Assembly (NCBI GenBank): GCA_030592015.1
Contig: JAUUZY010000001.1
Coordinates: 62,001 to 126,000, forward strand
Reading direction: 5' to 3'
From: Candidatus Peregrinibacteria bacterium
GTDB lineage: Bacteria > Patescibacteriota > Gracilibacteria > UBA1369 > LOWO2-01-FULL-3
Length of the DNA stretch: 64,000 nt
Shown here: positions 1 to 64,000 of the stretch, piece after piece
How the letters are laid out: every line of letters starts with the position of its first letter
Position numbering within the stretch: the first letter of the stretch is position 1
Translations under genes and position numbers: made by a program
The notes under the pieces: generated by a model
Told to the model about the DNA's origin: nothing
Databases searched by the model: none
The model's input: the letters and a program-made list of their open reading frames with translations, nothing else

Positions 1-348
1 CTTCACGCAGAAACAGAAGAACAAACAATCGAAAATTATTGTACTTTTTTCAGCGAAAAAGTAGCAAACGTAGTCAAAGGAGGAAGAGTCTTTGCAAATC
101 TCGCATACAGCACCGACTGGGAAGCATTAACCGTAGAAGACCCATCAAGCACAAAAGACAGAAAAGGCAGACATATCACTAAAATCAACGGAATGTCCAA
201 AAGTGTAGCAGTAGCTGTTTCAAAAGCACTAACATTTGAAGGCTTCACTCAAAAAGGAAAAGACGAATTCAACCCAGCTGATGTAAATGCAGAAATTGAC
301 CACGCAAAACTAGCAAAAGGATTGGACTTGGTAAAAACCGCAAATTAA
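1..348 (+). CDS. C-terminal part of an uncharacterised protein, truncated at window edge
   Basis: Frame 1 is open from base 1 to TAA at 346-348 (...GRVFANLAYSTDWEALTVEDPSSTKDRKGRHITKINGMSKSVAVAVSKALTFEGFTQ...); family not recognised with certainty. Confidence 0.6.
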   Translation, partial: LHAETEEQTIENYCTFFSEKVANVVKGGRVFANLAYSTDWEALTVEDPSSTKDRKGRHITKINGMSKSVAVAVSKALTFEGFTQKGKDEFNPADVNAEIDHAKLAKGLDLVKTAN

Positions 349-475
349 ATCGGCTCTATCCCCGCAAGGGGCATTGTCCCCTAAACTTGTCCCAAGGAAG
401 AAAACCTTAGACACAAGCCAAAAATTCACCCCGCCATCAATTCTCCGGGGACAGGTTTGAAATTATTCAACAAAT

Positions 476-510
476 ACAAAAAGAGGCCATTCTGTAAAGT
501 ATGGCCTCTT
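476..510 (-). terminator. Intrinsic terminator downstream of groEL
   Basis: Inverted repeat AAGAGGCCAT (481-490)/ATGGCCTCTT (501-510), followed on the minus strand by a T-rich tract. Confidence 0.8.
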
Positions 511-532
511 TAAATTGTATAAAATCACACCA

Positions 533-2194
<1,662 letters not shown>

Positions 2195-2206
2195 TTAACT
2201 GTTAAT

Positions 2207-2497
2207 TTATTGTAATTTTGCGTAAATGTCTGAAGCAGCAAGTATCAAAACTTCCTTTCCTTCAACCTTTACTTCTGTTGGACCATATTTAGAAAAAAGA
2301 ACTACGTCTCCTTCACTCACTTCCATACTGGATCTTTTTCCATCATCCATCATTTTTCCGGGACCTACCGCTATAACTTTACCCTTCATAGGTTTTTCCT
2401 TTGAAGCATTATCGGGAATGATGATACCTGAAGAACTCACTTCTTCTTTAACGGGCTCAACTACAATATTATCACTCAAAGGTACTATTTTACTCAT
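2207..2497 (-). CDS. groES: 10 kDa co-chaperonin GroES
   Basis: PLSDNIVVEPVKEE..., VIAVGPGK, YGPTEVKVEGKEVLIL; directly upstream of groEL. Confidence 0.97.
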   Translation of the reverse strand: MSKIVPLSDNIVVEPVKEEVSSSGIIIPDNASKEKPMKGKVIAVGPGKMMDDGKRSSMEVSEGDVVLFSKYGPTEVKVEGKEVLILAASDIYAKLQ

Positions 2498-2523
2498 ATT
2501 GTTTTGCTTTAATTAAATATAAA

Positions 2524-4050
2524 TTATTGTGCAACCCCTTCTGATCGCACTTCTCTTATCACATGCACTTTAACAGGTCCAGGGTTTTGTAAATCATGCT
2601 CGATCTTCCTAGCTATAGAATGAGACAGCTTTATAGACGCTAAATCATCCAAAATTTCAGGATTTACAAACACTCTTACCTCAGTCCCGGCTTGAATCGC
2701 ATAAGATTTCTTCACTCCTTCTATAGTGTTACAAATATTCTCAAGCTCCATCAATCTTCTGATATAGGTATCAAGATTCTCCTTGTTTGCACCAGGTCTT
2801 GAATTTGAAATCAAATTTGCAGCTTGTACCAACTGAGCCTCCAAAGTCGTTGGCTCAGGATCACCATGATGCGCTTCAATTGCATGTACAACTTCTTTTG
2901 ACAAACCAAACTTACGCGCAATATCAGCACTAATATGAGCATGATGTCCCGGAACTTCATGATCCACGGCTTTCCCGATATCATGTAAAAGACCCGCTTT
3001 TCTACAAACATTCGCATCTGCCCCCAATTCAGAAGCCAAACTTGAAGCAATAAAAGCAACTTCCATAGAATGCTTCAAAGCGTTTTGCCCATGAGTAACT
3101 CTAAATTTAAGTCGTCCAAGAATTTTCACAAGATTAGGATGGAAGCCGGTAATACCAGTCTCCAATAATGCTTTTTCACCAAGCTCCTTAATCAAAACAT
3201 TAACCTCATCCTTTACCTTCAAAACAGTCTCTTCGATTCTGGCAGGATGAATACGACCATCTTCTATAAGTCGCCCCAAAGCCACTTTCGCAATATACCT
3301 TCTAACAAGATCAAAACCTGAAATCACGATGGAACCGGGAGTATCGTCGACAATCACATCAACACCGGTAATTTGTTCAAAAGTATTGATATTTCTACCT
3401 TCACGACCAATAATTCTTCCCTTCATCTCATCATTTGGAAGATTCACAATCGTAGCAGTAGATTCCGCTGTAGTTTCAGATGCACAACGCACAATAGCAT
3501 CGGCAATAATCCATCTAGCCTTCTCTTTTGCCTGTTCCTTAAGATCAGCCTCAGACTTTTTTATCTGAGCAACAATATCTTCCTTTGCCTCTTCTTCAAC
3601 CTTTTTCAGAAGTAATTCCTTAGCATCCTCCTTTGACATTGAAGCAACCTTCTCAAGCTCACTGGCCTGATGTTTATAAATAGATTCAACATCATCCCTA
3701 AGCTTCTTTACCGAACTGATCTTCGTATCCAAATCAACCCTCAGCTTCTCAACATTCTCATTTCTCTGATCCAAACTTTGCTCCTTACTAAGAAGCCTCT
3801 CCTCAACCTTATTAAATTCTATTTGTTGAGTTTTTTCCTCCTTTTTTATCTCATCCTGCATTTTGAAACTCTCATTTCTAGCTTCATACAAAATCTCCTT
3901 TGACTTTGCCTTAGCATCAATAAGAATCTTTTCAGCCTTCGAAACAGAGTTTTTATTCCTCTCCTCAACCTGCTTCTTTTTGTAAACATATCCCCCAGCA
4001 CCACCAAGCGCCACCCCCACTACTGCAAATAAAATTGTTATAGTCCACAT
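2524..4050 (-). CDS. rny: Ribonuclease Y (KH and HD domains, N-terminal TM helix)
   Basis: N-terminal TM and coiled coil, KH motif GRIIGREGRNI, HD motif LLHDIGKAVDHE, C-terminal GPVKVHVIRE. Confidence 0.97.
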   Translation of the reverse strand: MWTITILFAVVGVALGGAGGYVYKKKQVEERNKNSVSKAEKILIDAKAKSKEILYEARNESFKMQDEIKKEEKTQQIEFNKVEERLLSKEQSLDQRNENVEKLRVDLDTKISSVKKLRDDVESIYKHQASELEKVASMSKEDAKELLLKKVEEEAKEDIVAQIKKSEADLKEQAKEKARWIIADAIVRCASETTAESTATIVNLPNDEMKGRIIGREGRNINTFEQITGVDVIVDDTPGSIVISGFDLVRRYIAKVALGRLIEDGRIHPARIEETVLKVKDEVNVLIKELGEKALLETGITGFHPNLVKILGRLKFRVTHGQNALKHSMEVAFIASSLASELGADANVCRKAGLLHDIGKAVDHEVPGHHAHISADIARKFGLSKEVVHAIEAHHGDPEPTTLEAQLVQAANLISNSRPGANKENLDTYIRRLMELENICNTIEGVKKSYAIQAGTEVRVFVNPEILDDLASIKLSHSIARKIEHDLQNPGPVKVHVIREVRSEGVAQ

Positions 4051-4294
4051 AATCTTTTGAAGTCGTTAGACTGCACTCGAGCTCGGTAAAAGCAACCTTC
4101 GATCTAATAATTTTTAGATGGCCTTTTATGGCCTAATATATCTTTCAACTATCGTTTTTCGTCTTTAAATAAGTGTTTACCTCTCTAATGCATAATTAAT
4201 AATTCCACTCCAATCTACTGGAATTACAAAAAATGTCAAACTCACATTCCCCAAATTTAATGAAAATTTAACAATTCATATATTTAATAAAACT

Positions 4295-5536
4295 GTGAAA
4301 AAAACAAAAGTTCTCATAATAGTTTTTCTAAGTCTAATCTTACTCCCAAATCAGCTCACCCATGCTCAATTTTTATCAAAAATAGCTCTCAAAGATAAAA
4401 ATAGTGACTGGATAGAAATTTCCATCCCTGACGGATTAAAACAAGAAATAGAAATAAAAGACGACTCGCTCATAAGCAAAATATCTCCGGAACAAATCAC
4501 GGATGAAAAAATAATAATAATTCACTTCAAATCAAAAAGCGAAAAAACAGAAAGTTCCAGCGGCATATTTCACGTATATACAAACAAAAATGGTCTCACC
4601 GGAACAAGTGAACAAATCACAATCGAAACTGATGAAGGAATCATCGACACGGTGTGTTGGCAAGATTCAAGCCCTACAGCATCAGAAAAAACAGACATCG
4701 CAGAACTAAAAAAAGTAAAAGCATGGCAAGGCAACTGCATCAACAGTGAAAAAATCCAAAAAAATGAAAGAATCGAAAGAATTAAAAACTCAAACACAAA
4801 AGAGAGCTGGAAGATCGTAAAGCTAGAGACAGATGGAGACCTCTCACAAAAAATAATAATAAACGAAATATTCCCAAACCCCGCAGGCAAAGATTCAGGC
4901 AAAGAATGGATAGAACTCTACAATGCATCAGAAAAAAAAGTAAACCTGGGCAACTGGAAAATAAAAGATCTAAAACTTTCAAATAAAATAGAAATTCCTC
5001 CACATCAATTCATAATAATAAGCGATCTAAGCTTAAAAAATGAAAACGAGATCATAGAGCTCAAAGATTTTCAAAACACTCTTATATCAGAGCTAAGATA
5101 CAAGAAAGCTGAAGAAGGACTGGCCTTAAGTCTATCTTCAATAAAGAAAGGAAATCTAAGAAAAAAATCATGGATATGGACCACTCCATCCAAAAACACG
5201 AAAAACCAAACATTCTATGAACTAACAGGGAAAATTTCCAAAGAACCGGAAATAAACAAGGAGTATTATTTCCAAATCACAAACGACCAAGACAGACAAA
5301 CAAAAATCATAATAGATGAAAACCTACACAACTTCCTATTACTACAAAGTATTTTCAAAAAAGGAAGCAAAATAAATGTATTAGCCAAAAAAGAAAGCGC
5401 CTACATCCTAGAAGACTTCAAAATCATCGATCCTGAAATAACAGAAACAGAAGCAAATACTGCCACGCCAAAATGGACCTATTACCTACTGATTCCAATA
5501 TTTCTAATGACCTTTGTGCTTATAGCAATCCTTTAG
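4295..5536 (+). CDS. Secreted/membrane-anchored protein with lamin-tail-like (LTD) domain
   Basis: Signal peptide; INEIFPNPAGKDSGKEWIELYNASEKKVNLGNWKIKD is LTD-like; C-terminal TM helix. Confidence 0.8.
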   Translation: MKKTKVLIIVFLSLILLPNQLTHAQFLSKIALKDKNSDWIEISIPDGLKQEIEIKDDSLISKISPEQITDEKIIIIHFKSKSEKTESSSGIFHVYTNKNGLTGTSEQITIETDEGIIDTVCWQDSSPTASEKTDIAELKKVKAWQGNCINSEKIQKNERIERIKNSNTKESWKIVKLETDGDLSQKIIINEIFPNPAGKDSGKEWIELYNASEKKVNLGNWKIKDLKLSNKIEIPPHQFIIISDLSLKNENEIIELKDFQNTLISELRYKKAEEGLALSLSSIKKGNLRKKSWIWTTPSKNTKNQTFYELTGKISKEPEINKEYYFQITNDQDRQTKIIIDENLHNFLLLQSIFKKGSKINVLAKKESAYILEDFKIIDPEITETEANTATPKWTYYLLIPIFLMTFVLIAIL

Positions 5537-6383
5537 CAACCATCGCATTGTATACCATCTGCACAAACTCAGCTCGACTCAACTCATAACCCGCACTAAA
5601 GAAAGCACTATCAGCAATAACGGCATTTTCTTTCGCAACCTGAGCATAAGGAGCAAACCATTCAGAGATATGAACATCACTAAAAGGAGACTGCGTAATC
5701 ATTTCAGGAATTTCAAATTCAAAAGTTTCCAAAACAATCTTCAATGCTTCAGCTCTGTTTACAGTCTGGGAAGGCCGGTACGAACCATCTTCAAACCCAT
5801 TAACCCAGCCATATTGCTTTGCATAACAAACAAAAGGAGCAAACCACTCAGTTTCAACGTCTGTAAAACAATGGTCATAACTTCCTCCTGAAAAATCCGC
5901 ATCAATAGCATTGGTCAAAACTGTCAAAAGCTCTGCCCTATTCAAAGTATTTTCAGCCTTAAAGCTACCATCGGTGTACCCATTGATAATTCCAGTATTG
6001 TATAAAGTCTCAATAGCCCTCGCATGTCTATGCTTTGAAGTAACATCTGAAAAGATTTCATATTCTTCCTCTTCCTCAACATCCTCAACTACAGCACAAA
6101 CAGACGCACAAATTGGGAATGGTGGACATGTCTGACAGTCAGGCGGCACAGACGCAAGCAAATCGGGACTAGCAATACTATCGATCACAGAAGCCTGGTA
6201 GTTATCTAAATATTGATTTGTTGAATTGAAAAAGGAAAAAAGTGCATATACTGTAAAACCTGCAAAAAGAACCAAAATAGTCAAAAAATGAAAATGTTCA
6301 GACTTATCACTCTTCTTAGTAACTTTTCTTTTCATTGGAGCCTTCTTCTTAGTAATTTTCTTAGTAGTTTTTTTAGGGGGCAT
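5520..6383 (-). CDS. S-layer homology (SLH) domain membrane protein with Lys-rich N-terminal tail
   Basis: MPPKKTTKKITKKKAPMKRKVTKK tail, TM helix, SLH repeats (GIINGYTDGSFKAENTLNRAELL; GWVNGFEDGSYRPSQTVNRAEALKI). Confidence 0.9.
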   Translation of the reverse strand: MPPKKTTKKITKKKAPMKRKVTKKSDKSEHFHFLTILVLFAGFTVYALFSFFNSTNQYLDNYQASVIDSIASPDLLASVPPDCQTCPPFPICASVCAVVEDVEEEEEYEIFSDVTSKHRHARAIETLYNTGIINGYTDGSFKAENTLNRAELLTVLTNAIDADFSGGSYDHCFTDVETEWFAPFVCYAKQYGWVNGFEDGSYRPSQTVNRAEALKIVLETFEFEIPEMITQSPFSDVHISEWFAPYAQVAKENAVIADSAFFSAGYELSRAEFVQMVYNAMVAKGLL

Positions 6384-6402
6384 ATTGATATGTTAAAAAA
6401 AA

Positions 6403-7572
6403 TTATCTTTTAAGAACTTTTTTATATTCAGTTTCATAAATTGTCAAAAATGACATCAGAATCATCAAAACCAACGGTCCAACTACAACGCCCTTGAAAT
6501 CCATTTGCCAAACTCCACCCAAAATCACAAAGAACATAAGCAAAGGATATGTTCGCACTTTTCCACCGATCAAATAAGGCCTAGCCAAATTATCAATAGA
6601 TCCAACAAGCAAAAAGCCCCACAAGAAAATAAATATCGCCGCACCATAATTACCTAACATCAACAAAACAATCGCTGCAGGAACCCATATGATCGCAGTT
6701 CCAAAAACAGGCAATAAAGACAGAAAAGCCATGGCAGTTCCCCAAAACACAGGACTAGAAATTCCCGCAATCGCAAAACCTATACCTCCTACAACTCCCT
6801 GCAAAATCGCAGTAAAGAATACTCCAAAAACAATGGACTTCACCATAGAAGCTATATTAGAAAAAAGTTTCACTTCATGAGAAGTCGGCAAAGGACTCAA
6901 GGCCCCAATCCTTTGAACTAATTTATCTCCATCCTTGAAGAAATAAAACATTGAGAAAAGCATAATAAAGAAACCAACCAAGAACGAGAAAAAACTTCCA
7001 ACAAAAGCAGCTGCCTGATCACTAAGCCACCCACTGGTCGTTTTCGCTAATTCAATAATATTATCCTTAAGATTTAACTCTGACAAATCAACAACAGAAG
7101 ACACCTCTTCTTTAAACTTTTCATAAGTATCAAAAATTATACCTCCATCCTCCCATTGCAAATAAGCATCAAAAACACCGGACTCAAATTGCTCCTGAAC
7201 TAATACATATGTCTCCGCGCCTTCACTTGCCACTAAAAAACCAAAAAAAGTAAGCGGTGCAACTATAACCAAAACAACAAGTATGCAACTAACAAGGGAA
7301 GCAATTCTGCTCCACCCCTTAAAAAACTTTAAAATCCTCCTATACAGAGGATAAAAAGCAATCGTAAAAACTGCCGCCACCATAATAGCCGTAGCAAAAG
7401 GACTAAGAATCCAAAACAAAAGCAATATCATCACCGACAAACACAAAATCAGAAAAACAGCAGGCAATCTATACAAAACCATAATTCCACCAAACTCATG
7501 ATCAACCTTAACTTTGCGAGTAGTCGTAGTTTTTTTAGTTACCTTTTTCGCAGACGCTTTTGTTCTAGGCAT
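6403..7572 (-). CDS. AI-2E family transporter/permease
   Basis: Multi-TM protein with family-like segments (LSLLPVFGTAIIWVPAAIVLL; GVVVGPLVLMILMSFLTIYE). Confidence 0.9.
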   Translation of the reverse strand: MPRTKASAKKVTKKTTTTRKVKVDHEFGGIMVLYRLPAVFLILCLSVMILLLFWILSPFATAIMVAAVFTIAFYPLYRRILKFFKGWSRIASLVSCILVVLVIVAPLTFFGFLVASEGAETYVLVQEQFESGVFDAYLQWEDGGIIFDTYEKFKEEVSSVVDLSELNLKDNIIELAKTTSGWLSDQAAAFVGSFFSFLVGFFIMLFSMFYFFKDGDKLVQRIGALSPLPTSHEVKLFSNIASMVKSIVFGVFFTAILQGVVGGIGFAIAGISSPVFWGTAMAFLSLLPVFGTAIIWVPAAIVLLMLGNYGAAIFIFLWGFLLVGSIDNLARPYLIGGKVRTYPLLMFFVILGGVWQMDFKGVVVGPLVLMILMSFLTIYETEYKKVLKR

Positions 7573-7654
7573 AAAAATAAAGTCAAAAAGATAGCTAATT
7601 TATACCATATTACGAACTAAGCCCATGACTAAAAGAACTTGACGTTTTTTGTTT

Positions 7655-9883
7655 CTATATTAGTGGAGCTTCAAAAACAGGTTCAATATCACCCTGCATA
7701 GCCCCAAGATTTTCAAATTCCCCAGCTTCATCCCATTTATTGAGCATCTCTTCTACACCTACCTTTGGCATACAATATTTCGCTCTTGAAGTCTCAATAA
7801 TTTGATTTACGAAGCTATCATCTACCTTTGGTACAGTAATAGTTCTACCTGAAAAAGCCTCCCTTATCTCACCATTCACAGACATTTTACAATAAAACTC
7901 ACGCACCCCCAGGTTGATAATATCTCTTTCCTTAAACACCGGAGTATATTCCTCCGCCAAAAACTTCGCATCATCCGCCCCAACTCTAAAACTAACCATC
8001 GATCCAACATTACCAAACACTGTTTTTCTAACCTTGTCGGACAACTGTCCCATATACTGATGAGCAATAGTCAAATTCAATCTATACTTTCTCGCCTCAG
8101 ACAAAATTTCCGCAAACATATCCGTAGCAAAATTCTGAAACTCATCTACATAGAAATAAAAGTCACTTCTATCCTCCTCCTTCATATCTGCCCTACTCAT
8201 AGCAGCCTGATAAAGCTTTGTAATAATCATCGCTCCCAAAAGCGAACTGTTTTCTTCCCCCAAAAGCCCCTTAGACACTTTCATCAAAAGAATTTTCTTA
8301 TTGTCCATAACATCACGAATATCAAATTTATTCGTAGGTTGACCAATAATATTCCTAATCATATTTGTAGAAACAAACTGCCCCACCTTATTCAAAAGCG
8401 GAGTTATCGCCTCAGCATCAAATTTCTCACTCCATCCGGCAAACTCAGAAACCCAGAAATTTTTCACAACATTATCCTGAATACGAGAAACTATCGTCTG
8501 TCTATAGTTCTTATCCGTCAACATCTTCAAAATAGACAAAACAGTCGTATTGTCACTATCCAAAAGAGCCAAAACCGTATACCTAAGCACGTGCTCCAGT
8601 CTATCGGTCCAATTACTACCAAATAATTTCTTAAAAATCTGAATAAAACCAATAGTAACCTGCATTTTGTAAGCCTCATCCACATTTTCCAAAGGATTGA
8701 AAGAAATCGGGAAATTAGTATCTGAAGGATCAAAATAAATAACATCCTTGATTCGATGCTCCGGAATCATAGCCAGAACATTATCAACCAAATCTCCATG
8801 AGGATCCAAAATCCCAACACCATGACCATTATCCAAATCCTCCTTGATAAGCAATTCCAACAATTTAGATTTTCCTGAACCGGATTTTCCAACAGCATAA
8901 AGATGTCTACGCCTATCGGCTCTCCTAATCCCAAAGGTCTCAAAATTATTATGATAATTTGTAACCCCAAACAAACTCACCCCCTTCTCCCCTATCTTCG
9001 GTAGATCCTGAGGCGGCTCCGCTTTTCGCGCTAAAACATGCACAATATGAGAAACATTATCCGAATTCGGCAAATGATAAAGAGTAGCAATCTCCTTTGG
9101 ATTCAATAAAAAAGGAACAACCAATTTTCTGGCACGATACTCAGCAAGAAAGACCTTTTCTGAAAGTCTCAAAGGCTTAAATTCCTGAATATCTGTCTTA
9201 TTAAATTGATAAAAACTATTTATAATCGCTTCCAACTTTCTTCTTGCATCCTCTGGGGTCTTTGCAATATAAGCCAAACGCATATTTGCAAAAAACGGCT
9301 CAGTTTTCACCTTTTCAACAGCCAAGACATGTCGAACTTTTATCACACTATTCTCATCCTTCATTCTCATACGATCTCTCAAACTAAATATTTTTTTGAA
9401 TTTATTCCATCGAAGATTCACCCTTCTTTTCAAATGATGAACCGCACTTTCCTCACGTGGATTAATTACAATCTGAACCCAAACCTGCTCACCCGAAGCA
9501 ATTTTTGAAATAACAGAGAAAAGCCTACTCTGACTATCCTCATCAAACTCATCATAAGTCTTGATCGGATAAACATCTCCAAAACGAAATTTCATCCTAA
9601 CACCAGCAATAGCCTCCTTACTCGAGTCATATTTCGCAGAATAATCCAAAACTTCCCTTATTTCACAATCAGGATATGAAGAATACAAAAGACCTTCAAT
9701 AGTCTCAAAAAGCTTAGTTGGAACAGCGATAAAGAAGTAGGTATATTGCTCAAATCCTAGGCATTCAAGGGAAATAGAAGCGTTCTTCACAGTATTATGC
9801 AAATTCATCAAAAGCTCCTGAAAAATGCTTTCTTTTTTCTTTACATCATCTCCCTGCGGAACTATCACTTGAAAATACTTCAT
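7655..9883 (-). CDS. TraG/VirD4-like P-loop ATPase (type IV secretion/conjugation coupling-like)
   Basis: Walker A GKSGSGKSKLLELLIKEDLDNGHGVGILDPHGDLV; DFYFYVDEFQNFAT Walker B-like; SEARKYRLNLTIAHQY. Confidence 0.88.
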   Translation of the reverse strand: MKYFQVIVPQGDDVKKKESIFQELLMNLHNTVKNASISLECLGFEQYTYFFIAVPTKLFETIEGLLYSSYPDCEIREVLDYSAKYDSSKEAIAGVRMKFRFGDVYPIKTYDEFDEDSQSRLFSVISKIASGEQVWVQIVINPREESAVHHLKRRVNLRWNKFKKIFSLRDRMRMKDENSVIKVRHVLAVEKVKTEPFFANMRLAYIAKTPEDARRKLEAIINSFYQFNKTDIQEFKPLRLSEKVFLAEYRARKLVVPFLLNPKEIATLYHLPNSDNVSHIVHVLARKAEPPQDLPKIGEKGVSLFGVTNYHNNFETFGIRRADRRRHLYAVGKSGSGKSKLLELLIKEDLDNGHGVGILDPHGDLVDNVLAMIPEHRIKDVIYFDPSDTNFPISFNPLENVDEAYKMQVTIGFIQIFKKLFGSNWTDRLEHVLRYTVLALLDSDNTTVLSILKMLTDKNYRQTIVSRIQDNVVKNFWVSEFAGWSEKFDAEAITPLLNKVGQFVSTNMIRNIIGQPTNKFDIRDVMDNKKILLMKVSKGLLGEENSSLLGAMIITKLYQAAMSRADMKEEDRSDFYFYVDEFQNFATDMFAEILSEARKYRLNLTIAHQYMGQLSDKVRKTVFGNVGSMVSFRVGADDAKFLAEEYTPVFKERDIINLGVREFYCKMSVNGEIREAFSGRTITVPKVDDSFVNQIIETSRAKYCMPKVGVEEMLNKWDEAGEFENLGAMQGDIEPVFEAPLI

Positions 9884-10006
9884 TCCAATTAGTAATAAAT
9901 AATGGCTACATACTTTACCACAAAAGCGAAAGCCTGTCTAGTCCTTGTAGGACTAAAAGCAAGCTCATTCAAACTAGACATAAAAAAGCAATAAATCAAG
10001 AAAGCA

Positions 10007-11659
10007 CTAATAAACAGTTTCCAGATAACATTTATCACAATAAACAATTTCTCGTCTTTCAGGAGCGTAACTTGTAACAACCTTGGCAGCACATTTAGCA
10101 CATGATCTATCAAAACTTATTATAGGGTTTCTCATAGCCAATCTAAGAGCATTTCTAGTTTCCGGAGCATAATGAGGAATAGGAACTCCCATCTTCTTAT
10201 ATAACTCCAATTCCCGAGGAATAATTTTGTATGGACGTCCTGTTTTCTCGCACACCAAAGGCTTCCCTACAATATCGTCACTCACATCATTAATAGAATC
10301 AGGAATCACATAGTCACTCTGCATTTCACGAACTTCCTCATCAAGCCACTTCAAGCCCTGAGACAAGGCCTCTGACTTAGTCATAGGAAAATAGTCCTGA
10401 GCCACAGTTTCATTATACGCAAACAATGAATCCTTCATGGGACAAAATTCCCCCCATTCGCCGGTAGACTTCATATGTTCAACAATTCTTGCACGAAGAT
10501 CAAAATACTCATCTTTTGAATATTGTTTATTCAAAATACAATACTCCCCTCTATTCAGGCACACACAGCCAAAAAGATCATGACCATTGGAAACAAGATC
10601 ACAATAAAAAACATCATTCGACCACCAAGAACAAGCGCTGAGAGCATTGTGATAACCATCAACAGAGCCAGTCATTTCATAAAAAAGCTCAGGTTTATGC
10701 CCCACATGATCACTACTCAAAATATCCTTTGCCACCCATCCACCAAGAAAGACATCCTTCATATCTTCTGCCGGCCCCTCAATCCCAAAAGAATTACTAA
10801 CATTATTCGCATTACTAAGATAATCCCCAGTACAACCTTCACAATTCACAGTACTGGCAAACTTATGAGGGTATTTTAATTTAAATTCAGCAAACTCCTT
10901 CTTCATTTTTTCTACAGCAGTCCAGCTATCCAACCGATATCCCTTAACTTTCCTCTCATAATCCTCCTTTGAATATAGCTTATTAAAAATATGATAGCGC
11001 TTACTTCTGAGGCCAACACACCCAAAACAATCATCACAATTTCTACATTCAAAAAGAAAAGAACTGTCCTTACAGTTATGACTATTTTGACAATACTTAA
11101 GATTATAACATTTCGTACAATCAGTACTGTCATAAACAAGTTCACTTTCATTCACCCAATAAACATCAACATTATCCTTACAGTACATGCAAAAAATACT
11201 ATACATGCAGTCCTCACTATAATCCCCACCAAAAACCAAATAACAATTCTTATTTGAAAGACTCATATTGCAATACTCACTATTCTCGCCCTGAGAATTC
11301 ATCAAGGACAAACGCGGAACAACCTGCCTAAGCTCATGAAACTGCTGAAAAAAAGGCTTCGAAAAGTCATAATCACACCCATAGTCCTTTGCATCCCATT
11401 TATCACTCCACCAAGCATCCTGAGAATAAACAGTACAAGGGCCACCAGGAGAATACAAAGAAACTATCGGCTCCCCTGTCAGATCACATTTAGCATTATA
11501 TATTTTTCTTTCATTACGATGAGAAAGCCGCCTCCTATGCCTTTCTTCTATACAAAGAGTAGGCAAAGGTAGCCCAAACTTTTGAAGAAAATCTTGCTCC
11601 CACTCTGTAACTACAAATTCCTTTCCTGTAATTCTGCATGTCTGAGTAAGCTCGGGCAT
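10007..11659 (-). CDS. Cys-rich zinc-ribbon repeat protein (paralog 1)
   Basis: Terminal CxxC pairs, RNERKIYNAKCD, CFGCVGLRSKRYHIFNKLYSKEDY and CFGCVCLNRGEYCILNKQYSKDEY repeats; shared with the next two ORFs. Confidence 0.85.
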   Translation of the reverse strand: MPELTQTCRITGKEFVVTEWEQDFLQKFGLPLPTLCIEERHRRRLSHRNERKIYNAKCDLTGEPIVSLYSPGGPCTVYSQDAWWSDKWDAKDYGCDYDFSKPFFQQFHELRQVVPRLSLMNSQGENSEYCNMSLSNKNCYLVFGGDYSEDCMYSIFCMYCKDNVDVYWVNESELVYDSTDCTKCYNLKYCQNSHNCKDSSFLFECRNCDDCFGCVGLRSKRYHIFNKLYSKEDYERKVKGYRLDSWTAVEKMKKEFAEFKLKYPHKFASTVNCEGCTGDYLSNANNVSNSFGIEGPAEDMKDVFLGGWVAKDILSSDHVGHKPELFYEMTGSVDGYHNALSACSWWSNDVFYCDLVSNGHDLFGCVCLNRGEYCILNKQYSKDEYFDLRARIVEHMKSTGEWGEFCPMKDSLFAYNETVAQDYFPMTKSEALSQGLKWLDEEVREMQSDYVIPDSINDVSDDIVGKPLVCEKTGRPYKIIPRELELYKKMGVPIPHYAPETRNALRLAMRNPIISFDRSCAKCAAKVVTSYAPERREIVYCDKCYLETVY

Positions 11660-11667
11660 AAAATATA

Positions 11668-13254
11668 CTAATACAGTTCTTTAAGATAACATTTCTCACA
11701 GTACACAATCTCAGGCTGATCTGGAGAATAAGTGCTACGTATCCCTAGACCACAGTTATCACATTTCCTGTCCCAAAGTTTGCGAGAATTTCTCTGCAAA
11801 AACCTAGCTCTATGCCTACAATCAGGACATTTTTTCGGTACAGGAAAGTCTTTTGCTTTATAAAACTTCAATTCCTGAGCAATCATCTTATAATTTCTCC
11901 CACAATCTTCACATGATGGAAGTTTAGAATTTATAGCCTTTTCCTCAATATCCCGCCACTTATACCCTCGGTCCAAAGTCTCCTCCTTAGTTAAAGGGAA
12001 ATATTCACAGGAAAGAGTCTCATTGTATGCGAAAGGTGAAATACTAACAGGAAAATATTCTCCATATTCCTTACTTTCCCTCATAGACTCAATTATTTTC
12101 GCAACTAGCTTTTCATATTCCTCCTTGGAATATTGTTTATTAAAAACACAATATTGCTTACGGCGTAAACCAAAACATCCAAACAAATCCGAAGAAAAAT
12201 AACAATGCTGAGAATACTGAGTATCGTTAATTTCACGGCAATAATAAAGAAACTTAGAATTATTAGAAGCAGTAACACCATTCATTTCATAGCAACACTC
12301 AGAGCCCATTCCAACATTAGTGCAATCATAAAGATCACGTGAATTAAACCCAGCCAAATCACAATAAGCACTACCTTCCAAAGCAAGACCGTCAAAACAG
12401 TCCTTCAAATTCTTACTATTCTCCACATAATCACCAGTCACATCTTCACTCGCAATAACATGCATAAATTTCTTTGGAATTGTCAGAGACAAATCATTCA
12501 ATTTTTTCAACCATTCCCTTATAGAATCATGATTAAAACGAATGTCATTTAAACGACGTTTATACTCTTCCTCAGACAATTGTTCATTCATAAATACATA
12601 CTCAGAATTCCTCAAACCAACAGAAGAAAAACAGTTAGTACAAGCCATACAATCCTTCAAGAAATAACTGTCATTACAATTCAAACAATCCTGAGAAAAA
12701 GCAAGATTGTAGCACTTCATACAATCCACACATTCGTAACAAAGCTCACAGGAAAGAACCTTAGTACAATCAACACAAGATTTAGACTTTATAGCTCCAT
12801 AACTGTAATAAACATCCTCACAGTAAGCACAAAGAGCAAGATAACAATTTTTATTCTCAACCCCAAAATTCACATATTCACAGTTTTCAGAACTCCCATC
12901 CTGAAATAGTGCAATATGAGGAATAGCCTTATCCAATTCGCTAAATTGTTCAAAAAAAGATTTGGAAAAATTATATTCCCTTGCATAGTCCATAACATCC
13001 CATTTATCACTCCACCAACAATCATAACAGTAAACTATGAACTCAGAATCCTTAGGGAACACAGAAATCACCGCCACTTCACACAAATCACAATGCCTAT
13101 TGTATAAATGCCTCTCATTCCTCAACGCAGAACGCCGCTGCCTCCTACAATCAGGACAAAAAGTCGGCTTCGGCAAAGAATTCCTATCATAAAAATCCTG
13201 ATCCCTCTGATCAATTTCAAATTGAACACTACATTGCGTACAACTTCGATTCAT
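11668..13254 (-). CDS. Cys-rich zinc-ribbon repeat protein (paralog 2)
   Basis: MNRSCTQCSVQFEI...CPDCRRQRRSALRNERHLYNRHCD; CFGCFGLRRKQYCVFNKQYSKEEY; C-terminal CPDCR...CDNCGLGIRSTY...CEKCYLKELY. Confidence 0.85.
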   Translation of the reverse strand: MNRSCTQCSVQFEIDQRDQDFYDRNSLPKPTFCPDCRRQRRSALRNERHLYNRHCDLCEVAVISVFPKDSEFIVYCYDCWWSDKWDVMDYAREYNFSKSFFEQFSELDKAIPHIALFQDGSSENCEYVNFGVENKNCYLALCAYCEDVYYSYGAIKSKSCVDCTKVLSCELCYECVDCMKCYNLAFSQDCLNCNDSYFLKDCMACTNCFSSVGLRNSEYVFMNEQLSEEEYKRRLNDIRFNHDSIREWLKKLNDLSLTIPKKFMHVIASEDVTGDYVENSKNLKDCFDGLALEGSAYCDLAGFNSRDLYDCTNVGMGSECCYEMNGVTASNNSKFLYYCREINDTQYSQHCYFSSDLFGCFGLRRKQYCVFNKQYSKEEYEKLVAKIIESMRESKEYGEYFPVSISPFAYNETLSCEYFPLTKEETLDRGYKWRDIEEKAINSKLPSCEDCGRNYKMIAQELKFYKAKDFPVPKKCPDCRHRARFLQRNSRKLWDRKCDNCGLGIRSTYSPDQPEIVYCEKCYLKELY

Positions 13255-13263
13255 ATTGCTATT

Positions 13264-14919
13264 TTAATACATTTCCTGCAAATAACATTTTTCACAATAC
13301 ACAGTCTCAGGACAATCAGCCACATAAGTACTACGTATACCTACATCACATTTATCACATTTCCTGCTCCACAACTTTCTTGAATTTCTCTGAGAAACCC
13401 TAGCCGCATTACGACAATCCGGGCATTTCTTCGGCACAGACAAACCCTTTCTACGATAAATATTCAACTCCTGACTAATCACCTTATAGTTTTTCCCACA
13501 ATCTACACATGCAAGAACTTCATTCACAATACTATCCGGCACATCCTTTATTCTATTAGGAAAATCACAGCTCGCAGGCCTATACTCCCTTTTATCAGTA
13601 TCCCGCCAAGCATAACCATCCTCCAAAGCTTTCTCTTTACTCAAAGGAAAAAACTCCTGAGCCATAGTTTCGTTATATGGAAAAGGTGATATTGCAATTG
13701 GAAAAAATTCACCCCACTCCCCCATTTTCTTCATATGCTCAACAATACGAGGCATAAGCTCCTCGTATTCCTCCTTTGTATATTGTTTGTTCAAAATACA
13801 ATATTTCTTATGCAGCAAACCAACACACCCAAAACAATGAGCACAATGACGACAATTATCAGAATAAAAATCATTACTACCATCCCAACACTGACTACAA
13901 AAAGCAGTAGCAGTCTGTCTTATTGGAGAATAGACCTCATAGGTCATCTCAGACCAACCGGTATGATATCCATCCAAACAATTCTTTACCTCAGAGTCCT
14001 GAACATACATACAATCCTCTGAACGATAAACCTGATAACAATCATGACAATTCTTAGACTCAAAGATGTAATCCCCACTGCAATTTTCAGTCTTATCCTG
14101 TATCGAATAAAGATGAGGCACCTGTAACTTCAAACCCTCAAGCCTCTCTTGAACTTGCCGCACTTGCTCCTCGTCCTGCAAATCAAATTCCTTAATCCGC
14201 TTCTCGTATTCCTCCTTAGTAAATTGCTCGTTAAACAGGCAATAAGACTTATCCCTAAGCCCAACACATGCAAAACAATCTCTGCATCTCCTACAATCAT
14301 ACAAGTAGTAAGAATCCGAACAGTTATGAGATAAAACACAGTAAAAACAGTTATATGAATGATTAGAATCAAGACATCCCACACAATTCTCCGTTTGAAA
14401 GCAATAACTACAATCAATACAACTCTTGCACTCCAAAAGCCAATAGCAATACAAGAGAGCCTCCCCCCTATAAACACACTGACTCAAATAACAATCCTTA
14501 GCATCAAAAGCAAAATTGCAATAATCACTATTCTCCGTATTTTGACCATTTAAGGCAGGGCGTGGAACAGTTGACAACAATTGCTCAAATTGTTCAAAAA
14601 AGGGCCTACTGAAGTCAAAGTCAATTCCATAGTTCAATGCATCCCAATCATCCTTCCACCACTCAGATCTCTCATACACAGGGAATTTCACGCCTTCCGG
14701 ATATCCAGAAATAATCTGCTTTCCGGTTTTACTGCAATTCCGATTATACAAAAACCTCTCATTTCTAAAACTCATCCTCCTTTGCATTCTACAATCTGGA
14801 CAGTGAGTTGGAGCTGGCACAACTCCAGTTTCAAAATGTGAAGAAATTCTATTTCTGAGTTCAGATTCTTCAGAAACAATTTGAAAATTTATCCCACAAT
14901 TTTTACAAGTTTTTTCCAC
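13264..14919 (-). CDS. Cys-rich zinc-ribbon repeat protein (paralog 3)
   Basis: CKNCGINFQI...CPDCRMQRRMSFRNERFLYNRNCS; dense CxxC; two CFxCVGL..K.YC..N.Q.TKEEYE units; same C-terminus as paralog 2. Confidence 0.85.
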   Translation of the reverse strand: MEKTCKNCGINFQIVSEESELRNRISSHFETGVVPAPTHCPDCRMQRRMSFRNERFLYNRNCSKTGKQIISGYPEGVKFPVYERSEWWKDDWDALNYGIDFDFSRPFFEQFEQLLSTVPRPALNGQNTENSDYCNFAFDAKDCYLSQCVYRGEALLYCYWLLECKSCIDCSYCFQTENCVGCLDSNHSYNCFYCVLSHNCSDSYYLYDCRRCRDCFACVGLRDKSYCLFNEQFTKEEYEKRIKEFDLQDEEQVRQVQERLEGLKLQVPHLYSIQDKTENCSGDYIFESKNCHDCYQVYRSEDCMYVQDSEVKNCLDGYHTGWSEMTYEVYSPIRQTATAFCSQCWDGSNDFYSDNCRHCAHCFGCVGLLHKKYCILNKQYTKEEYEELMPRIVEHMKKMGEWGEFFPIAISPFPYNETMAQEFFPLSKEKALEDGYAWRDTDKREYRPASCDFPNRIKDVPDSIVNEVLACVDCGKNYKVISQELNIYRRKGLSVPKKCPDCRNAARVSQRNSRKLWSRKCDKCDVGIRSTYVADCPETVYCEKCYLQEMY

Positions 14920-15156
14920 CTCTTATGAATACAGAAAAACAACTTGAATGTAAAACACAGTCCAAAAAAGCAATAAAAAACAAGAAGAACGATCAATTTT
15001 TTTGTGCGGCCAGAAACCGGTCAATACAGCCACAACTCTAGAAACACAAAGTAGAAAACAACAAGGAATAAAGACCCCAAGAAAAAAATACAAAATTGCC
15101 GAAAGAACCAAACAATGATAAATTAATTAGGCAAACAAAGAACAGTAATAATTATC

Positions 15157-15987
15157 ATGAAAATTGTTATTCTAATTCCAAAACTTCACGCTGGATCAGA
15201 GCTGGCGCTGAACAAATTGCTACAAAAAAAAGACTTAAATATAGTTGGAATTGTTCGCTCAGATATTTCCCCATTAACAAAAAAATACTGGCGATATTTT
15301 AGATATGGTCTACGTCGAGCAGGAGCATTTTATGCAATCATAATAGCACTGGTAGCATATCTACATTTTATAGGCTTAGGACTGGCAAGCCTCTTTATAT
15401 GGAATAGAAAACGACGCTGGTTGCACATCACAAAGCTTATAAAGAAACACAAGCTGGCAATTCACGACACAAGCAACATAAACTCCAAAGAGAGCATAGC
15501 TATAATCAAATCATGGGAGCCGGATGTGCTTGTTTCAATCAATTTTGACCAAATACTAAAAAAACGAGTAATCAAAATTCCAAAAATCACAACTTTGAAC
15601 ATGCACCCGGGACTATTGCCCAAGTACAAAGGCGTTTGGCCTAGCTTCTGGAAGCTACACAACGGAGAAAAATACGCCGGAGTAACAATTCACCACCTAA
15701 ACGAAAAAATCGACGAAGGAGCCATAATTGCCCAGAGAAAATTTAGAATCCATAAAAACGAAACAAGTTTTCACCTTGCACTTAGATCTGCTCAACACGG
15801 AAGCCAATTATTGATCAAAACACTACAAAAAATGAAAAAAGGTATCAAACTACCAACTATAAAGATAAAAGCAAAACCTTCATACTATTCCCTACCATCA
15901 AAAGTAGAATTTGACGCATTCCACGCAAAGGGAAAAAGGATCTTCTCCGGACTAGGGCTATGGAAAGAATTCAAAAGACGATTCTAA
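15157..15987 (+). CDS. Formyltransferase-domain protein (methionyl-tRNA/phosphoribosylglycinamide formyltransferase-like)
   Basis: NMHPGLLPKYKGVWPSFWKLHNGEKYAGVTIHHLNEKIDEGAIIAQ matches the formyl transferase core. Confidence 0.88.
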   Translation: MKIVILIPKLHAGSELALNKLLQKKDLNIVGIVRSDISPLTKKYWRYFRYGLRRAGAFYAIIIALVAYLHFIGLGLASLFIWNRKRRWLHITKLIKKHKLAIHDTSNINSKESIAIIKSWEPDVLVSINFDQILKKRVIKIPKITTLNMHPGLLPKYKGVWPSFWKLHNGEKYAGVTIHHLNEKIDEGAIIAQRKFRIHKNETSFHLALRSAQHGSQLLIKTLQKMKKGIKLPTIKIKAKPSYYSLPSKVEFDAFHAKGKRIFSGLGLWKEFKRRF

Positions 15988-16415
15988 ACTGCTTTTCGAA
16001 GCTTTAGATGCTCAAATATAAAAACACCAAGCATCACCAAAGTGATACCAAATGATCCCCAACACCAAATACAAATGTCACCTATTTTGGCAAATTCCAA
16101 ATAGCGTAGATAAACTCCAAACAACACTCCCCAAACTATCAAAATACCAAGAAACAAATCTAAAAGTTTGTGCTTTATAAGACTTCTTTCAAAAGCAAGA
16201 AACCACACACCCACATAAAAGAAAAACCCATAAACAGCCATAGGAACACCAAGTATTTTCCCATATTCACTATTCAAAACAGTCTCGCACCCATCATCGG
16301 TACAAGGAACAATAGTGTCAGATACCTGAATCCACCAGAGATAAGCGCAAAGCAACATCCCAACAATGCTCAAAAGCAATATAATCCTATTTGTCCACAA
16401 CTTTAAATCTTTCAT
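15984..16415 (-). CDS. Vitamin K epoxide reductase (VKOR) family membrane protein
   Basis: Four to five TM helices, loop cysteines PCTDDGCETVLNSEYGKILGVPMAVYG and redox motif CIWC. Confidence 0.9.
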   Translation of the reverse strand: MKDLKLWTNRIILLLSIVGMLLCAYLWWIQVSDTIVPCTDDGCETVLNSEYGKILGVPMAVYGFFFYVGVWFLAFERSLIKHKLLDLFLGILIVWGVLFGVYLRYLEFAKIGDICIWCWGSFGITLVMLGVFIFEHLKLRKAV

Positions 16416-16482
16416 AACAGCCCCATTCTATACAACTCTCTCTCAAAATGCTATAAAATTAACAACGAAAATAATTAGCAAA

Positions 16483-17604
16483 ATGTCAGCACAAGTAAAT
16501 ATAATTGGGCTTCTATACCGAAAATTGGTCAAACCAGTTGTTTTTTTAGCAAATCCGGAACACGTACACGATGCATTTACACAAATAGGAAGCTTCCTTG
16601 GAAAAAACTTCCTAAATAGAAAATTCACAAGAATTCTACTCCACTATAAAAACGAAAAACTCGAACAGGAGATAGCGGGAATAAAGTTCTTGAACCCTGT
16701 AGGGCTATCCGCAGGCTTCGACAAAGATGCCCACTTACAAAACATTCTACCCGAAGTAGGATTCGGATTCATGCAGGTAGGATCAGTAACACTCCATCCA
16801 TATGGGGGAAACACAAAACCCAGACTAACAAGACTCAAAAAATCTAAAGGAATAGTTGTAAACTACGGATTAAAAAATATAGGAGTAGATAAGATCATTC
16901 CTAGAATAAAAAATCACAATAACCCAGACTTTCCACTAAGCATCTCCATTGCAAAAACAAACTGCAAAGACACTGCCAGCACAGAAGAAGCTATCCTAGA
17001 CTACTATGGATGTATAAAGAAGTTGGAGAAAAGCGATGTCGGAGATTTCTACACCATCAACATATCCTGCCCTAACACTTTCGGGGGAGAACCCTTTACC
17101 ACAGCGGCAAAACTAGAAAAACTACTCGCAAAAATTATGACTTTAAACATAGAAAAACCGATATTTGTAAAAATGCCAATCAATATGGAATGGCATGAAT
17201 TCAAGGAACTATTGGAAATAATAATTGAACACAAAATCACAGGTGTCATCATCGGGAACCTAAATAAAGACAGAAAACTAGACACAATAAAAGACCACAT
17301 TCCAAAAGATCTAAAAGGAGGAATTAGCGGAACCCCAACAAAGGAACTCTGCAACAAGCTAATATCAAAAACCTACAAACATTACGGCAAAAAATTAATC
17401 ATAGTTGGAGTAGGTGGCATATTCTCCACCGAAGACGCCTATGAAAAAATTAAACTGGGATCAAGCCTAGTACAACTAATAACCGGCATGATCTTCCAAG
17501 GCCCACAATTAATAGGCGAAATCAACCGCGGACTTGTAAAACTTCTCGAAAAAGATGGATTCAAAAATATCCATGAAGCGATCGGCTCATTTAGTGAAGA
17601 GTAG
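16483..17604 (+). CDS. pyrD: Dihydroorotate dehydrogenase (class 2-like)
   Basis: NPVGLSAGFDKDA, GSVTLHPYGGNTKPRLTRL, NISCPNTFGGEPF, GVGGIFSTEDAYEKIKLGSSLVQLITGMIFQGP. Start trimmed from ORF 16366 to Met at 16483. Confidence 0.92.
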   Translation: MSAQVNIIGLLYRKLVKPVVFLANPEHVHDAFTQIGSFLGKNFLNRKFTRILLHYKNEKLEQEIAGIKFLNPVGLSAGFDKDAHLQNILPEVGFGFMQVGSVTLHPYGGNTKPRLTRLKKSKGIVVNYGLKNIGVDKIIPRIKNHNNPDFPLSISIAKTNCKDTASTEEAILDYYGCIKKLEKSDVGDFYTINISCPNTFGGEPFTTAAKLEKLLAKIMTLNIEKPIFVKMPINMEWHEFKELLEIIIEHKITGVIIGNLNKDRKLDTIKDHIPKDLKGGISGTPTKELCNKLISKTYKHYGKKLIIVGVGGIFSTEDAYEKIKLGSSLVQLITGMIFQGPQLIGEINRGLVKLLEKDGFKNIHEAIGSFSEE

Positions 17605-17899
17605 TCCAAGTATTATTATTGGTATCAAATACCATATTCACAACAGTATCATCAGCACTTTCTGCAGAACCTTCATTGTCAGGTGATTTAGAAGCAGCAG
17701 TAACAGCATCAAGCTCTTCAGCAGAATCATCTGCAAACGCTGCTATAACTTTTGCGGACTTATCACCCAATTGCTTATGTCTACCTAAAAGTTTACTAAT
17801 AAGAGGATTACCAGCAAGTTTTCTCTCAACAACCGGCTCAGCCTCAGTCCGAGACTCACCATCAGGAAGGTCAAATTGTGCTAATGCTTCTACTGACAT
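17591..17899 (-). CDS. Hypothetical protein
   Basis: 102 aa ORF (MSVEALAQFDLPDGESRTEAEPVV...); the opposite ORF at 17619-17933 looks like a shadow ORF. Confidence 0.5.
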   Translation of the reverse strand: MSVEALAQFDLPDGESRTEAEPVVERKLAGNPLISKLLGRHKQLGDKSAKVIAAFADDSAEELDAVTAASKSPDNEGSAESADDTVVNMVFDTNNNTWTTLH

Positions 17900-18032
17900 A
17901 GTTTATTTGTTTATTAAGCCACTTAAATTATAGAGTATTTTCTAAAAAAGTAAAGCCATAAAGACCACTAAACATAGACTTTAAAAGTCAAACTCATTAA
18001 GTTATGCGGGAAAAATTTAACCCCTCAAACAT

Positions 18033-19232
18033 ATGAAAAACCCATCAAATAATCCAACAAGATCAATAGAACAGGACTTAACCAGAAATTTTGTTGACAG
18101 CTACACCATTGGAAATATTAAGAAGGCATCATTAATTCCTATGGCAAGAAAACACCTAGTTGATTCAAGAATTATTTTACCTCAAGAATTTAGGCAAGAT
18201 GCAATAGAAGGATTGAGTGACTTACTACAAGAAATAGCTTCAGAATCAACAAGAGGTCAAATAAATCTTCATAAACTATTTGAGGCAGTAAGAGCAACAC
18301 GTGGAGGAGAAAAACATGTAAGAGAAGGAACAAGAAGTCGAGTAGAAATGGTAATACAATGCTTATCAGATATGTCAGATATAAGAAAAAGCATGGCTAT
18401 TAGCACAAGTGGACTAGCAAGAGCAGCTAGCTTTATGGGGGGACTAAGCGAGCATGACAACATCGAAAAAATACAATTGGTGGAAGCAGGAATAGACAGA
18501 GCAATGGACTTCCTATGGGACACAAGCCCAAAACAAATATCGAACAGAACAACAAGAAAGCAATTAGAAGACAGTTCATCAATAGATATAGTTCTCGCTC
18601 CAGCCTCACTAGCTCAGCATATAGGAAAAGCATCAATGGCAGAGGCAATAGGACAAAAAACACAAGAGACAGTGCAATATGTAATAGCTACTGCAATTAT
18701 TGAAGAAAGGGTACTAAAAAATGGTCTTGAAGAAGCAAAAGAAGTAATACAAGAAGCAAGAATAAAGAACGAAATGACTTATCTACAAAGTGTTGAATAT
18801 CTCATGACCCTAGCCACTATATATTCAGCTAAATACGGAATGACTATTGAATTCTTTCTCATACCATTTCTAAAACTTCTCGCAAGAGAAATGGAATATG
18901 AAGAAGATTTAAAAGACGACAAAGCAAAAAAACTAAAAAGCAAAGAAAAAATAAAGAAATGGCAAAAACCACTTGAAGAAGAGGCAAAAACAAGAGCAAA
19001 AGAAGATGAAAATAAAACAGCCCTGGGAAGAATTCTACCAATAAGAAGAACAAGAAGATTATCAGCAAGAGAAAATGCAAGCGTTAGACTAATAACAGGA
19101 GAAACAAAAGTAATAGCAAAAACAGAAGAAAGAATAAAAGCCACTAAAGCAAGAATAGAAGCCCTTACGATCAAGGAAAAGGCAAATGGAAAGGGCATAA
19201 TAAGAAAAAGAAACAAAAACGACAGAAGATAG
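18033..19232 (+). CDS. Hypothetical protein, charged C-terminus
   Basis: 399 aa ORF, helical, Lys/Arg/Glu-rich C-terminal third; no recognised family. Confidence 0.75.
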   Translation: MKNPSNNPTRSIEQDLTRNFVDSYTIGNIKKASLIPMARKHLVDSRIILPQEFRQDAIEGLSDLLQEIASESTRGQINLHKLFEAVRATRGGEKHVREGTRSRVEMVIQCLSDMSDIRKSMAISTSGLARAASFMGGLSEHDNIEKIQLVEAGIDRAMDFLWDTSPKQISNRTTRKQLEDSSSIDIVLAPASLAQHIGKASMAEAIGQKTQETVQYVIATAIIEERVLKNGLEEAKEVIQEARIKNEMTYLQSVEYLMTLATIYSAKYGMTIEFFLIPFLKLLAREMEYEEDLKDDKAKKLKSKEKIKKWQKPLEEEAKTRAKEDENKTALGRILPIRRTRRLSARENASVRLITGETKVIAKTEERIKATKARIEALTIKEKANGKGIIRKRNKNDRR

Positions 19233-19296
19233 AAAGTTTGACTTCTCTCATATTCTTAATTAACCTACCCCCTAGGTGCAATTTTGACAATTTATT

Positions 19297-19566
19297 ATGA
19301 TCGAACCATTTCAAAAGAAATCCCTAAGTCAGCTAAAAAAGGCAGAGGGCATGCTTAAAAAAGTTATAAGAATGATCGAATCAGGAGATTACTGTATCGA
19401 CATTCTACAACAAAGCCTCGCTACAACCGGGCTTCTTAAGGCAGCCAACAAAACAATATTGGAAAATCATCTAAATTCCTGTTTCAAAAAAGGAATGCTC
19501 ACTAAAAGTCCTAAAAAACAACAAGAACTAATAGAAGAAGTTTTACATATCATTAACAAAGCTTAA
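19297..19566 (+). CDS. CsoR/RcnR (DUF156)-family metal-sensing transcriptional repressor
   Basis: LKKAEGMLKKVIRMIESGDYCIDILQQSLATTGLLKAANKTILENHLNSCF matches the CsoR-family helix pattern with conserved C, H and C. Confidence 0.88.
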   Translation: MIEPFQKKSLSQLKKAEGMLKKVIRMIESGDYCIDILQQSLATTGLLKAANKTILENHLNSCFKKGMLTKSPKKQQELIEEVLHIINKA

Positions 19567-19568
19567 AT

Positions 19569-20450
19569 ATGAAAATTAATAAAAAAATCAGTCTACTGTC
19601 GCTTATTATTACAACTCTGATATTGACAGGCTGCACAGCAAACACCACAGACAATAGTCCCACAACAAACACAGTGGGAAGTATAACGGCACTTGATGAA
19701 CTTTTCTACGACTGGGAAGATATCAGTATAGAGGGGGGAGATGTAGAGCACGGATTCCACTTCAAAAACAATTCCGACTCAGATCTCACATTAACAGGAG
19801 GAGTGACGTCATGCATGTGTACAATAGTAAAATTCGAGCTCCCAGATGGCTCATTATCACCGGATTTCGGAATGCACAACAACGAAGAAAAATGGTCATA
19901 CACAGTAAAACCAGGAGAAGAATTTGAGGCAGAAGTAATATTCGACCCAATGGCTCACGGACCTGATGCAGTAGGGCCAATACAAAGAAACATTACCCTA
20001 TTCACCAGCGCTGGGGAAACAGAATTGGAAGTGCAAAGCAATGTTCTATACCAAGAGGAATACGAAGAAAAGTACGGAGACATGGACTTTGTTTTTGAAG
20101 AAACAGAATTTGATTTCGGCCTATTGAAACAAAGTAGCGGAATAATCTCCTATGACTTTGAATTTGAATACAAAGGAAATGATCCAATAGTGATAACTGC
20201 AGTACCTGCAAGTTGCGCATGTACAAAAGGAAAGGTATCGCAAACTAAATTCGAAAAAGGTGATAAAGGATTTCTCACAGTAGAATTCGATCCAAATCTA
20301 CACGAAGAACCGGAAGGAGTATTCTTCAAAACAGCAAGCATGCTCACCGAGCCAAAATTGGAAAAACAACCGGAAGTAAAAATATGGGCAGAAATAGACC
20401 TAGATCTGGGACCGGAAGCATATAAACTAAAAGAAGCACATATAAATTAA
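19569..20450 (+). CDS. DUF1573-type lipoprotein (two domains)
   Basis: Lipobox LILTGC; repeated HGFHFKNNSDSDLTLTGGVTSCMCT and YDFEFEYKGNDPIVITAVPASCACTKG segments. Confidence 0.85.
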   Translation: MKINKKISLLSLIITTLILTGCTANTTDNSPTTNTVGSITALDELFYDWEDISIEGGDVEHGFHFKNNSDSDLTLTGGVTSCMCTIVKFELPDGSLSPDFGMHNNEEKWSYTVKPGEEFEAEVIFDPMAHGPDAVGPIQRNITLFTSAGETELEVQSNVLYQEEYEEKYGDMDFVFEETEFDFGLLKQSSGIISYDFEFEYKGNDPIVITAVPASCACTKGKVSQTKFEKGDKGFLTVEFDPNLHEEPEGVFFKTASMLTEPKLEKQPEVKIWAEIDLDLGPEAYKLKEAHIN

Positions 20451-20460
20451 CCCTAAAAAC

Positions 20461-20847
20461 ATGTCTAACTATGGATATACAAAGAAAGTAGATTATGACT
20501 TTCAAACAGCAACAGAAAAAACTAGGGAAGAACTAGGCAAGGAAGGATTCGGAATCCTGACAGAAATAGACGTAAAAGCCACGCTAAAGAAAAAGCTGGA
20601 TAAAGACGTAGAAGACTACGTCATCTTAGGAGCATGCAATCCCCCATTCGCAGCACGAGGACTAGAGATAGAACAAGAACTCGGACTACTACTACCCTGC
20701 AATGTTATTGTTTACAAAAAGGAAGAAGAAATATTTGTTTCCGCTCTAAAACCAACAATAGCAATGTCATTCATAGGAAATGAGCAAATGAGAGAAATCG
20801 CAAATACAATTGAAGGAAAATTAAAAACTGCGATCGACAAGGTTTAG
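20461..20847 (+). CDS. DUF302 domain protein
   Basis: MSNYGYTKKVDYDFQTATEKTREELGKEGFGILTEIDVKATLKKKLDKD...YVILGACNPPFAARGLEIEQELGLLLPCNVIVYK. Confidence 0.92.
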   Translation: MSNYGYTKKVDYDFQTATEKTREELGKEGFGILTEIDVKATLKKKLDKDVEDYVILGACNPPFAARGLEIEQELGLLLPCNVIVYKKEEEIFVSALKPTIAMSFIGNEQMREIANTIEGKLKTAIDKV

Positions 20848-21257
20848 TCCCCTCTTTCAATATTCACAGACGCACGCTGCTTCTTTACAGCGCTCCTGTG
20901 AGACTTATCATGCAAAATCTTCTCTTTGGCACGCTTTGATCGTTTCTTCTTCTGCTTACGCAATTTAAAGATCCTCTTCGCCCGATCCGATTTCGCCCCC
21001 TTCACCTGATCCTCAATTTTCAAAATCAGCAATTTATAGGCAGAAAGCTTATTCCTACTCTGCTCTCGATGTTTTTGACACTTAACAGTAGTCCCTGTCG
21101 GAATATGCTTCAACATCGCACAACTGGCAGTCTTATTGATCTTTTGACCTCCCTTGCCTCCACCAACAACAAACTTTTCAGAAATATCCTCAGGCTTGAC
21201 ACCCAATTCACGCGCCTTCTCGACTATAACCGGAGATAAATCCTGTGGAAAATTCAT
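20844..21257 (-). CDS. Class I release factor-domain protein (RF-1/ArfB-like, GGQ motif)
   Basis: GGGKGGQKINKTASCAMLKHIPTGTTVKCQKHREQSRNKLSAYKLL; basic tail. Start placed at internal Met (MNFPQDL). Confidence 0.92.
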   Translation of the reverse strand: MNFPQDLSPVIVEKARELGVKPEDISEKFVVGGGKGGQKINKTASCAMLKHIPTGTTVKCQKHREQSRNKLSAYKLLILKIEDQVKGAKSDRAKRIFKLRKQKKKRSKRAKEKILHDKSHRSAVKKQRASVNIERGD

Positions 21258-21383
21258 GGCTGCATTGTAGCATAAACTAACAACACACAATCCCAAAATA
21301 GAGTTTTAAAAGAAGGGAATAAGACCTCAGTCAGTTGACAAAACAGCCTAATTGTTGTACAATTAGAGAAGTCATTAAAAATT

Positions 21384-21968
21384 ATGAAAAACAAAAAAAG
21401 AAAAAAATACAGCTTAGCTAGGTACTTATTCAAGAATTATCTAGAAAAGGAGGAACGTATTAAATACATAGTACGTCCACATCCATTTACATATCACATG
21501 AAATTTTCTAGCATTAAATTATTGTTCTTTTTCGTGCCACTATTGATTTTCATATTCATACCACAATATAAAACCATTGGCTTCATATTAGTAGCTATTG
21601 GCTTAATAAAAACATTCCTAGTTTATTTTGATTGGAATTACAATGTATGGCTAGTCACAAACAAGGGAGTGATCAGCATCAGGGCAAAGAGTATTTGGCA
21701 CAGACATCAGGCAAGGGTGGAACATGATATGATAGCAGGAATATCCTACGAAATTAAAGGTTTCGTCGGTGCTATGATCAATCTAGGACACATAACACTT
21801 GAAAAAGCAGGAAGTTCTGTAGATATTATGAAATTTGAGAAAATTTACAATCCACGAAAAGCCGAACACAATATTGTAAAATGTCAAAAAGCATACATAC
21901 AGAAAAAATCAAAAATCAAGCGTGAAGGATTATTAGAAACAATGTCACAAAAGTTAAACTACGCATAA
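21384..21968 (+). CDS. Membrane protein with bacterial PH (bPH2/YdbS-like) domain
   Basis: Two TM helices followed by NYNVWLVTNKGVISIRAKSIWHRHQARVEHDMIAGISYE. Confidence 0.7.
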   Translation: MKNKKRKKYSLARYLFKNYLEKEERIKYIVRPHPFTYHMKFSSIKLLFFFVPLLIFIFIPQYKTIGFILVAIGLIKTFLVYFDWNYNVWLVTNKGVISIRAKSIWHRHQARVEHDMIAGISYEIKGFVGAMINLGHITLEKAGSSVDIMKFEKIYNPRKAEHNIVKCQKAYIQKKSKIKREGLLETMSQKLNYA

Positions 21969-22315
21969 AAAGAACTTCTAGCACACACAACTCCAAGATA
22001 GATAACAACAACACTGACAGATAAAGTTATAAACAACCAAGCTTCATACGTTTTATCAACAATCATACCTGAACCAAATCCCAAAATACAAAAAATCGCA
22101 ACAGCCAAAGAAAGATTTACTGCCCAAATCTTCCCCTTCAGAACTTGAAAAGCAATAAACAATAGCCCGAATGCCATAAAAAGTTCATAAGGAAGCTCTC
22201 TTACATTAAAAACAACAAATGTATTTGCAATAATATAAATACCCAAGACAAAAAAGAGAACAGCAAGAACAAGTCCCTGCCATGGCCTCTTTGTTTTTGC
22301 TGGTTTGTTACTCAT
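21959..22315 (-). CDS. Four-TM membrane protein
   Basis: 118 aa hydrophobic ORF with Lys-rich N-terminus. Confidence 0.75.
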   Translation of the reverse strand: MSNKPAKTKRPWQGLVLAVLFFVLGIYIIANTFVVFNVRELPYELFMAFGLLFIAFQVLKGKIWAVNLSLAVAIFCILGFGSGMIVDKTYEAWLFITLSVSVVVIYLGVVCARSSFYA

Positions 22316-22324
22316 GGTTACATT

Positions 22325-22391
22325 GTAGCATAAGCTTATTTTGCTATAATCCTAGCGTATGAAACAACTCAGCAAAGAAAAAACAGGAGAA
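22325..22391 (+). pseudogene. Remnant of the promoter and first ~11 codons of an EamA transporter gene (copy of the 24876 locus)
   Basis: atgaaacaactcagcaaagaaaaaacaggagaa at 22359-22391 matches 24876-24908 at 32/33 positions; upstream ttgctata-type -10 region is also similar. Confidence 0.8.
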
Positions 22392-23072
22392 CTACTCCGT
22401 ACACCCTAAGTCTTCTAAACAAGATTGTCTCTCACCAGAAGGCAACATGTCACAAAGAGAACAATCAACCAAGGCATACATATCTGTAAATTCTATATTG
22501 TCAGGTACTTCAAGATAGTAATCATCAGGCTCCCAAGCAACACAATCAGTCATTGGCATACTGTAATCAAGATATTCAGGCATTCCATCATTAGATTCCT
22601 CAACACCAGTGCCTATAGCAACTTTAAACCCACTCATTGTGTTTCCCAAAAAACTATCACCCCACATATACATATATTCGCCATCACTCACGATATATAA
22701 ATCTCCTTGTCCTTGAATTGGCGGAGTCAGTACGTATTCAAGTCGCATTCTATTCCCAGCAATATAGGTGGTAGTCGTAAGCTCACTTTCCGCAACAGGA
22801 GAAGAAAAGTAACAAACAATATTAGCCTCCTCAACATCACCATGCATAAAATCAATCAAAACAGTATCAGCATAACTAATATTTTCATGAAGATCTTCCA
22901 TAGCACTTTCAGCATCAGTAACAGCATTTTCAAGAGGCTCTGGTCCACCACTACAAGCAGTAAACACAAGCGAAGAAATCAGTAGGAATAGAAAGGTGAT
23001 TTTTTTAGAATTCAATTGAAAAATGGTTAAAATTATTCTGGCTGGGGTCGTGAACGACGTCAGAACTCTCAT
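22392..23072 (-). CDS. Putative lipoprotein
   Basis: LLISSLVFTACSGG lipobox; stop codon abuts the EamA 5' remnant. True start likely internal to the ORF. Confidence 0.7.
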   Translation of the reverse strand: MRVLTSFTTPARIILTIFQLNSKKITFLFLLISSLVFTACSGGPEPLENAVTDAESAMEDLHENISYADTVLIDFMHGDVEEANIVCYFSSPVAESELTTTTYIAGNRMRLEYVLTPPIQGQGDLYIVSDGEYMYMWGDSFLGNTMSGFKVAIGTGVEESNDGMPEYLDYSMPMTDCVAWEPDDYYLEVPDNIEFTDMYALVDCSLCDMLPSGERQSCLEDLGCTE

Positions 23073-23226
23073 CGAGACCCATCATACAGAATTTAATGTC
23101 TTTGCGAAAACGGTTTTAAATGAAAAATATTCTGCAAACATGAGGGCACCTGAAACATTAAATATTTCAGTATAAAATAAATAAATAAAAACAAAAGCAA
23201 ACTGAGAAAACCTAGGTTATAAATTT

Positions 23227-24825
23227 TTATCCAACACTCTTTATATTTTCTCTGAGAGCATTTTTTTGTGTTCTGGCATTTTCCTCGTCAACACAACCCA
23301 ACTTAGCAAGTTCATCTACTGCATGATCAAAAAGTTTTATTAAATCTTCGCCCGGCCCTGTTGGATTAATGACCCCTCTATATAAATGATAACAACCACT
23401 TTCCACTAAATCGCCTGCCATATTTGAGATTGTACTATAAACCCATTCATAAGGAGAGCTTGAACTATTTATACCAACAAGAACAGAGTCAGGAGCCATC
23501 CTCATTATTTCTTTTATATGTTTTTTTACCAATAAAAACCCTCTACTAACAAACTTTACTTCTACCTCACCAAGTATTTCAAGAACTTTGCTGATTTCTT
23601 TTGGTGGAAACACTTTCTTTCTTTTAAAAGTGTTGAAATCTTCTAAAAATAAATTTATATCAAACATCTTAGATTCACCTATATACCCACTTTTTTCACA
23701 ATGCAATAATTCATCGAGTAGAAATAATACTCTACCGCCATGGGTTTGCTGAATTGCTATTCGTATCCTTTTTGAACAATAAACGGCATAAGTGTCTATA
23801 TAGAATTGTTCAAAGGCTTTGAAGTATTCCAATTGAAGAATAAATTTGTATAGAGTTTTATAGATACATACATTCTTAAGTGATCCCTGTATTGTTCTTT
23901 TTGTTGATGAACTTAATCTTTCACATGATCTAATTAATTTCATAAGAACGTCATGTTCTAAGTAATCTTCTTCCATCTCATCCTCTTCTTCACCGAAACC
24001 ATTTAACCAATATTTCTCTTCCCATTCTTCATGTTTTAATTCATCATCTTCATCATCTTCATCTTCATCTTCTTCGTCTTCATCGTCTTCGTCAAATACA
24101 TCGCCTTCAACCCAATCTTCGCTACCACCTTCGACCTCCACATAACTGTATTTTAAACTATTCAAAGCTTCAGAAACCCCATCCAGCGATGAAAGATATA
24201 TGTTATACACATCTCCATAGACTTTATCTAATGAAATCCCATCATATCCACTTAGTATATACTTTGGAAAAAATTCAGAAAGAATCCATTGTGCAATTTC
24301 CTCTTCCTGTTTAGTAAGCGAATTGTTTATTTTATTAATCATCTCCTCGGTATATAGCATGGTTTGCTTAAAGGTTGGCAAAAGAGTTTCATCTTGCAAT
24401 TCCATCCACCTCTTCATTAATTGTCCAGTGGTCATTTTTAGCTCAATCTTATTTCCTTCACTATCCAAATATTCACCAAACTCTCTCTCTTCTTCAATTT
24501 GTTGTACAATAATCTTTTTATACTCCTTGCTACCAACTCTTACATTATATGTACTTGCTATTTTTTCTTGAATTGCATTTACAGCTGATTTTATACCTCT
24601 ATCCTTTTGCTCAGTTAGTATGACTGATTCTTTTTGCCATTCAGCTATAAAACGTGCCTTATCTTGTCCATTTGATTCAAATAAGAATTTAAATAAAACA
24701 TTGAAACCCTTTACCCACTCGTAATGATCGAGCAGTTTTTCAACTTCATCTAGTCTTGCTTTTTTCTTGTTTCTAAAGAATTTCATGAACTTAAAATTTT
24801 TTATTGATAGGTTAAAAATCCACAC
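23227..24825 (-). CDS. Hypothetical protein with long acidic (Asp/Glu) linker
   Basis: 532 aa ORF containing VFDEDDEDEEDEDEDDEDDELKHEEWEEKYW; no recognised family. Confidence 0.75.
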   Translation of the reverse strand: MWIFNLSIKNFKFMKFFRNKKKARLDEVEKLLDHYEWVKGFNVLFKFLFESNGQDKARFIAEWQKESVILTEQKDRGIKSAVNAIQEKIASTYNVRVGSKEYKKIIVQQIEEEREFGEYLDSEGNKIELKMTTGQLMKRWMELQDETLLPTFKQTMLYTEEMINKINNSLTKQEEEIAQWILSEFFPKYILSGYDGISLDKVYGDVYNIYLSSLDGVSEALNSLKYSYVEVEGGSEDWVEGDVFDEDDEDEEDEDEDDEDDELKHEEWEEKYWLNGFGEEEDEMEEDYLEHDVLMKLIRSCERLSSSTKRTIQGSLKNVCIYKTLYKFILQLEYFKAFEQFYIDTYAVYCSKRIRIAIQQTHGGRVLFLLDELLHCEKSGYIGESKMFDINLFLEDFNTFKRKKVFPPKEISKVLEILGEVEVKFVSRGFLLVKKHIKEIMRMAPDSVLVGINSSSSPYEWVYSTISNMAGDLVESGCYHLYRGVINPTGPGEDLIKLFDHAVDELAKLGCVDEENARTQKNALRENIKSVG

Positions 24826-24875
24826 CTAGTATAGCATATTCAGCCTTTGCTATACTCCCAATTGTAATTACACAA

Positions 24876-25781
24876 ATGAAACAAATCAGCAAAGAAAAAA
24901 CAGGAGAATTAATGGTTTTGGGCGAAACTTTGATGTACTCACTTTTTCCCATAATAGTGGCTCACACAACCAAAATAATGCCACCAATCCTCTTTGCAGG
25001 ATTGAGCACTTTAATGGCTTCCATAACCCTATTTTTTTACATTCTATATAAAAAAGATCTAAAAAGTCTAAAGGACAAAGATACAATCAAATACACCCTC
25101 GGAATTACTTTGTTCATAATAATAATCCCATCAATACTAATATTTACCGGAAGCAGTAAAACCTCAGGGATCAACACAACAATTCTCCTACAAAGCGAAA
25201 TCCTATTCACATTCATAATATTTGGGCTATTCACAGCCGAAAAAATTACACTAAAAAAACTTATCGGAGCACTTATAGTAATGACCGGAACATTATTCAT
25301 CATCTACAACGGAAGCCTCGAAATAAACACAGGTGACTTGCTAATAATTGCAGGAACATTCTTCTACCCAATAGGACATATTTTCGCAAAGAAAGCACTG
25401 AAGATAAGTTCAACATCAACAATTCTATTCATAAGAAGCTTCCTCGGAGGAATTGTACTAATCTGCATAAGTTTGCTTTTCGAAAATCAAGACAGCAGCT
25501 TAACCAAGATCGCAATCTACTGGCCCTTAATTCTATTCAACGGAATCTTCATCTACCACCTATCAAAAGTTCTCTGGTATGAAGGAATAAAAAGACTAGA
25601 CATCAGCAAAGCCATCCCAATAGGCGTAGGAGGATATCCCGCATTCAGCCTCCTATTCGCAATAGTCTTCCTAAAAGAAATCCCAACAATCTACCAACTA
25701 ATAGGATTAGGAACAATCGTGATCGGAATATTTATTCTGATACGGAAAAGTAAGGTAGTAGAGCCTGTGGGAGTGGAGTGA
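24876..25781 (+). CDS. DMT superfamily (EamA) transporter
   Basis: About ten TM helices; AEKITLKKLIGALIVMTGTLFII and ALLFAIVFLKEIPTIYQLIGLGTIVIGIFILI-like EamA ends. Confidence 0.9.
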   Translation: MKQISKEKTGELMVLGETLMYSLFPIIVAHTTKIMPPILFAGLSTLMASITLFFYILYKKDLKSLKDKDTIKYTLGITLFIIIIPSILIFTGSSKTSGINTTILLQSEILFTFIIFGLFTAEKITLKKLIGALIVMTGTLFIIYNGSLEINTGDLLIIAGTFFYPIGHIFAKKALKISSTSTILFIRSFLGGIVLICISLLFENQDSSLTKIAIYWPLILFNGIFIYHLSKVLWYEGIKRLDISKAIPIGVGGYPAFSLLFAIVFLKEIPTIYQLIGLGTIVIGIFILIRKSKVVEPVGVE

Positions 25782-25800
25782 TAGGAATAGATACTTGAAA

Positions 25801-26856
25801 TTAAAGTTTTTTTATCTCTTCCATTAAAGCTAATCTAACAACACGCTTCAAAAAATGCCAAGTAGGCATCAGTAAAAAATATACATTTTTAAACTTATCC
25901 ACATCTTTCGGTGTAACAAGAGAAATAACTTCATGAATATCAATATCATCCCCCTCTTGGTATCCACCTGGTCTAAAACTCTTCATATGAGCAGACGCAA
26001 CAGACTGACCCAAATAAGCAGTTCCATCATCCTTTTCCAAGTCAACAAATACTTTACCAATAGAAGGAAACGGAAACCCTTGATGAACAAACTTACTTCT
26101 ATATTGATAGGCGCTATAAAAACACGCAAAAACAAAACGATCATGCTTATCAAATCGCGCCATAGTAGAAAAGCACTTCCATTTTTTGACTTTCGCTAAT
26201 TTCAAACAATCACTAAATAAATTCTCTGCAATTACTATTCGGGACCTATAGGACCCAATTTTACGTATTTTTTCATATATTTCTCTATTCCAATCATTCG
26301 ACAAATTAGCAACATTCATTGCAAAATCATATCCACTCCAACCATTGCTAATAGAATCTAATATTCTCATCAATGCAAGATAACTATCGTTATAAAAATT
26401 TGGATAAAGCAATCTAGCACTATTATAAGCATCAAAAAGATGAGTAAGCTTTATAGCATTCAATTCTTTAGAATTATCGCCAGATTGGTAATAGTCATTA
26501 ATTTTAGTATAAATTTGCTCTAACAATTCATCATCGAAATCTTCCTGTAGAATCTCCTTAGTAGACTGTGGAGACCGAATTAATTTTGTACCAAAATAAA
26601 AACCATCACCATGAGTAAGTTGTTTTTCCCTCTGTATACCTATATCTAAAACAAAACCAAGAAGCGAATCAATCCTTGCAAATTTTATATCTACATCAAC
26701 ATCCCAAGCAATCAAATCAAAACTAGCATCAACAACCAAAGATAATTTGCCATCATCACTTCGAAATATCTTAACTAACCCACATTTCTCATTCAGATCA
26801 ATTTTTTTAGAGCCTAAATTAAATTCCGTAAGCTCAAATGAATTAAATTTTTGCAT
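25801..26856 (-). CDS. Uncharacterised protein with HEPN-like C-terminal motif
   Basis: FACFYSAYQYRSKFVHQGFPFP resembles the Apea-like HEPN R-x4-H signature. Confidence 0.6.
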   Translation of the reverse strand: MQKFNSFELTEFNLGSKKIDLNEKCGLVKIFRSDDGKLSLVVDASFDLIAWDVDVDIKFARIDSLLGFVLDIGIQREKQLTHGDGFYFGTKLIRSPQSTKEILQEDFDDELLEQIYTKINDYYQSGDNSKELNAIKLTHLFDAYNSARLLYPNFYNDSYLALMRILDSISNGWSGYDFAMNVANLSNDWNREIYEKIRKIGSYRSRIVIAENLFSDCLKLAKVKKWKCFSTMARFDKHDRFVFACFYSAYQYRSKFVHQGFPFPSIGKVFVDLEKDDGTAYLGQSVASAHMKSFRPGGYQEGDDIDIHEVISLVTPKDVDKFKNVYFLLMPTWHFLKRVVRLALMEEIKKL

Positions 26857-26874
26857 ATCAATTATTTGTTTCCA

Positions 26875-27609
26875 CTACTCAGGTCTAGTACCCTCTCGAG
26901 GTTTAATAAAAAACTGAAAACGCTTCAATGCATTTTCATCCTCTTTATATTCGTCAGTTTCACCAATATCAATTCCAGCTTTTAGTAAAAATCCAGTCCT
27001 CAAAAAGCAAACAAGAATTTCTTCAATTGCTTTCCAGCAATTCTCAAAAAATAGTCGTGCCGAATCCAAATTTAAGTAAGATTCAATATCTGTTTTTGGA
27101 ATTTCCTTATGCTCCAAATATTTATTTCTAATCATGCTTAAGGTATTTTGCCAACTTTTTCTTTCATCTCTAAACATATCAATTACTTCCATTCCACGCC
27201 CCGCTAAATCAGTTTTACAAATAAAAACTTTGGCGCCTTCCTCAAATTTTTTCTCATTTTGAAAAAGAAACCCAATATCAAACCCCATATTTTTTACAGC
27301 TATTTGCATACCATTCTTGTAAGCCACCCAAAGATACTTAAATAAGTCAAAATAATTCTTTTCCAAATCTACAATTACTTTCTCAACCTCACCAGACTCC
27401 ATTTTTCGAATCTCCCTTAAAGATAAAAAAGCTGGCATCAAGCCTTCAGTCAAAATTTCCATAATAGAATCTCTAACTTTTGCTTTTATATCATCACCAA
27501 AAGTTGTACCTTCCAAAAGATCAAACAAGCTCCATAGCCTACTAAGAAACGGCTCACTAATCCCAATATCTGAGTACTTCTGTATTTTTAGCATACTTTT
27601 ACTCTTCAT
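26875..27609 (-). CDS. Uncharacterised protein with HEPN-like R-x5-H motif
   Basis: LSMIRNKYLEHKEIP followed by helices; next to a second HEPN-like ORF. Confidence 0.6.
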   Translation of the reverse strand: MKSKSMLKIQKYSDIGISEPFLSRLWSLFDLLEGTTFGDDIKAKVRDSIMEILTEGLMPAFLSLREIRKMESGEVEKVIVDLEKNYFDLFKYLWVAYKNGMQIAVKNMGFDIGFLFQNEKKFEEGAKVFICKTDLAGRGMEVIDMFRDERKSWQNTLSMIRNKYLEHKEIPKTDIESYLNLDSARLFFENCWKAIEEILVCFLRTGFLLKAGIDIGETDEYKEDENALKRFQFFIKPREGTRPE

Positions 27610-28219
27610 TTAAAGTCTTTACGTCACAATTGCTATTATCATCCTCATCAATAGTTGAGCTCCCACTATAGTCCTTTTCTACTGTGTCACATTGCGAGAA
27701 TGAATTGTCATCATCTTCTAGTTCCTGATATGAGTTCATATTTGAATGGATTACAAAAATAAATAACAATGTTATTGAAATCATAAAGACAACAAGCCCT
27801 ATTTTACACAACTTTGACTTACGTCGAAGCCTATCAGCATTTGTCTCATATGCCTCTTTATATGCATCAATTAAAATGCCTATTGTTGTTTCCTTAGCCT
27901 CCAAAAATTTATCCTTTTCATATGACGCCTTAATTTTACCAGGATCTTTATAGGTAACAGGGTAAAAAGCAGCAATCAAAACAAGTACAGCAACTAATCC
28001 AGAAATTAATGCTAAAAGAAATAATACACTTGAAAGTAAGTATGGCCTTTCTATAGCTAGCATGATAATACCAACAAAATACAAAGCAAAAAAACCAAGT
28101 ATCATACCCATTTTGGCATCGAACGAACTATTATCAACCGACTGACGATCAAACTTCCTATATAAATCTTTGAGTAGAATTTTCTGACTCACATATTTTG
28201 TTCTCTTATCTTCATCCAT
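27599..28219 (-). CDS. Membrane protein (about three TM helices), upstream member of the HEPN-like cluster
   Basis: Hydrophobic segments MGMILGFFALYFVGIIMLAI, VLFLLALISGLVAVLVLIAAFY, IGLVVFMISITLLFIFVI; overlaps the next ORF by about 11 bp. Confidence 0.75.
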   Translation of the reverse strand: MDEDKRTKYVSQKILLKDLYRKFDRQSVDNSSFDAKMGMILGFFALYFVGIIMLAIERPYLLSSVLFLLALISGLVAVLVLIAAFYPVTYKDPGKIKASYEKDKFLEAKETTIGILIDAYKEAYETNADRLRRKSKLCKIGLVVFMISITLLFIFVIHSNMNSYQELEDDDNSFSQCDTVEKDYSGSSTIDEDDNSNCDVKTLNEE

Positions 28220-28329
28220 ATTTTTATAAATTAGTTAGTTAGGACCAATGTTTTTACACTTTCGTTAACCCCACCATCACCAAAAGCCCGTAAAGCTGAG
28301 CTAGAAGCCAAGAAATCAGTATTTACTTT

Positions 28330-28397
28330 AGTATGGTTATACTTCCGCCGCCCACCCTACTACCAACATCTGATGACAGCGGAAGTATAACCATACT
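28330..28397. repeat. Perfect 19-bp inverted repeat with 30-nt spacer
   Basis: AGTATGGTTATACTTCCGC (28330-28348) and GCGGAAGTATAACCATACT (28379-28397) are exact reverse complements. Confidence 0.95.
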
Positions 28398-28767
28398 GAA
28401 AGAGTTTGTCAATAACCATAGTAAAGAGGTCACTCCCAAGAGTAATTTTGACATACCTGATTTGAGTGACTTGCTTGAAATCATAAGAATTCTTATTAAA
28501 CAAATTATATCAAGAAACCGCAAAGGGATCAAGAAAACAAGACGTTTAGCCCTTGATTTTATTGCTAAAAAAACTATATTTTCAACAAAGCTCCAGAGCC
28601 ACTTTCAAGGAAAAAAAAAGATACCCCCATAATACCCAAAAACTTTGCGAGAATCTGCCATTCGCCAGGCGTAGTATTTTTTCTGCGGGTCTCGGGGGCC
28701 CCGCAGGCAAAAAAATGCGAGCCAAGGCGAAGGCTGTTCGAGCAAAATCCGATATTTTGGAAGCGTA

Positions 28768-28796
28768 GAAACCTTTCTTAAAGGTTTCTATTTTTC
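28768..28796 (+). terminator. Hairpin with T-rich tail
   Basis: GAAACCTTT-CTT-AAAGGTTTC (28768-28788) followed by TATTTTTC. Confidence 0.6.
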
Positions 28797-28870
28797 TGGC
28801 TGGGGTGGAGGGACTCGAACCCCCGGTGACGGGACCAGAACCCGTTGCCTTACCACTTGGCCACACCCCA
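28797..28870 (-). tRNA. tRNA-Gln (anticodon CTG), CCA encoded
   Basis: Minus strand TGGGGTGTGGCCAAGTGGTAAGGCAACGGGTTCTGGTCCCGTCACCGGGGGTTCGAGTCCCTCCACCCCAGCCA folds as a cloverleaf; anticodon loop TTCTGGT. Confidence 0.97.
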
Positions 28871-28889
28871 TCAATTTTCGAACACTACC

Positions 28890-29501
28890 CTAATACAAAT
28901 CCTCAATCTCAGCAAGAATAATTTTCTCCACTTCCCTTACACAAGTATCAATCTCGCCCCAGACATTCTCTACCTGATAATTACACGAATCCGCTTGCGC
29001 TATCTCTTTTTTCGCACTTTTCATTCTTCGCTCAACTTCCTCCTCAGGCAACTCCCCTCTCCTCAAGATCCTCCCTCTCAAATCATCCTCATCACTAACC
29101 TTCATAAAAATCGAAACCAAATTCTCTTTCGGAATAATTTTCTCTATCGAATGAAAGCCCTGTATATCAATTTCTCTCATAACAACTGCACCCCCTTTAA
29201 GCGCATCAATTATCTCTTTTTTTGAAGTTCCATAATAATCACTTGCATGAACTGTCGCATATTCTAATAGTTCACCCTCAGCTATCATGCGCTCAAACTC
29301 CTCACGACTCACAAAATGATAAACCTCACCCTCCTTCTCCCCTTCCCTAGTATCCCTAGTCGTATAAGAAACAGGATAAAGAAACCCTGGATAATGGCTC
29401 TTTAAAGCCTCAATCACAGTCCCCTTTCCAGACCCGGAAGGGCCTACTATCAAAAACAACTTTCCTGTGAACTCTGATTGTAGATTGGCCTCTTCTGTCA
29501 T
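28890..29501 (-). CDS. gmk: Guanylate kinase
   Basis: LFLIVGPSGSGKGTVIEAL, YPVSYTTRDTREGEKEGEVYHFVSREEFE, EYATVHASDYYGT. Confidence 0.96.
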   Translation of the reverse strand: MTEEANLQSEFTGKLFLIVGPSGSGKGTVIEALKSHYPGFLYPVSYTTRDTREGEKEGEVYHFVSREEFERMIAEGELLEYATVHASDYYGTSKKEIIDALKGGAVVMREIDIQGFHSIEKIIPKENLVSIFMKVSDEDDLRGRILRRGELPEEEVERRMKSAKKEIAQADSCNYQVENVWGEIDTCVREVEKIILAEIEDLY

Positions 29502-29580
29502 ACTTGCTTAATTACTTAAAATATTGTATAATATATAGAAGGCAGTTTTTCAAAAGAAGTATACAAAAACGAGTTAACAA

Positions 29581-29609
29581 TTGAAAGTCTAATGAAGATC
29601 TGCTATAAT
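29581..29609 (+). promoter_or_regulatory. Near-consensus sigma-70 promoter driving the candidate ncRNA
   Basis: TTGAAA (29581-29586), 17-bp spacer, TATAAT (29604-29609). Confidence 0.8.
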
Positions 29610-29616
29610 ACTCTAA

Positions 29617-30134
29617 TTTGATCCTTAAAAATTAGCCTCCCAAAAACGAAAAGTGGGGACTGAGAGAATAGAAGACTTCAAACAATTTCTTCCAATTCTA
29701 GTCCCTCACTCCCTACTTTTCGATGGTAGACCCAACTCCTACCACCGTTAAGTTCCCTCATCACCTAATATAACTGGTGACCGATGGGATAAAACAAAAA
29801 TAAAATCGACAAAAAAAACTGTCTCTCCCCTCAAAAGGAGGACAACCAAAAACAAAAATAAAAATGAACGGCTGGTGATATCCCGTTCTAAAATAAAACA
29901 CCAAAGAACGGTAGGGAGGCCGATTACCCCTTTAATGGTAATCAACACTCGTAAGAGAGATAAATAGTTGGCATCTCTTACACCCACCGCTCTTTAAAAG
30001 GATTGTATCTCGGCGAATTCGTTCGCCGCTAGACACCTTACTGAGCAATACGTTGGGGCATCTAGTCCACCTCTGACAGTCGTTTCTTAGAAAACATGTC
30101 ATGTGTCCCTGACCAGGTGCCCCTTATTTTATTT
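29617..30134 (+). ncRNA. Candidate structured non-coding RNA, class not identified
   Basis: No convincing ORF; upstream promoter; series of hairpins (29647-29722; GTAAGAGA/TCTCTTAC; GATTACC/GGTAATC; GGCGAA-TTCG-TTCGCC); A-rich linkers; final GGGGCA/TGCCCC pairing then TTATTTTATTT. Confidence 0.65.
30055..30134 (+). terminator. 3' stem and T-rich tract ending the candidate ncRNA, convergent with ssb
   Basis: GGGGCA (30055-30060) pairs with TGCCCC (30118-30123), followed by TTATTTTATTT. Confidence 0.55.
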
Positions 30135-30609
30135 AGAATGGCAAATCGTCGATCTTCACATCATCACCTTTAGCAACAGCTTCTCCTTTAGTAGCCGGAG
30201 CTTCACTTGAAGCATCCAAACCAGCCGGCGCTCTACTCACATCTGCACCAGGAGCTCCTCCCATAGGAGCATCTCCTTTTTTGTCGAGCATAATCATATT
30301 ATCAGCAACAATTTCAGTTCTATATCTCTTCACTCCATCTTCACCTTCCCAATCACGAGTTTGAAGCCTTCCTTCAATATAAATCTTGCTTCCCTTTTTC
30401 AAATACTGCCCGCAAATTTCAGCCAATTTTCTCCATGCAACAATATTGTGGAATTCAGCTTTGTTTTGCTTCGCTCCACTCTGATCAGTCCAAGTAAGGT
30501 TTGTAGCTATTCCAAAACTAGTAACTACTTGCCCTCCAGGAATCTGTTTCATTTCCGGATCACGAGTCAAATTACCAATAAGTTGAACTTTGTTTAGTGA
30601 CATTGCCAT
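30133..30609 (-). CDS. ssb: Single-stranded DNA-binding protein
   Basis: MSLNKVQLIGNLTRDPEMKQIPGGQVVTSFGIATN; YIEGRLQTRDWEGEDGVKRYRTEIVADNMIML; acidic DDLPF tail. Confidence 0.97.
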   Translation of the reverse strand: MAMSLNKVQLIGNLTRDPEMKQIPGGQVVTSFGIATNLTWTDQSGAKQNKAEFHNIVAWRKLAEICGQYLKKGSKIYIEGRLQTRDWEGEDGVKRYRTEIVADNMIMLDKKGDAPMGGAPGADVSRAPAGLDASSEAPATKGEAVAKGDDVKIDDLPF

Positions 30610-30858
30610 ATTTCGTTTGGTTATTAATTAGTTCAGCTAGACAATAACTACTAAACAGGGCAAACTCAATGAGATCTGTTAACGAATCTCTTGCCCTAAG
30701 AGGGAAGAAATGGCAAAATCCCCTACTTCCATAGGACTCTTGCAAACTTCTATCTGCCAGTAACGAAAAACGACATAGCCGAACAAAAAAGATAGTAGAA
30801 TGGTTAACAGATACACAATAATTACAAAATATTTTTCTCGAGACATAACAATAAATTA

Positions 30859-32010
30859 ATGAAACTCTACGGATTCGAACTAGGAAGACAAAAAGAACTC
30901 TCACTCGCAGAGCTATACACAGTATTCGGCAAAGAAAGCTTTGTCGAAAAAAGCGCCGACATAGCAATCTTTAAGCTAGAGGAAGTAGATATTCCACAAA
31001 AGCTACAAGATAGGCTGGGAGGAACAATTAGAATCATAGAAATATTTAAACAAACAAATAAGGAATCAGTTAAGAGTGAAATACAAAGTCATCTAGAGGA
31101 AGACTTCAGCGACAGCAGTGGAAAAATTCCATTCTCCATCAGCCTATTCGCTCCAAAAAAGTACAAAGACATTAATATCAAAGACTTATTAAATTTTTCT
31201 AAAAAAATTCTTAAATCCCTAGGGCTAAACAGCCGTTTCGTAAACAAAGACTTAGACCGCCCAAAATCCTCAACCATATACAAAGCAAAGGTTGTCGAAA
31301 AAGGCGTCGACATATGCCTCATACAAATAGATGAGATGCTATTCATAGGAAAAACCGCAGCAATTCAAAATATAGACGCATATTCAAAAAGAGACTACGA
31401 CAAACCTGGCAGAGACCCAAAAGTAGGAATGCTCCCACCAAAACTCGCACAAATAATGATAAACATAGCCGGAGAAAGCTCAGTAATATACGATCCCTTC
31501 TGCGGAACAGGAACGGTACTGACAGAAGGACTATTGATGGATAAAGAAGTAATCGGATCAGACATGGATGAAAGAATGGTAAAATACTCAAACAAGAACT
31601 GTGAATGGCTGCAAAAAGAATTCTACAAAAAAGGAAAATTCGAAGTATTCGAAAAAGACGCACGATTCCTCACAAAATCAGACATAAAAACGCCAATAGA
31701 CGCAATAGTGACTGAAGGATACCTCGGTCCCCCACTCATAGCCCACCCATCAGAAGAAGAAACAGAGACAATATTCAGAGAATTGGCAAACCTGCACCTG
31801 AACTGGCTAACAGCAATAAGTGAACTCATAAAGAAAGGTACCATCATCGTAATGTGCCTAGCAGCCCACAAAGCAGCAAAAGGAGTAAGAGAACTCACCC
31901 GCTTCAAAGAAATAGCTGAGATGGCCGGATTCCAGATAAATAAGAGCTATAGATATCAAAGATCAGACCAAATAGTGCTAAGAGACATAAAAATACTGGA
32001 GAAAATCTAA
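30859..32010 (+). CDS. TRM11-like RNA (guanine-N2) methyltransferase family protein
   Basis: IYDPFCGTGTVLTEGLLMDKEVIGSDMDERMV SAM-binding motif; VTEGYLGPPL catalytic-like motif. Confidence 0.85.
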   Translation: MKLYGFELGRQKELSLAELYTVFGKESFVEKSADIAIFKLEEVDIPQKLQDRLGGTIRIIEIFKQTNKESVKSEIQSHLEEDFSDSSGKIPFSISLFAPKKYKDINIKDLLNFSKKILKSLGLNSRFVNKDLDRPKSSTIYKAKVVEKGVDICLIQIDEMLFIGKTAAIQNIDAYSKRDYDKPGRDPKVGMLPPKLAQIMINIAGESSVIYDPFCGTGTVLTEGLLMDKEVIGSDMDERMVKYSNKNCEWLQKEFYKKGKFEVFEKDARFLTKSDIKTPIDAIVTEGYLGPPLIAHPSEEETETIFRELANLHLNWLTAISELIKKGTIIVMCLAAHKAAKGVRELTRFKEIAEMAGFQINKSYRYQRSDQIVLRDIKILEKI

Positions 32011-32017
32011 AAAATGG

Positions 32018-32046
32018 TTGATATACAGCAACATCTCTCGTATATT
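32018..32046 (+). promoter_or_regulatory. Putative promoter for tRNA-Asn
   Basis: TTGATA (32018-32023), 17-bp spacer, TATATT (32041-32046). Confidence 0.6.
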
Positions 32047-32071
32047 AGGCATACTTGAAAAAGTTCACTGA

Positions 32072-32146
32072 TCCCGGGTAGCGCAGTGGTAGCGCAGTTG
32101 GCTGTTAACCAATTGGTCGCCGGTTCGAATCCGGCCCCGGGAGCCA
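32072..32146 (+). tRNA. tRNA-Asn (anticodon GTT), CCA encoded
   Basis: TCCCGGG...CCCGGGA acceptor stem, GTTGG-CTGTTAA-CCAAT anticodon arm, GCCGGTTCGAATCCGGC T-arm, GCCA end. Confidence 0.97.
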
Positions 32147-32171
32147 TAAAAAACAGAAATTAGAACTACAG

Positions 32172-33170
32172 CTATACAACATCACTAATTAGCATTTTCC
32201 CCCAACCATGTTTCAAAATCTTCCTTAAATTACTAATAGGACAACGAGTGCGCTTATTAAGATAAGGTAGTCCTTTTATGCAAAGATCAAGCATTTCTTT
32301 ATCTTTTTCTAATAATGTCATACCCCTAAACACTTTTAGCAATGGTTCAACATCTTCCCAACCCCTCATTACTTGAGACAGCCTAGAAGGGCAAACTGGA
32401 GCACTAGCTGATAGATCAACAATTTCATCTACAACATCCATAAGAATTGCTTTAGCTTCATCACTAAAAGGCACACTTTCCTGATACTCTCTACACTTAG
32501 CAAGCAAGAGACGACGGGCCTGTGATGGAGTAAGTGGTTTTTGACTAATTTCATAAAAAACAGGTTCGAGATGAGAATAAACTTCAGACAAAACCCTAAT
32601 CTTTTGCTGATTATGAATACGCCCTCCAACTGCAGCAAGAATTTTATGTCCATGATTTAAAAATCGATCAACAACAGTCATACTTAATGAATCAGCAGCA
32701 AGTTCATCAAAAACTAAGACCTCAGAAGAAGAAAGAGACTTTAGTATTTCAGCTTCAATACATTTAATTTCATATTGAATAGTATCTGGAGATTCACGAT
32801 GATCAGGAAAAGGAGTAAAAAACAGTTGGTGATAGACAGCTTCAGATATCTGTTTCACCATGGTCGTTTTACCCGCACCAGTCGGCCCTACCAAAACAAC
32901 AAAAACATTTTCCTTAATTAAGGCACAAATATCTTCTATTTCCCTCACTCTCAAATTCTCAACATACTCAGGACCATCAGGATCTTTCTCCTGAAGCTCT
33001 TGAAATAAAGGCTCTCCATCAGACGCTAAAACTTCAATTAAGGCATTATACGGAAAAACACTTTCTGGAGTAACCTCATCAACCTGAATCTCACGAAATG
33101 TATTTCTAAAATGCAAAATAAATAAATTATAAAAAAATAGACAAAAGTATAGTAAACATCCCATTAACAA
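32172..33170 (-). CDS. P-loop ATPase, uncharacterised
   Basis: FVVLVGPTGAGKTTMVKQI Walker A; SEVLVFDELAADS Walker B-like. N-terminal start uncertain. Confidence 0.75.
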   Translation of the reverse strand: MLMGCLLYFCLFFYNLFILHFRNTFREIQVDEVTPESVFPYNALIEVLASDGEPLFQELQEKDPDGPEYVENLRVREIEDICALIKENVFVVLVGPTGAGKTTMVKQISEAVYHQLFFTPFPDHRESPDTIQYEIKCIEAEILKSLSSSEVLVFDELAADSLSMTVVDRFLNHGHKILAAVGGRIHNQQKIRVLSEVYSHLEPVFYEISQKPLTPSQARRLLLAKCREYQESVPFSDEAKAILMDVVDEIVDLSASAPVCPSRLSQVMRGWEDVEPLLKVFRGMTLLEKDKEMLDLCIKGLPYLNKRTRCPISNLRKILKHGWGKMLISDVV

Positions 33171-33240
33171 GTCAAAACCTTGTCATCAGGCGCAATTTGA
33201 ACCGCCTGCCGGCAGACAGGCGAGAATGTAAGAGTATCCC

Positions 33241-33257
33241 CCGGCCCCGGGAGCCAT
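33241..33257. repeat. 17-bp duplicate of the tRNA-Asn 3' end (att-like)
   Basis: ccggccccgggagccat, identical to 32131-32147. Confidence 0.85.
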
Positions 33258-33273
33258 CGGAAGCATCAAAAAC

Positions 33274-34470
33274 TCACAATTCCCCCTTCATCTTCTGATA
33301 TCTAAAATTTTTCACACTACTCTTAGTCCTTACAATTTCACCTTCGTGAAATACTCTATTCAATTCATCTGCAATCGCTTGGATATCAGTACAGACACGA
33401 CTTCCAACCGAATACTTAAATCTATCATCCTGCCATAAACGAATACAATAATTGTGCTCATCTAGACACGTTTCAGAATCAAATCTAAAATTCTCCCATG
33501 GTATCTTTCCACATGCAATTATGGCTAACCTGGAAGCTTCCTTCCTCTCCTCAATCGTCCTCAAAGCCAAAGCATTTGTAGCTTCAAGTTTTAAAATACC
33601 ATATTTCCTATTGAAATTTTCAATACTACTTCCTTTTCTAACATCCTCTCCCCCATAAAATACATCATTAATCACCCCCGCAATTAATTGTGACTCTATC
33701 ACTGCTTTCCCATCTATAGTTCTCCTTTGATATTTAGGATCATTTATTAATTTAGCACAATAATCATATTCCCCTAATCCAGATTTCGTATCAATATTTT
33801 CATTATTCCAAGGAACCACACCACGAGCTGCCATAGATAATTTAGCAACTTCCTTTCTTTTCGCATCATCAAATCCATGTATTCCCGCCTTTAGCTCCTT
33901 AGCTTTCCCCCCCCACGCACGCAACTCCTCAGAACTTGCAGAACCAATACCTTTTCCTTCCGCATATTGCCTACGCGCCTTATCACTTCTTTCTTCAGTA
34001 GTCATAGCATGTATCCCAACTTTCATATCTCTCGCTCTACTCCCCCATTCGCTCAATTGTTCAAAAGTTGCAGCATGTACACCTTTTTGAAGTTCAACAA
34101 CTTTCCTCCCAGCTTTTACTGCTGACTCATGCCTTTGTTCAGGTGTAAATGCATGCACTCCTATACCAGCCTCAACTGACCTATTTCCTACATCAACATA
34201 GTGACTATAAGCCAGCTCTTCTCTTTTCTCTACATCAGGAATCAATATTTTTAGAGCATTATAAATTGAAGTCCTTGCCATACCTCTTGTCCTACAAATA
34301 TCCATTAAATCATAGAGCTCTGCAATCTCTTCATGAGTAAATCCAGCCTCATATGCTTCAGCAATTTCAGGATATTCGCGAGCAATTTCTTTACCTAGCT
34401 CTTTAGCATACCGTATAGCAGCAATCTGATTTAGGGATAGACTTCTGTCATCTTTTTTTTCCACAGACAT
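33274..34470 (-). CDS. Repeat-containing protein with NUMOD/HTH-like GxHAxTxEqr units
   Basis: Repeats: GVHAFTPEQRHESAVKAGRKV / GVHAATFEQLSEWGSRARDM / GIHAMTTEERSDKARRQ / GIHGFDDAKRKEVAKLS; second half has two SRL/ATNA...PW..(E/D)..N(I/F)D-like units. Confidence 0.7.
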   Translation of the reverse strand: MSVEKKDDRSLSLNQIAAIRYAKELGKEIAREYPEIAEAYEAGFTHEEIAELYDLMDICRTRGMARTSIYNALKILIPDVEKREELAYSHYVDVGNRSVEAGIGVHAFTPEQRHESAVKAGRKVVELQKGVHAATFEQLSEWGSRARDMKVGIHAMTTEERSDKARRQYAEGKGIGSASSEELRAWGGKAKELKAGIHGFDDAKRKEVAKLSMAARGVVPWNNENIDTKSGLGEYDYCAKLINDPKYQRRTIDGKAVIESQLIAGVINDVFYGGEDVRKGSSIENFNRKYGILKLEATNALALRTIEERKEASRLAIIACGKIPWENFRFDSETCLDEHNYCIRLWQDDRFKYSVGSRVCTDIQAIADELNRVFHEGEIVRTKSSVKNFRYQKMKGEL

Positions 34471-34540
34471 AGTATCCTGAGATTACGGAAAATAAGCTAA
34501 AAACTATAACGCCTTTTCGTAAACATGTCAACACCCACTG

Positions 34541-34813
34541 CTAAATTTCTTGATAAACCTCCCTCCTATGCTTCACAGCCAAAACCAATAATACTTTTAT
34601 ATTTCCCTTTTTATCCACATCAAAAACAACTCGATAATTACCAACCCTAAATCGATAATTGCCTAAAATAGCCCCCTTTAGCTTTTTAGCAAACTCTAAA
34701 GGATCTTTTTGCTTTGAATAATGAAAAACTTTATCAATTATCCTTTGAGCGACCTTTAAATCAATAGATTTTAAATCTTTTCGAGCCTTTTTGGTATATA
34801 CCACCTCATGCAT
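34541..34813 (-). CDS. RelE/ParE-family toxin
   Basis: MHEVVYTKKARKDLKSIDLKVAQRIIDKV...LKGAILGNYRFRVGNYRVVFDVD...VLAVKHRREVYQ. Confidence 0.92.
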   Translation of the reverse strand: MHEVVYTKKARKDLKSIDLKVAQRIIDKVFHYSKQKDPLEFAKKLKGAILGNYRFRVGNYRVVFDVDKKGNIKVLLVLAVKHRREVYQEI

Positions 34814-34816
34814 AAT

Positions 34817-35068
34817 CTACAATAATCCAAATTCCTTCATGACTTCTTCTTGTGTATACACCTCCCCTCTTTCCACCTGTTCTCTAGCTTCAGTGATATC
34901 CTTAGCCAAATTCTCCAAAACCAATTCCTTTTCATCAATCGGATTAACCTCCATTATTGGAGTAGAATGATACATCACAATATAGCGAATTTTCTTTTTC
35001 TTCGCCTCCTTCCAAAGAGAAGTAATGTTCTCTCTAAATTTCTTAATTCCAATAATTTTCGTAGTCAT
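34817..35068 (-). CDS. Antitoxin partner (Phd/RelB-like)
   Basis: IIGIKKFRENITSLWKEAKKKKIRYIVMYHSTPIMEVNPI; 4-bp gap to the RelE ORF. Confidence 0.85.
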   Translation of the reverse strand: MTTKIIGIKKFRENITSLWKEAKKKKIRYIVMYHSTPIMEVNPIDEKELVLENLAKDITEAREQVERGEVYTQEEVMKEFGLL

Positions 35069-35130
35069 AATAACAATTTAAATATTACACCTAAAGTGTA
35101 CACTTTAGAGCGCTACCTGTAAAGTAAAAA

Positions 35131-35160
35131 GTTCGGACAGCGTCCAGTCTGGGGAGCCAT
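35131..35160. repeat. 30-bp repeat with tRNA-3'-end-like terminus, copy A
   Basis: gttcggacagcgtccagtctggggagccat. Confidence 0.9.
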
Positions 35161-35240
35161 AATTTCAAAAATCATTTTTTTGTCTTGCAACAACTCAAAA
35201 TACTATTTATAACACTAATAGAAGTATTAACAAAAGTACT

Positions 35241-35498
35241 ATGAACAATATTATTACAGCCAACGAATTAAAAACAAAGGGGATATCAATCGCTGACAAT
35301 CTAGCAGCACAAGGGCTAGAAACAATAGTTACAATAAGAGGAGAGGCCAAATATGTAATTCTCCCTACAAAACAATATTACGCACTCAAAGAACATGAAT
35401 TAATGTCCGCACTTGCAGAATCCAAAAAAGACCTAAAAGATGGTAAGTACAAAAAAGGATCTATAGAAGCCCACATAAAAAGAATTAGCAATGCCTAA
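35241..35498 (+). CDS. Phd/YefM-like antitoxin
   Basis: ITANELKTKGISIADNLAAQGLETIVTIRGEAKYVILPTKQYYALKE; overlaps the downstream toxin ORF. Confidence 0.85.
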   Translation: MNNIITANELKTKGISIADNLAAQGLETIVTIRGEAKYVILPTKQYYALKEHELMSALAESKKDLKDGKYKKGSIEAHIKRISNA

Positions 35499-35763
35499 AT
35501 TAGTGTTCACTGAAAGCTACGAAAAAAAAGCAAAAAAATTCATCAAAAAACACCCTGAGCTAAGAGATAAATACATAAAAACTCTTAAATTTCTTCAAAC
35601 AAACCCCCAGCATCCATCACTAAAACTACACAAATTAACAGGAAAATTGTCAAAACTTCACAGCATTTCCATAAACCTGTCTTATCGAATAACGATTTAC
35701 TTCATCATGAAAAAAGACACAATAATCCCTATCGATATTGGAACTCACGATGAGGTATATTAG
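35491..35763 (+). CDS. RelE/YafQ-like toxin
   Basis: YEKKAKKFIKKHPELRDKYIKTLKFLQTNPQHPSLKLHKLTGKLSKLHSISINLSYRITIYF. Confidence 0.9.
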   Translation: MPKLVFTESYEKKAKKFIKKHPELRDKYIKTLKFLQTNPQHPSLKLHKLTGKLSKLHSISINLSYRITIYFIMKKDTIIPIDIGTHDEVY

Positions 35764-35787
35764 TAAAGTAACCTTAGCTCAGACCAA

Positions 35788-35817
35788 GTTCGGACAGCGT
35801 CCAGTCTGGGAAGCCAT
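35788..35817. repeat. 30-bp repeat with tRNA-3'-end-like terminus, copy B
   Basis: gttcggacagcgtccagtctgggaagccat; 29/30 identical to copy A. Confidence 0.9.
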
Positions 35818-35853
35818 CGAAACATTAAGATCCATGATACCTAACTTATTTAC

Positions 35854-36099
35854 ATGCTTACGTATACCTACCAAATAAAAGGACAAAATTTCCAAACATC
35901 ATTTTTCACCTATCATATTGAGAATGAGGTAAAAAAAAGCAGGCACCATGGAATAACAATTCGTATAAGCAAACACTCCAGCGACTCATTAAACGTGGTC
36001 TTAAGCCACTCAGATAGCGGCAAAATTCAAAAATTTGCTGATTGGCTTAAAAATGCTAGCAAAGGTTCCTCAAAAGTTACCAGCATTCGTAAACTATAG
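35854..36099 (+). CDS. Hypothetical small protein
   Basis: 81 aa ORF MLTYTYQIKGQNFQTSFFTYHIENEVKK... lying between repeat copies. Confidence 0.55.
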   Translation: MLTYTYQIKGQNFQTSFFTYHIENEVKKSRHHGITIRISKHSSDSLNVVLSHSDSGKIQKFADWLKNASKGSSKVTSIRKL

Positions 36100-36110
36100 T
36101 CTAGAAACTT

Positions 36111-36127
36111 GTCCACTGGGGAGCCAT
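36111..36127. repeat. Partial repeat copy C
   Basis: gtccactggggagccat resembles the 3' half of copies A/B with a 2-nt deletion. Confidence 0.7.
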
Positions 36128-36192
36128 ATGAAAGATGAAAATTCTCATGTAAAGTATTGTTGTCCGAAAAATAATAATTAAAAATCAACATC

Positions 36193-36285
36193 ATGGGAAA
36201 AGGAACTAGCCATAAGAAGGCTGCTAAAAAAGCACCAGCAAAAACAAAGAAGGAGAAAAAAATGGCTAAAAGATTAAAAAAATAA
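36193..36285 (+). CDS. 30-aa highly basic peptide
   Basis: MGKGTSHKKAAKKAPAKTKKEKKMAKRLKK*; too short for the ORF track. Confidence 0.5.
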   Translation: MGKGTSHKKAAKKAPAKTKKEKKMAKRLKK

Positions 36286-36298
36286 GTCATCTCTTTAA

Positions 36299-36520
36299 AT
36301 GGACAATTTTAACAATCATTTGCATGGGGTTAAATTGGTGGATATTTTAGAAGCGTTAGTAGAGCATTATAGCTGGGAACAATTAGCAATAAAAATTAAC
36401 ATCAATTGTTTTAAAAAAAAACCTTCAATTAAGTCATCCCTTAAGTTTTTAAGAAAAACACAATGGGCTAGAGATAAGGTTGAAAAACTTTATCTTGAAT
36501 TAGATACTATCAAAAAATAA
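36299..36520 (+). CDS. VF530 (DUF2132) family DNA-binding protein
   Basis: [61 protein letters not shown] is a characteristic VF530 sequence. Confidence 0.92.
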
Positions 36521-36544
36521 ACTTCGACATCACCTAACAACAAC

Positions 36545-38401
36545 TTATAAGCAAAGTTCATATTTCGATTTAGCTGAAAACAAAGCAGTTGCATGTTTTC
36601 TAAAGAGTCGATACTCATTTCTTTCGTTGGCATCCTTACTATTTTCTAAATAATAAGCAGAAGGTACTAATTGGAGTAAATAGTTAAAACTTTGAATAAC
36701 TGCTTCACAGTCACCAATTTCATAATAATAATCTACAGCAGCTGTCGGAACTTCGGGAAGATGAGGAGTAAGAATTAGAAGCTGATCATAGCTTTGGTCA
36801 AAGCGCTCACGATCATTTTTTAGATAAGCAAGCTCGAGGTTTGTAAGATGGTATATGAAATTCTCGTTATTAATTTTCGCTACACGATCGAGGTTTTTTT
36901 CAAGTTTATCTATCTCATTTTGATTACCAGTATAGAATCTTGAAAGAAGTTTGATTGTGAATTCTTGTGGATACGAAAAGAAAAAAGAACTATCTGCTGC
37001 TTCATGAAAGTGATGAGAAGCTTTGTCCAAATCTGTAATGAAAACATCAATTCCTTGTCGAAGCTCATAGTCCATTTTATAAAGAGAGTAAGCTCCAAAG
37101 AAGGAGAAAGCCATCATTAGATTCAAAAGTATTAAAATAACAATCTTAAACAAAGGATTTCTGAAATTTATTTTTTTCTCTGAAAAATGGATAACACTAT
37201 TGATCAATATTGCCCAGAATGCTGCAAGAAAAACTAAATGTTCTATTGTTGAAAAACTAAATAGAACAGAAATCATGTACGCAAGTAACGCAAAAGGAAC
37301 TGCTAAACTTAAGTTCTTTTTATTCTTTTTCCAAAAACTTGAGAGCAGGAAGCCAATCATCAATAAATATGTAAAAATCCCTAACAAGCCTCTTTCTACA
37401 AAAATATGCAGGAATTCATTATGAACATTGCTTGGCGTCTTATAGAATTGTTCATACTCAAAAATTTCTTTTGGCATCACGTGAAGATAGCCCTGTTGAA
37501 AAGTCTCTAGTCCAGTCCCAAACCAAATATTTTTAACAGTGATGATATCTAAAGCTCCTTGCCATAGCGAAAGTCTTACCTGAAAAGACCTGAATACAAG
37601 GTCAAAAGTAAAGAAAGAAATAATTGGAACAGAGAAAAGAAGAATAGTGAAAATCCACTTATAAAGAACTCGTATTTTTATTTTTCTGAGTAGGAAAAAA
37701 TAACTGCAAAACATCAAGGCTAGCCATGTTGCTCGGTTTTTAGTAAGAAAAATCGTAATCAATACTAGTGAAAAGAGTAAAAAGCTAGGAAGCAGTTTTT
37801 TGAGGTTTTTCTTTGATAATTTTTTATCAAATTCAAAAAGTAGAATGAAAAAGGGGAAAATCAAAAACTGTCCAAGGAAGTTAGGTTGGCCAATTGTACT
37901 ATAGACTCGGAAAAGGTATTCGGCGTTATCAACATCTAAAAAAGGATCAATGTTAAAAAATTGCCCAATGGCATGTAGGCACATAAATAATGTGATCCAT
38001 TTAATGATTTTGAAGAAAATTTCAATAGTCTCTTTCTCTCGAAAGATTCTTAGGCAAACAAAAAAGTGCAACAAAACCAAACTAAGCAAAATCATGCCTT
38101 GAGGGTTTTCAAAATGGCCATAAACACTCTGAACTGGTGAGAGAGAGAAAATAGTCGATACAATCAGAGAAAGGAATATTACGGCAATAAAACCATAAAG
38201 CTTCCTGTTATAAGTCAGCTCTAGATGGTTGTTTTGCATGACCTTCCAAGCCGTTGCACCAAAAGCAAGTCCCATAAAAAGCAAAAACCAAATGTTCTTT
38301 GGGAGAGAATAAAATGTAAAACCCCAAGGGTTGATAAGCAAAGGAATGAAAAATATTCCAAGATAATAATGTTTATAGAGCTTTCTAATAATGGGACTCA
38401 T
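36545..38401 (-). CDS. O-antigen ligase/polymerase (Wzy/WaaL-like) membrane protein
   Basis: Multi-TM; GTGLETFQQGYLHVMPKEIFEYEQFYKTPSNVHNEFLHIFVERGLLG is the O-antigen ligase loop. Start trimmed to MSPIIRK. Confidence 0.88.
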   Translation of the reverse strand: MSPIIRKLYKHYYLGIFFIPLLINPWGFTFYSLPKNIWFLLFMGLAFGATAWKVMQNNHLELTYNRKLYGFIAVIFLSLIVSTIFSLSPVQSVYGHFENPQGMILLSLVLLHFFVCLRIFREKETIEIFFKIIKWITLFMCLHAIGQFFNIDPFLDVDNAEYLFRVYSTIGQPNFLGQFLIFPFFILLFEFDKKLSKKNLKKLLPSFLLFSLVLITIFLTKNRATWLALMFCSYFFLLRKIKIRVLYKWIFTILLFSVPIISFFTFDLVFRSFQVRLSLWQGALDIITVKNIWFGTGLETFQQGYLHVMPKEIFEYEQFYKTPSNVHNEFLHIFVERGLLGIFTYLLMIGFLLSSFWKKNKKNLSLAVPFALLAYMISVLFSFSTIEHLVFLAAFWAILINSVIHFSEKKINFRNPLFKIVILILLNLMMAFSFFGAYSLYKMDYELRQGIDVFITDLDKASHHFHEAADSSFFFSYPQEFTIKLLSRFYTGNQNEIDKLEKNLDRVAKINNENFIYHLTNLELAYLKNDRERFDQSYDQLLILTPHLPEVPTAAVDYYYEIGDCEAVIQSFNYLLQLVPSAYYLENSKDANERNEYRLFRKHATALFSAKSKYELCL

Positions 38402-38417
38402 ATTTGCATTTAAATTA

Positions 38418-38452
38418 AAAAAAGCAGATGAGCTTATTGTCCCATCTGCTCT
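38418..38452 (-). terminator. Intrinsic terminator of the SLH repeat protein gene
   Basis: AGCAGATG...CATCTGCT stem with T-rich tract on the minus strand, downstream of the 38468 stop. Confidence 0.7.
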
Positions 38453-38467
38453 TAATATTTTCAACTG

Positions 38468-40423
38468 TTATCTGTTCAGTAGGTAATGATAAATCGCTAC
38501 TGCTATTTCATCACGCGTAAGCAAACGCTCCGGTCCTAGAATAGTCGATGATCTTTTTGGTAGCAGATCATACTCTGGAACGATTCCTGCGTACTGATCA
38601 AACCAAACATTTGACGAGAAATCCGTAAAGGCATGATCAAGATTAAGTTCAAGATCGAAAGTCAAAGTAAGCATTTTTAGGAATTCTGCAGTATTAACAG
38701 GATCCGCTGGTCTAAAGTAACCATCATCGTAACCATTGATGATTCCAATCATTGCTGCCTTTACAACAAATCTTGTGTACCATTCACCGTCGATAACATC
38801 AGGAAATTGCCCATTGTTTTCTAGGTTTCCCACAAAACCAAATCTTGCAAGAAGTAGAAATTTAGCAGCTTCCGCTCTGTTTACTGTTTTATAACCTTTA
38901 AATTCTCCATCAGGATATCCACCAATAACAGCTCTTCTATAGAGTTCTGCCGCTGCAATCCCTTCTAGGGAAGTAATATCGGTGTCTGGGAAAGGGTTAT
39001 CTATATAATAAGTTCTCACGTCATCCTCATAACCTGCAGGAGGTTCATTTTCACCAAGTGGTGAAGTTAAACGCCAATTGCTATGGGTAAAATAGAGCTC
39101 TTTACAATCAGAGGGTTCGCTGACGGAACCAAATCGTGATGTCCAATCTCCTTCATCCCAAAGCTCTTTTACAATTTCACACCTATCAATTGATGGTTCA
39201 TCATTATAAAGAGTTTGCCCCCACCATTTATGGCCCCAGTAAAGGTTTTTACATGTGCTAGTTTCATTTGACGCAACCAACCAAGGAGAAAATCTTGCAG
39301 TAAAATCATTTGCCTCCCAAAGTCTTTTTACCTGTTCGCATCTATTGATGGATGGACTGCTGGTTCCAAAAGTATCTTGATCCCATTCTGAATAACCAAA
39401 ATACAATCTCTTGCAAGCAGAAGCTTCACTAGTTGAACCAAATCGTGATGTCCAATTCCCGTAATCCCACCACCGCTTTACTTGCTCACATCTATAGTAA
39501 CTAGGGTCATCATAACTGCGTGGGTAAACTTCAACATCCCAATTATAAGAGTAATAAGCTTCTTTACAACTAGATGCCTCGTTCAAACTTGCAAGGTGCG
39601 GAGTAAATAGAGCAGTAAAACTTCCCGTCTCCCACATTATTTTGATCTGCTTGCATCTTTCAGCATTAATTGTCGGATCAATAGGGTTTTGAATTGTTGT
39701 CCAAGTTGAATGCGAGAAATAATTATCCTTACATGCTTTGGGTTCTGATGTTGATCCAAATCTTGAGGTCCAGTTTCCTGCATCCCAAAGATCTTTTACC
39801 GCCTCACAGCGATCCCAGCTTGGAGATGTTGGTTGGTAAAGAGTAACACTCCACCAAACATGGCTCCAGTAATTGTATTTACAGCTTGAAGCTTCATAGC
39901 TGCTAGCTAGCGATGGCACAAATCTTGAGGTGTAATTATCCAGTTCCCACAACTTTTTAATTTGTATACATCTTGAACCAGAAAGTAAAGAAGAGTCGCT
40001 AGTATTGTTGCTCCATTGACCAGCAGTATAGAAGCTTTCCTTACATTGACCAGGTGTTAACCCTCCACTTGGCAGATTACCTAGTGTTGAGGTCCAATTA
40101 CCTAAATCCCACCATCGTTTTACCGTTCGACAACGATCCCAGTCATCATGAACGCTTCCTGAGGTATTTGTATACCAGTCTGCAAAATGATATTCATTTT
40201 TACAAAGTGAAGCTTCATTGAGTGTAGCTAGATTCGCAAAACCAGAAGTAAAATTTCCTGTGTCCCACATTCTTTTAACTTGCTCACATCTATACTCAGA
40301 TGGAGTAAGAACTACTGCGGAAACATCATTGCTAGAATCAGATGATAATAGGCTTGGTGCCAGAAAAACTGCAGCACAAAGAGTAATCACCAAGGTGAAA
40401 TAAGAAAGGTTTTTCAGTTTCAT
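38468..40423 (-). CDS. Secreted SLH-domain protein with eight Cys/Trp-rich repeats
   Basis: Signal peptide; eight RCxxVKxxWdxGnwTSrF...ssCKxxYxxxxW modules; C-terminal SLH repeats (AVIGGYPDGEFKGYKTVNRAEAAKFLL; GIINGYDDGYFRPADPVNTAEFLKML). Confidence 0.9.
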   Translation of the reverse strand: MKLKNLSYFTLVITLCAAVFLAPSLLSSDSSNDVSAVVLTPSEYRCEQVKRMWDTGNFTSGFANLATLNEASLCKNEYHFADWYTNTSGSVHDDWDRCRTVKRWWDLGNWTSTLGNLPSGGLTPGQCKESFYTAGQWSNNTSDSSLLSGSRCIQIKKLWELDNYTSRFVPSLASSYEASSCKYNYWSHVWWSVTLYQPTSPSWDRCEAVKDLWDAGNWTSRFGSTSEPKACKDNYFSHSTWTTIQNPIDPTINAERCKQIKIMWETGSFTALFTPHLASLNEASSCKEAYYSYNWDVEVYPRSYDDPSYYRCEQVKRWWDYGNWTSRFGSTSEASACKRLYFGYSEWDQDTFGTSSPSINRCEQVKRLWEANDFTARFSPWLVASNETSTCKNLYWGHKWWGQTLYNDEPSIDRCEIVKELWDEGDWTSRFGSVSEPSDCKELYFTHSNWRLTSPLGENEPPAGYEDDVRTYYIDNPFPDTDITSLEGIAAAELYRRAVIGGYPDGEFKGYKTVNRAEAAKFLLLARFGFVGNLENNGQFPDVIDGEWYTRFVVKAAMIGIINGYDDGYFRPADPVNTAEFLKMLTLTFDLELNLDHAFTDFSSNVWFDQYAGIVPEYDLLPKRSSTILGPERLLTRDEIAVAIYHYLLNR

Positions 40424-40512
40424 ATTCTCTCAATTAAATTATAAATAACATAAAACATACTCCCATGAGTATATAAAGAAGTCAATTTACATAGCACTAA
40501 AGAAAGGTCAAA

Positions 40513-42015
40513 TCAGAACACATCAAGGATCATTTCTGCTTCATGATCAAGCAAAATAGTTTTACTACTATCATACAAAACTACATTTATCCCATCTACA
40601 TATGCTTTAACTTCATCAAAATTCAAACCTGATATGGTCACAAGATCAGCAAAATCCCCCCATCCATAATGCATACAATAAATATTATTTTTATCCTGAT
40701 AAAAATGATGCCTAGAATGTGGATCTATACCAAAATTTCCTTCAACATGCTGAAATGTATCTAAATCGATTTCCAAGTCAACAATATTAAATTCATATTC
40801 TCCAGTCTGATAATTCACATCAATTAATTCATATAAATTATCATTATCTCTATAAAGTCTACTATATGCCCAGTGCACAGCATCAACTTTCTCAAATGAT
40901 TCTCGATCTACACCATCTATTTTATCAAGAAAATATTTATCCTCATCATAGCTATATTCATGTCGATAAATATAAATATTTAAATCATCAGCAAAAATCC
41001 GGCCACCAAAAAGATGTTTTTTTCCTTCCAAAGATATTATCGGACTAATACAGCTGTAATCGGTCGAATAAATATAATCTTTATCAAAAATTATATCCTT
41101 ATATCCATGAAAAGTTTCTGGATCAGCATCAGAATAAACAACTAACGAATTTACAACATCATCTCCACCCCCTGATGCCTTGCAATAAACGCTATTTTTA
41201 TCTCTAAACAAAGTAAAGGGAGACCAGAAAAATACACATGATCTCCCATAACAAGTTTGACCTCCTGCCGCATCCAAAATCATGGGAGTAAAAATATCAA
41301 AGGTTTCATAATCAATCTCATTAGATAATTCCTCAAGAGATGCTGGTAATTCATAAACCAATTCGAATTTTTTCAACAATTTCTCTTTTTGAGAACTAAT
41401 TTTACCAATTTGCTCTAGGGTTAAATAAGTATGAGAATAATAATATTCAATAACGTCGCTACGATATAGCATTTCCACAATCTCACCTCTGTTAACAAAA
41501 TGTTCAAATCCATTTAAACTAGGTGGGAGTGATTCTTTTTTAGCTAATGCATTTATGTAAGGTGCAAACCAAGTACCTCCAGTAGAATCAGAAAAATCAA
41601 GGCCCAGGGCAACTACAATAATTTTACTGGCTTCTACTAAATTAATTTCTCTTTCAGGATGAAAATATCCATCTGGATATCCCTCAATCCAACCCATTTT
41701 TTTTGCAGTACAAACATATGGAGCATACCAATCCTCTTTAACATCAGGAAAACAATTTGTCGATTCAGGATAATAATCCAAGTATTCAATCAAAATCTTC
41801 ACAAACTCCGCCCTATTAACAGTCTTATTAGGTTTAAAAGTACCATCCGAATATCCATCAATATAACTTTGTTCATAAAAATTATTAATACTTTCATAAT
41901 ATGGATGTACACCAGTCACATCATCAAAACCAGCCTCAACAATAAAAGAAAACAGCATGAAGAAAACTCCAAAACACACAATTACTATATAAAAAATTTT
42001 TTTCATATTAATCAT
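40513..42015 (-). CDS. Secreted SLH-domain protein with DKNNIY/DKNSVYC-type repeats
   Basis: SLH: SYIDGYSDGTFKPNKTVNRAEFVKIL; GWIEGYPDGYFHPEREINLVEASKI; DKNSVYCKASGG, YRDNDNLYEL, YQDKNNIYCMHYG. Confidence 0.88.
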   Translation of the reverse strand: MINMKKIFYIVIVCFGVFFMLFSFIVEAGFDDVTGVHPYYESINNFYEQSYIDGYSDGTFKPNKTVNRAEFVKILIEYLDYYPESTNCFPDVKEDWYAPYVCTAKKMGWIEGYPDGYFHPEREINLVEASKIIVVALGLDFSDSTGGTWFAPYINALAKKESLPPSLNGFEHFVNRGEIVEMLYRSDVIEYYYSHTYLTLEQIGKISSQKEKLLKKFELVYELPASLEELSNEIDYETFDIFTPMILDAAGGQTCYGRSCVFFWSPFTLFRDKNSVYCKASGGGDDVVNSLVVYSDADPETFHGYKDIIFDKDYIYSTDYSCISPIISLEGKKHLFGGRIFADDLNIYIYRHEYSYDEDKYFLDKIDGVDRESFEKVDAVHWAYSRLYRDNDNLYELIDVNYQTGEYEFNIVDLEIDLDTFQHVEGNFGIDPHSRHHFYQDKNNIYCMHYGWGDFADLVTISGLNFDEVKAYVDGINVVLYDSSKTILLDHEAEMILDVF

Positions 42016-42119
42016 TTTTAACTTATACCTAACTCCATCAATAACTCAGTCCTTAAAACAAGGTTAGCCCCTTTTTATTTTTCAGTCAACTTCCTTCGGA
42101 TCATGAATTCAACTCAATC

Positions 42120-43613
42120 CTACCTCAAATTACTAACTATTTTCACAATTTCTGCACGATTTATCAAAGCATCTGGACGGAAGGTTTGATCAGGATAGCC
42201 ATCTATCGCAGCAATACCCAAAGCTAGTTGGATTTGATTACGATATTCATGATATGCAATGTCGCTTAAAGTATATTCATCAAATTGCGGAATATATTTT
42301 TCATCAAATTCAAAGAAAAGGTTCACAAACTCAGCTCGAGTAATTTTGCGATCAGGATCAAATGATACAGGGTCCACAATAATAGAAAGTTCCTTTACCA
42401 TAGCAGCCTTGAAGAACTCTTCCGCCCAATGCCCCACTAAATTTTCTGGAACTTGGACATCACTAAGATCAGGAGGATTATAATTAAATTTAAAAATACT
42501 TTTGTATGCAATTTTTAGAGATTCTGCAACTGTCAAATTATCAGCTGGTCCAAAATTCCCAGTTAGATTACCTGCTGCATCAGCGTAACCAGTGATGATT
42601 TCACTGGCTTGAAGTTCCGGTAAATAAGGATAATACCAAGAACTTACAGGAACATCAACAAAACGCGGAAGGGCTCTATTATAAGTAAACCTTGTAGATC
42701 TTGGCCCCCGGATATCATCAATAAGAGCATAAACTTCAAAACTGAACAGATCATCATTCTCAAGATATAAAGTAGCTTTTGTACCATCAATTTCAATACG
42801 CTCTACCTCTTCCCAGTCGCGACCAGGTGTAATATTAAAAGATCGAATGTTATAACTATTAGCACCGGAAACAGGATCCCACTCAACAATTACAGAACCA
42901 GAGTCAGCTTCTACAAATCTTAACCCTTCTACTGCCGCTGGTATAGGATATTCATCAATGTCAAAGCAAAGAGTAGAAATATTATTTTCCTCATCTTCTT
43001 CTTGAATATACCCAAATTCCAAAGCATTATGACAGTCTTCAAAGACACTGGCCTGATTACAAACGTTTGGATCAGCAAAACGGTCATGAATTTGATCAAT
43101 ACTCGCATCTACACAGAATTTTCCTTCATCTGTTTCGCTTAAAAATATATCGAACTTTTTCGCAATGGTATAGCTTTCACCAATTCCCATTGAATCAGCA
43201 AAGGAAAGCGTCTGTCCACTTAAGTAGTGGGAATCTTTACTTTCTGGAAGGTAAAAACTTAAATCAAGAAACGGACGTCTGTAATCATCATATTTATGTT
43301 CTTCCGGATAAAAAACCTCCCCTCCCACATTTGTAATTGTGACTCTAGAACAATATGTACGCTCCATTCCCATAAAAATATTATTATTATGGTCAAAATA
43401 AGTCCCATCTTCAGCCACGGCCACTAATCCTCCTTCCGGATTCGAAGTATTAACACCGTATACCTCACGCTGAATCAGATCATTGGTGCAGGGAATAAGC
43501 TCAAAAGTTGTAAGTTCAAAATCTGGGTACTCCACCGGTGTAATAGCTAATGCTACTGGCAATGTTAGAGAAACAAGCAAAGCAGCAAGCAAAAGTTTTG
43601 AAAAAATATTCAT
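42120..43613 (-). CDS. Secreted SLH-domain protein with fibronectin-III-like region
   Basis: Signal peptide from Met at 43613; EGLRFVEADSGSVIVEWDPVSGANSYNIRSF; SLH GIAAIDGYPDQTFRPDALINRAEIVKIV. Confidence 0.88.
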   Translation of the reverse strand: MNIFSKLLLAALLVSLTLPVALAITPVEYPDFELTTFELIPCTNDLIQREVYGVNTSNPEGGLVAVAEDGTYFDHNNNIFMGMERTYCSRVTITNVGGEVFYPEEHKYDDYRRPFLDLSFYLPESKDSHYLSGQTLSFADSMGIGESYTIAKKFDIFLSETDEGKFCVDASIDQIHDRFADPNVCNQASVFEDCHNALEFGYIQEEDEENNISTLCFDIDEYPIPAAVEGLRFVEADSGSVIVEWDPVSGANSYNIRSFNITPGRDWEEVERIEIDGTKATLYLENDDLFSFEVYALIDDIRGPRSTRFTYNRALPRFVDVPVSSWYYPYLPELQASEIITGYADAAGNLTGNFGPADNLTVAESLKIAYKSIFKFNYNPPDLSDVQVPENLVGHWAEEFFKAAMVKELSIIVDPVSFDPDRKITRAEFVNLFFEFDEKYIPQFDEYTLSDIAYHEYRNQIQLALGIAAIDGYPDQTFRPDALINRAEIVKIVSNLR

Positions 43614-43700
43614 ATTTATTATTAAATAACAAAAACAAATTCTAAAACAATTAAAACTAATTGACAATAAAAACCTCCAATCCATGTTAGACTTCCACAC

Positions 43701-44288
43701 ATGGAACTAAAAATAACATTTGCCATACTTGCCTCCATTTGCGGAATTATTGGATTCTTTCCATATCTTTGGAGTTCGCTTTTCGGAAAAACAAGACCGC
43801 ATACATTTACCTGGCTAATCTGGCTAATAACCAGTGGTGTTGCAGTTACGGGACTCTGGTTTGGTGGAGGGGGTGTTGGATCTATCCCTTCAACAATATC
43901 ACTAGTTTTCATAGCCGCAGTTTTATTAGTATCGCTCCGATTCGGGAAAAAAGACATCAAGCTAAGTGATGTCATAATTTTAATCATTGCACTGTCCTCA
44001 ATTCTCATATGGTGGTTTTTAGACAATCCATTACTTGCAATTCTGCTTGTATCAGCCATCGATGTGATCGGATACATCCCAACTTTCAGAAAATCATATG
44101 CCGAACCTTGGACAGAAAATCTTATAACTTGGGCACTATTTGCGATTGCAAGCATATTCGCAATATTTGCTCTAGAGGAATACAACCTACTAACAATGAG
44201 CTACCTAAGTTCAATCTCATTTGTAAATTCAGTCCTATTTATATTCTTAATAATAAGACGAAGAAGCATACCTATGACCTCATCTTGA
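43701..44288 (+). CDS. Multi-TM membrane protein
   Basis: MELKITFAILASICGIIGFFPYLWSSLFGKTRPHTFTWLIWLITSGVAVTGLW...; the opposite ORF 43622-44185 is a shadow. Confidence 0.85.
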   Translation: MELKITFAILASICGIIGFFPYLWSSLFGKTRPHTFTWLIWLITSGVAVTGLWFGGGGVGSIPSTISLVFIAAVLLVSLRFGKKDIKLSDVIILIIALSSILIWWFLDNPLLAILLVSAIDVIGYIPTFRKSYAEPWTENLITWALFAIASIFAIFALEEYNLLTMSYLSSISFVNSVLFIFLIIRRRSIPMTSS

Positions 44289-44380
44289 CAACTCCACAGT
44301 CTTCCAAGAATGAGCTCCAAACCCGTTACGCTTTCTATCAGTTGCCACATCTAACAGAAAAATACCCTCACAAATACAAC

Positions 44381-44833
44381 ATGAAAAAAACAATCTCCTC
44401 AAAACATACAGTTATTACAAAATTCTTAATACCCATCCTTTGGATTGGAGGATTTGGTTTAAAAACAATTACGTCATTCTATTACGAGGGATTAGCCATT
44501 AACGGCATTAAATTTCTCATCATAACAATAATTGGTGCACTATTTTTATCAATTTCTAAATCATTCAGTGTAAAACAAGTAAAAATTGATGAAAATAATT
44601 TGTATATATCAAATTTCATTAAAGAAATAAAAGTTAATAAGAAGAATATTACTAATATCACAGAACGCAAATTCACTTACCAAAAAAGAGTATGGATCCA
44701 TTTTAAACAACCTACAGAGTTTGGAAGAAAAATCATTTTTGTTCCAAAACAAAGATGGTATCTCTTCCATTCCTCACACCCAATAGTTTCAGAATTAAAA
44801 AAATATGCTAATCTCCGTAGAAATAACTATTGA
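44381..44833 (+). CDS. Small membrane protein (two TM)
   Basis: Internal Met of ORF 44009-44833: MKKTISSKHTVITKFLIPILWIGGFGLKTITSFYY... Confidence 0.65.
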   Translation: MKKTISSKHTVITKFLIPILWIGGFGLKTITSFYYEGLAINGIKFLIITIIGALFLSISKSFSVKQVKIDENNLYISNFIKEIKVNKKNITNITERKFTYQKRVWIHFKQPTEFGRKIIFVPKQRWYLFHSSHPIVSELKKYANLRRNNY

Positions 44834-44843
44834 AATTCAGTAG

Positions 44844-45254
44844 TTAAGCAATAAAACCGAAATATCCGAACACTACTCCCAAGAGAACAGCGCCAAATCC
44901 AATCACCGATAAATTTTTCAGTACAGGTCGAGAAATTTTTAGTAAAAATTCAGGTGCCAACATAAGCATCACCCCCTTTACCAATCCTCCCCAACCAAGA
45001 AGCGTAATCAATACAGTCCAATCCATTACCCAAACATTGTGCGCACTCACAATTACAAAACCGACAACCAAAGCCGCCATTCCACCATAAAACGCAACAG
45101 CAGGACTCTTGTACATATCTTCAAAAGCTTTCTTGAAGTAAGAAGCATTGAGAACAAGACCAAGCCCCATGAAGAAATAGACTACCGCAATTAGCTTCGC
45201 AATATAAATAGATGTTTCCATAAGAAAGAGGTTAGATATAAAAACATTTCTCAT
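44844..45254 (-). CDS. Four-TM membrane protein (family member 1 of 3)
   Basis: METSIYIAKLIAVVYFFMGLGLVLN...AHNVWVMDWTVLITLLGWGGLVKGVMLMLAPE. Confidence 0.85.
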   Translation of the reverse strand: MRNVFISNLFLMETSIYIAKLIAVVYFFMGLGLVLNASYFKKAFEDMYKSPAVAFYGGMAALVVGFVIVSAHNVWVMDWTVLITLLGWGGLVKGVMLMLAPEFLLKISRPVLKNLSVIGFGAVLLGVVFGYFGFIA

Positions 45255-45286
45255 TCTACATCAAATAGCCATTATTTAAAATAAGA

Positions 45287-46813
45287 TCACCTAAATTTTG
45301 CTTCAACAATAGTGTTATCCTCATCTCCTTTAACATAATCTCTAACAAAAGTTTCAACATACCTTTTCACACCATCAACCTCGATAAAATCTAATGACAC
45401 TCCATTAGCCAATGCATTTCTTACAGCCTCAGGAGCAGCATAAAACCCTTCAGGAAGCCTTCTCTTATGTCCTGTCACTCTATGTGGTCTCACATCTCTA
45501 GGAGATATCCCCTCAGCTCTGGATGTACTGGTTTTATCAGTTCTAGGAAATACTTTAATACGAATCCTTTCGAAAGAAGGTTTTTTCCCACGCCCCTTTC
45601 GATGTTTTTTTCTACCCTCCAAAACTCTTTTTATACCTAAAACCTCGTCATCTTTATAATCTTCTAACAACAAAGATCTAAGTTTCAACAAAACATGTAA
45701 TCGCAAATACTCATACCAAGATTTTTCATTCTCAGCTAAAAACTCCTGGAAAGAAATATGCAAATTGGGAACAACCAACTCCCCATCAGACCAACGAACC
45801 CCAAGCACCATATTCCCAAGAACACTACTTGGAACAGATAGATTTTCCAGCCCTGATTCTTTAATTTCCGACTCACCCAAACAACCTTTTAACGCATCTC
45901 TAATACTAGAACCACTTAATAAAACATCAAGATCATCTTGCTCTTGAGCTAAGAATGCATCCCACAAGTCCTGGATACCTACTAAATGCACCAAAGCCAT
46001 GTTTTCAAAAACCACAGAATTATCAAAATTAGAGTTCTGATATAACACGGTCAATGGGCTTTTAGATTTTCCTAATTCATAATCTAAATTATATACAGTC
46101 TCTAAAGAATAATTTCTATTTGCAGTAATTTCAGAAAAAACTTCATTCGCAAGTGCACGAATTTGGTTTGCATCGCCAAGACTCAAATCACAAATACTCA
46201 ATTTACCTTCCGATCCTGTTCTAAACAATAAGTATTCATATAAATTAGCAAACTCATTATGAAGGAGTCTTGCACAATACAAAGAAGAGTGAACAAGTTC
46301 TGGACTAAGTTCGCCATGCATAGCATTCACATCACTCACAAAACCAGCATACATTTTCAAAGCTCCATCGATAGAGGCAGAAAATTCAGGATCATCTCTC
46401 AATGTTAAAATTAAAGACAAAGTAATTGAATCAGCCAATTGAGATCTAACTAAGAGTTCCAACGAGTTCGGTTTAACTCGCACATCTTCCCCATCTTTCT
46501 CATCAGGCCAGCCTAAACCTAACCCTACCCTCAATTTTTTTTTCAACCCTGATAGTCCATTAATTCTAGCATCATCAATCATCTCAGAAACAACGGGCCC
46601 CTTGGCAGATTGAATTCTGCTTTGTAATTCTTCAGACATATCCCTTCCCAAAGCAGGACTATTAACACATGCCTCATAGGTATATTCATCTTCTAGCCTT
46701 ACAACATCCAATATCTCTTCAAAAGAACCTGGAAAAGCCGTTTTCAATAGCTTCACATCAATACCTCTTTCATCCAAATATTCTTGAGATTCAGACATTT
46801 TATTAATTAACAA
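45287..46813 (-). CDS. Hypothetical protein
   Basis: 508 aa ORF with coding-like composition and basic C-terminal region. Confidence 0.75.
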   Translation of the reverse strand: MLINKMSESQEYLDERGIDVKLLKTAFPGSFEEILDVVRLEDEYTYEACVNSPALGRDMSEELQSRIQSAKGPVVSEMIDDARINGLSGLKKKLRVGLGLGWPDEKDGEDVRVKPNSLELLVRSQLADSITLSLILTLRDDPEFSASIDGALKMYAGFVSDVNAMHGELSPELVHSSLYCARLLHNEFANLYEYLLFRTGSEGKLSICDLSLGDANQIRALANEVFSEITANRNYSLETVYNLDYELGKSKSPLTVLYQNSNFDNSVVFENMALVHLVGIQDLWDAFLAQEQDDLDVLLSGSSIRDALKGCLGESEIKESGLENLSVPSSVLGNMVLGVRWSDGELVVPNLHISFQEFLAENEKSWYEYLRLHVLLKLRSLLLEDYKDDEVLGIKRVLEGRKKHRKGRGKKPSFERIRIKVFPRTDKTSTSRAEGISPRDVRPHRVTGHKRRLPEGFYAAPEAVRNALANGVSLDFIEVDGVKRYVETFVRDYVKGDEDNTIVEAKFR

Positions 46814-46880
46814 ATAGTCAATATTAAAGCATCTTAGGCGGATAAAGTCAAGCCCTTCGATAAGTCTGATTACCTAATAA

Positions 46881-48674
46881 CTACTTAGATCTCTTCCTCT
46901 CAGTTTCAGTCAAAAGTTTCTTTCGCAAACGAACTTGAGTAGGTGTAATTTCCGCATATTCATCACCCTTTATATACTCTATCGCAAATTCTAGACTAAC
47001 CGGAACAATCTTGGTAAGGCTCAAAGCCTCATCAGCACCGGAAGAACGAACATTTGAAAGTTTCTTATTCTTATTTGGATTTACAGCCAAATCACTCCCC
47101 TGGTTATGTTCACCAATAATCATTCCCTCATAAACTTCAGTAGCAGCACCAATAAAAAGAGGACCTCTCTCCTGCAATTTCCAAAGAGAATAAGCCATTG
47201 TTGCCCCAGTTTCACCGGAAACCATAGAACCAACATTCCGCTTCTCAATCCCTCCCATATAAGGAGCAAACCGATCAAACGAATGGTAAAGAGTTCCTTC
47301 TCCACGTGTCAGAAGCAGGAAAATACTACGAAATCCCAAAAGTCCACGAGTAGGAACCTCAAATTCTAACAAAGTATTTCCATTTTCAGACCTCATATCC
47401 TTCAACTTTCCTTTTCTACGCCCCAAAGCTTCTATTACTGAACCGGCCATTTCATCCGGCACATTAACTACTGCAATCTCAATAGGTTCATGCTTTTCAC
47501 CATCAATTTCCTGCATAATCACCTCAGGCTGAGAAATCTGCAATTCAAAACCTTCACGCCTCATAGTCTCAATAAGTACTGCAATATGCATCTCTCCACG
47601 ACCATAAACCTTGATCGCATCACTTCCCTCAACAGGCTCAATCTTCAAACCAACATTTGTTTCCAATTCCTTTTCCAAACGATCTTTTATATGCCTACTA
47701 GTAACATACTTCCCTTCACGACCTGCAAAAGGAGAATCATTCACCATAAATTCAATCGCCAACGCCGGAGGATCAACTTTGATCGCCGGTAAAGGCTCCG
47801 CATCCACATCAGTTGTAATCGTTTCACCCACATAAATCTCAGGCAAACCTGCCAAAGCAACCATATCCCCTGCCTTAGCTTCATCAACTTCAACTTTATC
47901 CATGCCCTCAAAAGTAAAAATCTTACTCACACGACCTGAATATTTTTCACCATCAGATTTAATCACGGTAACAGATTCATTAGTTTTTAGAATACCTTCA
48001 TAAACCCTTCCAATCGCAATTCTTCCCAAGAAATTATCATATTTCAAAGTAGCAGGCTGCATTCTAAAAGCAGCATCTGTATTGCTTTCCGCCGGTTTTA
48101 CATTTTCAAAAATAAAATCAATCAAAGGATCAATATTTTTCTTCTCATCATCAAGTTCTTTGATCGCAACACCATCCTTAGCAATCGCATAAATATAAGG
48201 AAAATCCAATTGCTCTTCAGTAGCACCCAAAGTCGCAAAAAGATCAAAAGTTAAATCCACAACCGTATCCGGTCTCGCCATAGGCTTATCAATTTTATTA
48301 ACAACAACCAAAACCTTATGCCCAAGTTCCAAAGATTTCTTCAAAACAAACTTAGTCTGAGGCATCGGCCCCTCATAAGCATCCACAACCAAAATAACAG
48401 CATCTACTGTACGTAGCACACGCTCAACTTCAGAACCAAAATCGGCATGTCCGGGAGTATCAACAATGTTAATTTTCTTACCATTATGAGTAATCGCAGC
48501 ATTCTTCGCATAAATCGTAATCCCACGCTCTTTCTCCTGATCATTACTATCCATCGCTCTCTCACTCAAGCCTTTATGTGTATCAAAATCATCATTAGCT
48601 TTCAGAAGTGCATCCACTAAAGTTGTCTTTCCATGATCTACATGGGCCACAATTGCAACGTTATATATATCCAT
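46881..48674 (-). CDS. typA: Ribosome-associated GTPase TypA/BipA
   Basis: [70 protein letters not shown]. Confidence 0.97.
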
Positions 48675-48731
48675 AAATTATTTTAAAAAAATCTTGGGCG
48701 AGTTTAGCCTGATTAATACAAATCGGCAATG

Positions 48732-50444
48732 TTAATATCGCCTTCTTTTTCCTTTTCCTGGATTTCTACGAGGACGACCACGTCTTCCACGTCCACCTCC
48801 ACTACCTCCCTTCTTCGGAGCGCGAGTTGATTGAAGCCCAGTTGCTTCACAGGAGATTTTCACTTCATGTCCATCTACTTCAGCATCAGCAAAACTAGTC
48901 AAAAGCTTCTCCTTAAAAGTTTCATCAAGTTCAAAAACAGTATGCTCCTTCATTACGTCAATATTTCCAATTTCCACACCTTTAAGAGCAGGCTGCTCAT
49001 TCAAGAAAGCAAACAATTCCTTCAAGTTAAAACCTAAGTTACGTCCAACATTTATTCTAAATCGTGCAAATAACATCCCAGGTTTACCGGATCTCTCTCC
49101 TCCTTTATCACTACCTACACGCGTATTCAAATCAACAGAATTTTTGTAATATTCCAAAAATCTATTAAATTCCTCAGAAACCAATTTTTTTATCAACTCA
49201 TCCCTATCCATTCCCTCAAACTTCTTCTTAATCAAATCCAAATATTTCCCAATCTGATCCTCATTCACCTCAACATTACAAACCTTGTCCACCATACTAA
49301 ACAATTGCATCTCACAAATATCATCACCTGTAGGAATCTTACCTTGCTCAAAAGTTTTTCCAATTCTTCGTTCCAAATCTCTAACCTTATATTTCTCACG
49401 CATGTTCACAATAACCAATGAAATCCCACTACTACCGGCTCTACCTGTTCGCCCACTACGGTGAACATAAGCCTCTGAACGCTCTGGCAGATTATAATTG
49501 ATAACATGAGTCAATTTATTCACATCAATTCCTCTCGCAGCCACATCTGTAGCCACAAGTAGTTGAACTTTCTTCTCTTTAAATCTATTCATCACAAGAG
49601 TTCTTTGACTTTGAGAAATTTCACCATGAATAGCCTCTGCAGAATAATGATCTTGAATCAATTTATCAGCAATTTGTTGAGTTTCTCGTCTAGTTCTACA
49701 AAAAACAATCGCATGAATATCCGGATTCACATCAGCTATTCTTCGAAGTGCCTGATATCTATCCCTTTCATGTACAACATAGAAAAAGTGCTGCACATTC
49801 TCAGCTCCCTTATTCTTATTACCAACAGTAATATCATCAGGTTTTTTCATGTAATTACTCGCAATACGTCGAACCGGCGCGTTCATTGTCGCTGAAAACA
49901 ACAACACCTGCTTATCGTCCGGCGTTCCCTCCAAAATCGAATCTAGCTCCTCTTTGAATCCCATGTTCAACATTTCATCAGCCTCATCCAAAACAAGCCA
50001 TCCAAGTGACCCAACCTTTAGTACACGCCTTTTAATCATATCATTTACCCTACCAGGAGTACCAACAACTATCTGAGGTTTCCTTTTCAAAGCCCTAATC
50101 TGCGTAGTTATACTTTCTCCACCATAAACAGGAACAACAGAAACACCCGGTGAATATTTCACATATTTCTTGATATCATTCGCAACTTGAATCGCCAACT
50201 CACGCGTTGGGCATAGAATCAAAGCCTGAACACTATCATCATTATCGTTTAATTGCTGAATAATAGGCAAAGAAAAGGCAGCAGTCTTACCTGTACCAGT
50301 TTGTGCCAAAGCTACCAAATCATTTTCCGAATTAATCAAATGCGGAATAGTTTTAGCTTGTATAGGTGTAGGAGTCTCAAACCCCATCTCTGTAATAGCT
50401 TGGAGAATCATTGGATTCAAGCCAAGATCATTAAATGTAATCAT
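48732..50444 (-). CDS. DEAD-box ATP-dependent RNA helicase with DbpA-type RNA-binding domain
   Basis: AQTGTGKTAAFSLP, PTRELAIQV, LDEADEMLNMGF, SATM, HRSGRTGRAG, RGRRGRPRRNPGKGKRRRY tail. Confidence 0.96.
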   Translation of the reverse strand: MITFNDLGLNPMILQAITEMGFETPTPIQAKTIPHLINSENDLVALAQTGTGKTAAFSLPIIQQLNDNDDSVQALILCPTRELAIQVANDIKKYVKYSPGVSVVPVYGGESITTQIRALKRKPQIVVGTPGRVNDMIKRRVLKVGSLGWLVLDEADEMLNMGFKEELDSILEGTPDDKQVLLFSATMNAPVRRIASNYMKKPDDITVGNKNKGAENVQHFFYVVHERDRYQALRRIADVNPDIHAIVFCRTRRETQQIADKLIQDHYSAEAIHGEISQSQRTLVMNRFKEKKVQLLVATDVAARGIDVNKLTHVINYNLPERSEAYVHRSGRTGRAGSSGISLVIVNMREKYKVRDLERRIGKTFEQGKIPTGDDICEMQLFSMVDKVCNVEVNEDQIGKYLDLIKKKFEGMDRDELIKKLVSEEFNRFLEYYKNSVDLNTRVGSDKGGERSGKPGMLFARFRINVGRNLGFNLKELFAFLNEQPALKGVEIGNIDVMKEHTVFELDETFKEKLLTSFADAEVDGHEVKISCEATGLQSTRAPKKGGSGGGRGRRGRPRRNPGKGKRRRY

Positions 50445-50507
50445 AATATTTTTTATACTCTTTATAATTCGACGCCCTAGGATAACAGATATCTATAAAA
50501 AAGCAAC

Positions 50508-50531
50508 AAAAAAGCACTTTTGGCAAGTGCT
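50508..50531 (-). terminator. Intrinsic terminator
   Basis: AGCACTT/AAGTGCT stem with minus-strand TTTTT, just after the 50541 stop. Confidence 0.8.
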
Positions 50532-50540
50532 CAATTTTCG

Positions 50541-51185
50541 TTAAAGATAGTCAATCCCAACCTCTTCAAGAGCCAAAAAGTAAGAAGAAATATCAATACT
50601 CTTCTTTGTATCCATTCTCAAGCTCTCACCATTGGCAAGATAGCTGTTTTCAATCATATCAAGTACATCATCGGCTACCAAAACACATCCCAAGCTCAAA
50701 AACTTAGTACCTCTTTCAATTTCCATGTCAAAATACCCATATCCATGAATTCCATAAGAAGTACGTGTAGTTCCATTCGTAAACATTCTAAAAAATTCAC
50801 CACTTTTAGAGAAAACAACACGATTAGGCTGTATATTTTTCTGCAAAACAACCCACTCTCTTTCAGGAGTTGGCGTTCTCTTTGAACCTGTCATAATCGG
50901 AAAAACAGTATAATATTGAGTACTTTCATTGAGTAAATATCCCAACGCATTCTCAATATCAACAAGGAAGTAATCCCCTACTGAAGGATGAAAGTCCTGA
51001 TAGTAAACAGGAGTCCACACATCAGCGCTATCATTCCAGTTATCACCCCACCCTTCAGCACTGGCAATTCCTGTACTTACGAAGGTAAACAGACAGATAT
51101 ACAAAAGCCCAATTGTTCGAAATAGCTTATTCATAATTAAATTTAAATTAGCCATGAATTCTACAGCAAACGAGTGTTTTGTCAA
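50541..51185 (-). CDS. L,D-transpeptidase (YkuD)-like secreted protein
   Basis: Signal peptide; TSYGIHGYGYFDMEIERGTKFLSLGCVLVADDVLDMI matches the HG...S.GC catalytic motif. Confidence 0.82.
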   Translation of the reverse strand: MTKHSFAVEFMANLNLIMNKLFRTIGLLYICLFTFVSTGIASAEGWGDNWNDSADVWTPVYYQDFHPSVGDYFLVDIENALGYLLNESTQYYTVFPIMTGSKRTPTPEREWVVLQKNIQPNRVVFSKSGEFFRMFTNGTTRTSYGIHGYGYFDMEIERGTKFLSLGCVLVADDVLDMIENSYLANGESLRMDTKKSIDISSYFLALEEVGIDYL

Positions 51186-51240
51186 GGGCTAGAGCTCAGA
51201 TTTCGTGCTACTATGGAGGAAATAAATAACCATCAAACCC

Positions 51241-51939
51241 ATGAAAAAAAGCATACTATTAGTAGCCCTTGTCTTCTTGGTAGTAGGAACTTCCTGCGCT
51301 TCCTCAAGTGTAGACAAAGAAATAAATGAAGCCATCGACGAATCAAAAAAAGCATCAGAAGAAATAGCGGAAATTAGCAAGGACTTAAAGGAAGTTGAGG
51401 CAGAAGTTAATTCAAAATTTGATAATAATTCAAACAAAGACCTAACAGACTTCAGCAAAGATGACGAATTAGAGGAAGGCGAAAAAGACCTGGAAGACAA
51501 CGATGATGATTCGGAAATAAATGAACCGGAGGACCCTAAAGACTTGGGAATATTGAGCTATAAGGGAGTATATATGGGAACCTGGATCACACAGCAAGGA
51601 TTTGCAGCCCTTACATCAATGACAGTTTCCGGAAGTACTGTTACAGGAACTGCTGACTTTCACATGTCGGTACCGGGAGGCGAATCTAATAGTATAATAA
51701 TGTTCTCCGGCACAATCGATGACGAAGGGACTATGGAAGGTATACTAACAGGGACAGGCGTCTTAACAGGAAACAACATGGCATCCACAATGGAAATGAC
51801 AGGAACTTTTCTTGGAACAATCAAAGAAGACAACATGACCATCTCATATGAATCCACAGCACTTACATACATAAAAAGCTACGGAACAATAACAAACAAG
51901 GATGGAGGAATAATTCATCTAGAAAAAACACCCAGCTAA
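51241..51939 (+). CDS. Putative lipoprotein with acidic linker
   Basis: MKKSILLVALVFLVVGTSCASSS lipobox-like; acidic EEGEKDLEDNDDDSEINEPEDPKD. Confidence 0.8.
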   Translation: MKKSILLVALVFLVVGTSCASSSVDKEINEAIDESKKASEEIAEISKDLKEVEAEVNSKFDNNSNKDLTDFSKDDELEEGEKDLEDNDDDSEINEPEDPKDLGILSYKGVYMGTWITQQGFAALTSMTVSGSTVTGTADFHMSVPGGESNSIIMFSGTIDDEGTMEGILTGTGVLTGNNMASTMEMTGTFLGTIKEDNMTISYESTALTYIKSYGTITNKDGGIIHLEKTPS

Positions 51940-52148
51940 GCCTTCTTCAGAAAACAAGTTTTGATAAAAATAGTCGATTTTCCCATACGACATTCAATAT
52001 TGTCAGGATCATCAGATATTAAACGAATATTCTTCACTTTATCCCCTCTTTTCATACTAAGAGAAGATCCTTTTACATCCAAATCTTTCGTTAGACGTAC
52101 AGTATCCCCATCATTTAACACATTTCCATTACAATCTTTCGTTTCCAT
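51936..52148 (-). CDS. PhnA/YjdM C-terminal domain-like protein
   Basis: KDCNGNVLNDGDTVRLTKDLDVKGSSLSMKRGDKVKNIRLI..DDPDNIECRMGKSTIFIKTCFLKK. Confidence 0.85.
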   Translation of the reverse strand: METKDCNGNVLNDGDTVRLTKDLDVKGSSLSMKRGDKVKNIRLISDDPDNIECRMGKSTIFIKTCFLKKA

Positions 52149-52169
52149 AATTTCTTATTAAAAAATAAA

Positions 52170-53240
52170 TTACCCCACAGTTTTTTCCCCATATTGAAAC
52201 TTATCGTCAATAATATCATTTTCCGCCCATTGCTTAACCCAATCACTAACATAGAAAACCTTATAACCACCATCCTTTAGCGAACAAATCACTCGCTTTA
52301 GCCCACAATTTATAAGCATTTTTTTGCAAATAAAGCACGGAAAAGCATCCAAAACGATTTCCTTATCATCTCCCTGGATTTTTCCATAAATATACATATC
52401 ACCATCCAGCAAGCTCACACCTGATCGCGCCGCATTGATAATCGCATTTTGCTCAGCATGCACACTCCTACACATTTCATAACGATGACCTGAAGGAATC
52501 CCCAACTTTTTTCTCAAACAAAAACCATGCATCTGAGAACTTTTTGTCCCCCTAGGCGCACCACAATATCCAGTAGAAATAACCTGATCATCACGAATAA
52601 TCGCCGCACCAATCTCCACTTTCGTACATGTAGACCTCTTGCAAACACTCCGCGCCAAATCCAGATAATATCTATCCTTTGAAGGTCGCTTCAACATATT
52701 GTAAAGATCATTAAACTTCGTCCCCAAATCCTCCAAACTTCCTTCATTTGCAATAACTCTATCAACTTTTTCCATACATTTCGCCACCTGCTGCCCGTCT
52801 TCAGGCTCCCCTTCACCTAATTCACGCTCAATTTTTCGTAAAATCTCATCTTTCACGGTCGGATCACTATCCCTACTTCTACTCAAAATCCTATCCACAA
52901 GCACATTCTTATCAGTATGAACTCCAACAATATAAACATCTTCACTATCACGCAAAGCATCTATCTCCGCAGGGTTTCGAATACCATCAATAACCCACAT
53001 ATCACAGTCAGAATCTTGAATTTTTTGAAGTGCACGCTTCCCCAAAACTCCTGCACCCCCCTCTTTTCTCATAGAATTCCCCACCTCCATCAATTTTTCA
53101 CGTTCATCCGCAATTCCCCTATTCTTAGCCTCTTCACGCACCATCGAAGACAATCTAATATAGTCAAACCCCCGTCCCTGCAATATATTAACAATTTCTC
53201 CTTTTCCAGACCCCATAGATCCAGTCAATCCAATAATCAT
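52170..53240 (-). CDS. Fusion of nucleotide/dephospho-CoA kinase-like P-loop domain and dCMP/cytidine deaminase domain
   Basis: N-terminal MIIGLTGSMGSGKGEIVNIL; C-terminal HAEQNAIINAARSG...CFICKKMLINCGLKRVI. Confidence 0.9.
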   Translation of the reverse strand: MIIGLTGSMGSGKGEIVNILQGRGFDYIRLSSMVREEAKNRGIADEREKLMEVGNSMRKEGGAGVLGKRALQKIQDSDCDMWVIDGIRNPAEIDALRDSEDVYIVGVHTDKNVLVDRILSRSRDSDPTVKDEILRKIERELGEGEPEDGQQVAKCMEKVDRVIANEGSLEDLGTKFNDLYNMLKRPSKDRYYLDLARSVCKRSTCTKVEIGAAIIRDDQVISTGYCGAPRGTKSSQMHGFCLRKKLGIPSGHRYEMCRSVHAEQNAIINAARSGVSLLDGDMYIYGKIQGDDKEIVLDAFPCFICKKMLINCGLKRVICSLKDGGYKVFYVSDWVKQWAENDIIDDKFQYGEKTVG

Positions 53241-53322
53241 AGTTTTAAGTTAGAAAACAAAAGAAAAATAACAAAAGCACAGTGCAAAAGCAAATCACAG
53301 CTCATCTATACAAAACTTTAGT

Positions 53323-54180
53323 CTATTTGAAAAACCTTTCAAGCCTAGCCCTAAATCCATCAACTACAGAATTTACTTGTTCATCATCAGAAACTTCTTC
53401 CTCAGCCTCAACAAAATTTGGATTAGCTCGAACTATATCTCCCAATATTTGCCTTTTATTTTTAGAATCCAAAACAAAAGAAGACCCCAAAAGACTCTGC
53501 AACAAGTCATTATCCACATTAGGGTTAGAAGCAATGGCTTTTAGAATATCAAATCTCTTGGAAATATATCTTCTCTGCTCATCCGAATGATAGCTTGCCA
53601 CTGGATGATCATAACGATTTGCAATCTCAAGTATTTTTCCCAACTTCGTTGAACCGGTACTTGAATCTTCCGCCATCTTTAAAATCATACCTGCCGTAAT
53701 ATTGGGACTCTTAACCGATAATTTTGGAATATCAGACTCAAACAAATGCTTACTTACAGAAGCCCCATTCCGCAGAAAAGAACTACCTGACATCACAAAA
53801 TCATGGGCAATACAAGCAGGTAAGTTTACAAGGTCTCCATTGGGAAGCAGTCCTTCACTACTTAAAAACTTGATTATTCTACCAATAGCAACTTGATTAC
53901 TAGCATCCCTACACGCATCAAGAAGATATTTATAATTTTGATTATCTATTCCAGAATATTCCATACCCACACCGGAAAGAATCATCTCAGAATTAAGTCT
54001 TATTTCTATTCCTGCACCACGTTCACACAAAAATTCATCAACTGCAGACCTAGTATCACCACTATTCTCTGCAATATTTACGGCAGCATCAACAAAGTCA
54101 GGAGTAAAAGTAGAACGCAAATAAGCATCCAATCCTCCAAAATTCATATCCTCCGATGATTCACCTGTTAGCACTGACAT
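53323..54180 (-). CDS. Hypothetical protein
   Basis: 285 aa ORF, no recognised family. Confidence 0.7.
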   Translation of the reverse strand: MSVLTGESSEDMNFGGLDAYLRSTFTPDFVDAAVNIAENSGDTRSAVDEFLCERGAGIEIRLNSEMILSGVGMEYSGIDNQNYKYLLDACRDASNQVAIGRIIKFLSSEGLLPNGDLVNLPACIAHDFVMSGSSFLRNGASVSKHLFESDIPKLSVKSPNITAGMILKMAEDSSTGSTKLGKILEIANRYDHPVASYHSDEQRRYISKRFDILKAIASNPNVDNDLLQSLLGSSFVLDSKNKRQILGDIVRANPNFVEAEEEVSDDEQVNSVVDGFRARLERFFK

Positions 54181-54367
54181 ATTTTTTATTAAAAAAACTC
54201 AAGGGCAAATGGTACCCAGTTTTAAACAATATGTCAACGAGGCTCACATCTACAACACTATAAAAACTTCTTTTTTAAGGATATCGACAATTTTTTCCCA
54301 AAAATACTGGACTTCACAGCAACCGATTAGTAAAATCTAACAAATTAATAAATAAACTTTCAACATC

Positions 54368-54868
54368 ATGAAGAAACAAATTCTTATATTCATCGCTGCA
54401 TGCATAACATTAGCTACATTCACAGCATGTACAACAAGTATAGAAACAGAAGACACCATAGTAGGATATACCGACACAAGTTCTTCAGAATTAATAGAAG
54501 CCTCAGATGAATTCATGAACGCACTCGGCAACAATAAACTCGAAGAAGCATACAACATGACCTCCATAGAATTTAAAGAAGTAGCAACCATGGAAATATT
54601 CGAAAGTTTTCTAGGAGAATTTCCAATATTAACAAGTTACAGCAGCTATACACTTGATTATGATGAAGTATCAACTACCGAAGACATAAGCTCAGAAGAA
54701 ACATCAGTAATTACTTTGGGAATTACGTCAGGAACAATCATAGATTCAGAAGGAACTGAGAATCCACTTACAATCAATCTGGTAAATAGAGACGATACAT
54801 GGCAAATAGTAAACTTTAGCCTAGAACCGGAAGACGTACCGGAAGAGGCACTGTATCTAAATTACTAA
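54368..54868 (+). CDS. Putative lipoprotein with DUF4864/DUF3887-like fold
   Basis: ITLATFTACTTS lipobox; SSSELIEASDEFMNALGNNKLEEAYNMTSIEFKE...NRDDTWQIVNFSLEPE. Confidence 0.75.
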   Translation: MKKQILIFIAACITLATFTACTTSIETEDTIVGYTDTSSSELIEASDEFMNALGNNKLEEAYNMTSIEFKEVATMEIFESFLGEFPILTSYSSYTLDYDEVSTTEDISSEETSVITLGITSGTIIDSEGTENPLTINLVNRDDTWQIVNFSLEPEDVPEEALYLNY

Positions 54869-54880
54869 GACCAAATCTGC

Positions 54881-55240
54881 TTAAGCAGGTTTAAATTCCA
54901 TAGAAATCGAATTCACACAATGACGAACATCTTTTTTCGTATAGTTTTCCCCAACAAAAATATGACCAAGATGTCCACCACACTTAGCACAAGTGATTTC
55001 AACCCGAACACCATCAGCATCCACATTCTTTTTCACAGCAGCATAAATCTCATCATCAAAGCTTGGCCATCCACAACCAGCCTCAAACTTATGCTCAGAC
55101 TTATACAAAGGATTCCCACATTGCTTGCAAACATAAATCCCCTTCTCAAAATTATCATCATATTTCCCCATATAAGGCTCCTCCGTTCCCTTTTCAAGAA
55201 TAACTCTCTCCTCTTCAAATGTTAGTTTTTTTAGTTTCAT
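54881..55240 (-). CDS. msrB: Peptide-methionine (R)-S-oxide reductase
   Basis: [51 protein letters not shown]. Confidence 0.96.
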
Positions 55241-55272
55241 ATATGCTCAATTTTACCGCATTTGCTTGTAAT

Positions 55273-55308
55273 AAAAAAAGGCAGAATCTCTCCCTTTCAG
55301 ATTCTGCC
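55273..55308 (-). terminator. Intrinsic terminator
   Basis: GGCAGAATCT/AGATTCTGCC stem with minus-strand poly-T, downstream of the 55335 stop. Confidence 0.85.
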
Positions 55309-55334
55309 CAATTATTCTTAAAAGAAAATAAGAC

Positions 55335-55724
55335 CTACGCCAAAAAGTAGAATCCCATATATGAAAGATATCCTCCAAGTACAAGCGCAAGTAACGCACC
55401 AAGCACATAGAAAGAGTCTCCTCCTGCAGACTTCACAAGAGTCTTCATCGCATCAGGTAAAACCACAAAAAAGATTCCTTTCGCTACAGTCAACCAAGCA
55501 ATAATTGTGATTATAACTGTCCAGTCATAACCCCAATCATTGTGGACAAAGACCATAATCAGTCCCATCAAAACAATAAACATTCCAGTCACATACATAA
55601 GAGCAGGATTCTTGAACAGGCCATCAATCAGCTTTTTGATGTTCTTGATATTCACCAAGATTCCCAATGCTGAGATCAGCATCATCATTCCCAGCAATTT
55701 TGCGAGAAAAATAGTTGTTTCCAT
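55335..55724 (-). CDS. Four-TM membrane protein (family member 2 of 3)
   Basis: METTIFLAKLLGMMMLISALGILVN...VHNDWGYDWTVIITIIAWLTVAKGIFFVVLP; similar to 44844-45254. Confidence 0.85.
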   Translation of the reverse strand: METTIFLAKLLGMMMLISALGILVNIKNIKKLIDGLFKNPALMYVTGMFIVLMGLIMVFVHNDWGYDWTVIITIIAWLTVAKGIFFVVLPDAMKTLVKSAGGDSFYVLGALLALVLGGYLSYMGFYFLA

Positions 55725-55859
55725 ACGAATGAGGTTAAAAAAACATATTTACTAATTTATAGCACAAATCCACAGATATTCACATATTAAAGCCAACAAA
55801 CTTTATTTTTCCCTTAATTTATGCTAAAATACTAAGATATTTATATATGAAGAAACAAC

Positions 55860-56705
55860 ATGCCCAACGACTTTATAGAGACACCTGCACCAATTCCGGA
55901 ATCCAAACCAATTGCTGTATTAAAAGAAGAAGAGCAAGGTAATATTCTAAAGGTTACACGTGAAGAACAATACAAAACAGTAAGCGAATTATTCGAACGT
56001 GCTCAACCAAACTCAATTTACTATAGCCTGCTGGTACTCTCCGTTTTCATAGTTGTCTGTGGACTTTTGCTAAACAACTCCCCAATCGTAATTGGAGGAA
56101 TGTTGGTTACTCCGGTACTTACACCAATACTTGTAATAGCACTGGGCATAACAGTAGGAGAATTGAAATCAATAAAAGCTCCAGGAATATTAATACTAAA
56201 ATCAATCTTAATCACAATATTAGTATCAGGAGCACTAACACTTGCTTTCGGAATTCAAGAAGTACCACAAATATTGGAAAACAGTTTGAGAACTGCACTC
56301 CTATATTTCATAGTAGCATCTACCTCAGGAATGGCTGCAACATTCGCATGGGTAAGAAAACAAGTAGCAGAAATTCTTCCAGGAATATCCATAGCAGTTT
56401 CATTGGTACCACCTTTAAGCTTGATAGGAATAGAAATGGGAGCATTAGACTTTGAAGCGGCACGATTCTATCTATTAATCTTCGTTTTAAACTTTGTAGG
56501 AATACTAATAGGAAGCATAATTGTATTTTCGCTCCTAAGATTCCAGAGAAGTGGATGGGAAGTAAAAAAGAAAGTAAAAGAAGGAGAAGAAATTCAAGCC
56601 TACAAAGAAGCCGAGAAAAAAGCTGAAAAAATAGGAAAAAAGATGGAACAGATCAAAAAGAATATCGAAGAAGTAGAAAAAGTAGAAAAAGAAAAAGGAC
56701 TCTAA
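55860..56705 (+). CDS. DUF389/TIGR00341-like membrane protein
   Basis: NSIYYSLLVLSVFIVVCGLLLNNSPIVIGGMLVTPVLTPILVIALGITVGE... Confidence 0.9.
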   Translation: MPNDFIETPAPIPESKPIAVLKEEEQGNILKVTREEQYKTVSELFERAQPNSIYYSLLVLSVFIVVCGLLLNNSPIVIGGMLVTPVLTPILVIALGITVGELKSIKAPGILILKSILITILVSGALTLAFGIQEVPQILENSLRTALLYFIVASTSGMAATFAWVRKQVAEILPGISIAVSLVPPLSLIGIEMGALDFEAARFYLLIFVLNFVGILIGSIIVFSLLRFQRSGWEVKKKVKEGEEIQAYKEAEKKAEKIGKKMEQIKKNIEEVEKVEKEKGL

Positions 56706-57892
56706 TAGAAACCAAAACGTTTAGCCTCCGCAATAACCGATGGATTATCAGTTATGTGAGTTTCAATATATCCTTGAGAACTATAAGCCCCAGAATTCTG
56801 AATATATCCCTCATCCCTATAATACAAAGGCGTAGTTATATTATATCCGGGAACGCTATAGCTAGGTGAACTTTGAACATATCCTTCCACATACCCCTCA
56901 TTCCTAGAAGCAGAAGATTCACCAACATATCCTTGCCGCGTATTCACATCGAAGTTCTCCACATATCCTTCATGAACACCAAGATCAAAACTCTCAACAT
57001 AGCCCTGAGTTGAAGAAGATTCAAAGTTTTCAACATAGTTTTGTTCTTCAGAGTAAAAAGCCACTCTAATATACCCATCCTTTCCATGACCTGCACCATC
57101 AAGACTCTCCAAATACCCTTCAATTCGTTCACATTTTTCCTCATCCTTCTCTTCCTCATCCTCTTCATCTACACAATCTCTATAATAATATTCCAAATAC
57201 CCCTCGTCCTCACGACTATCATCAACATACTCTGTGTATCCCTCATCATCACGGTCACCATCGAGATACTCAGTATACCCCTCATCCTCTCGGTCATCAT
57301 CAACATGCTCCACATATCCATCATCACGATGATATCCAAAATTCTCAACATATCCCTGAGTTCTATAATCCAAAGGAAACCTATCAACATAACCTTCCTC
57401 CCCCCTATATTCAGCACCACTCGCCTCAGTATATTCTTCATCAGGAATATCAGTAACTATCTCAACACTTTCGATATATCCAAGCTCCGGAGAATAACGC
57501 ACTCCCATAAATTCTTCATAACTTAGCTCACGCTCCTCTTCATCTTCTTCAAAATTAACAACAAGAAGATCATCTTTTTCCTCAATCGGCTGATAATCAT
57601 AAAGAGTTCCACGACTAATCGGTTTCTCATATTTAGGCTTAGAAATAGGCAGCTCAGCAGATAAAGATCCGGAAACTCTTTCATGATAAACAACATGATC
57701 CTCAGGAAGTCCCCTATAAACTTTCTTCTCCTGAACAACTTCCTCATCCTTATATCGAGAGATTTTTTGCACTTCAATCTCCTCAACTTCAATATCGGAA
57801 GAATCCTCAACAATCGCTTCCTCCTCAAAACATCCAGTCAAAAGAACTGAAGTAAAAAGAAGCAAAACCGCCATAAACAACCTATTTTTCAT
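56702..57892 (-). CDS. Lipoprotein with many GY(V/T/I)E repeats
   Basis: Lipobox VLLTGC; repeated DEGYTEYLDGDR / DEGYTEYVDDSR / EGYVENFD / QGYVESF units. Confidence 0.85.
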   Translation of the reverse strand: MKNRLFMAVLLLFTSVLLTGCFEEEAIVEDSSDIEVEEIEVQKISRYKDEEVVQEKKVYRGLPEDHVVYHERVSGSLSAELPISKPKYEKPISRGTLYDYQPIEEKDDLLVVNFEEDEEERELSYEEFMGVRYSPELGYIESVEIVTDIPDEEYTEASGAEYRGEEGYVDRFPLDYRTQGYVENFGYHRDDGYVEHVDDDREDEGYTEYLDGDRDDEGYTEYVDDSREDEGYLEYYYRDCVDEEDEEEKDEEKCERIEGYLESLDGAGHGKDGYIRVAFYSEEQNYVENFESSSTQGYVESFDLGVHEGYVENFDVNTRQGYVGESSASRNEGYVEGYVQSSPSYSVPGYNITTPLYYRDEGYIQNSGAYSSQGYIETHITDNPSVIAEAKRFGFY

Positions 57893-57955
57893 GAAAAAAT
57901 TGATAACAAATCAAGAGAGACATTAAACCAATTTTTCGCAAAGATGTCAAGCTTC

Positions 57956-58504
57956 CTACCTCCATTTCACTGAACAGCCCATAGATGGATTCTGTTCCTC
58001 TGCAGGAGACTCCCCCTTAAGTAGAGTAGAAATAGCCCCATCAAGCTCCTCTCTACTAACCTCCCCAGGATTCTGCCAATTATCATCCAATCGTCCATGA
58101 TAAGCCAATTTTCGCTCCTCATTATAAACAAAAATATCCGGCGTACACTGCGCTTTGTATTCTCGAGCAACATCCTGAGATTTATCCTGTAAATAAGGGA
58201 AATTCATTTTATATTCATCATGGTATTCTTTCATCTTTTCCAAACTATCCTCAGGGTAATCCGGATGAAAATTTGGATTTATACCAACAAACTGAACTCC
58301 ACTTGCAGCATATTTTTCCTGCAAACTCACCAATCGATCCCAAATAGCCTGAACATAAGGACAGTGATTGCACATGAATATCAAAACAAAAACTTTCTTC
58401 CCTTCAAAATCAGACAACGAATAAGTTTTATCATCTACCCCCATCAAAGAAAAATCAGAAGCCGGAGTCCCCATTGGGACAGTTATAGACTCAAGTAATG
58501 TCAT
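57956..58504 (-). CDS. Thioredoxin-family protein (AhpC/TSA-like)
   Basis: GTPASDFSLMGVDDKTYSLSDFEGKKVFVLIFMCNHCPYVQAIWDRL. Confidence 0.92.
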   Translation of the reverse strand: MTLLESITVPMGTPASDFSLMGVDDKTYSLSDFEGKKVFVLIFMCNHCPYVQAIWDRLVSLQEKYAASGVQFVGINPNFHPDYPEDSLEKMKEYHDEYKMNFPYLQDKSQDVAREYKAQCTPDIFVYNEERKLAYHGRLDDNWQNPGEVSREELDGAISTLLKGESPAEEQNPSMGCSVKWR

Positions 58505-58541
58505 AATGAAAAATTAATAATAACATCTAGCACTATAACAG

Positions 58542-58573
58542 AAAAACGCTGACCATTTTAGATCAGCGCTTTT
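58542..58573 (-). terminator. Intrinsic terminator of glnA
   Basis: ACGCTGA...TCAGCGCT stem with minus-strand T tract. Confidence 0.7.
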
Positions 58574-58605
58574 AGTATTCACCCCCTTCAGTTATACATT
58601 GTTAC

Positions 58606-60138
58606 CTAAAACTCAGACCAAAGCAATTGGTTTGTAACCTCATGATGATACAAAACTTCACCAGCCTTCACTTTATCCCCTAAAGCCCTTGGAGACCTAT
58701 CAGCGACAGACATTTTCAACTCATAATATTTCCTATGATTTGCATCACCCATAATAGTCATCATAAACTCACTTCTCTTAAAATAATTAATAGCAGAATA
58801 AATATCAGAAGATAATTTTTCAACATTCTCACCCGAAATTTTCCCCCTCCATTCTCTCAATTTTTCATCACTCGCATCAAGACCGGACAATCCAGCAGTA
58901 AGCAATGCATAGATATAAAGATATGGACTGGAATCAGGAGCAACAGTTCTCACCTCAATCCTAGCACTACTTTCATTACCAATAGGGATTCTAATCATAG
59001 ATCCCCTATCAACACTAGAACATTTTATCTCATTTGGAGCTTCATAGTGAGGATCCAAACGTCTATAAGAATTAACACTGGAATTTAAGACAAGACACAA
59101 ATCATTAGCATATGCCAGAATTCCCAAGATAAATTTGTGTGCCGTTTCTGATAAAGAATTTACTCCATTTTCTTCATAAAATATATTCTTGTCATTTTCA
59201 GACAAGGAAATGTTTGTATGCATACCACTTCCATTCATTCCCTGCACAGGTTTTGGCAAGAATGATGCAGTACAACCCATTTCACTGGCAATTTGACGAG
59301 CAAGTAGCTTATAGAGAAGAATTTGATCAGCAGCATCCAAAGCACTTGAATACTTGAAATTCAATTCAAATTGAGCAGGAGCAACTTCCGGATGATCCTT
59401 TTCGTTCTCAAAACCAAGAGCACGCTGAGCACCAGCCAATCTATCAATAAAAAGTCGAAGCTCATCCTGCGGCAAACAATTGAAATAACCACTCATAGTA
59501 GCCAATTCAAATCCCTCTTTTTCATCAAATGATTGTTCAGCCTTACGCCCCTTAAAAACAAATCCCTCAATTTCAGTAGCAAGATTCACAGTAATCCCCT
59601 GCTTGTCCTTAAGCTCATGACACAAAGTACTCAAGTGGCCTCTAAAGTCACCAGAATAAACACTCCCATCCTTGTCACAAACGTTTGAAAAAACCATAAC
59701 CTTCCCGGAACCAAATAAGTCTGAAGGAAGCCATCTAAAAGTGGTCCAATCCAAAGAAAGCCTCAAGTCTGACTCATGCTGAGCAGTGAACCCCTTGATA
59801 GAAGATCCATCAAAAGTTAAATTTTCATGAGATGAAACAATATGTTTCTTGTCATAATCAAGTAAATGCAAACGCCCCTCCAAATCTGCAAAACAAACAG
59901 TAATAGCCTTTATTCCATCCTCCTCACCCAAGTAATCTATAAATTTAAACCTCATCTCATCACTGGTTACACCATTCAAGCGCTCTCTCTTAACCTCCAA
60001 ATTCTTCTCCTCAAGCTCAGTATAGGAAAGCTCCAAAAAATCATCAGTCTTCTTGATAAAATCAGCATAGTCTCTCTCCTTCCCCTGAATTGTCTCCCCA
60101 GCCCCAATCTTGCTTACAGTTAATACGTCATCGATCAT
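58606..60138 (-). CDS. glnA: Glutamine synthetase
   Basis: FDGSSIKGF, PEVAPAQFELNFKYSSALDAADQ, GMNGSGMHTNISL, RIPIGNESSARIEVRTVAPDSSPYLY; about 70-aa N-terminal extension. Confidence 0.94.
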   Translation of the reverse strand: MIDDVLTVSKIGAGETIQGKERDYADFIKKTDDFLELSYTELEEKNLEVKRERLNGVTSDEMRFKFIDYLGEEDGIKAITVCFADLEGRLHLLDYDKKHIVSSHENLTFDGSSIKGFTAQHESDLRLSLDWTTFRWLPSDLFGSGKVMVFSNVCDKDGSVYSGDFRGHLSTLCHELKDKQGITVNLATEIEGFVFKGRKAEQSFDEKEGFELATMSGYFNCLPQDELRLFIDRLAGAQRALGFENEKDHPEVAPAQFELNFKYSSALDAADQILLYKLLARQIASEMGCTASFLPKPVQGMNGSGMHTNISLSENDKNIFYEENGVNSLSETAHKFILGILAYANDLCLVLNSSVNSYRRLDPHYEAPNEIKCSSVDRGSMIRIPIGNESSARIEVRTVAPDSSPYLYIYALLTAGLSGLDASDEKLREWRGKISGENVEKLSSDIYSAINYFKRSEFMMTIMGDANHRKYYELKMSVADRSPRALGDKVKAGEVLYHHEVTNQLLWSEF

Positions 60139-60345
60139 AAATCTTTGATTAAAAAATAATGACTACAAAGAAATACAGGGCAAAGCATTACAGCACAAGA
60201 GGCAAATACAAGGCAAAAAAGTACTGTCGGAAAAACTATAAACAGCCTCAAGTCTCTAATCTTTGACCCTAAGAAAATGTAAAAAACTCCGACTGTCGGA
60301 AAAAGTTACAACTGGATTCGAATTGCACTCATCGTGCAAATATTG

Positions 60346-61602
60346 CTAAATAAACAAGAGTGAAACCCCGCCTGCAATTAACATCAAAGTAAAAACAACA
60401 GCTATTCTTATCGCAGCCTTTCTTGCACCAAAAACAAAAAACATTCCTGCCTTTGCGACTGTATTTGTCATCGCAGCAATAGTAATAGCGGTAACAGCAG
60501 ATAGCGTAGAAAGTTCACCCTTTGCCAAGGTCGCTACAGACACTGTAATAGCATCAACATCAAGTAGACCTGAAACAAAACTGGTAATATACAAGCCCTT
60601 ATCACCCATCGTCGCCTGAGCAAATTTAGCAAAAAACAGTATAGATGCAAAAAACATACCAAACTTCAAAGCCGGCCAAAGACTGAAAGGACTTTCAAGT
60701 TTCATAGGTTTATGTTTTACCTTTTTATGCGAACTGCCATCCTTCCCAAGTATAAAATAAAGAATTGCTATAGATCCAACTGCCGCCATTGACAGCATTG
60801 GAAGAAGCAACATCTTAACAAGAACAGGATTCAAAATTGCAACCTCAACTAAAACTCTCACAAACATGGCACTACTGGCAATAACCACAGCCACAACGTA
60901 TGGAGAAATTAAAGATTTGTTTTTCTTGCTCTGCCCAGAAAAGCTCAAAGTTAGAGCCGTACTAGAAATAAGTCCACCAAAAAATCCGGAAAACAAAATT
61001 CCTCTCTTCGCACCAAAAAGTTTTATAGCAATGTAACTTATAAAAGAAATACCAGAAATAAACACCACCATTAGCCAAATAATATATGGATTGAAGAATT
61101 CATAAGGCCCAAAAGCAGTATTCGGTAAAAGTGGCAAAACTATAAAAGCAATCAATACAAATTCAATAGTGGAAAGAATTTCCACATTCTTCACATCCTT
61201 AGCCCAATCATGTAGAGGTCTTTTGAAATGAAGAATGGCAACAGAGATCAAGGCAACCGAAGTAGCCAGAAGATAGTTTTCCATAGCACTCATGATTCCT
61301 ATTATATAAACCATAATTGCAGCAATTTCAGACGTTGCACCAACAACCTTTGATTTCATATTAGTCATCACATAGGAAGCAATCAAAAGCCCCAAGAATC
61401 CTGCAGTGAGTACCGCAAAAATCACAGGTGAATGAAGCGAAAGCATATAAGATAAAGCTCCCAGCAACCCAATCAAAGAAAAGGTTCTAATTCCTCCAAA
61501 GGATTTATATTCATGTAGTTGAGACCTTCTTTCACGCTCCAGCCCAATAAGGCCTGAAAGCACAACCGCTACACCTAATTGTTGAAATATAGAAAGTTCC
61601 AT
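60346..61602 (-). CDS. MgtC/SapB-DUF4010 family membrane protein
   Basis: QLGVAVVLSGLIGLERERRSQLHEYKSFGGIRTFSLIGLLGALSYML; downstream DUF4010-like TM region. Confidence 0.9.
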   Translation of the reverse strand: MELSIFQQLGVAVVLSGLIGLERERRSQLHEYKSFGGIRTFSLIGLLGALSYMLSLHSPVIFAVLTAGFLGLLIASYVMTNMKSKVVGATSEIAAIMVYIIGIMSAMENYLLATSVALISVAILHFKRPLHDWAKDVKNVEILSTIEFVLIAFIVLPLLPNTAFGPYEFFNPYIIWLMVVFISGISFISYIAIKLFGAKRGILFSGFFGGLISSTALTLSFSGQSKKNKSLISPYVVAVVIASSAMFVRVLVEVAILNPVLVKMLLLPMLSMAAVGSIAILYFILGKDGSSHKKVKHKPMKLESPFSLWPALKFGMFFASILFFAKFAQATMGDKGLYITSFVSGLLDVDAITVSVATLAKGELSTLSAVTAITIAAMTNTVAKAGMFFVFGARKAAIRIAVVFTLMLIAGGVSLLFI

Positions 61603-61708
61603 CTGAGTATTATAGCATTTTTAAGCAATTTACTCAATGTTTCCAAAAAAGTGGTAAATTCAGAAGCCCTGCTATATACTTTCTTAATGACGATTAACCC
61701 AATTTCCC

Positions 61709-62122
61709 ATGTTTACACCACAACTATTATTGATAGCTATGGCCGTCCTAATGCTAACAATGTACTTACCGGCTATTGTATGTCCAAAAAAATTCCGCAA
61801 AGAATTAATAAACATGCTAGCAGATAGAAACAGAACAAGACTAGCAGGATTCATCTACATGCTTATATCCCTGTTTTTCCTCTCAGTTTACTGGAAAATA
61901 GACAAAAGCTGGATGACACTTGTATCAGTAATAGGATGGGGAACACTGCTAGAAGGAGTATTCTTAGTTTGGTTTCCAGAAAAAACAAAAAACCTTACAA
62001 AGAAGTTCTTCAGCTCTGACCAAAGCACCATCATATTAGCTGTAATAGCCATTATATTCGCAATAGCATTGCTATATATAACAATAAACCTATTTCAAAT
62101 AGGAGAACTAATAAGCGGCTAA
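61709..62122 (+). CDS. Four-TM membrane protein (family member 3 of 3)
   Basis: KIDKSWMTLVSVIGWGTLLEGVFLVWFPEKTKNLTKKFF parallels DWTVxITLxGWxxLxKGxxxxxxPE of the other two. Confidence 0.8.
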   Translation: MFTPQLLLIAMAVLMLTMYLPAIVCPKKFRKELINMLADRNRTRLAGFIYMLISLFFLSVYWKIDKSWMTLVSVIGWGTLLEGVFLVWFPEKTKNLTKKFFSSDQSTIILAVIAIIFAIALLYITINLFQIGELISG

Positions 62123-62317
62123 TTATCTAGCATTCTTAGTTAAAGTACGTAAAGCGGAAGCAGAAATCTTCATCTTTACCATTCTGCCAGTCTTAGGGTC
62201 TAGAACCCTCTTCACAAACAAGTTTGGCCGAAAAGTACGTTTTCGTGCATTACATGCGTGACTTCGGTTATTCCCAGCAGATGTTTTCTTACCTGTAATT
62301 TGACAAACTCTAGCCAT
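62123..62317 (-). CDS. rpmB: 50S ribosomal protein L28
   Basis: MARVCQITGKKTSAGNNRSHACNARKRTFRPNLFVKRVLDPKTGRMVKMKISASALRTL. Confidence 0.97.
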   Translation of the reverse strand: MARVCQITGKKTSAGNNRSHACNARKRTFRPNLFVKRVLDPKTGRMVKMKISASALRTLTKNAR

Positions 62318-62462
62318 ATCAATTTAGTGAAAAAAGCAGAGCTATTCTAGCAAGTTAAAAAGAAAAAGCAACATATTTTCAAAAAGAAGGACCTATAAGT
62401 CACCACATTGCAAAAGCATCAAAACTATGGTATAATTGAGGGAGTACTTAAGAAAAACAAAA

Positions 62463-63113
62463 ATGAATCACCAATTTATTTACAAATTCGTCAGCCCTGA
62501 AGCAATGAAAATTACGGCTGAAGCACCCAAGAAAACCCACGAGACAAGCCGTGATAGAGTTAAAAAAATTAACAATTACCTTCGAAAGAAGCTTGGAAAG
62601 GAAATCAAAAAAGGAGAGTCATATACAAAGACTCCCCGTCTTCAAGCTGAATACCTAGAGGATATTGCAGAAAAACAAAGGAAAAATCTAACAGACAAGG
62701 AAAAGGGCGTACTAGACAACATAAAATTGTACAATAAAGAAAGCTCTTGGGAATTTAAATATTCAAACAACACACTGTGGGACACACTTACTACCGCATA
62801 CAAAAAATTAGGAATAAAAAACAAGGCACTTAGAGGAAAATTAACAAATAGTACTTTAGCAGAAATCGCTAACGGAAATGGAATAAAATTAATCAGCGAT
62901 AAAGCAAAAGAAAAAGTAAAGACTGAAGACGGATATCACAATATATGGAAAATGCCACTTGCAAAACTTGGAATAGCAAAATTTAAGTACAACTCAGAGA
63001 AAGGAAATTTGGTAGCCATAGACAAAAAGAACAATGAAATACTTTCATTTGACACTTTTGTACAGCCGGTAATGTTTCATTACCAATTTGAAGAAGAAGA
63101 ATCTACAGTCTAA
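62463..63113 (+). CDS. Hypothetical protein
   Basis: ORF with start at MNHQFIYKF (62463); Lys-rich, no recognised family. Confidence 0.7.
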   Translation: MNHQFIYKFVSPEAMKITAEAPKKTHETSRDRVKKINNYLRKKLGKEIKKGESYTKTPRLQAEYLEDIAEKQRKNLTDKEKGVLDNIKLYNKESSWEFKYSNNTLWDTLTTAYKKLGIKNKALRGKLTNSTLAEIANGNGIKLISDKAKEKVKTEDGYHNIWKMPLAKLGIAKFKYNSEKGNLVAIDKKNNEILSFDTFVQPVMFHYQFEEEESTV

Positions 63114-63538
63114 GATTCTCTCTTTCGATGAAAGAACTTAATTGGCATAGTCGCAATGAAAGCTTCGACGACGCCATCTAAAGTCACAAGGATAAGAAGC
63201 CCCTCATGCGACCCCATAAGAAAAATGTCGATTACTGAGAATGCCAGTAGGGCAAAAATCCCATACAGAATAAAGAAAACTATCCCTTTAAACTCATGAA
63301 GCCCTTTTTCATCGCTGATACTTTCGTATGCAACAGAAAACAAAAACATCAAAATCATACCAACCAAAAAATTCTTCAAAAAAATTAAAAAATAAATATT
63401 CAAAGTTCCAAAGCCAAAAACGCTAATATCCACAGGGATATCCGGGAAAAAATCAAAAAGCCAAAAGACAAAGCTATTATAAGCAAGCGACATAAGACCA
63501 ATCAAAAGACCTACGATTAAATACCTACCAATTCTCAT
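63110..63538 (-). CDS. Four-TM membrane protein
   Basis: 142 aa hydrophobic ORF. Confidence 0.75.
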   Translation of the reverse strand: MRIGRYLIVGLLIGLMSLAYNSFVFWLFDFFPDIPVDISVFGFGTLNIYFLIFLKNFLVGMILMFLFSVAYESISDEKGLHEFKGIVFFILYGIFALLAFSVIDIFLMGSHEGLLILVTLDGVVEAFIATMPIKFFHRKRES

Positions 63539-63581
63539 ATAAAAAACTTAATATATAAGCAATATATTTTCAACAAATAAA

Positions 63582-64000
63582 ATGAGTATACGTATAGAAA
63601 AAGATTCACTTGGAGAAGTAAAAGTCCCTTCAAAAGCGTATTTCGGAGCATTTACAGTGCGTGCAAACAATAATTTTCAAATAAGTGGAATAAGATCCCC
63701 GTTCATATTCGAAAAAGCCCTAGGAATAGTAAAACTCGCCGCAGCTCAAACAAATCTTGAATTGGGATTAATAGATAAAAAATATAAAAAAGTCCTTTTA
63801 CAAGCATGTAAAGAATTTATCGAAGGGAAATTTTCAACAGAATTTGAACTGGACGTATTCCAAGCAGGGGCAGGAACAAGCTACAACATGAACGCCAACG
63901 AAGTTATTGCAAATCGAGCAAATGAACTATTGAAAGTACAAAAAGGAAAATACACTCATATTCACCCAAACAATCACGTGAATATGGCACAATCTACAAA
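63582..64000 (+). CDS. Class II fumarase/aspartase family enzyme, truncated at window end
   Basis: MSIRIEKDSLGEVKVPSKAYFGAFTVRANNNFQISG...FELDVFQAGAGTSYNMNANEVIANRANELL...HPNNHVNMAQST. Confidence 0.93.
   Translation, partial: MSIRIEKDSLGEVKVPSKAYFGAFTVRANNNFQISGIRSPFIFEKALGIVKLAAAQTNLELGLIDKKYKKVLLQACKEFIEGKFSTEFELDVFQAGAGTSYNMNANEVIANRANELLKVQKGKYTHIHPNNHVNMAQST

Follow-up and report, generated by a model that had tools for sequence, protein, structure and literature searches.

A patchy family of cysteine-rich proteins in Patescibacteria and its likely partnership with a soluble VirD4-like ATPase

Described systems closest to the locus

Patescibacteria are tiny symbionts with genomes of about 1 Mb. 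Quinonero-Coronel et al. (2025) counted 5,713 VirD4-like proteins in 2,918 patescibacterial genomes, of which 148 lie near virB4, and the accessible text of that study leaves possible that such proteins have been exapted (PMC12102498). The ATPase described here is of the same kind and is also encoded away from virB4. However, that text names no partner for these proteins and leaves their role open (PMC12102498), whereas the present analysis links one subset of them, encoded away from virB4, to a very likely and specific partner, a family of cysteine-rich proteins that we call F. The ATPase resembles the coupling proteins VirD4, TrwB and TraD in its motor fold, in its Pfam T4SS-DNA_transf match and in a C-terminal tail that is flexible and, as in TraD, hydrophobic at its tip (PMC7555446). 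Unlike them, it lacks a membrane anchor at the N terminus, its N-terminal part is VirB4-like, its tip has another sequence, its gene has no relaxase or virB gene as a neighbor, and the family linked to it is F instead of TraM.

The F proteins also have partial counterparts. Their terminal modules are like the small zf_Tbcl (PF13451) and CxxC-x17-CxxC (TIGR04272, PF23477) proteins, and stand-alone stretches similar to them occur in plasmid records of Firmicutes, but F has one such module on either side of a pair of solenoids. Among related Patescibacteria, Ca. Peribacter riflensis has a gene cluster for multi-copy, Cys-rich proteins; these average 1,655 aa, mostly carry signal peptides and in many cases are predicted to be extracellular (PMC4736985), whereas F proteins are about 550 aa long and have no signal peptide. 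A feature-based literature search found no published description of F; most subscription journals were outside its scope, so this is not proof of novelty.

The window analysed is a stretch of 64,000 nucleotides from a Candidatus Peregrinibacteria genome (1.2 Mb in 75 contigs). As the preliminary description stated, it contains three adjacent, co-directional ORFs of 528 to 551 aa (10007-14919). They are on the minus strand, with gaps of 8-9 bp. The first gene, P0003 (13264-14919), has a GTG start and codes for 551 aa; it is followed by P0002 (11668-13254, 528 aa) and P0001 (10007-11659, 550 aa). Cys makes up 6-8% of these proteins (45, 42 and 31 residues, respectively), and the count of about 45 previously made by eye for the 551-aa protein was exact. 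P0002 matches its two neighbors with E values of 8e-132 and 4e-114 (43% and 40% identity), a similarity far beyond chance that identifies the three as paralogs; P0003 matches the F profile with 744.7 bits. Elsewhere, the same genome contains an F copy on contig 72 that is broken in two, two F pieces located at the ends of contigs, and a stand-alone 83-aa CxxC-x17-CxxC protein (L178:4169-4420) that resembles the C-terminal ribbon of F. A VKOR-type disulfide-formation gene lies at 15984-16415, some 1.1 kb from where the triad begins.

Predicted architecture of the F proteins

An AlphaFold model of P0002, built on an alignment of 93 sequences (pLDDT 89, pTM 0.90), predicts that F proteins have a zinc-ribbon module at either end and two beta-solenoids in between. 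All parts are encoded on the minus strand. The N-terminal double ribbon with its linker covers residues 1-110 (12925-13254, pLDDT 92-98) and is followed by a first, Cys-rich solenoid of 12-residue coils in which every third residue points inward (residues 113-225, 12580-12918). Helices at residues 228-256 lead to the second solenoid (residues 262-376, 12127-12471), in which pLDDT is mostly above 95 and the core period is about 3.1, and further helices precede the C-terminal double ribbon (residues 446-528, 11671-11919). Confidence falls to 55-73 in the Cys-densest stretch, in the middle of the first solenoid (residues 141-220 approximately). P0003 has the same order of ribbon, solenoid, solenoid and ribbon.

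The terminal zinc ribbons proposed from the sequence find good backing in the alignment, where the putative ligands C5/C8/C33/C36 (92-99%) and C498/C501/C519/C522 are conserved at 92-100%, and in the match of P0002 to the Pfam zf_Tbcl model (27.4 bits for a cut-off of 24). They are not equally preserved in the triad, as had been claimed for both the CxxC ribbons and the RNSRKLW signature. Among the three proteins, all eight CxxC knuckles are present only in P0002; P0003 lacks three Cys of its second N-terminal ribbon and stays below the zf_Tbcl cut-off (20.3 bits), while P0001 has no zf_Tbcl match, an eroded N-terminal ribbon (CxxT and CxxE), a partly eroded C-terminal one, and RNPIISF in place of RNSRKLW. 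The described pair of FGCxGLxxKxYCxxNKQYxKEEYE-like units does occur in all three. Zinc ribbons are in themselves no proof of nucleic-acid binding or of an adaptor function.

For the solenoids, the regular Cys spacing noticed at first sight was borne out, since Cys of the first solenoid fall on one phase of a three-residue period (28% versus 0% and 5% on the other two). Profile periodicity analysis gave a period of 3.0 with a best repeat lag of 12 in the first solenoid and a period of about 3.1 with shifted phase in the second, so that the sequences agree with the model in pointing to a narrow coil of about 12 residues with an inward residue at every third position. Pentapeptide-repeat proteins, which have a period of five residues, do not agree with this periodicity. 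A fold search with the whole model returned only weak, poorly superposing matches, mostly left-handed beta-helices with TM-scores around 0.1, and these were set aside.

Stabilization of the coil by a fixed ladder of metal ions or disulfides, as the preliminary description suggested, is not supported. Across the family, inward positions are occupied by Cys (33%), Ser (15%), Leu (12%) and Asn (8.5%), all other positions contain only 2.4% Cys, and conservation is only 30-70% for most of the solenoid Cys; their replacement by Ser, Leu or Asn looks like core packing instead of fixed metal or disulfide sites. The same substitutions make it extremely improbable that F is a metallothionein-like metal store or thiol buffer, an idea that the high Cys content of the window proteins would favor but in which solenoid Cys should form conserved ligand sets and which leaves the link to the ATPase unexplained. 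DNA mimicry by the solenoids is likewise unsupported, their median net charge being only about -4 each.

The beta-helix of TmAFP-type antifreeze proteins also has a 12-residue coil, every third residue inward and a Cys-rich core. However, the Cys of F are not conserved pairs, F is probably intracellular and bears zinc ribbons, and no sequence relation between the two was found. The period-3 NCxxCxxC steps of the first F solenoid recur in phrog_15341 and in proteins of Campylobacter phages (CP220 gp032, vB_CjeM_WX1 0155), which are short and have neither ribbons nor helix caps; this weak similarity may be convergent. Two such short Campylobacter phage proteins (L179:2935-3306 and L180:2339-2899) consist mostly of NCxxCxxC steps, and phrog_15341 matches the region of the first F solenoid.

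None of the 93 F proteins has a 19-residue stretch with hydropathy above 1.6, and none has a signal peptide, which argues for a location in the reducing cytosol. A split version is found at L117, where separate genes for a solenoid protein of 328 aa and a ribbon protein of 88 aa (35.6 bits against zf_Tbcl), the counterpart of the N-terminal module of P0002, are followed by the ATPase gene, with a divergent TrmB-like gene upstream; solenoid and ribbon are also encoded by separate genes in G012.

Distribution of F and its co-inheritance with one ATPase

Sequence searches describe F as a patchy, multi-copy family of Patescibacteria. A scan of the genome collection gave 79 F loci, almost all of them assigned to Patescibacteria or to a bacterium with no label. 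The one labelled Nitrospirota (L036) bears the same ATPase and regulator and is possibly a misbinned patescibacterial contig. F is present in 46 of 60 relatives, with up to 25 matches each (split genes and fragments included), and missing from genomes of the same family that are nearly complete. Across the phylum, near-full-length F was found in 31 of 381 genomes. Some Patescibacteria devote a large share of their small genomes to it, G416 having 18 copies that take up about 31 kb, near 4% of 0.8 Mb. Adjacent F genes are always co-directional (114 of 114 pairs, some of them from overlapping loci), with a median gap of 10 bp. Full-length relatives were not found in phage or plasmid records, and the viral contigs of IMG/VR gave a single match of 147 bp at a contig edge, for which reason a viral or plasmid origin was rejected.

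Clustering of the neighbors of F yielded two recurrent families, the VirD4-like ATPase (26 loci) and a TrmB-like regulator, assigned by Pfam (20 loci). The adjacency to a TraG/VirD4-like ATPase, a passing remark in the preliminary description, turned out to be its most informative part. In the window, this gene (7655-9883, minus strand, 742 aa, Pfam PF02534) lies 124 bp downstream of the triad in the same direction. Each genome encodes several VirD4-like paralogs, of which just one kind tracks F. An initial comparison found a short ATPase of 741-786 aa in 22 of 22 F-positive and 0 of 12 F-negative genomes. Defined as a match of at least 874 bits to profile A4, the short type occurs in 27 of the 381 genomes, all of them F-positive, and each of the 31 genomes with near-full-length F has an F-type ATPase, which belongs to the short clade in 27 and to a split type in four (G209, G391, G399 and G416; 951-982 bits). 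The search for the split type covered the order of G416 plus five other genomes. Only 2 of the 79 genomes in that order contain F, and the same two alone have the split-type ATPase, adjoining F, with 979 and 934 bits compared with 456 for the best F-negative genome. Since the genomes are related, these counts are not independent events, and drafts may give false absences. Sister genomes repeat the contrast: G012 and G027 have both F and the ATPase and G022 neither, and the same holds for G316 against G361, G419 against G249, G047 and G058 against G032, and G059 against G036 and G049.

Most ATPase genes adjoin F (21 of the 32 short-type genes with examined surroundings lie within 1.5 kb of it, at 14 of these the gene just upstream is F and has the same orientation, and several of the others are near contig ends), so both could be carried together merely by physical linkage on one mobile or unstable segment. 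We consider this very unlikely, because the co-occurrence holds in genomes in which the two are on separate contigs or over 100 kb from each other (G053, G052), the ATPase tree follows taxonomy, with the 24 short-type sequences in one clade (support 100/100), and full-length F is missing from the mobile-element records mentioned above. A functional partnership between F and the short- or split-type ATPase is, by contrast, very likely; that F is kept or lost together with one motor protein suggests one joint cellular machine. In G370, G238 and G305, which have only fragmentary or interrupted F, no ATPase with the conserved tail tip described below was found. At L155 (G370:C22), an F gene interrupted by a stop codon stands next to a 779-aa ATPase without the PLI tip, a possible case of joint decay.

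The second recurrent neighbor, the TrmB-like regulator, was counted in ten near-complete genomes. Of its 57 genes, 19 are no more than 1.5 kb away from F where 1.8 would be expected (Poisson P about 9e-14), and 15 of the 19 are divergent to it; for all ATPase paralogs pooled, 7 of 39 are near F against 1.3 expected. The F array of the window itself has no TrmB-like gene beside it. Around the short-type ATPases we found no third conserved partner besides F and the TrmB-like genes.

The ATPase, its tail and the proposed machine

The window ATPase matches PF02534, PF10412 and PF12696 above cut-off, as well as PF01935, and its structural model joins an N-terminal part like that of VirB4 to a motor like that of TrwB (TM-score to TrwB 0.64 by target length). 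The transmembrane anchor of VirD4 proteins is absent from its N terminus by hydropathy, the maximum over 19 residues being 1.16, compared with 1.7-3.1 in the long paralogs, where the peak is N-terminal in 16 of 17. In the regions examined, no relaxase or virB genes recur beside it; genuine coupling proteins encoded apart from such genes are known exceptions.

An alternative is that F proteins are cargo, which the type IV secretion system of Patescibacteria would export to a host cell or to the cell surface, the tailed ATPase being their dedicated coupling protein. A single ATPase for many F copies, proteins free of signal peptides and membrane segments, and the patchy presence and widely varying copy number typical of host-interaction genes would all suit such a role. 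A VirB4-type gene (PF19044) was indeed found in 16 of 17 F-positive genomes tested, but it is equally present in F-negative ones (7 of 8), so that a secretion channel is available without being specific to F. The window ATPase, besides having no anchor, does not match PF19044 (P-loop_TraG), the matches of its genome to this model being on contig 67. Considering also that zinc-stabilized rods would need unfolding and that L117 and G012 encode solenoid and ribbon separately, we regard export as unlikely, although it is the foremost of the alternatives.

The ATPase model also matches HerA from the Nezha, Sir2-HerA and DUF4297-HerA defense complexes, and the protein matches PADLOC mad8 (E = 3e-12). 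Together with the patchy, multi-copy occurrence of F, this would fit a HerA-type nucleic-acid processing or antiphage system in which F is a DNA- or RNA-binding effector or sensor. However, TrwB and VirB4 fit the model better than HerA does, and F has no recognized enzymatic domain and no PADLOC match, which led us to reject a known defense family for it. No HerA partner (nuclease, Sir2 or DUF4297) was found, and no other defense gene recurs near F or the ATPase in the regions examined. We rate this reading as quite unlikely, below export as cargo.

Our preferred reading gives a central role to the C-terminal tail of the ATPase (residues 721-742, 7658-7723, minus strand). The tail is disordered in the model (pLDDT about 30) and ends in FEAPLI, and yet its last residues are conserved. 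P-[LIM]-[ILV]-COOH stands at the very end of 23 of 24 short-type and 0 of 17 long-type ATPases. Split-type ATPases end in EPMI, EPMI, SPLI, EPLI and EPLI, and further ATPases beside F in L038, L054, L059, L045 and L070 end in EPLI or EPMI, although one short-type ATPase adjoining F (L128) has a different tip. In the F plasmid, TraD has a flexible acidic tail whose terminal residue and carboxylate make the contact with TraM (PMC7555446), and by this precedent we propose that F docks on the ATPase tail. On this analogy we hold direct docking to be about as likely as not; the binding partner of the tail might also be another molecule than F. The motif is a specific peptide open to deletion or competition in a simple binding test.

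In the machine that we propose, each F protein would be a cytosolic rod of two narrow beta-solenoids between two zinc-ribbon modules, and one soluble VirD4-like ATPase would have the F proteins as its own exchangeable partners. Its flexible tail would recruit them in the manner of TraD and TraM, the various F copies would each bring another target to the motor, and TrmB-type regulators would set which F arrays are expressed. Swappable cytosolic partner subunits of a tailed soluble ATPase are, taken as a whole model, plausible but a little less assured than docking itself, and the adaptor role of F is more tentative still. That one tailed ATPase and up to about two dozen paralogous F adaptors might form a set of switchable recognition rods, regulated array by array and unlike the described machines, is doubtful; if true, a tiny symbiont would gain a switchable repertoire of recognition rods on one motor.

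A set of long, F-independent VirD4-like ATPases (L159-L162 and L174-L175, in G461, G451, G440, G465, G209 and G399) has another conserved motif near the C terminus, [VI]PE[DE]VLR[KRT][ILV]L, and the VirD4-like paralogs may each have a docking peptide of their own.
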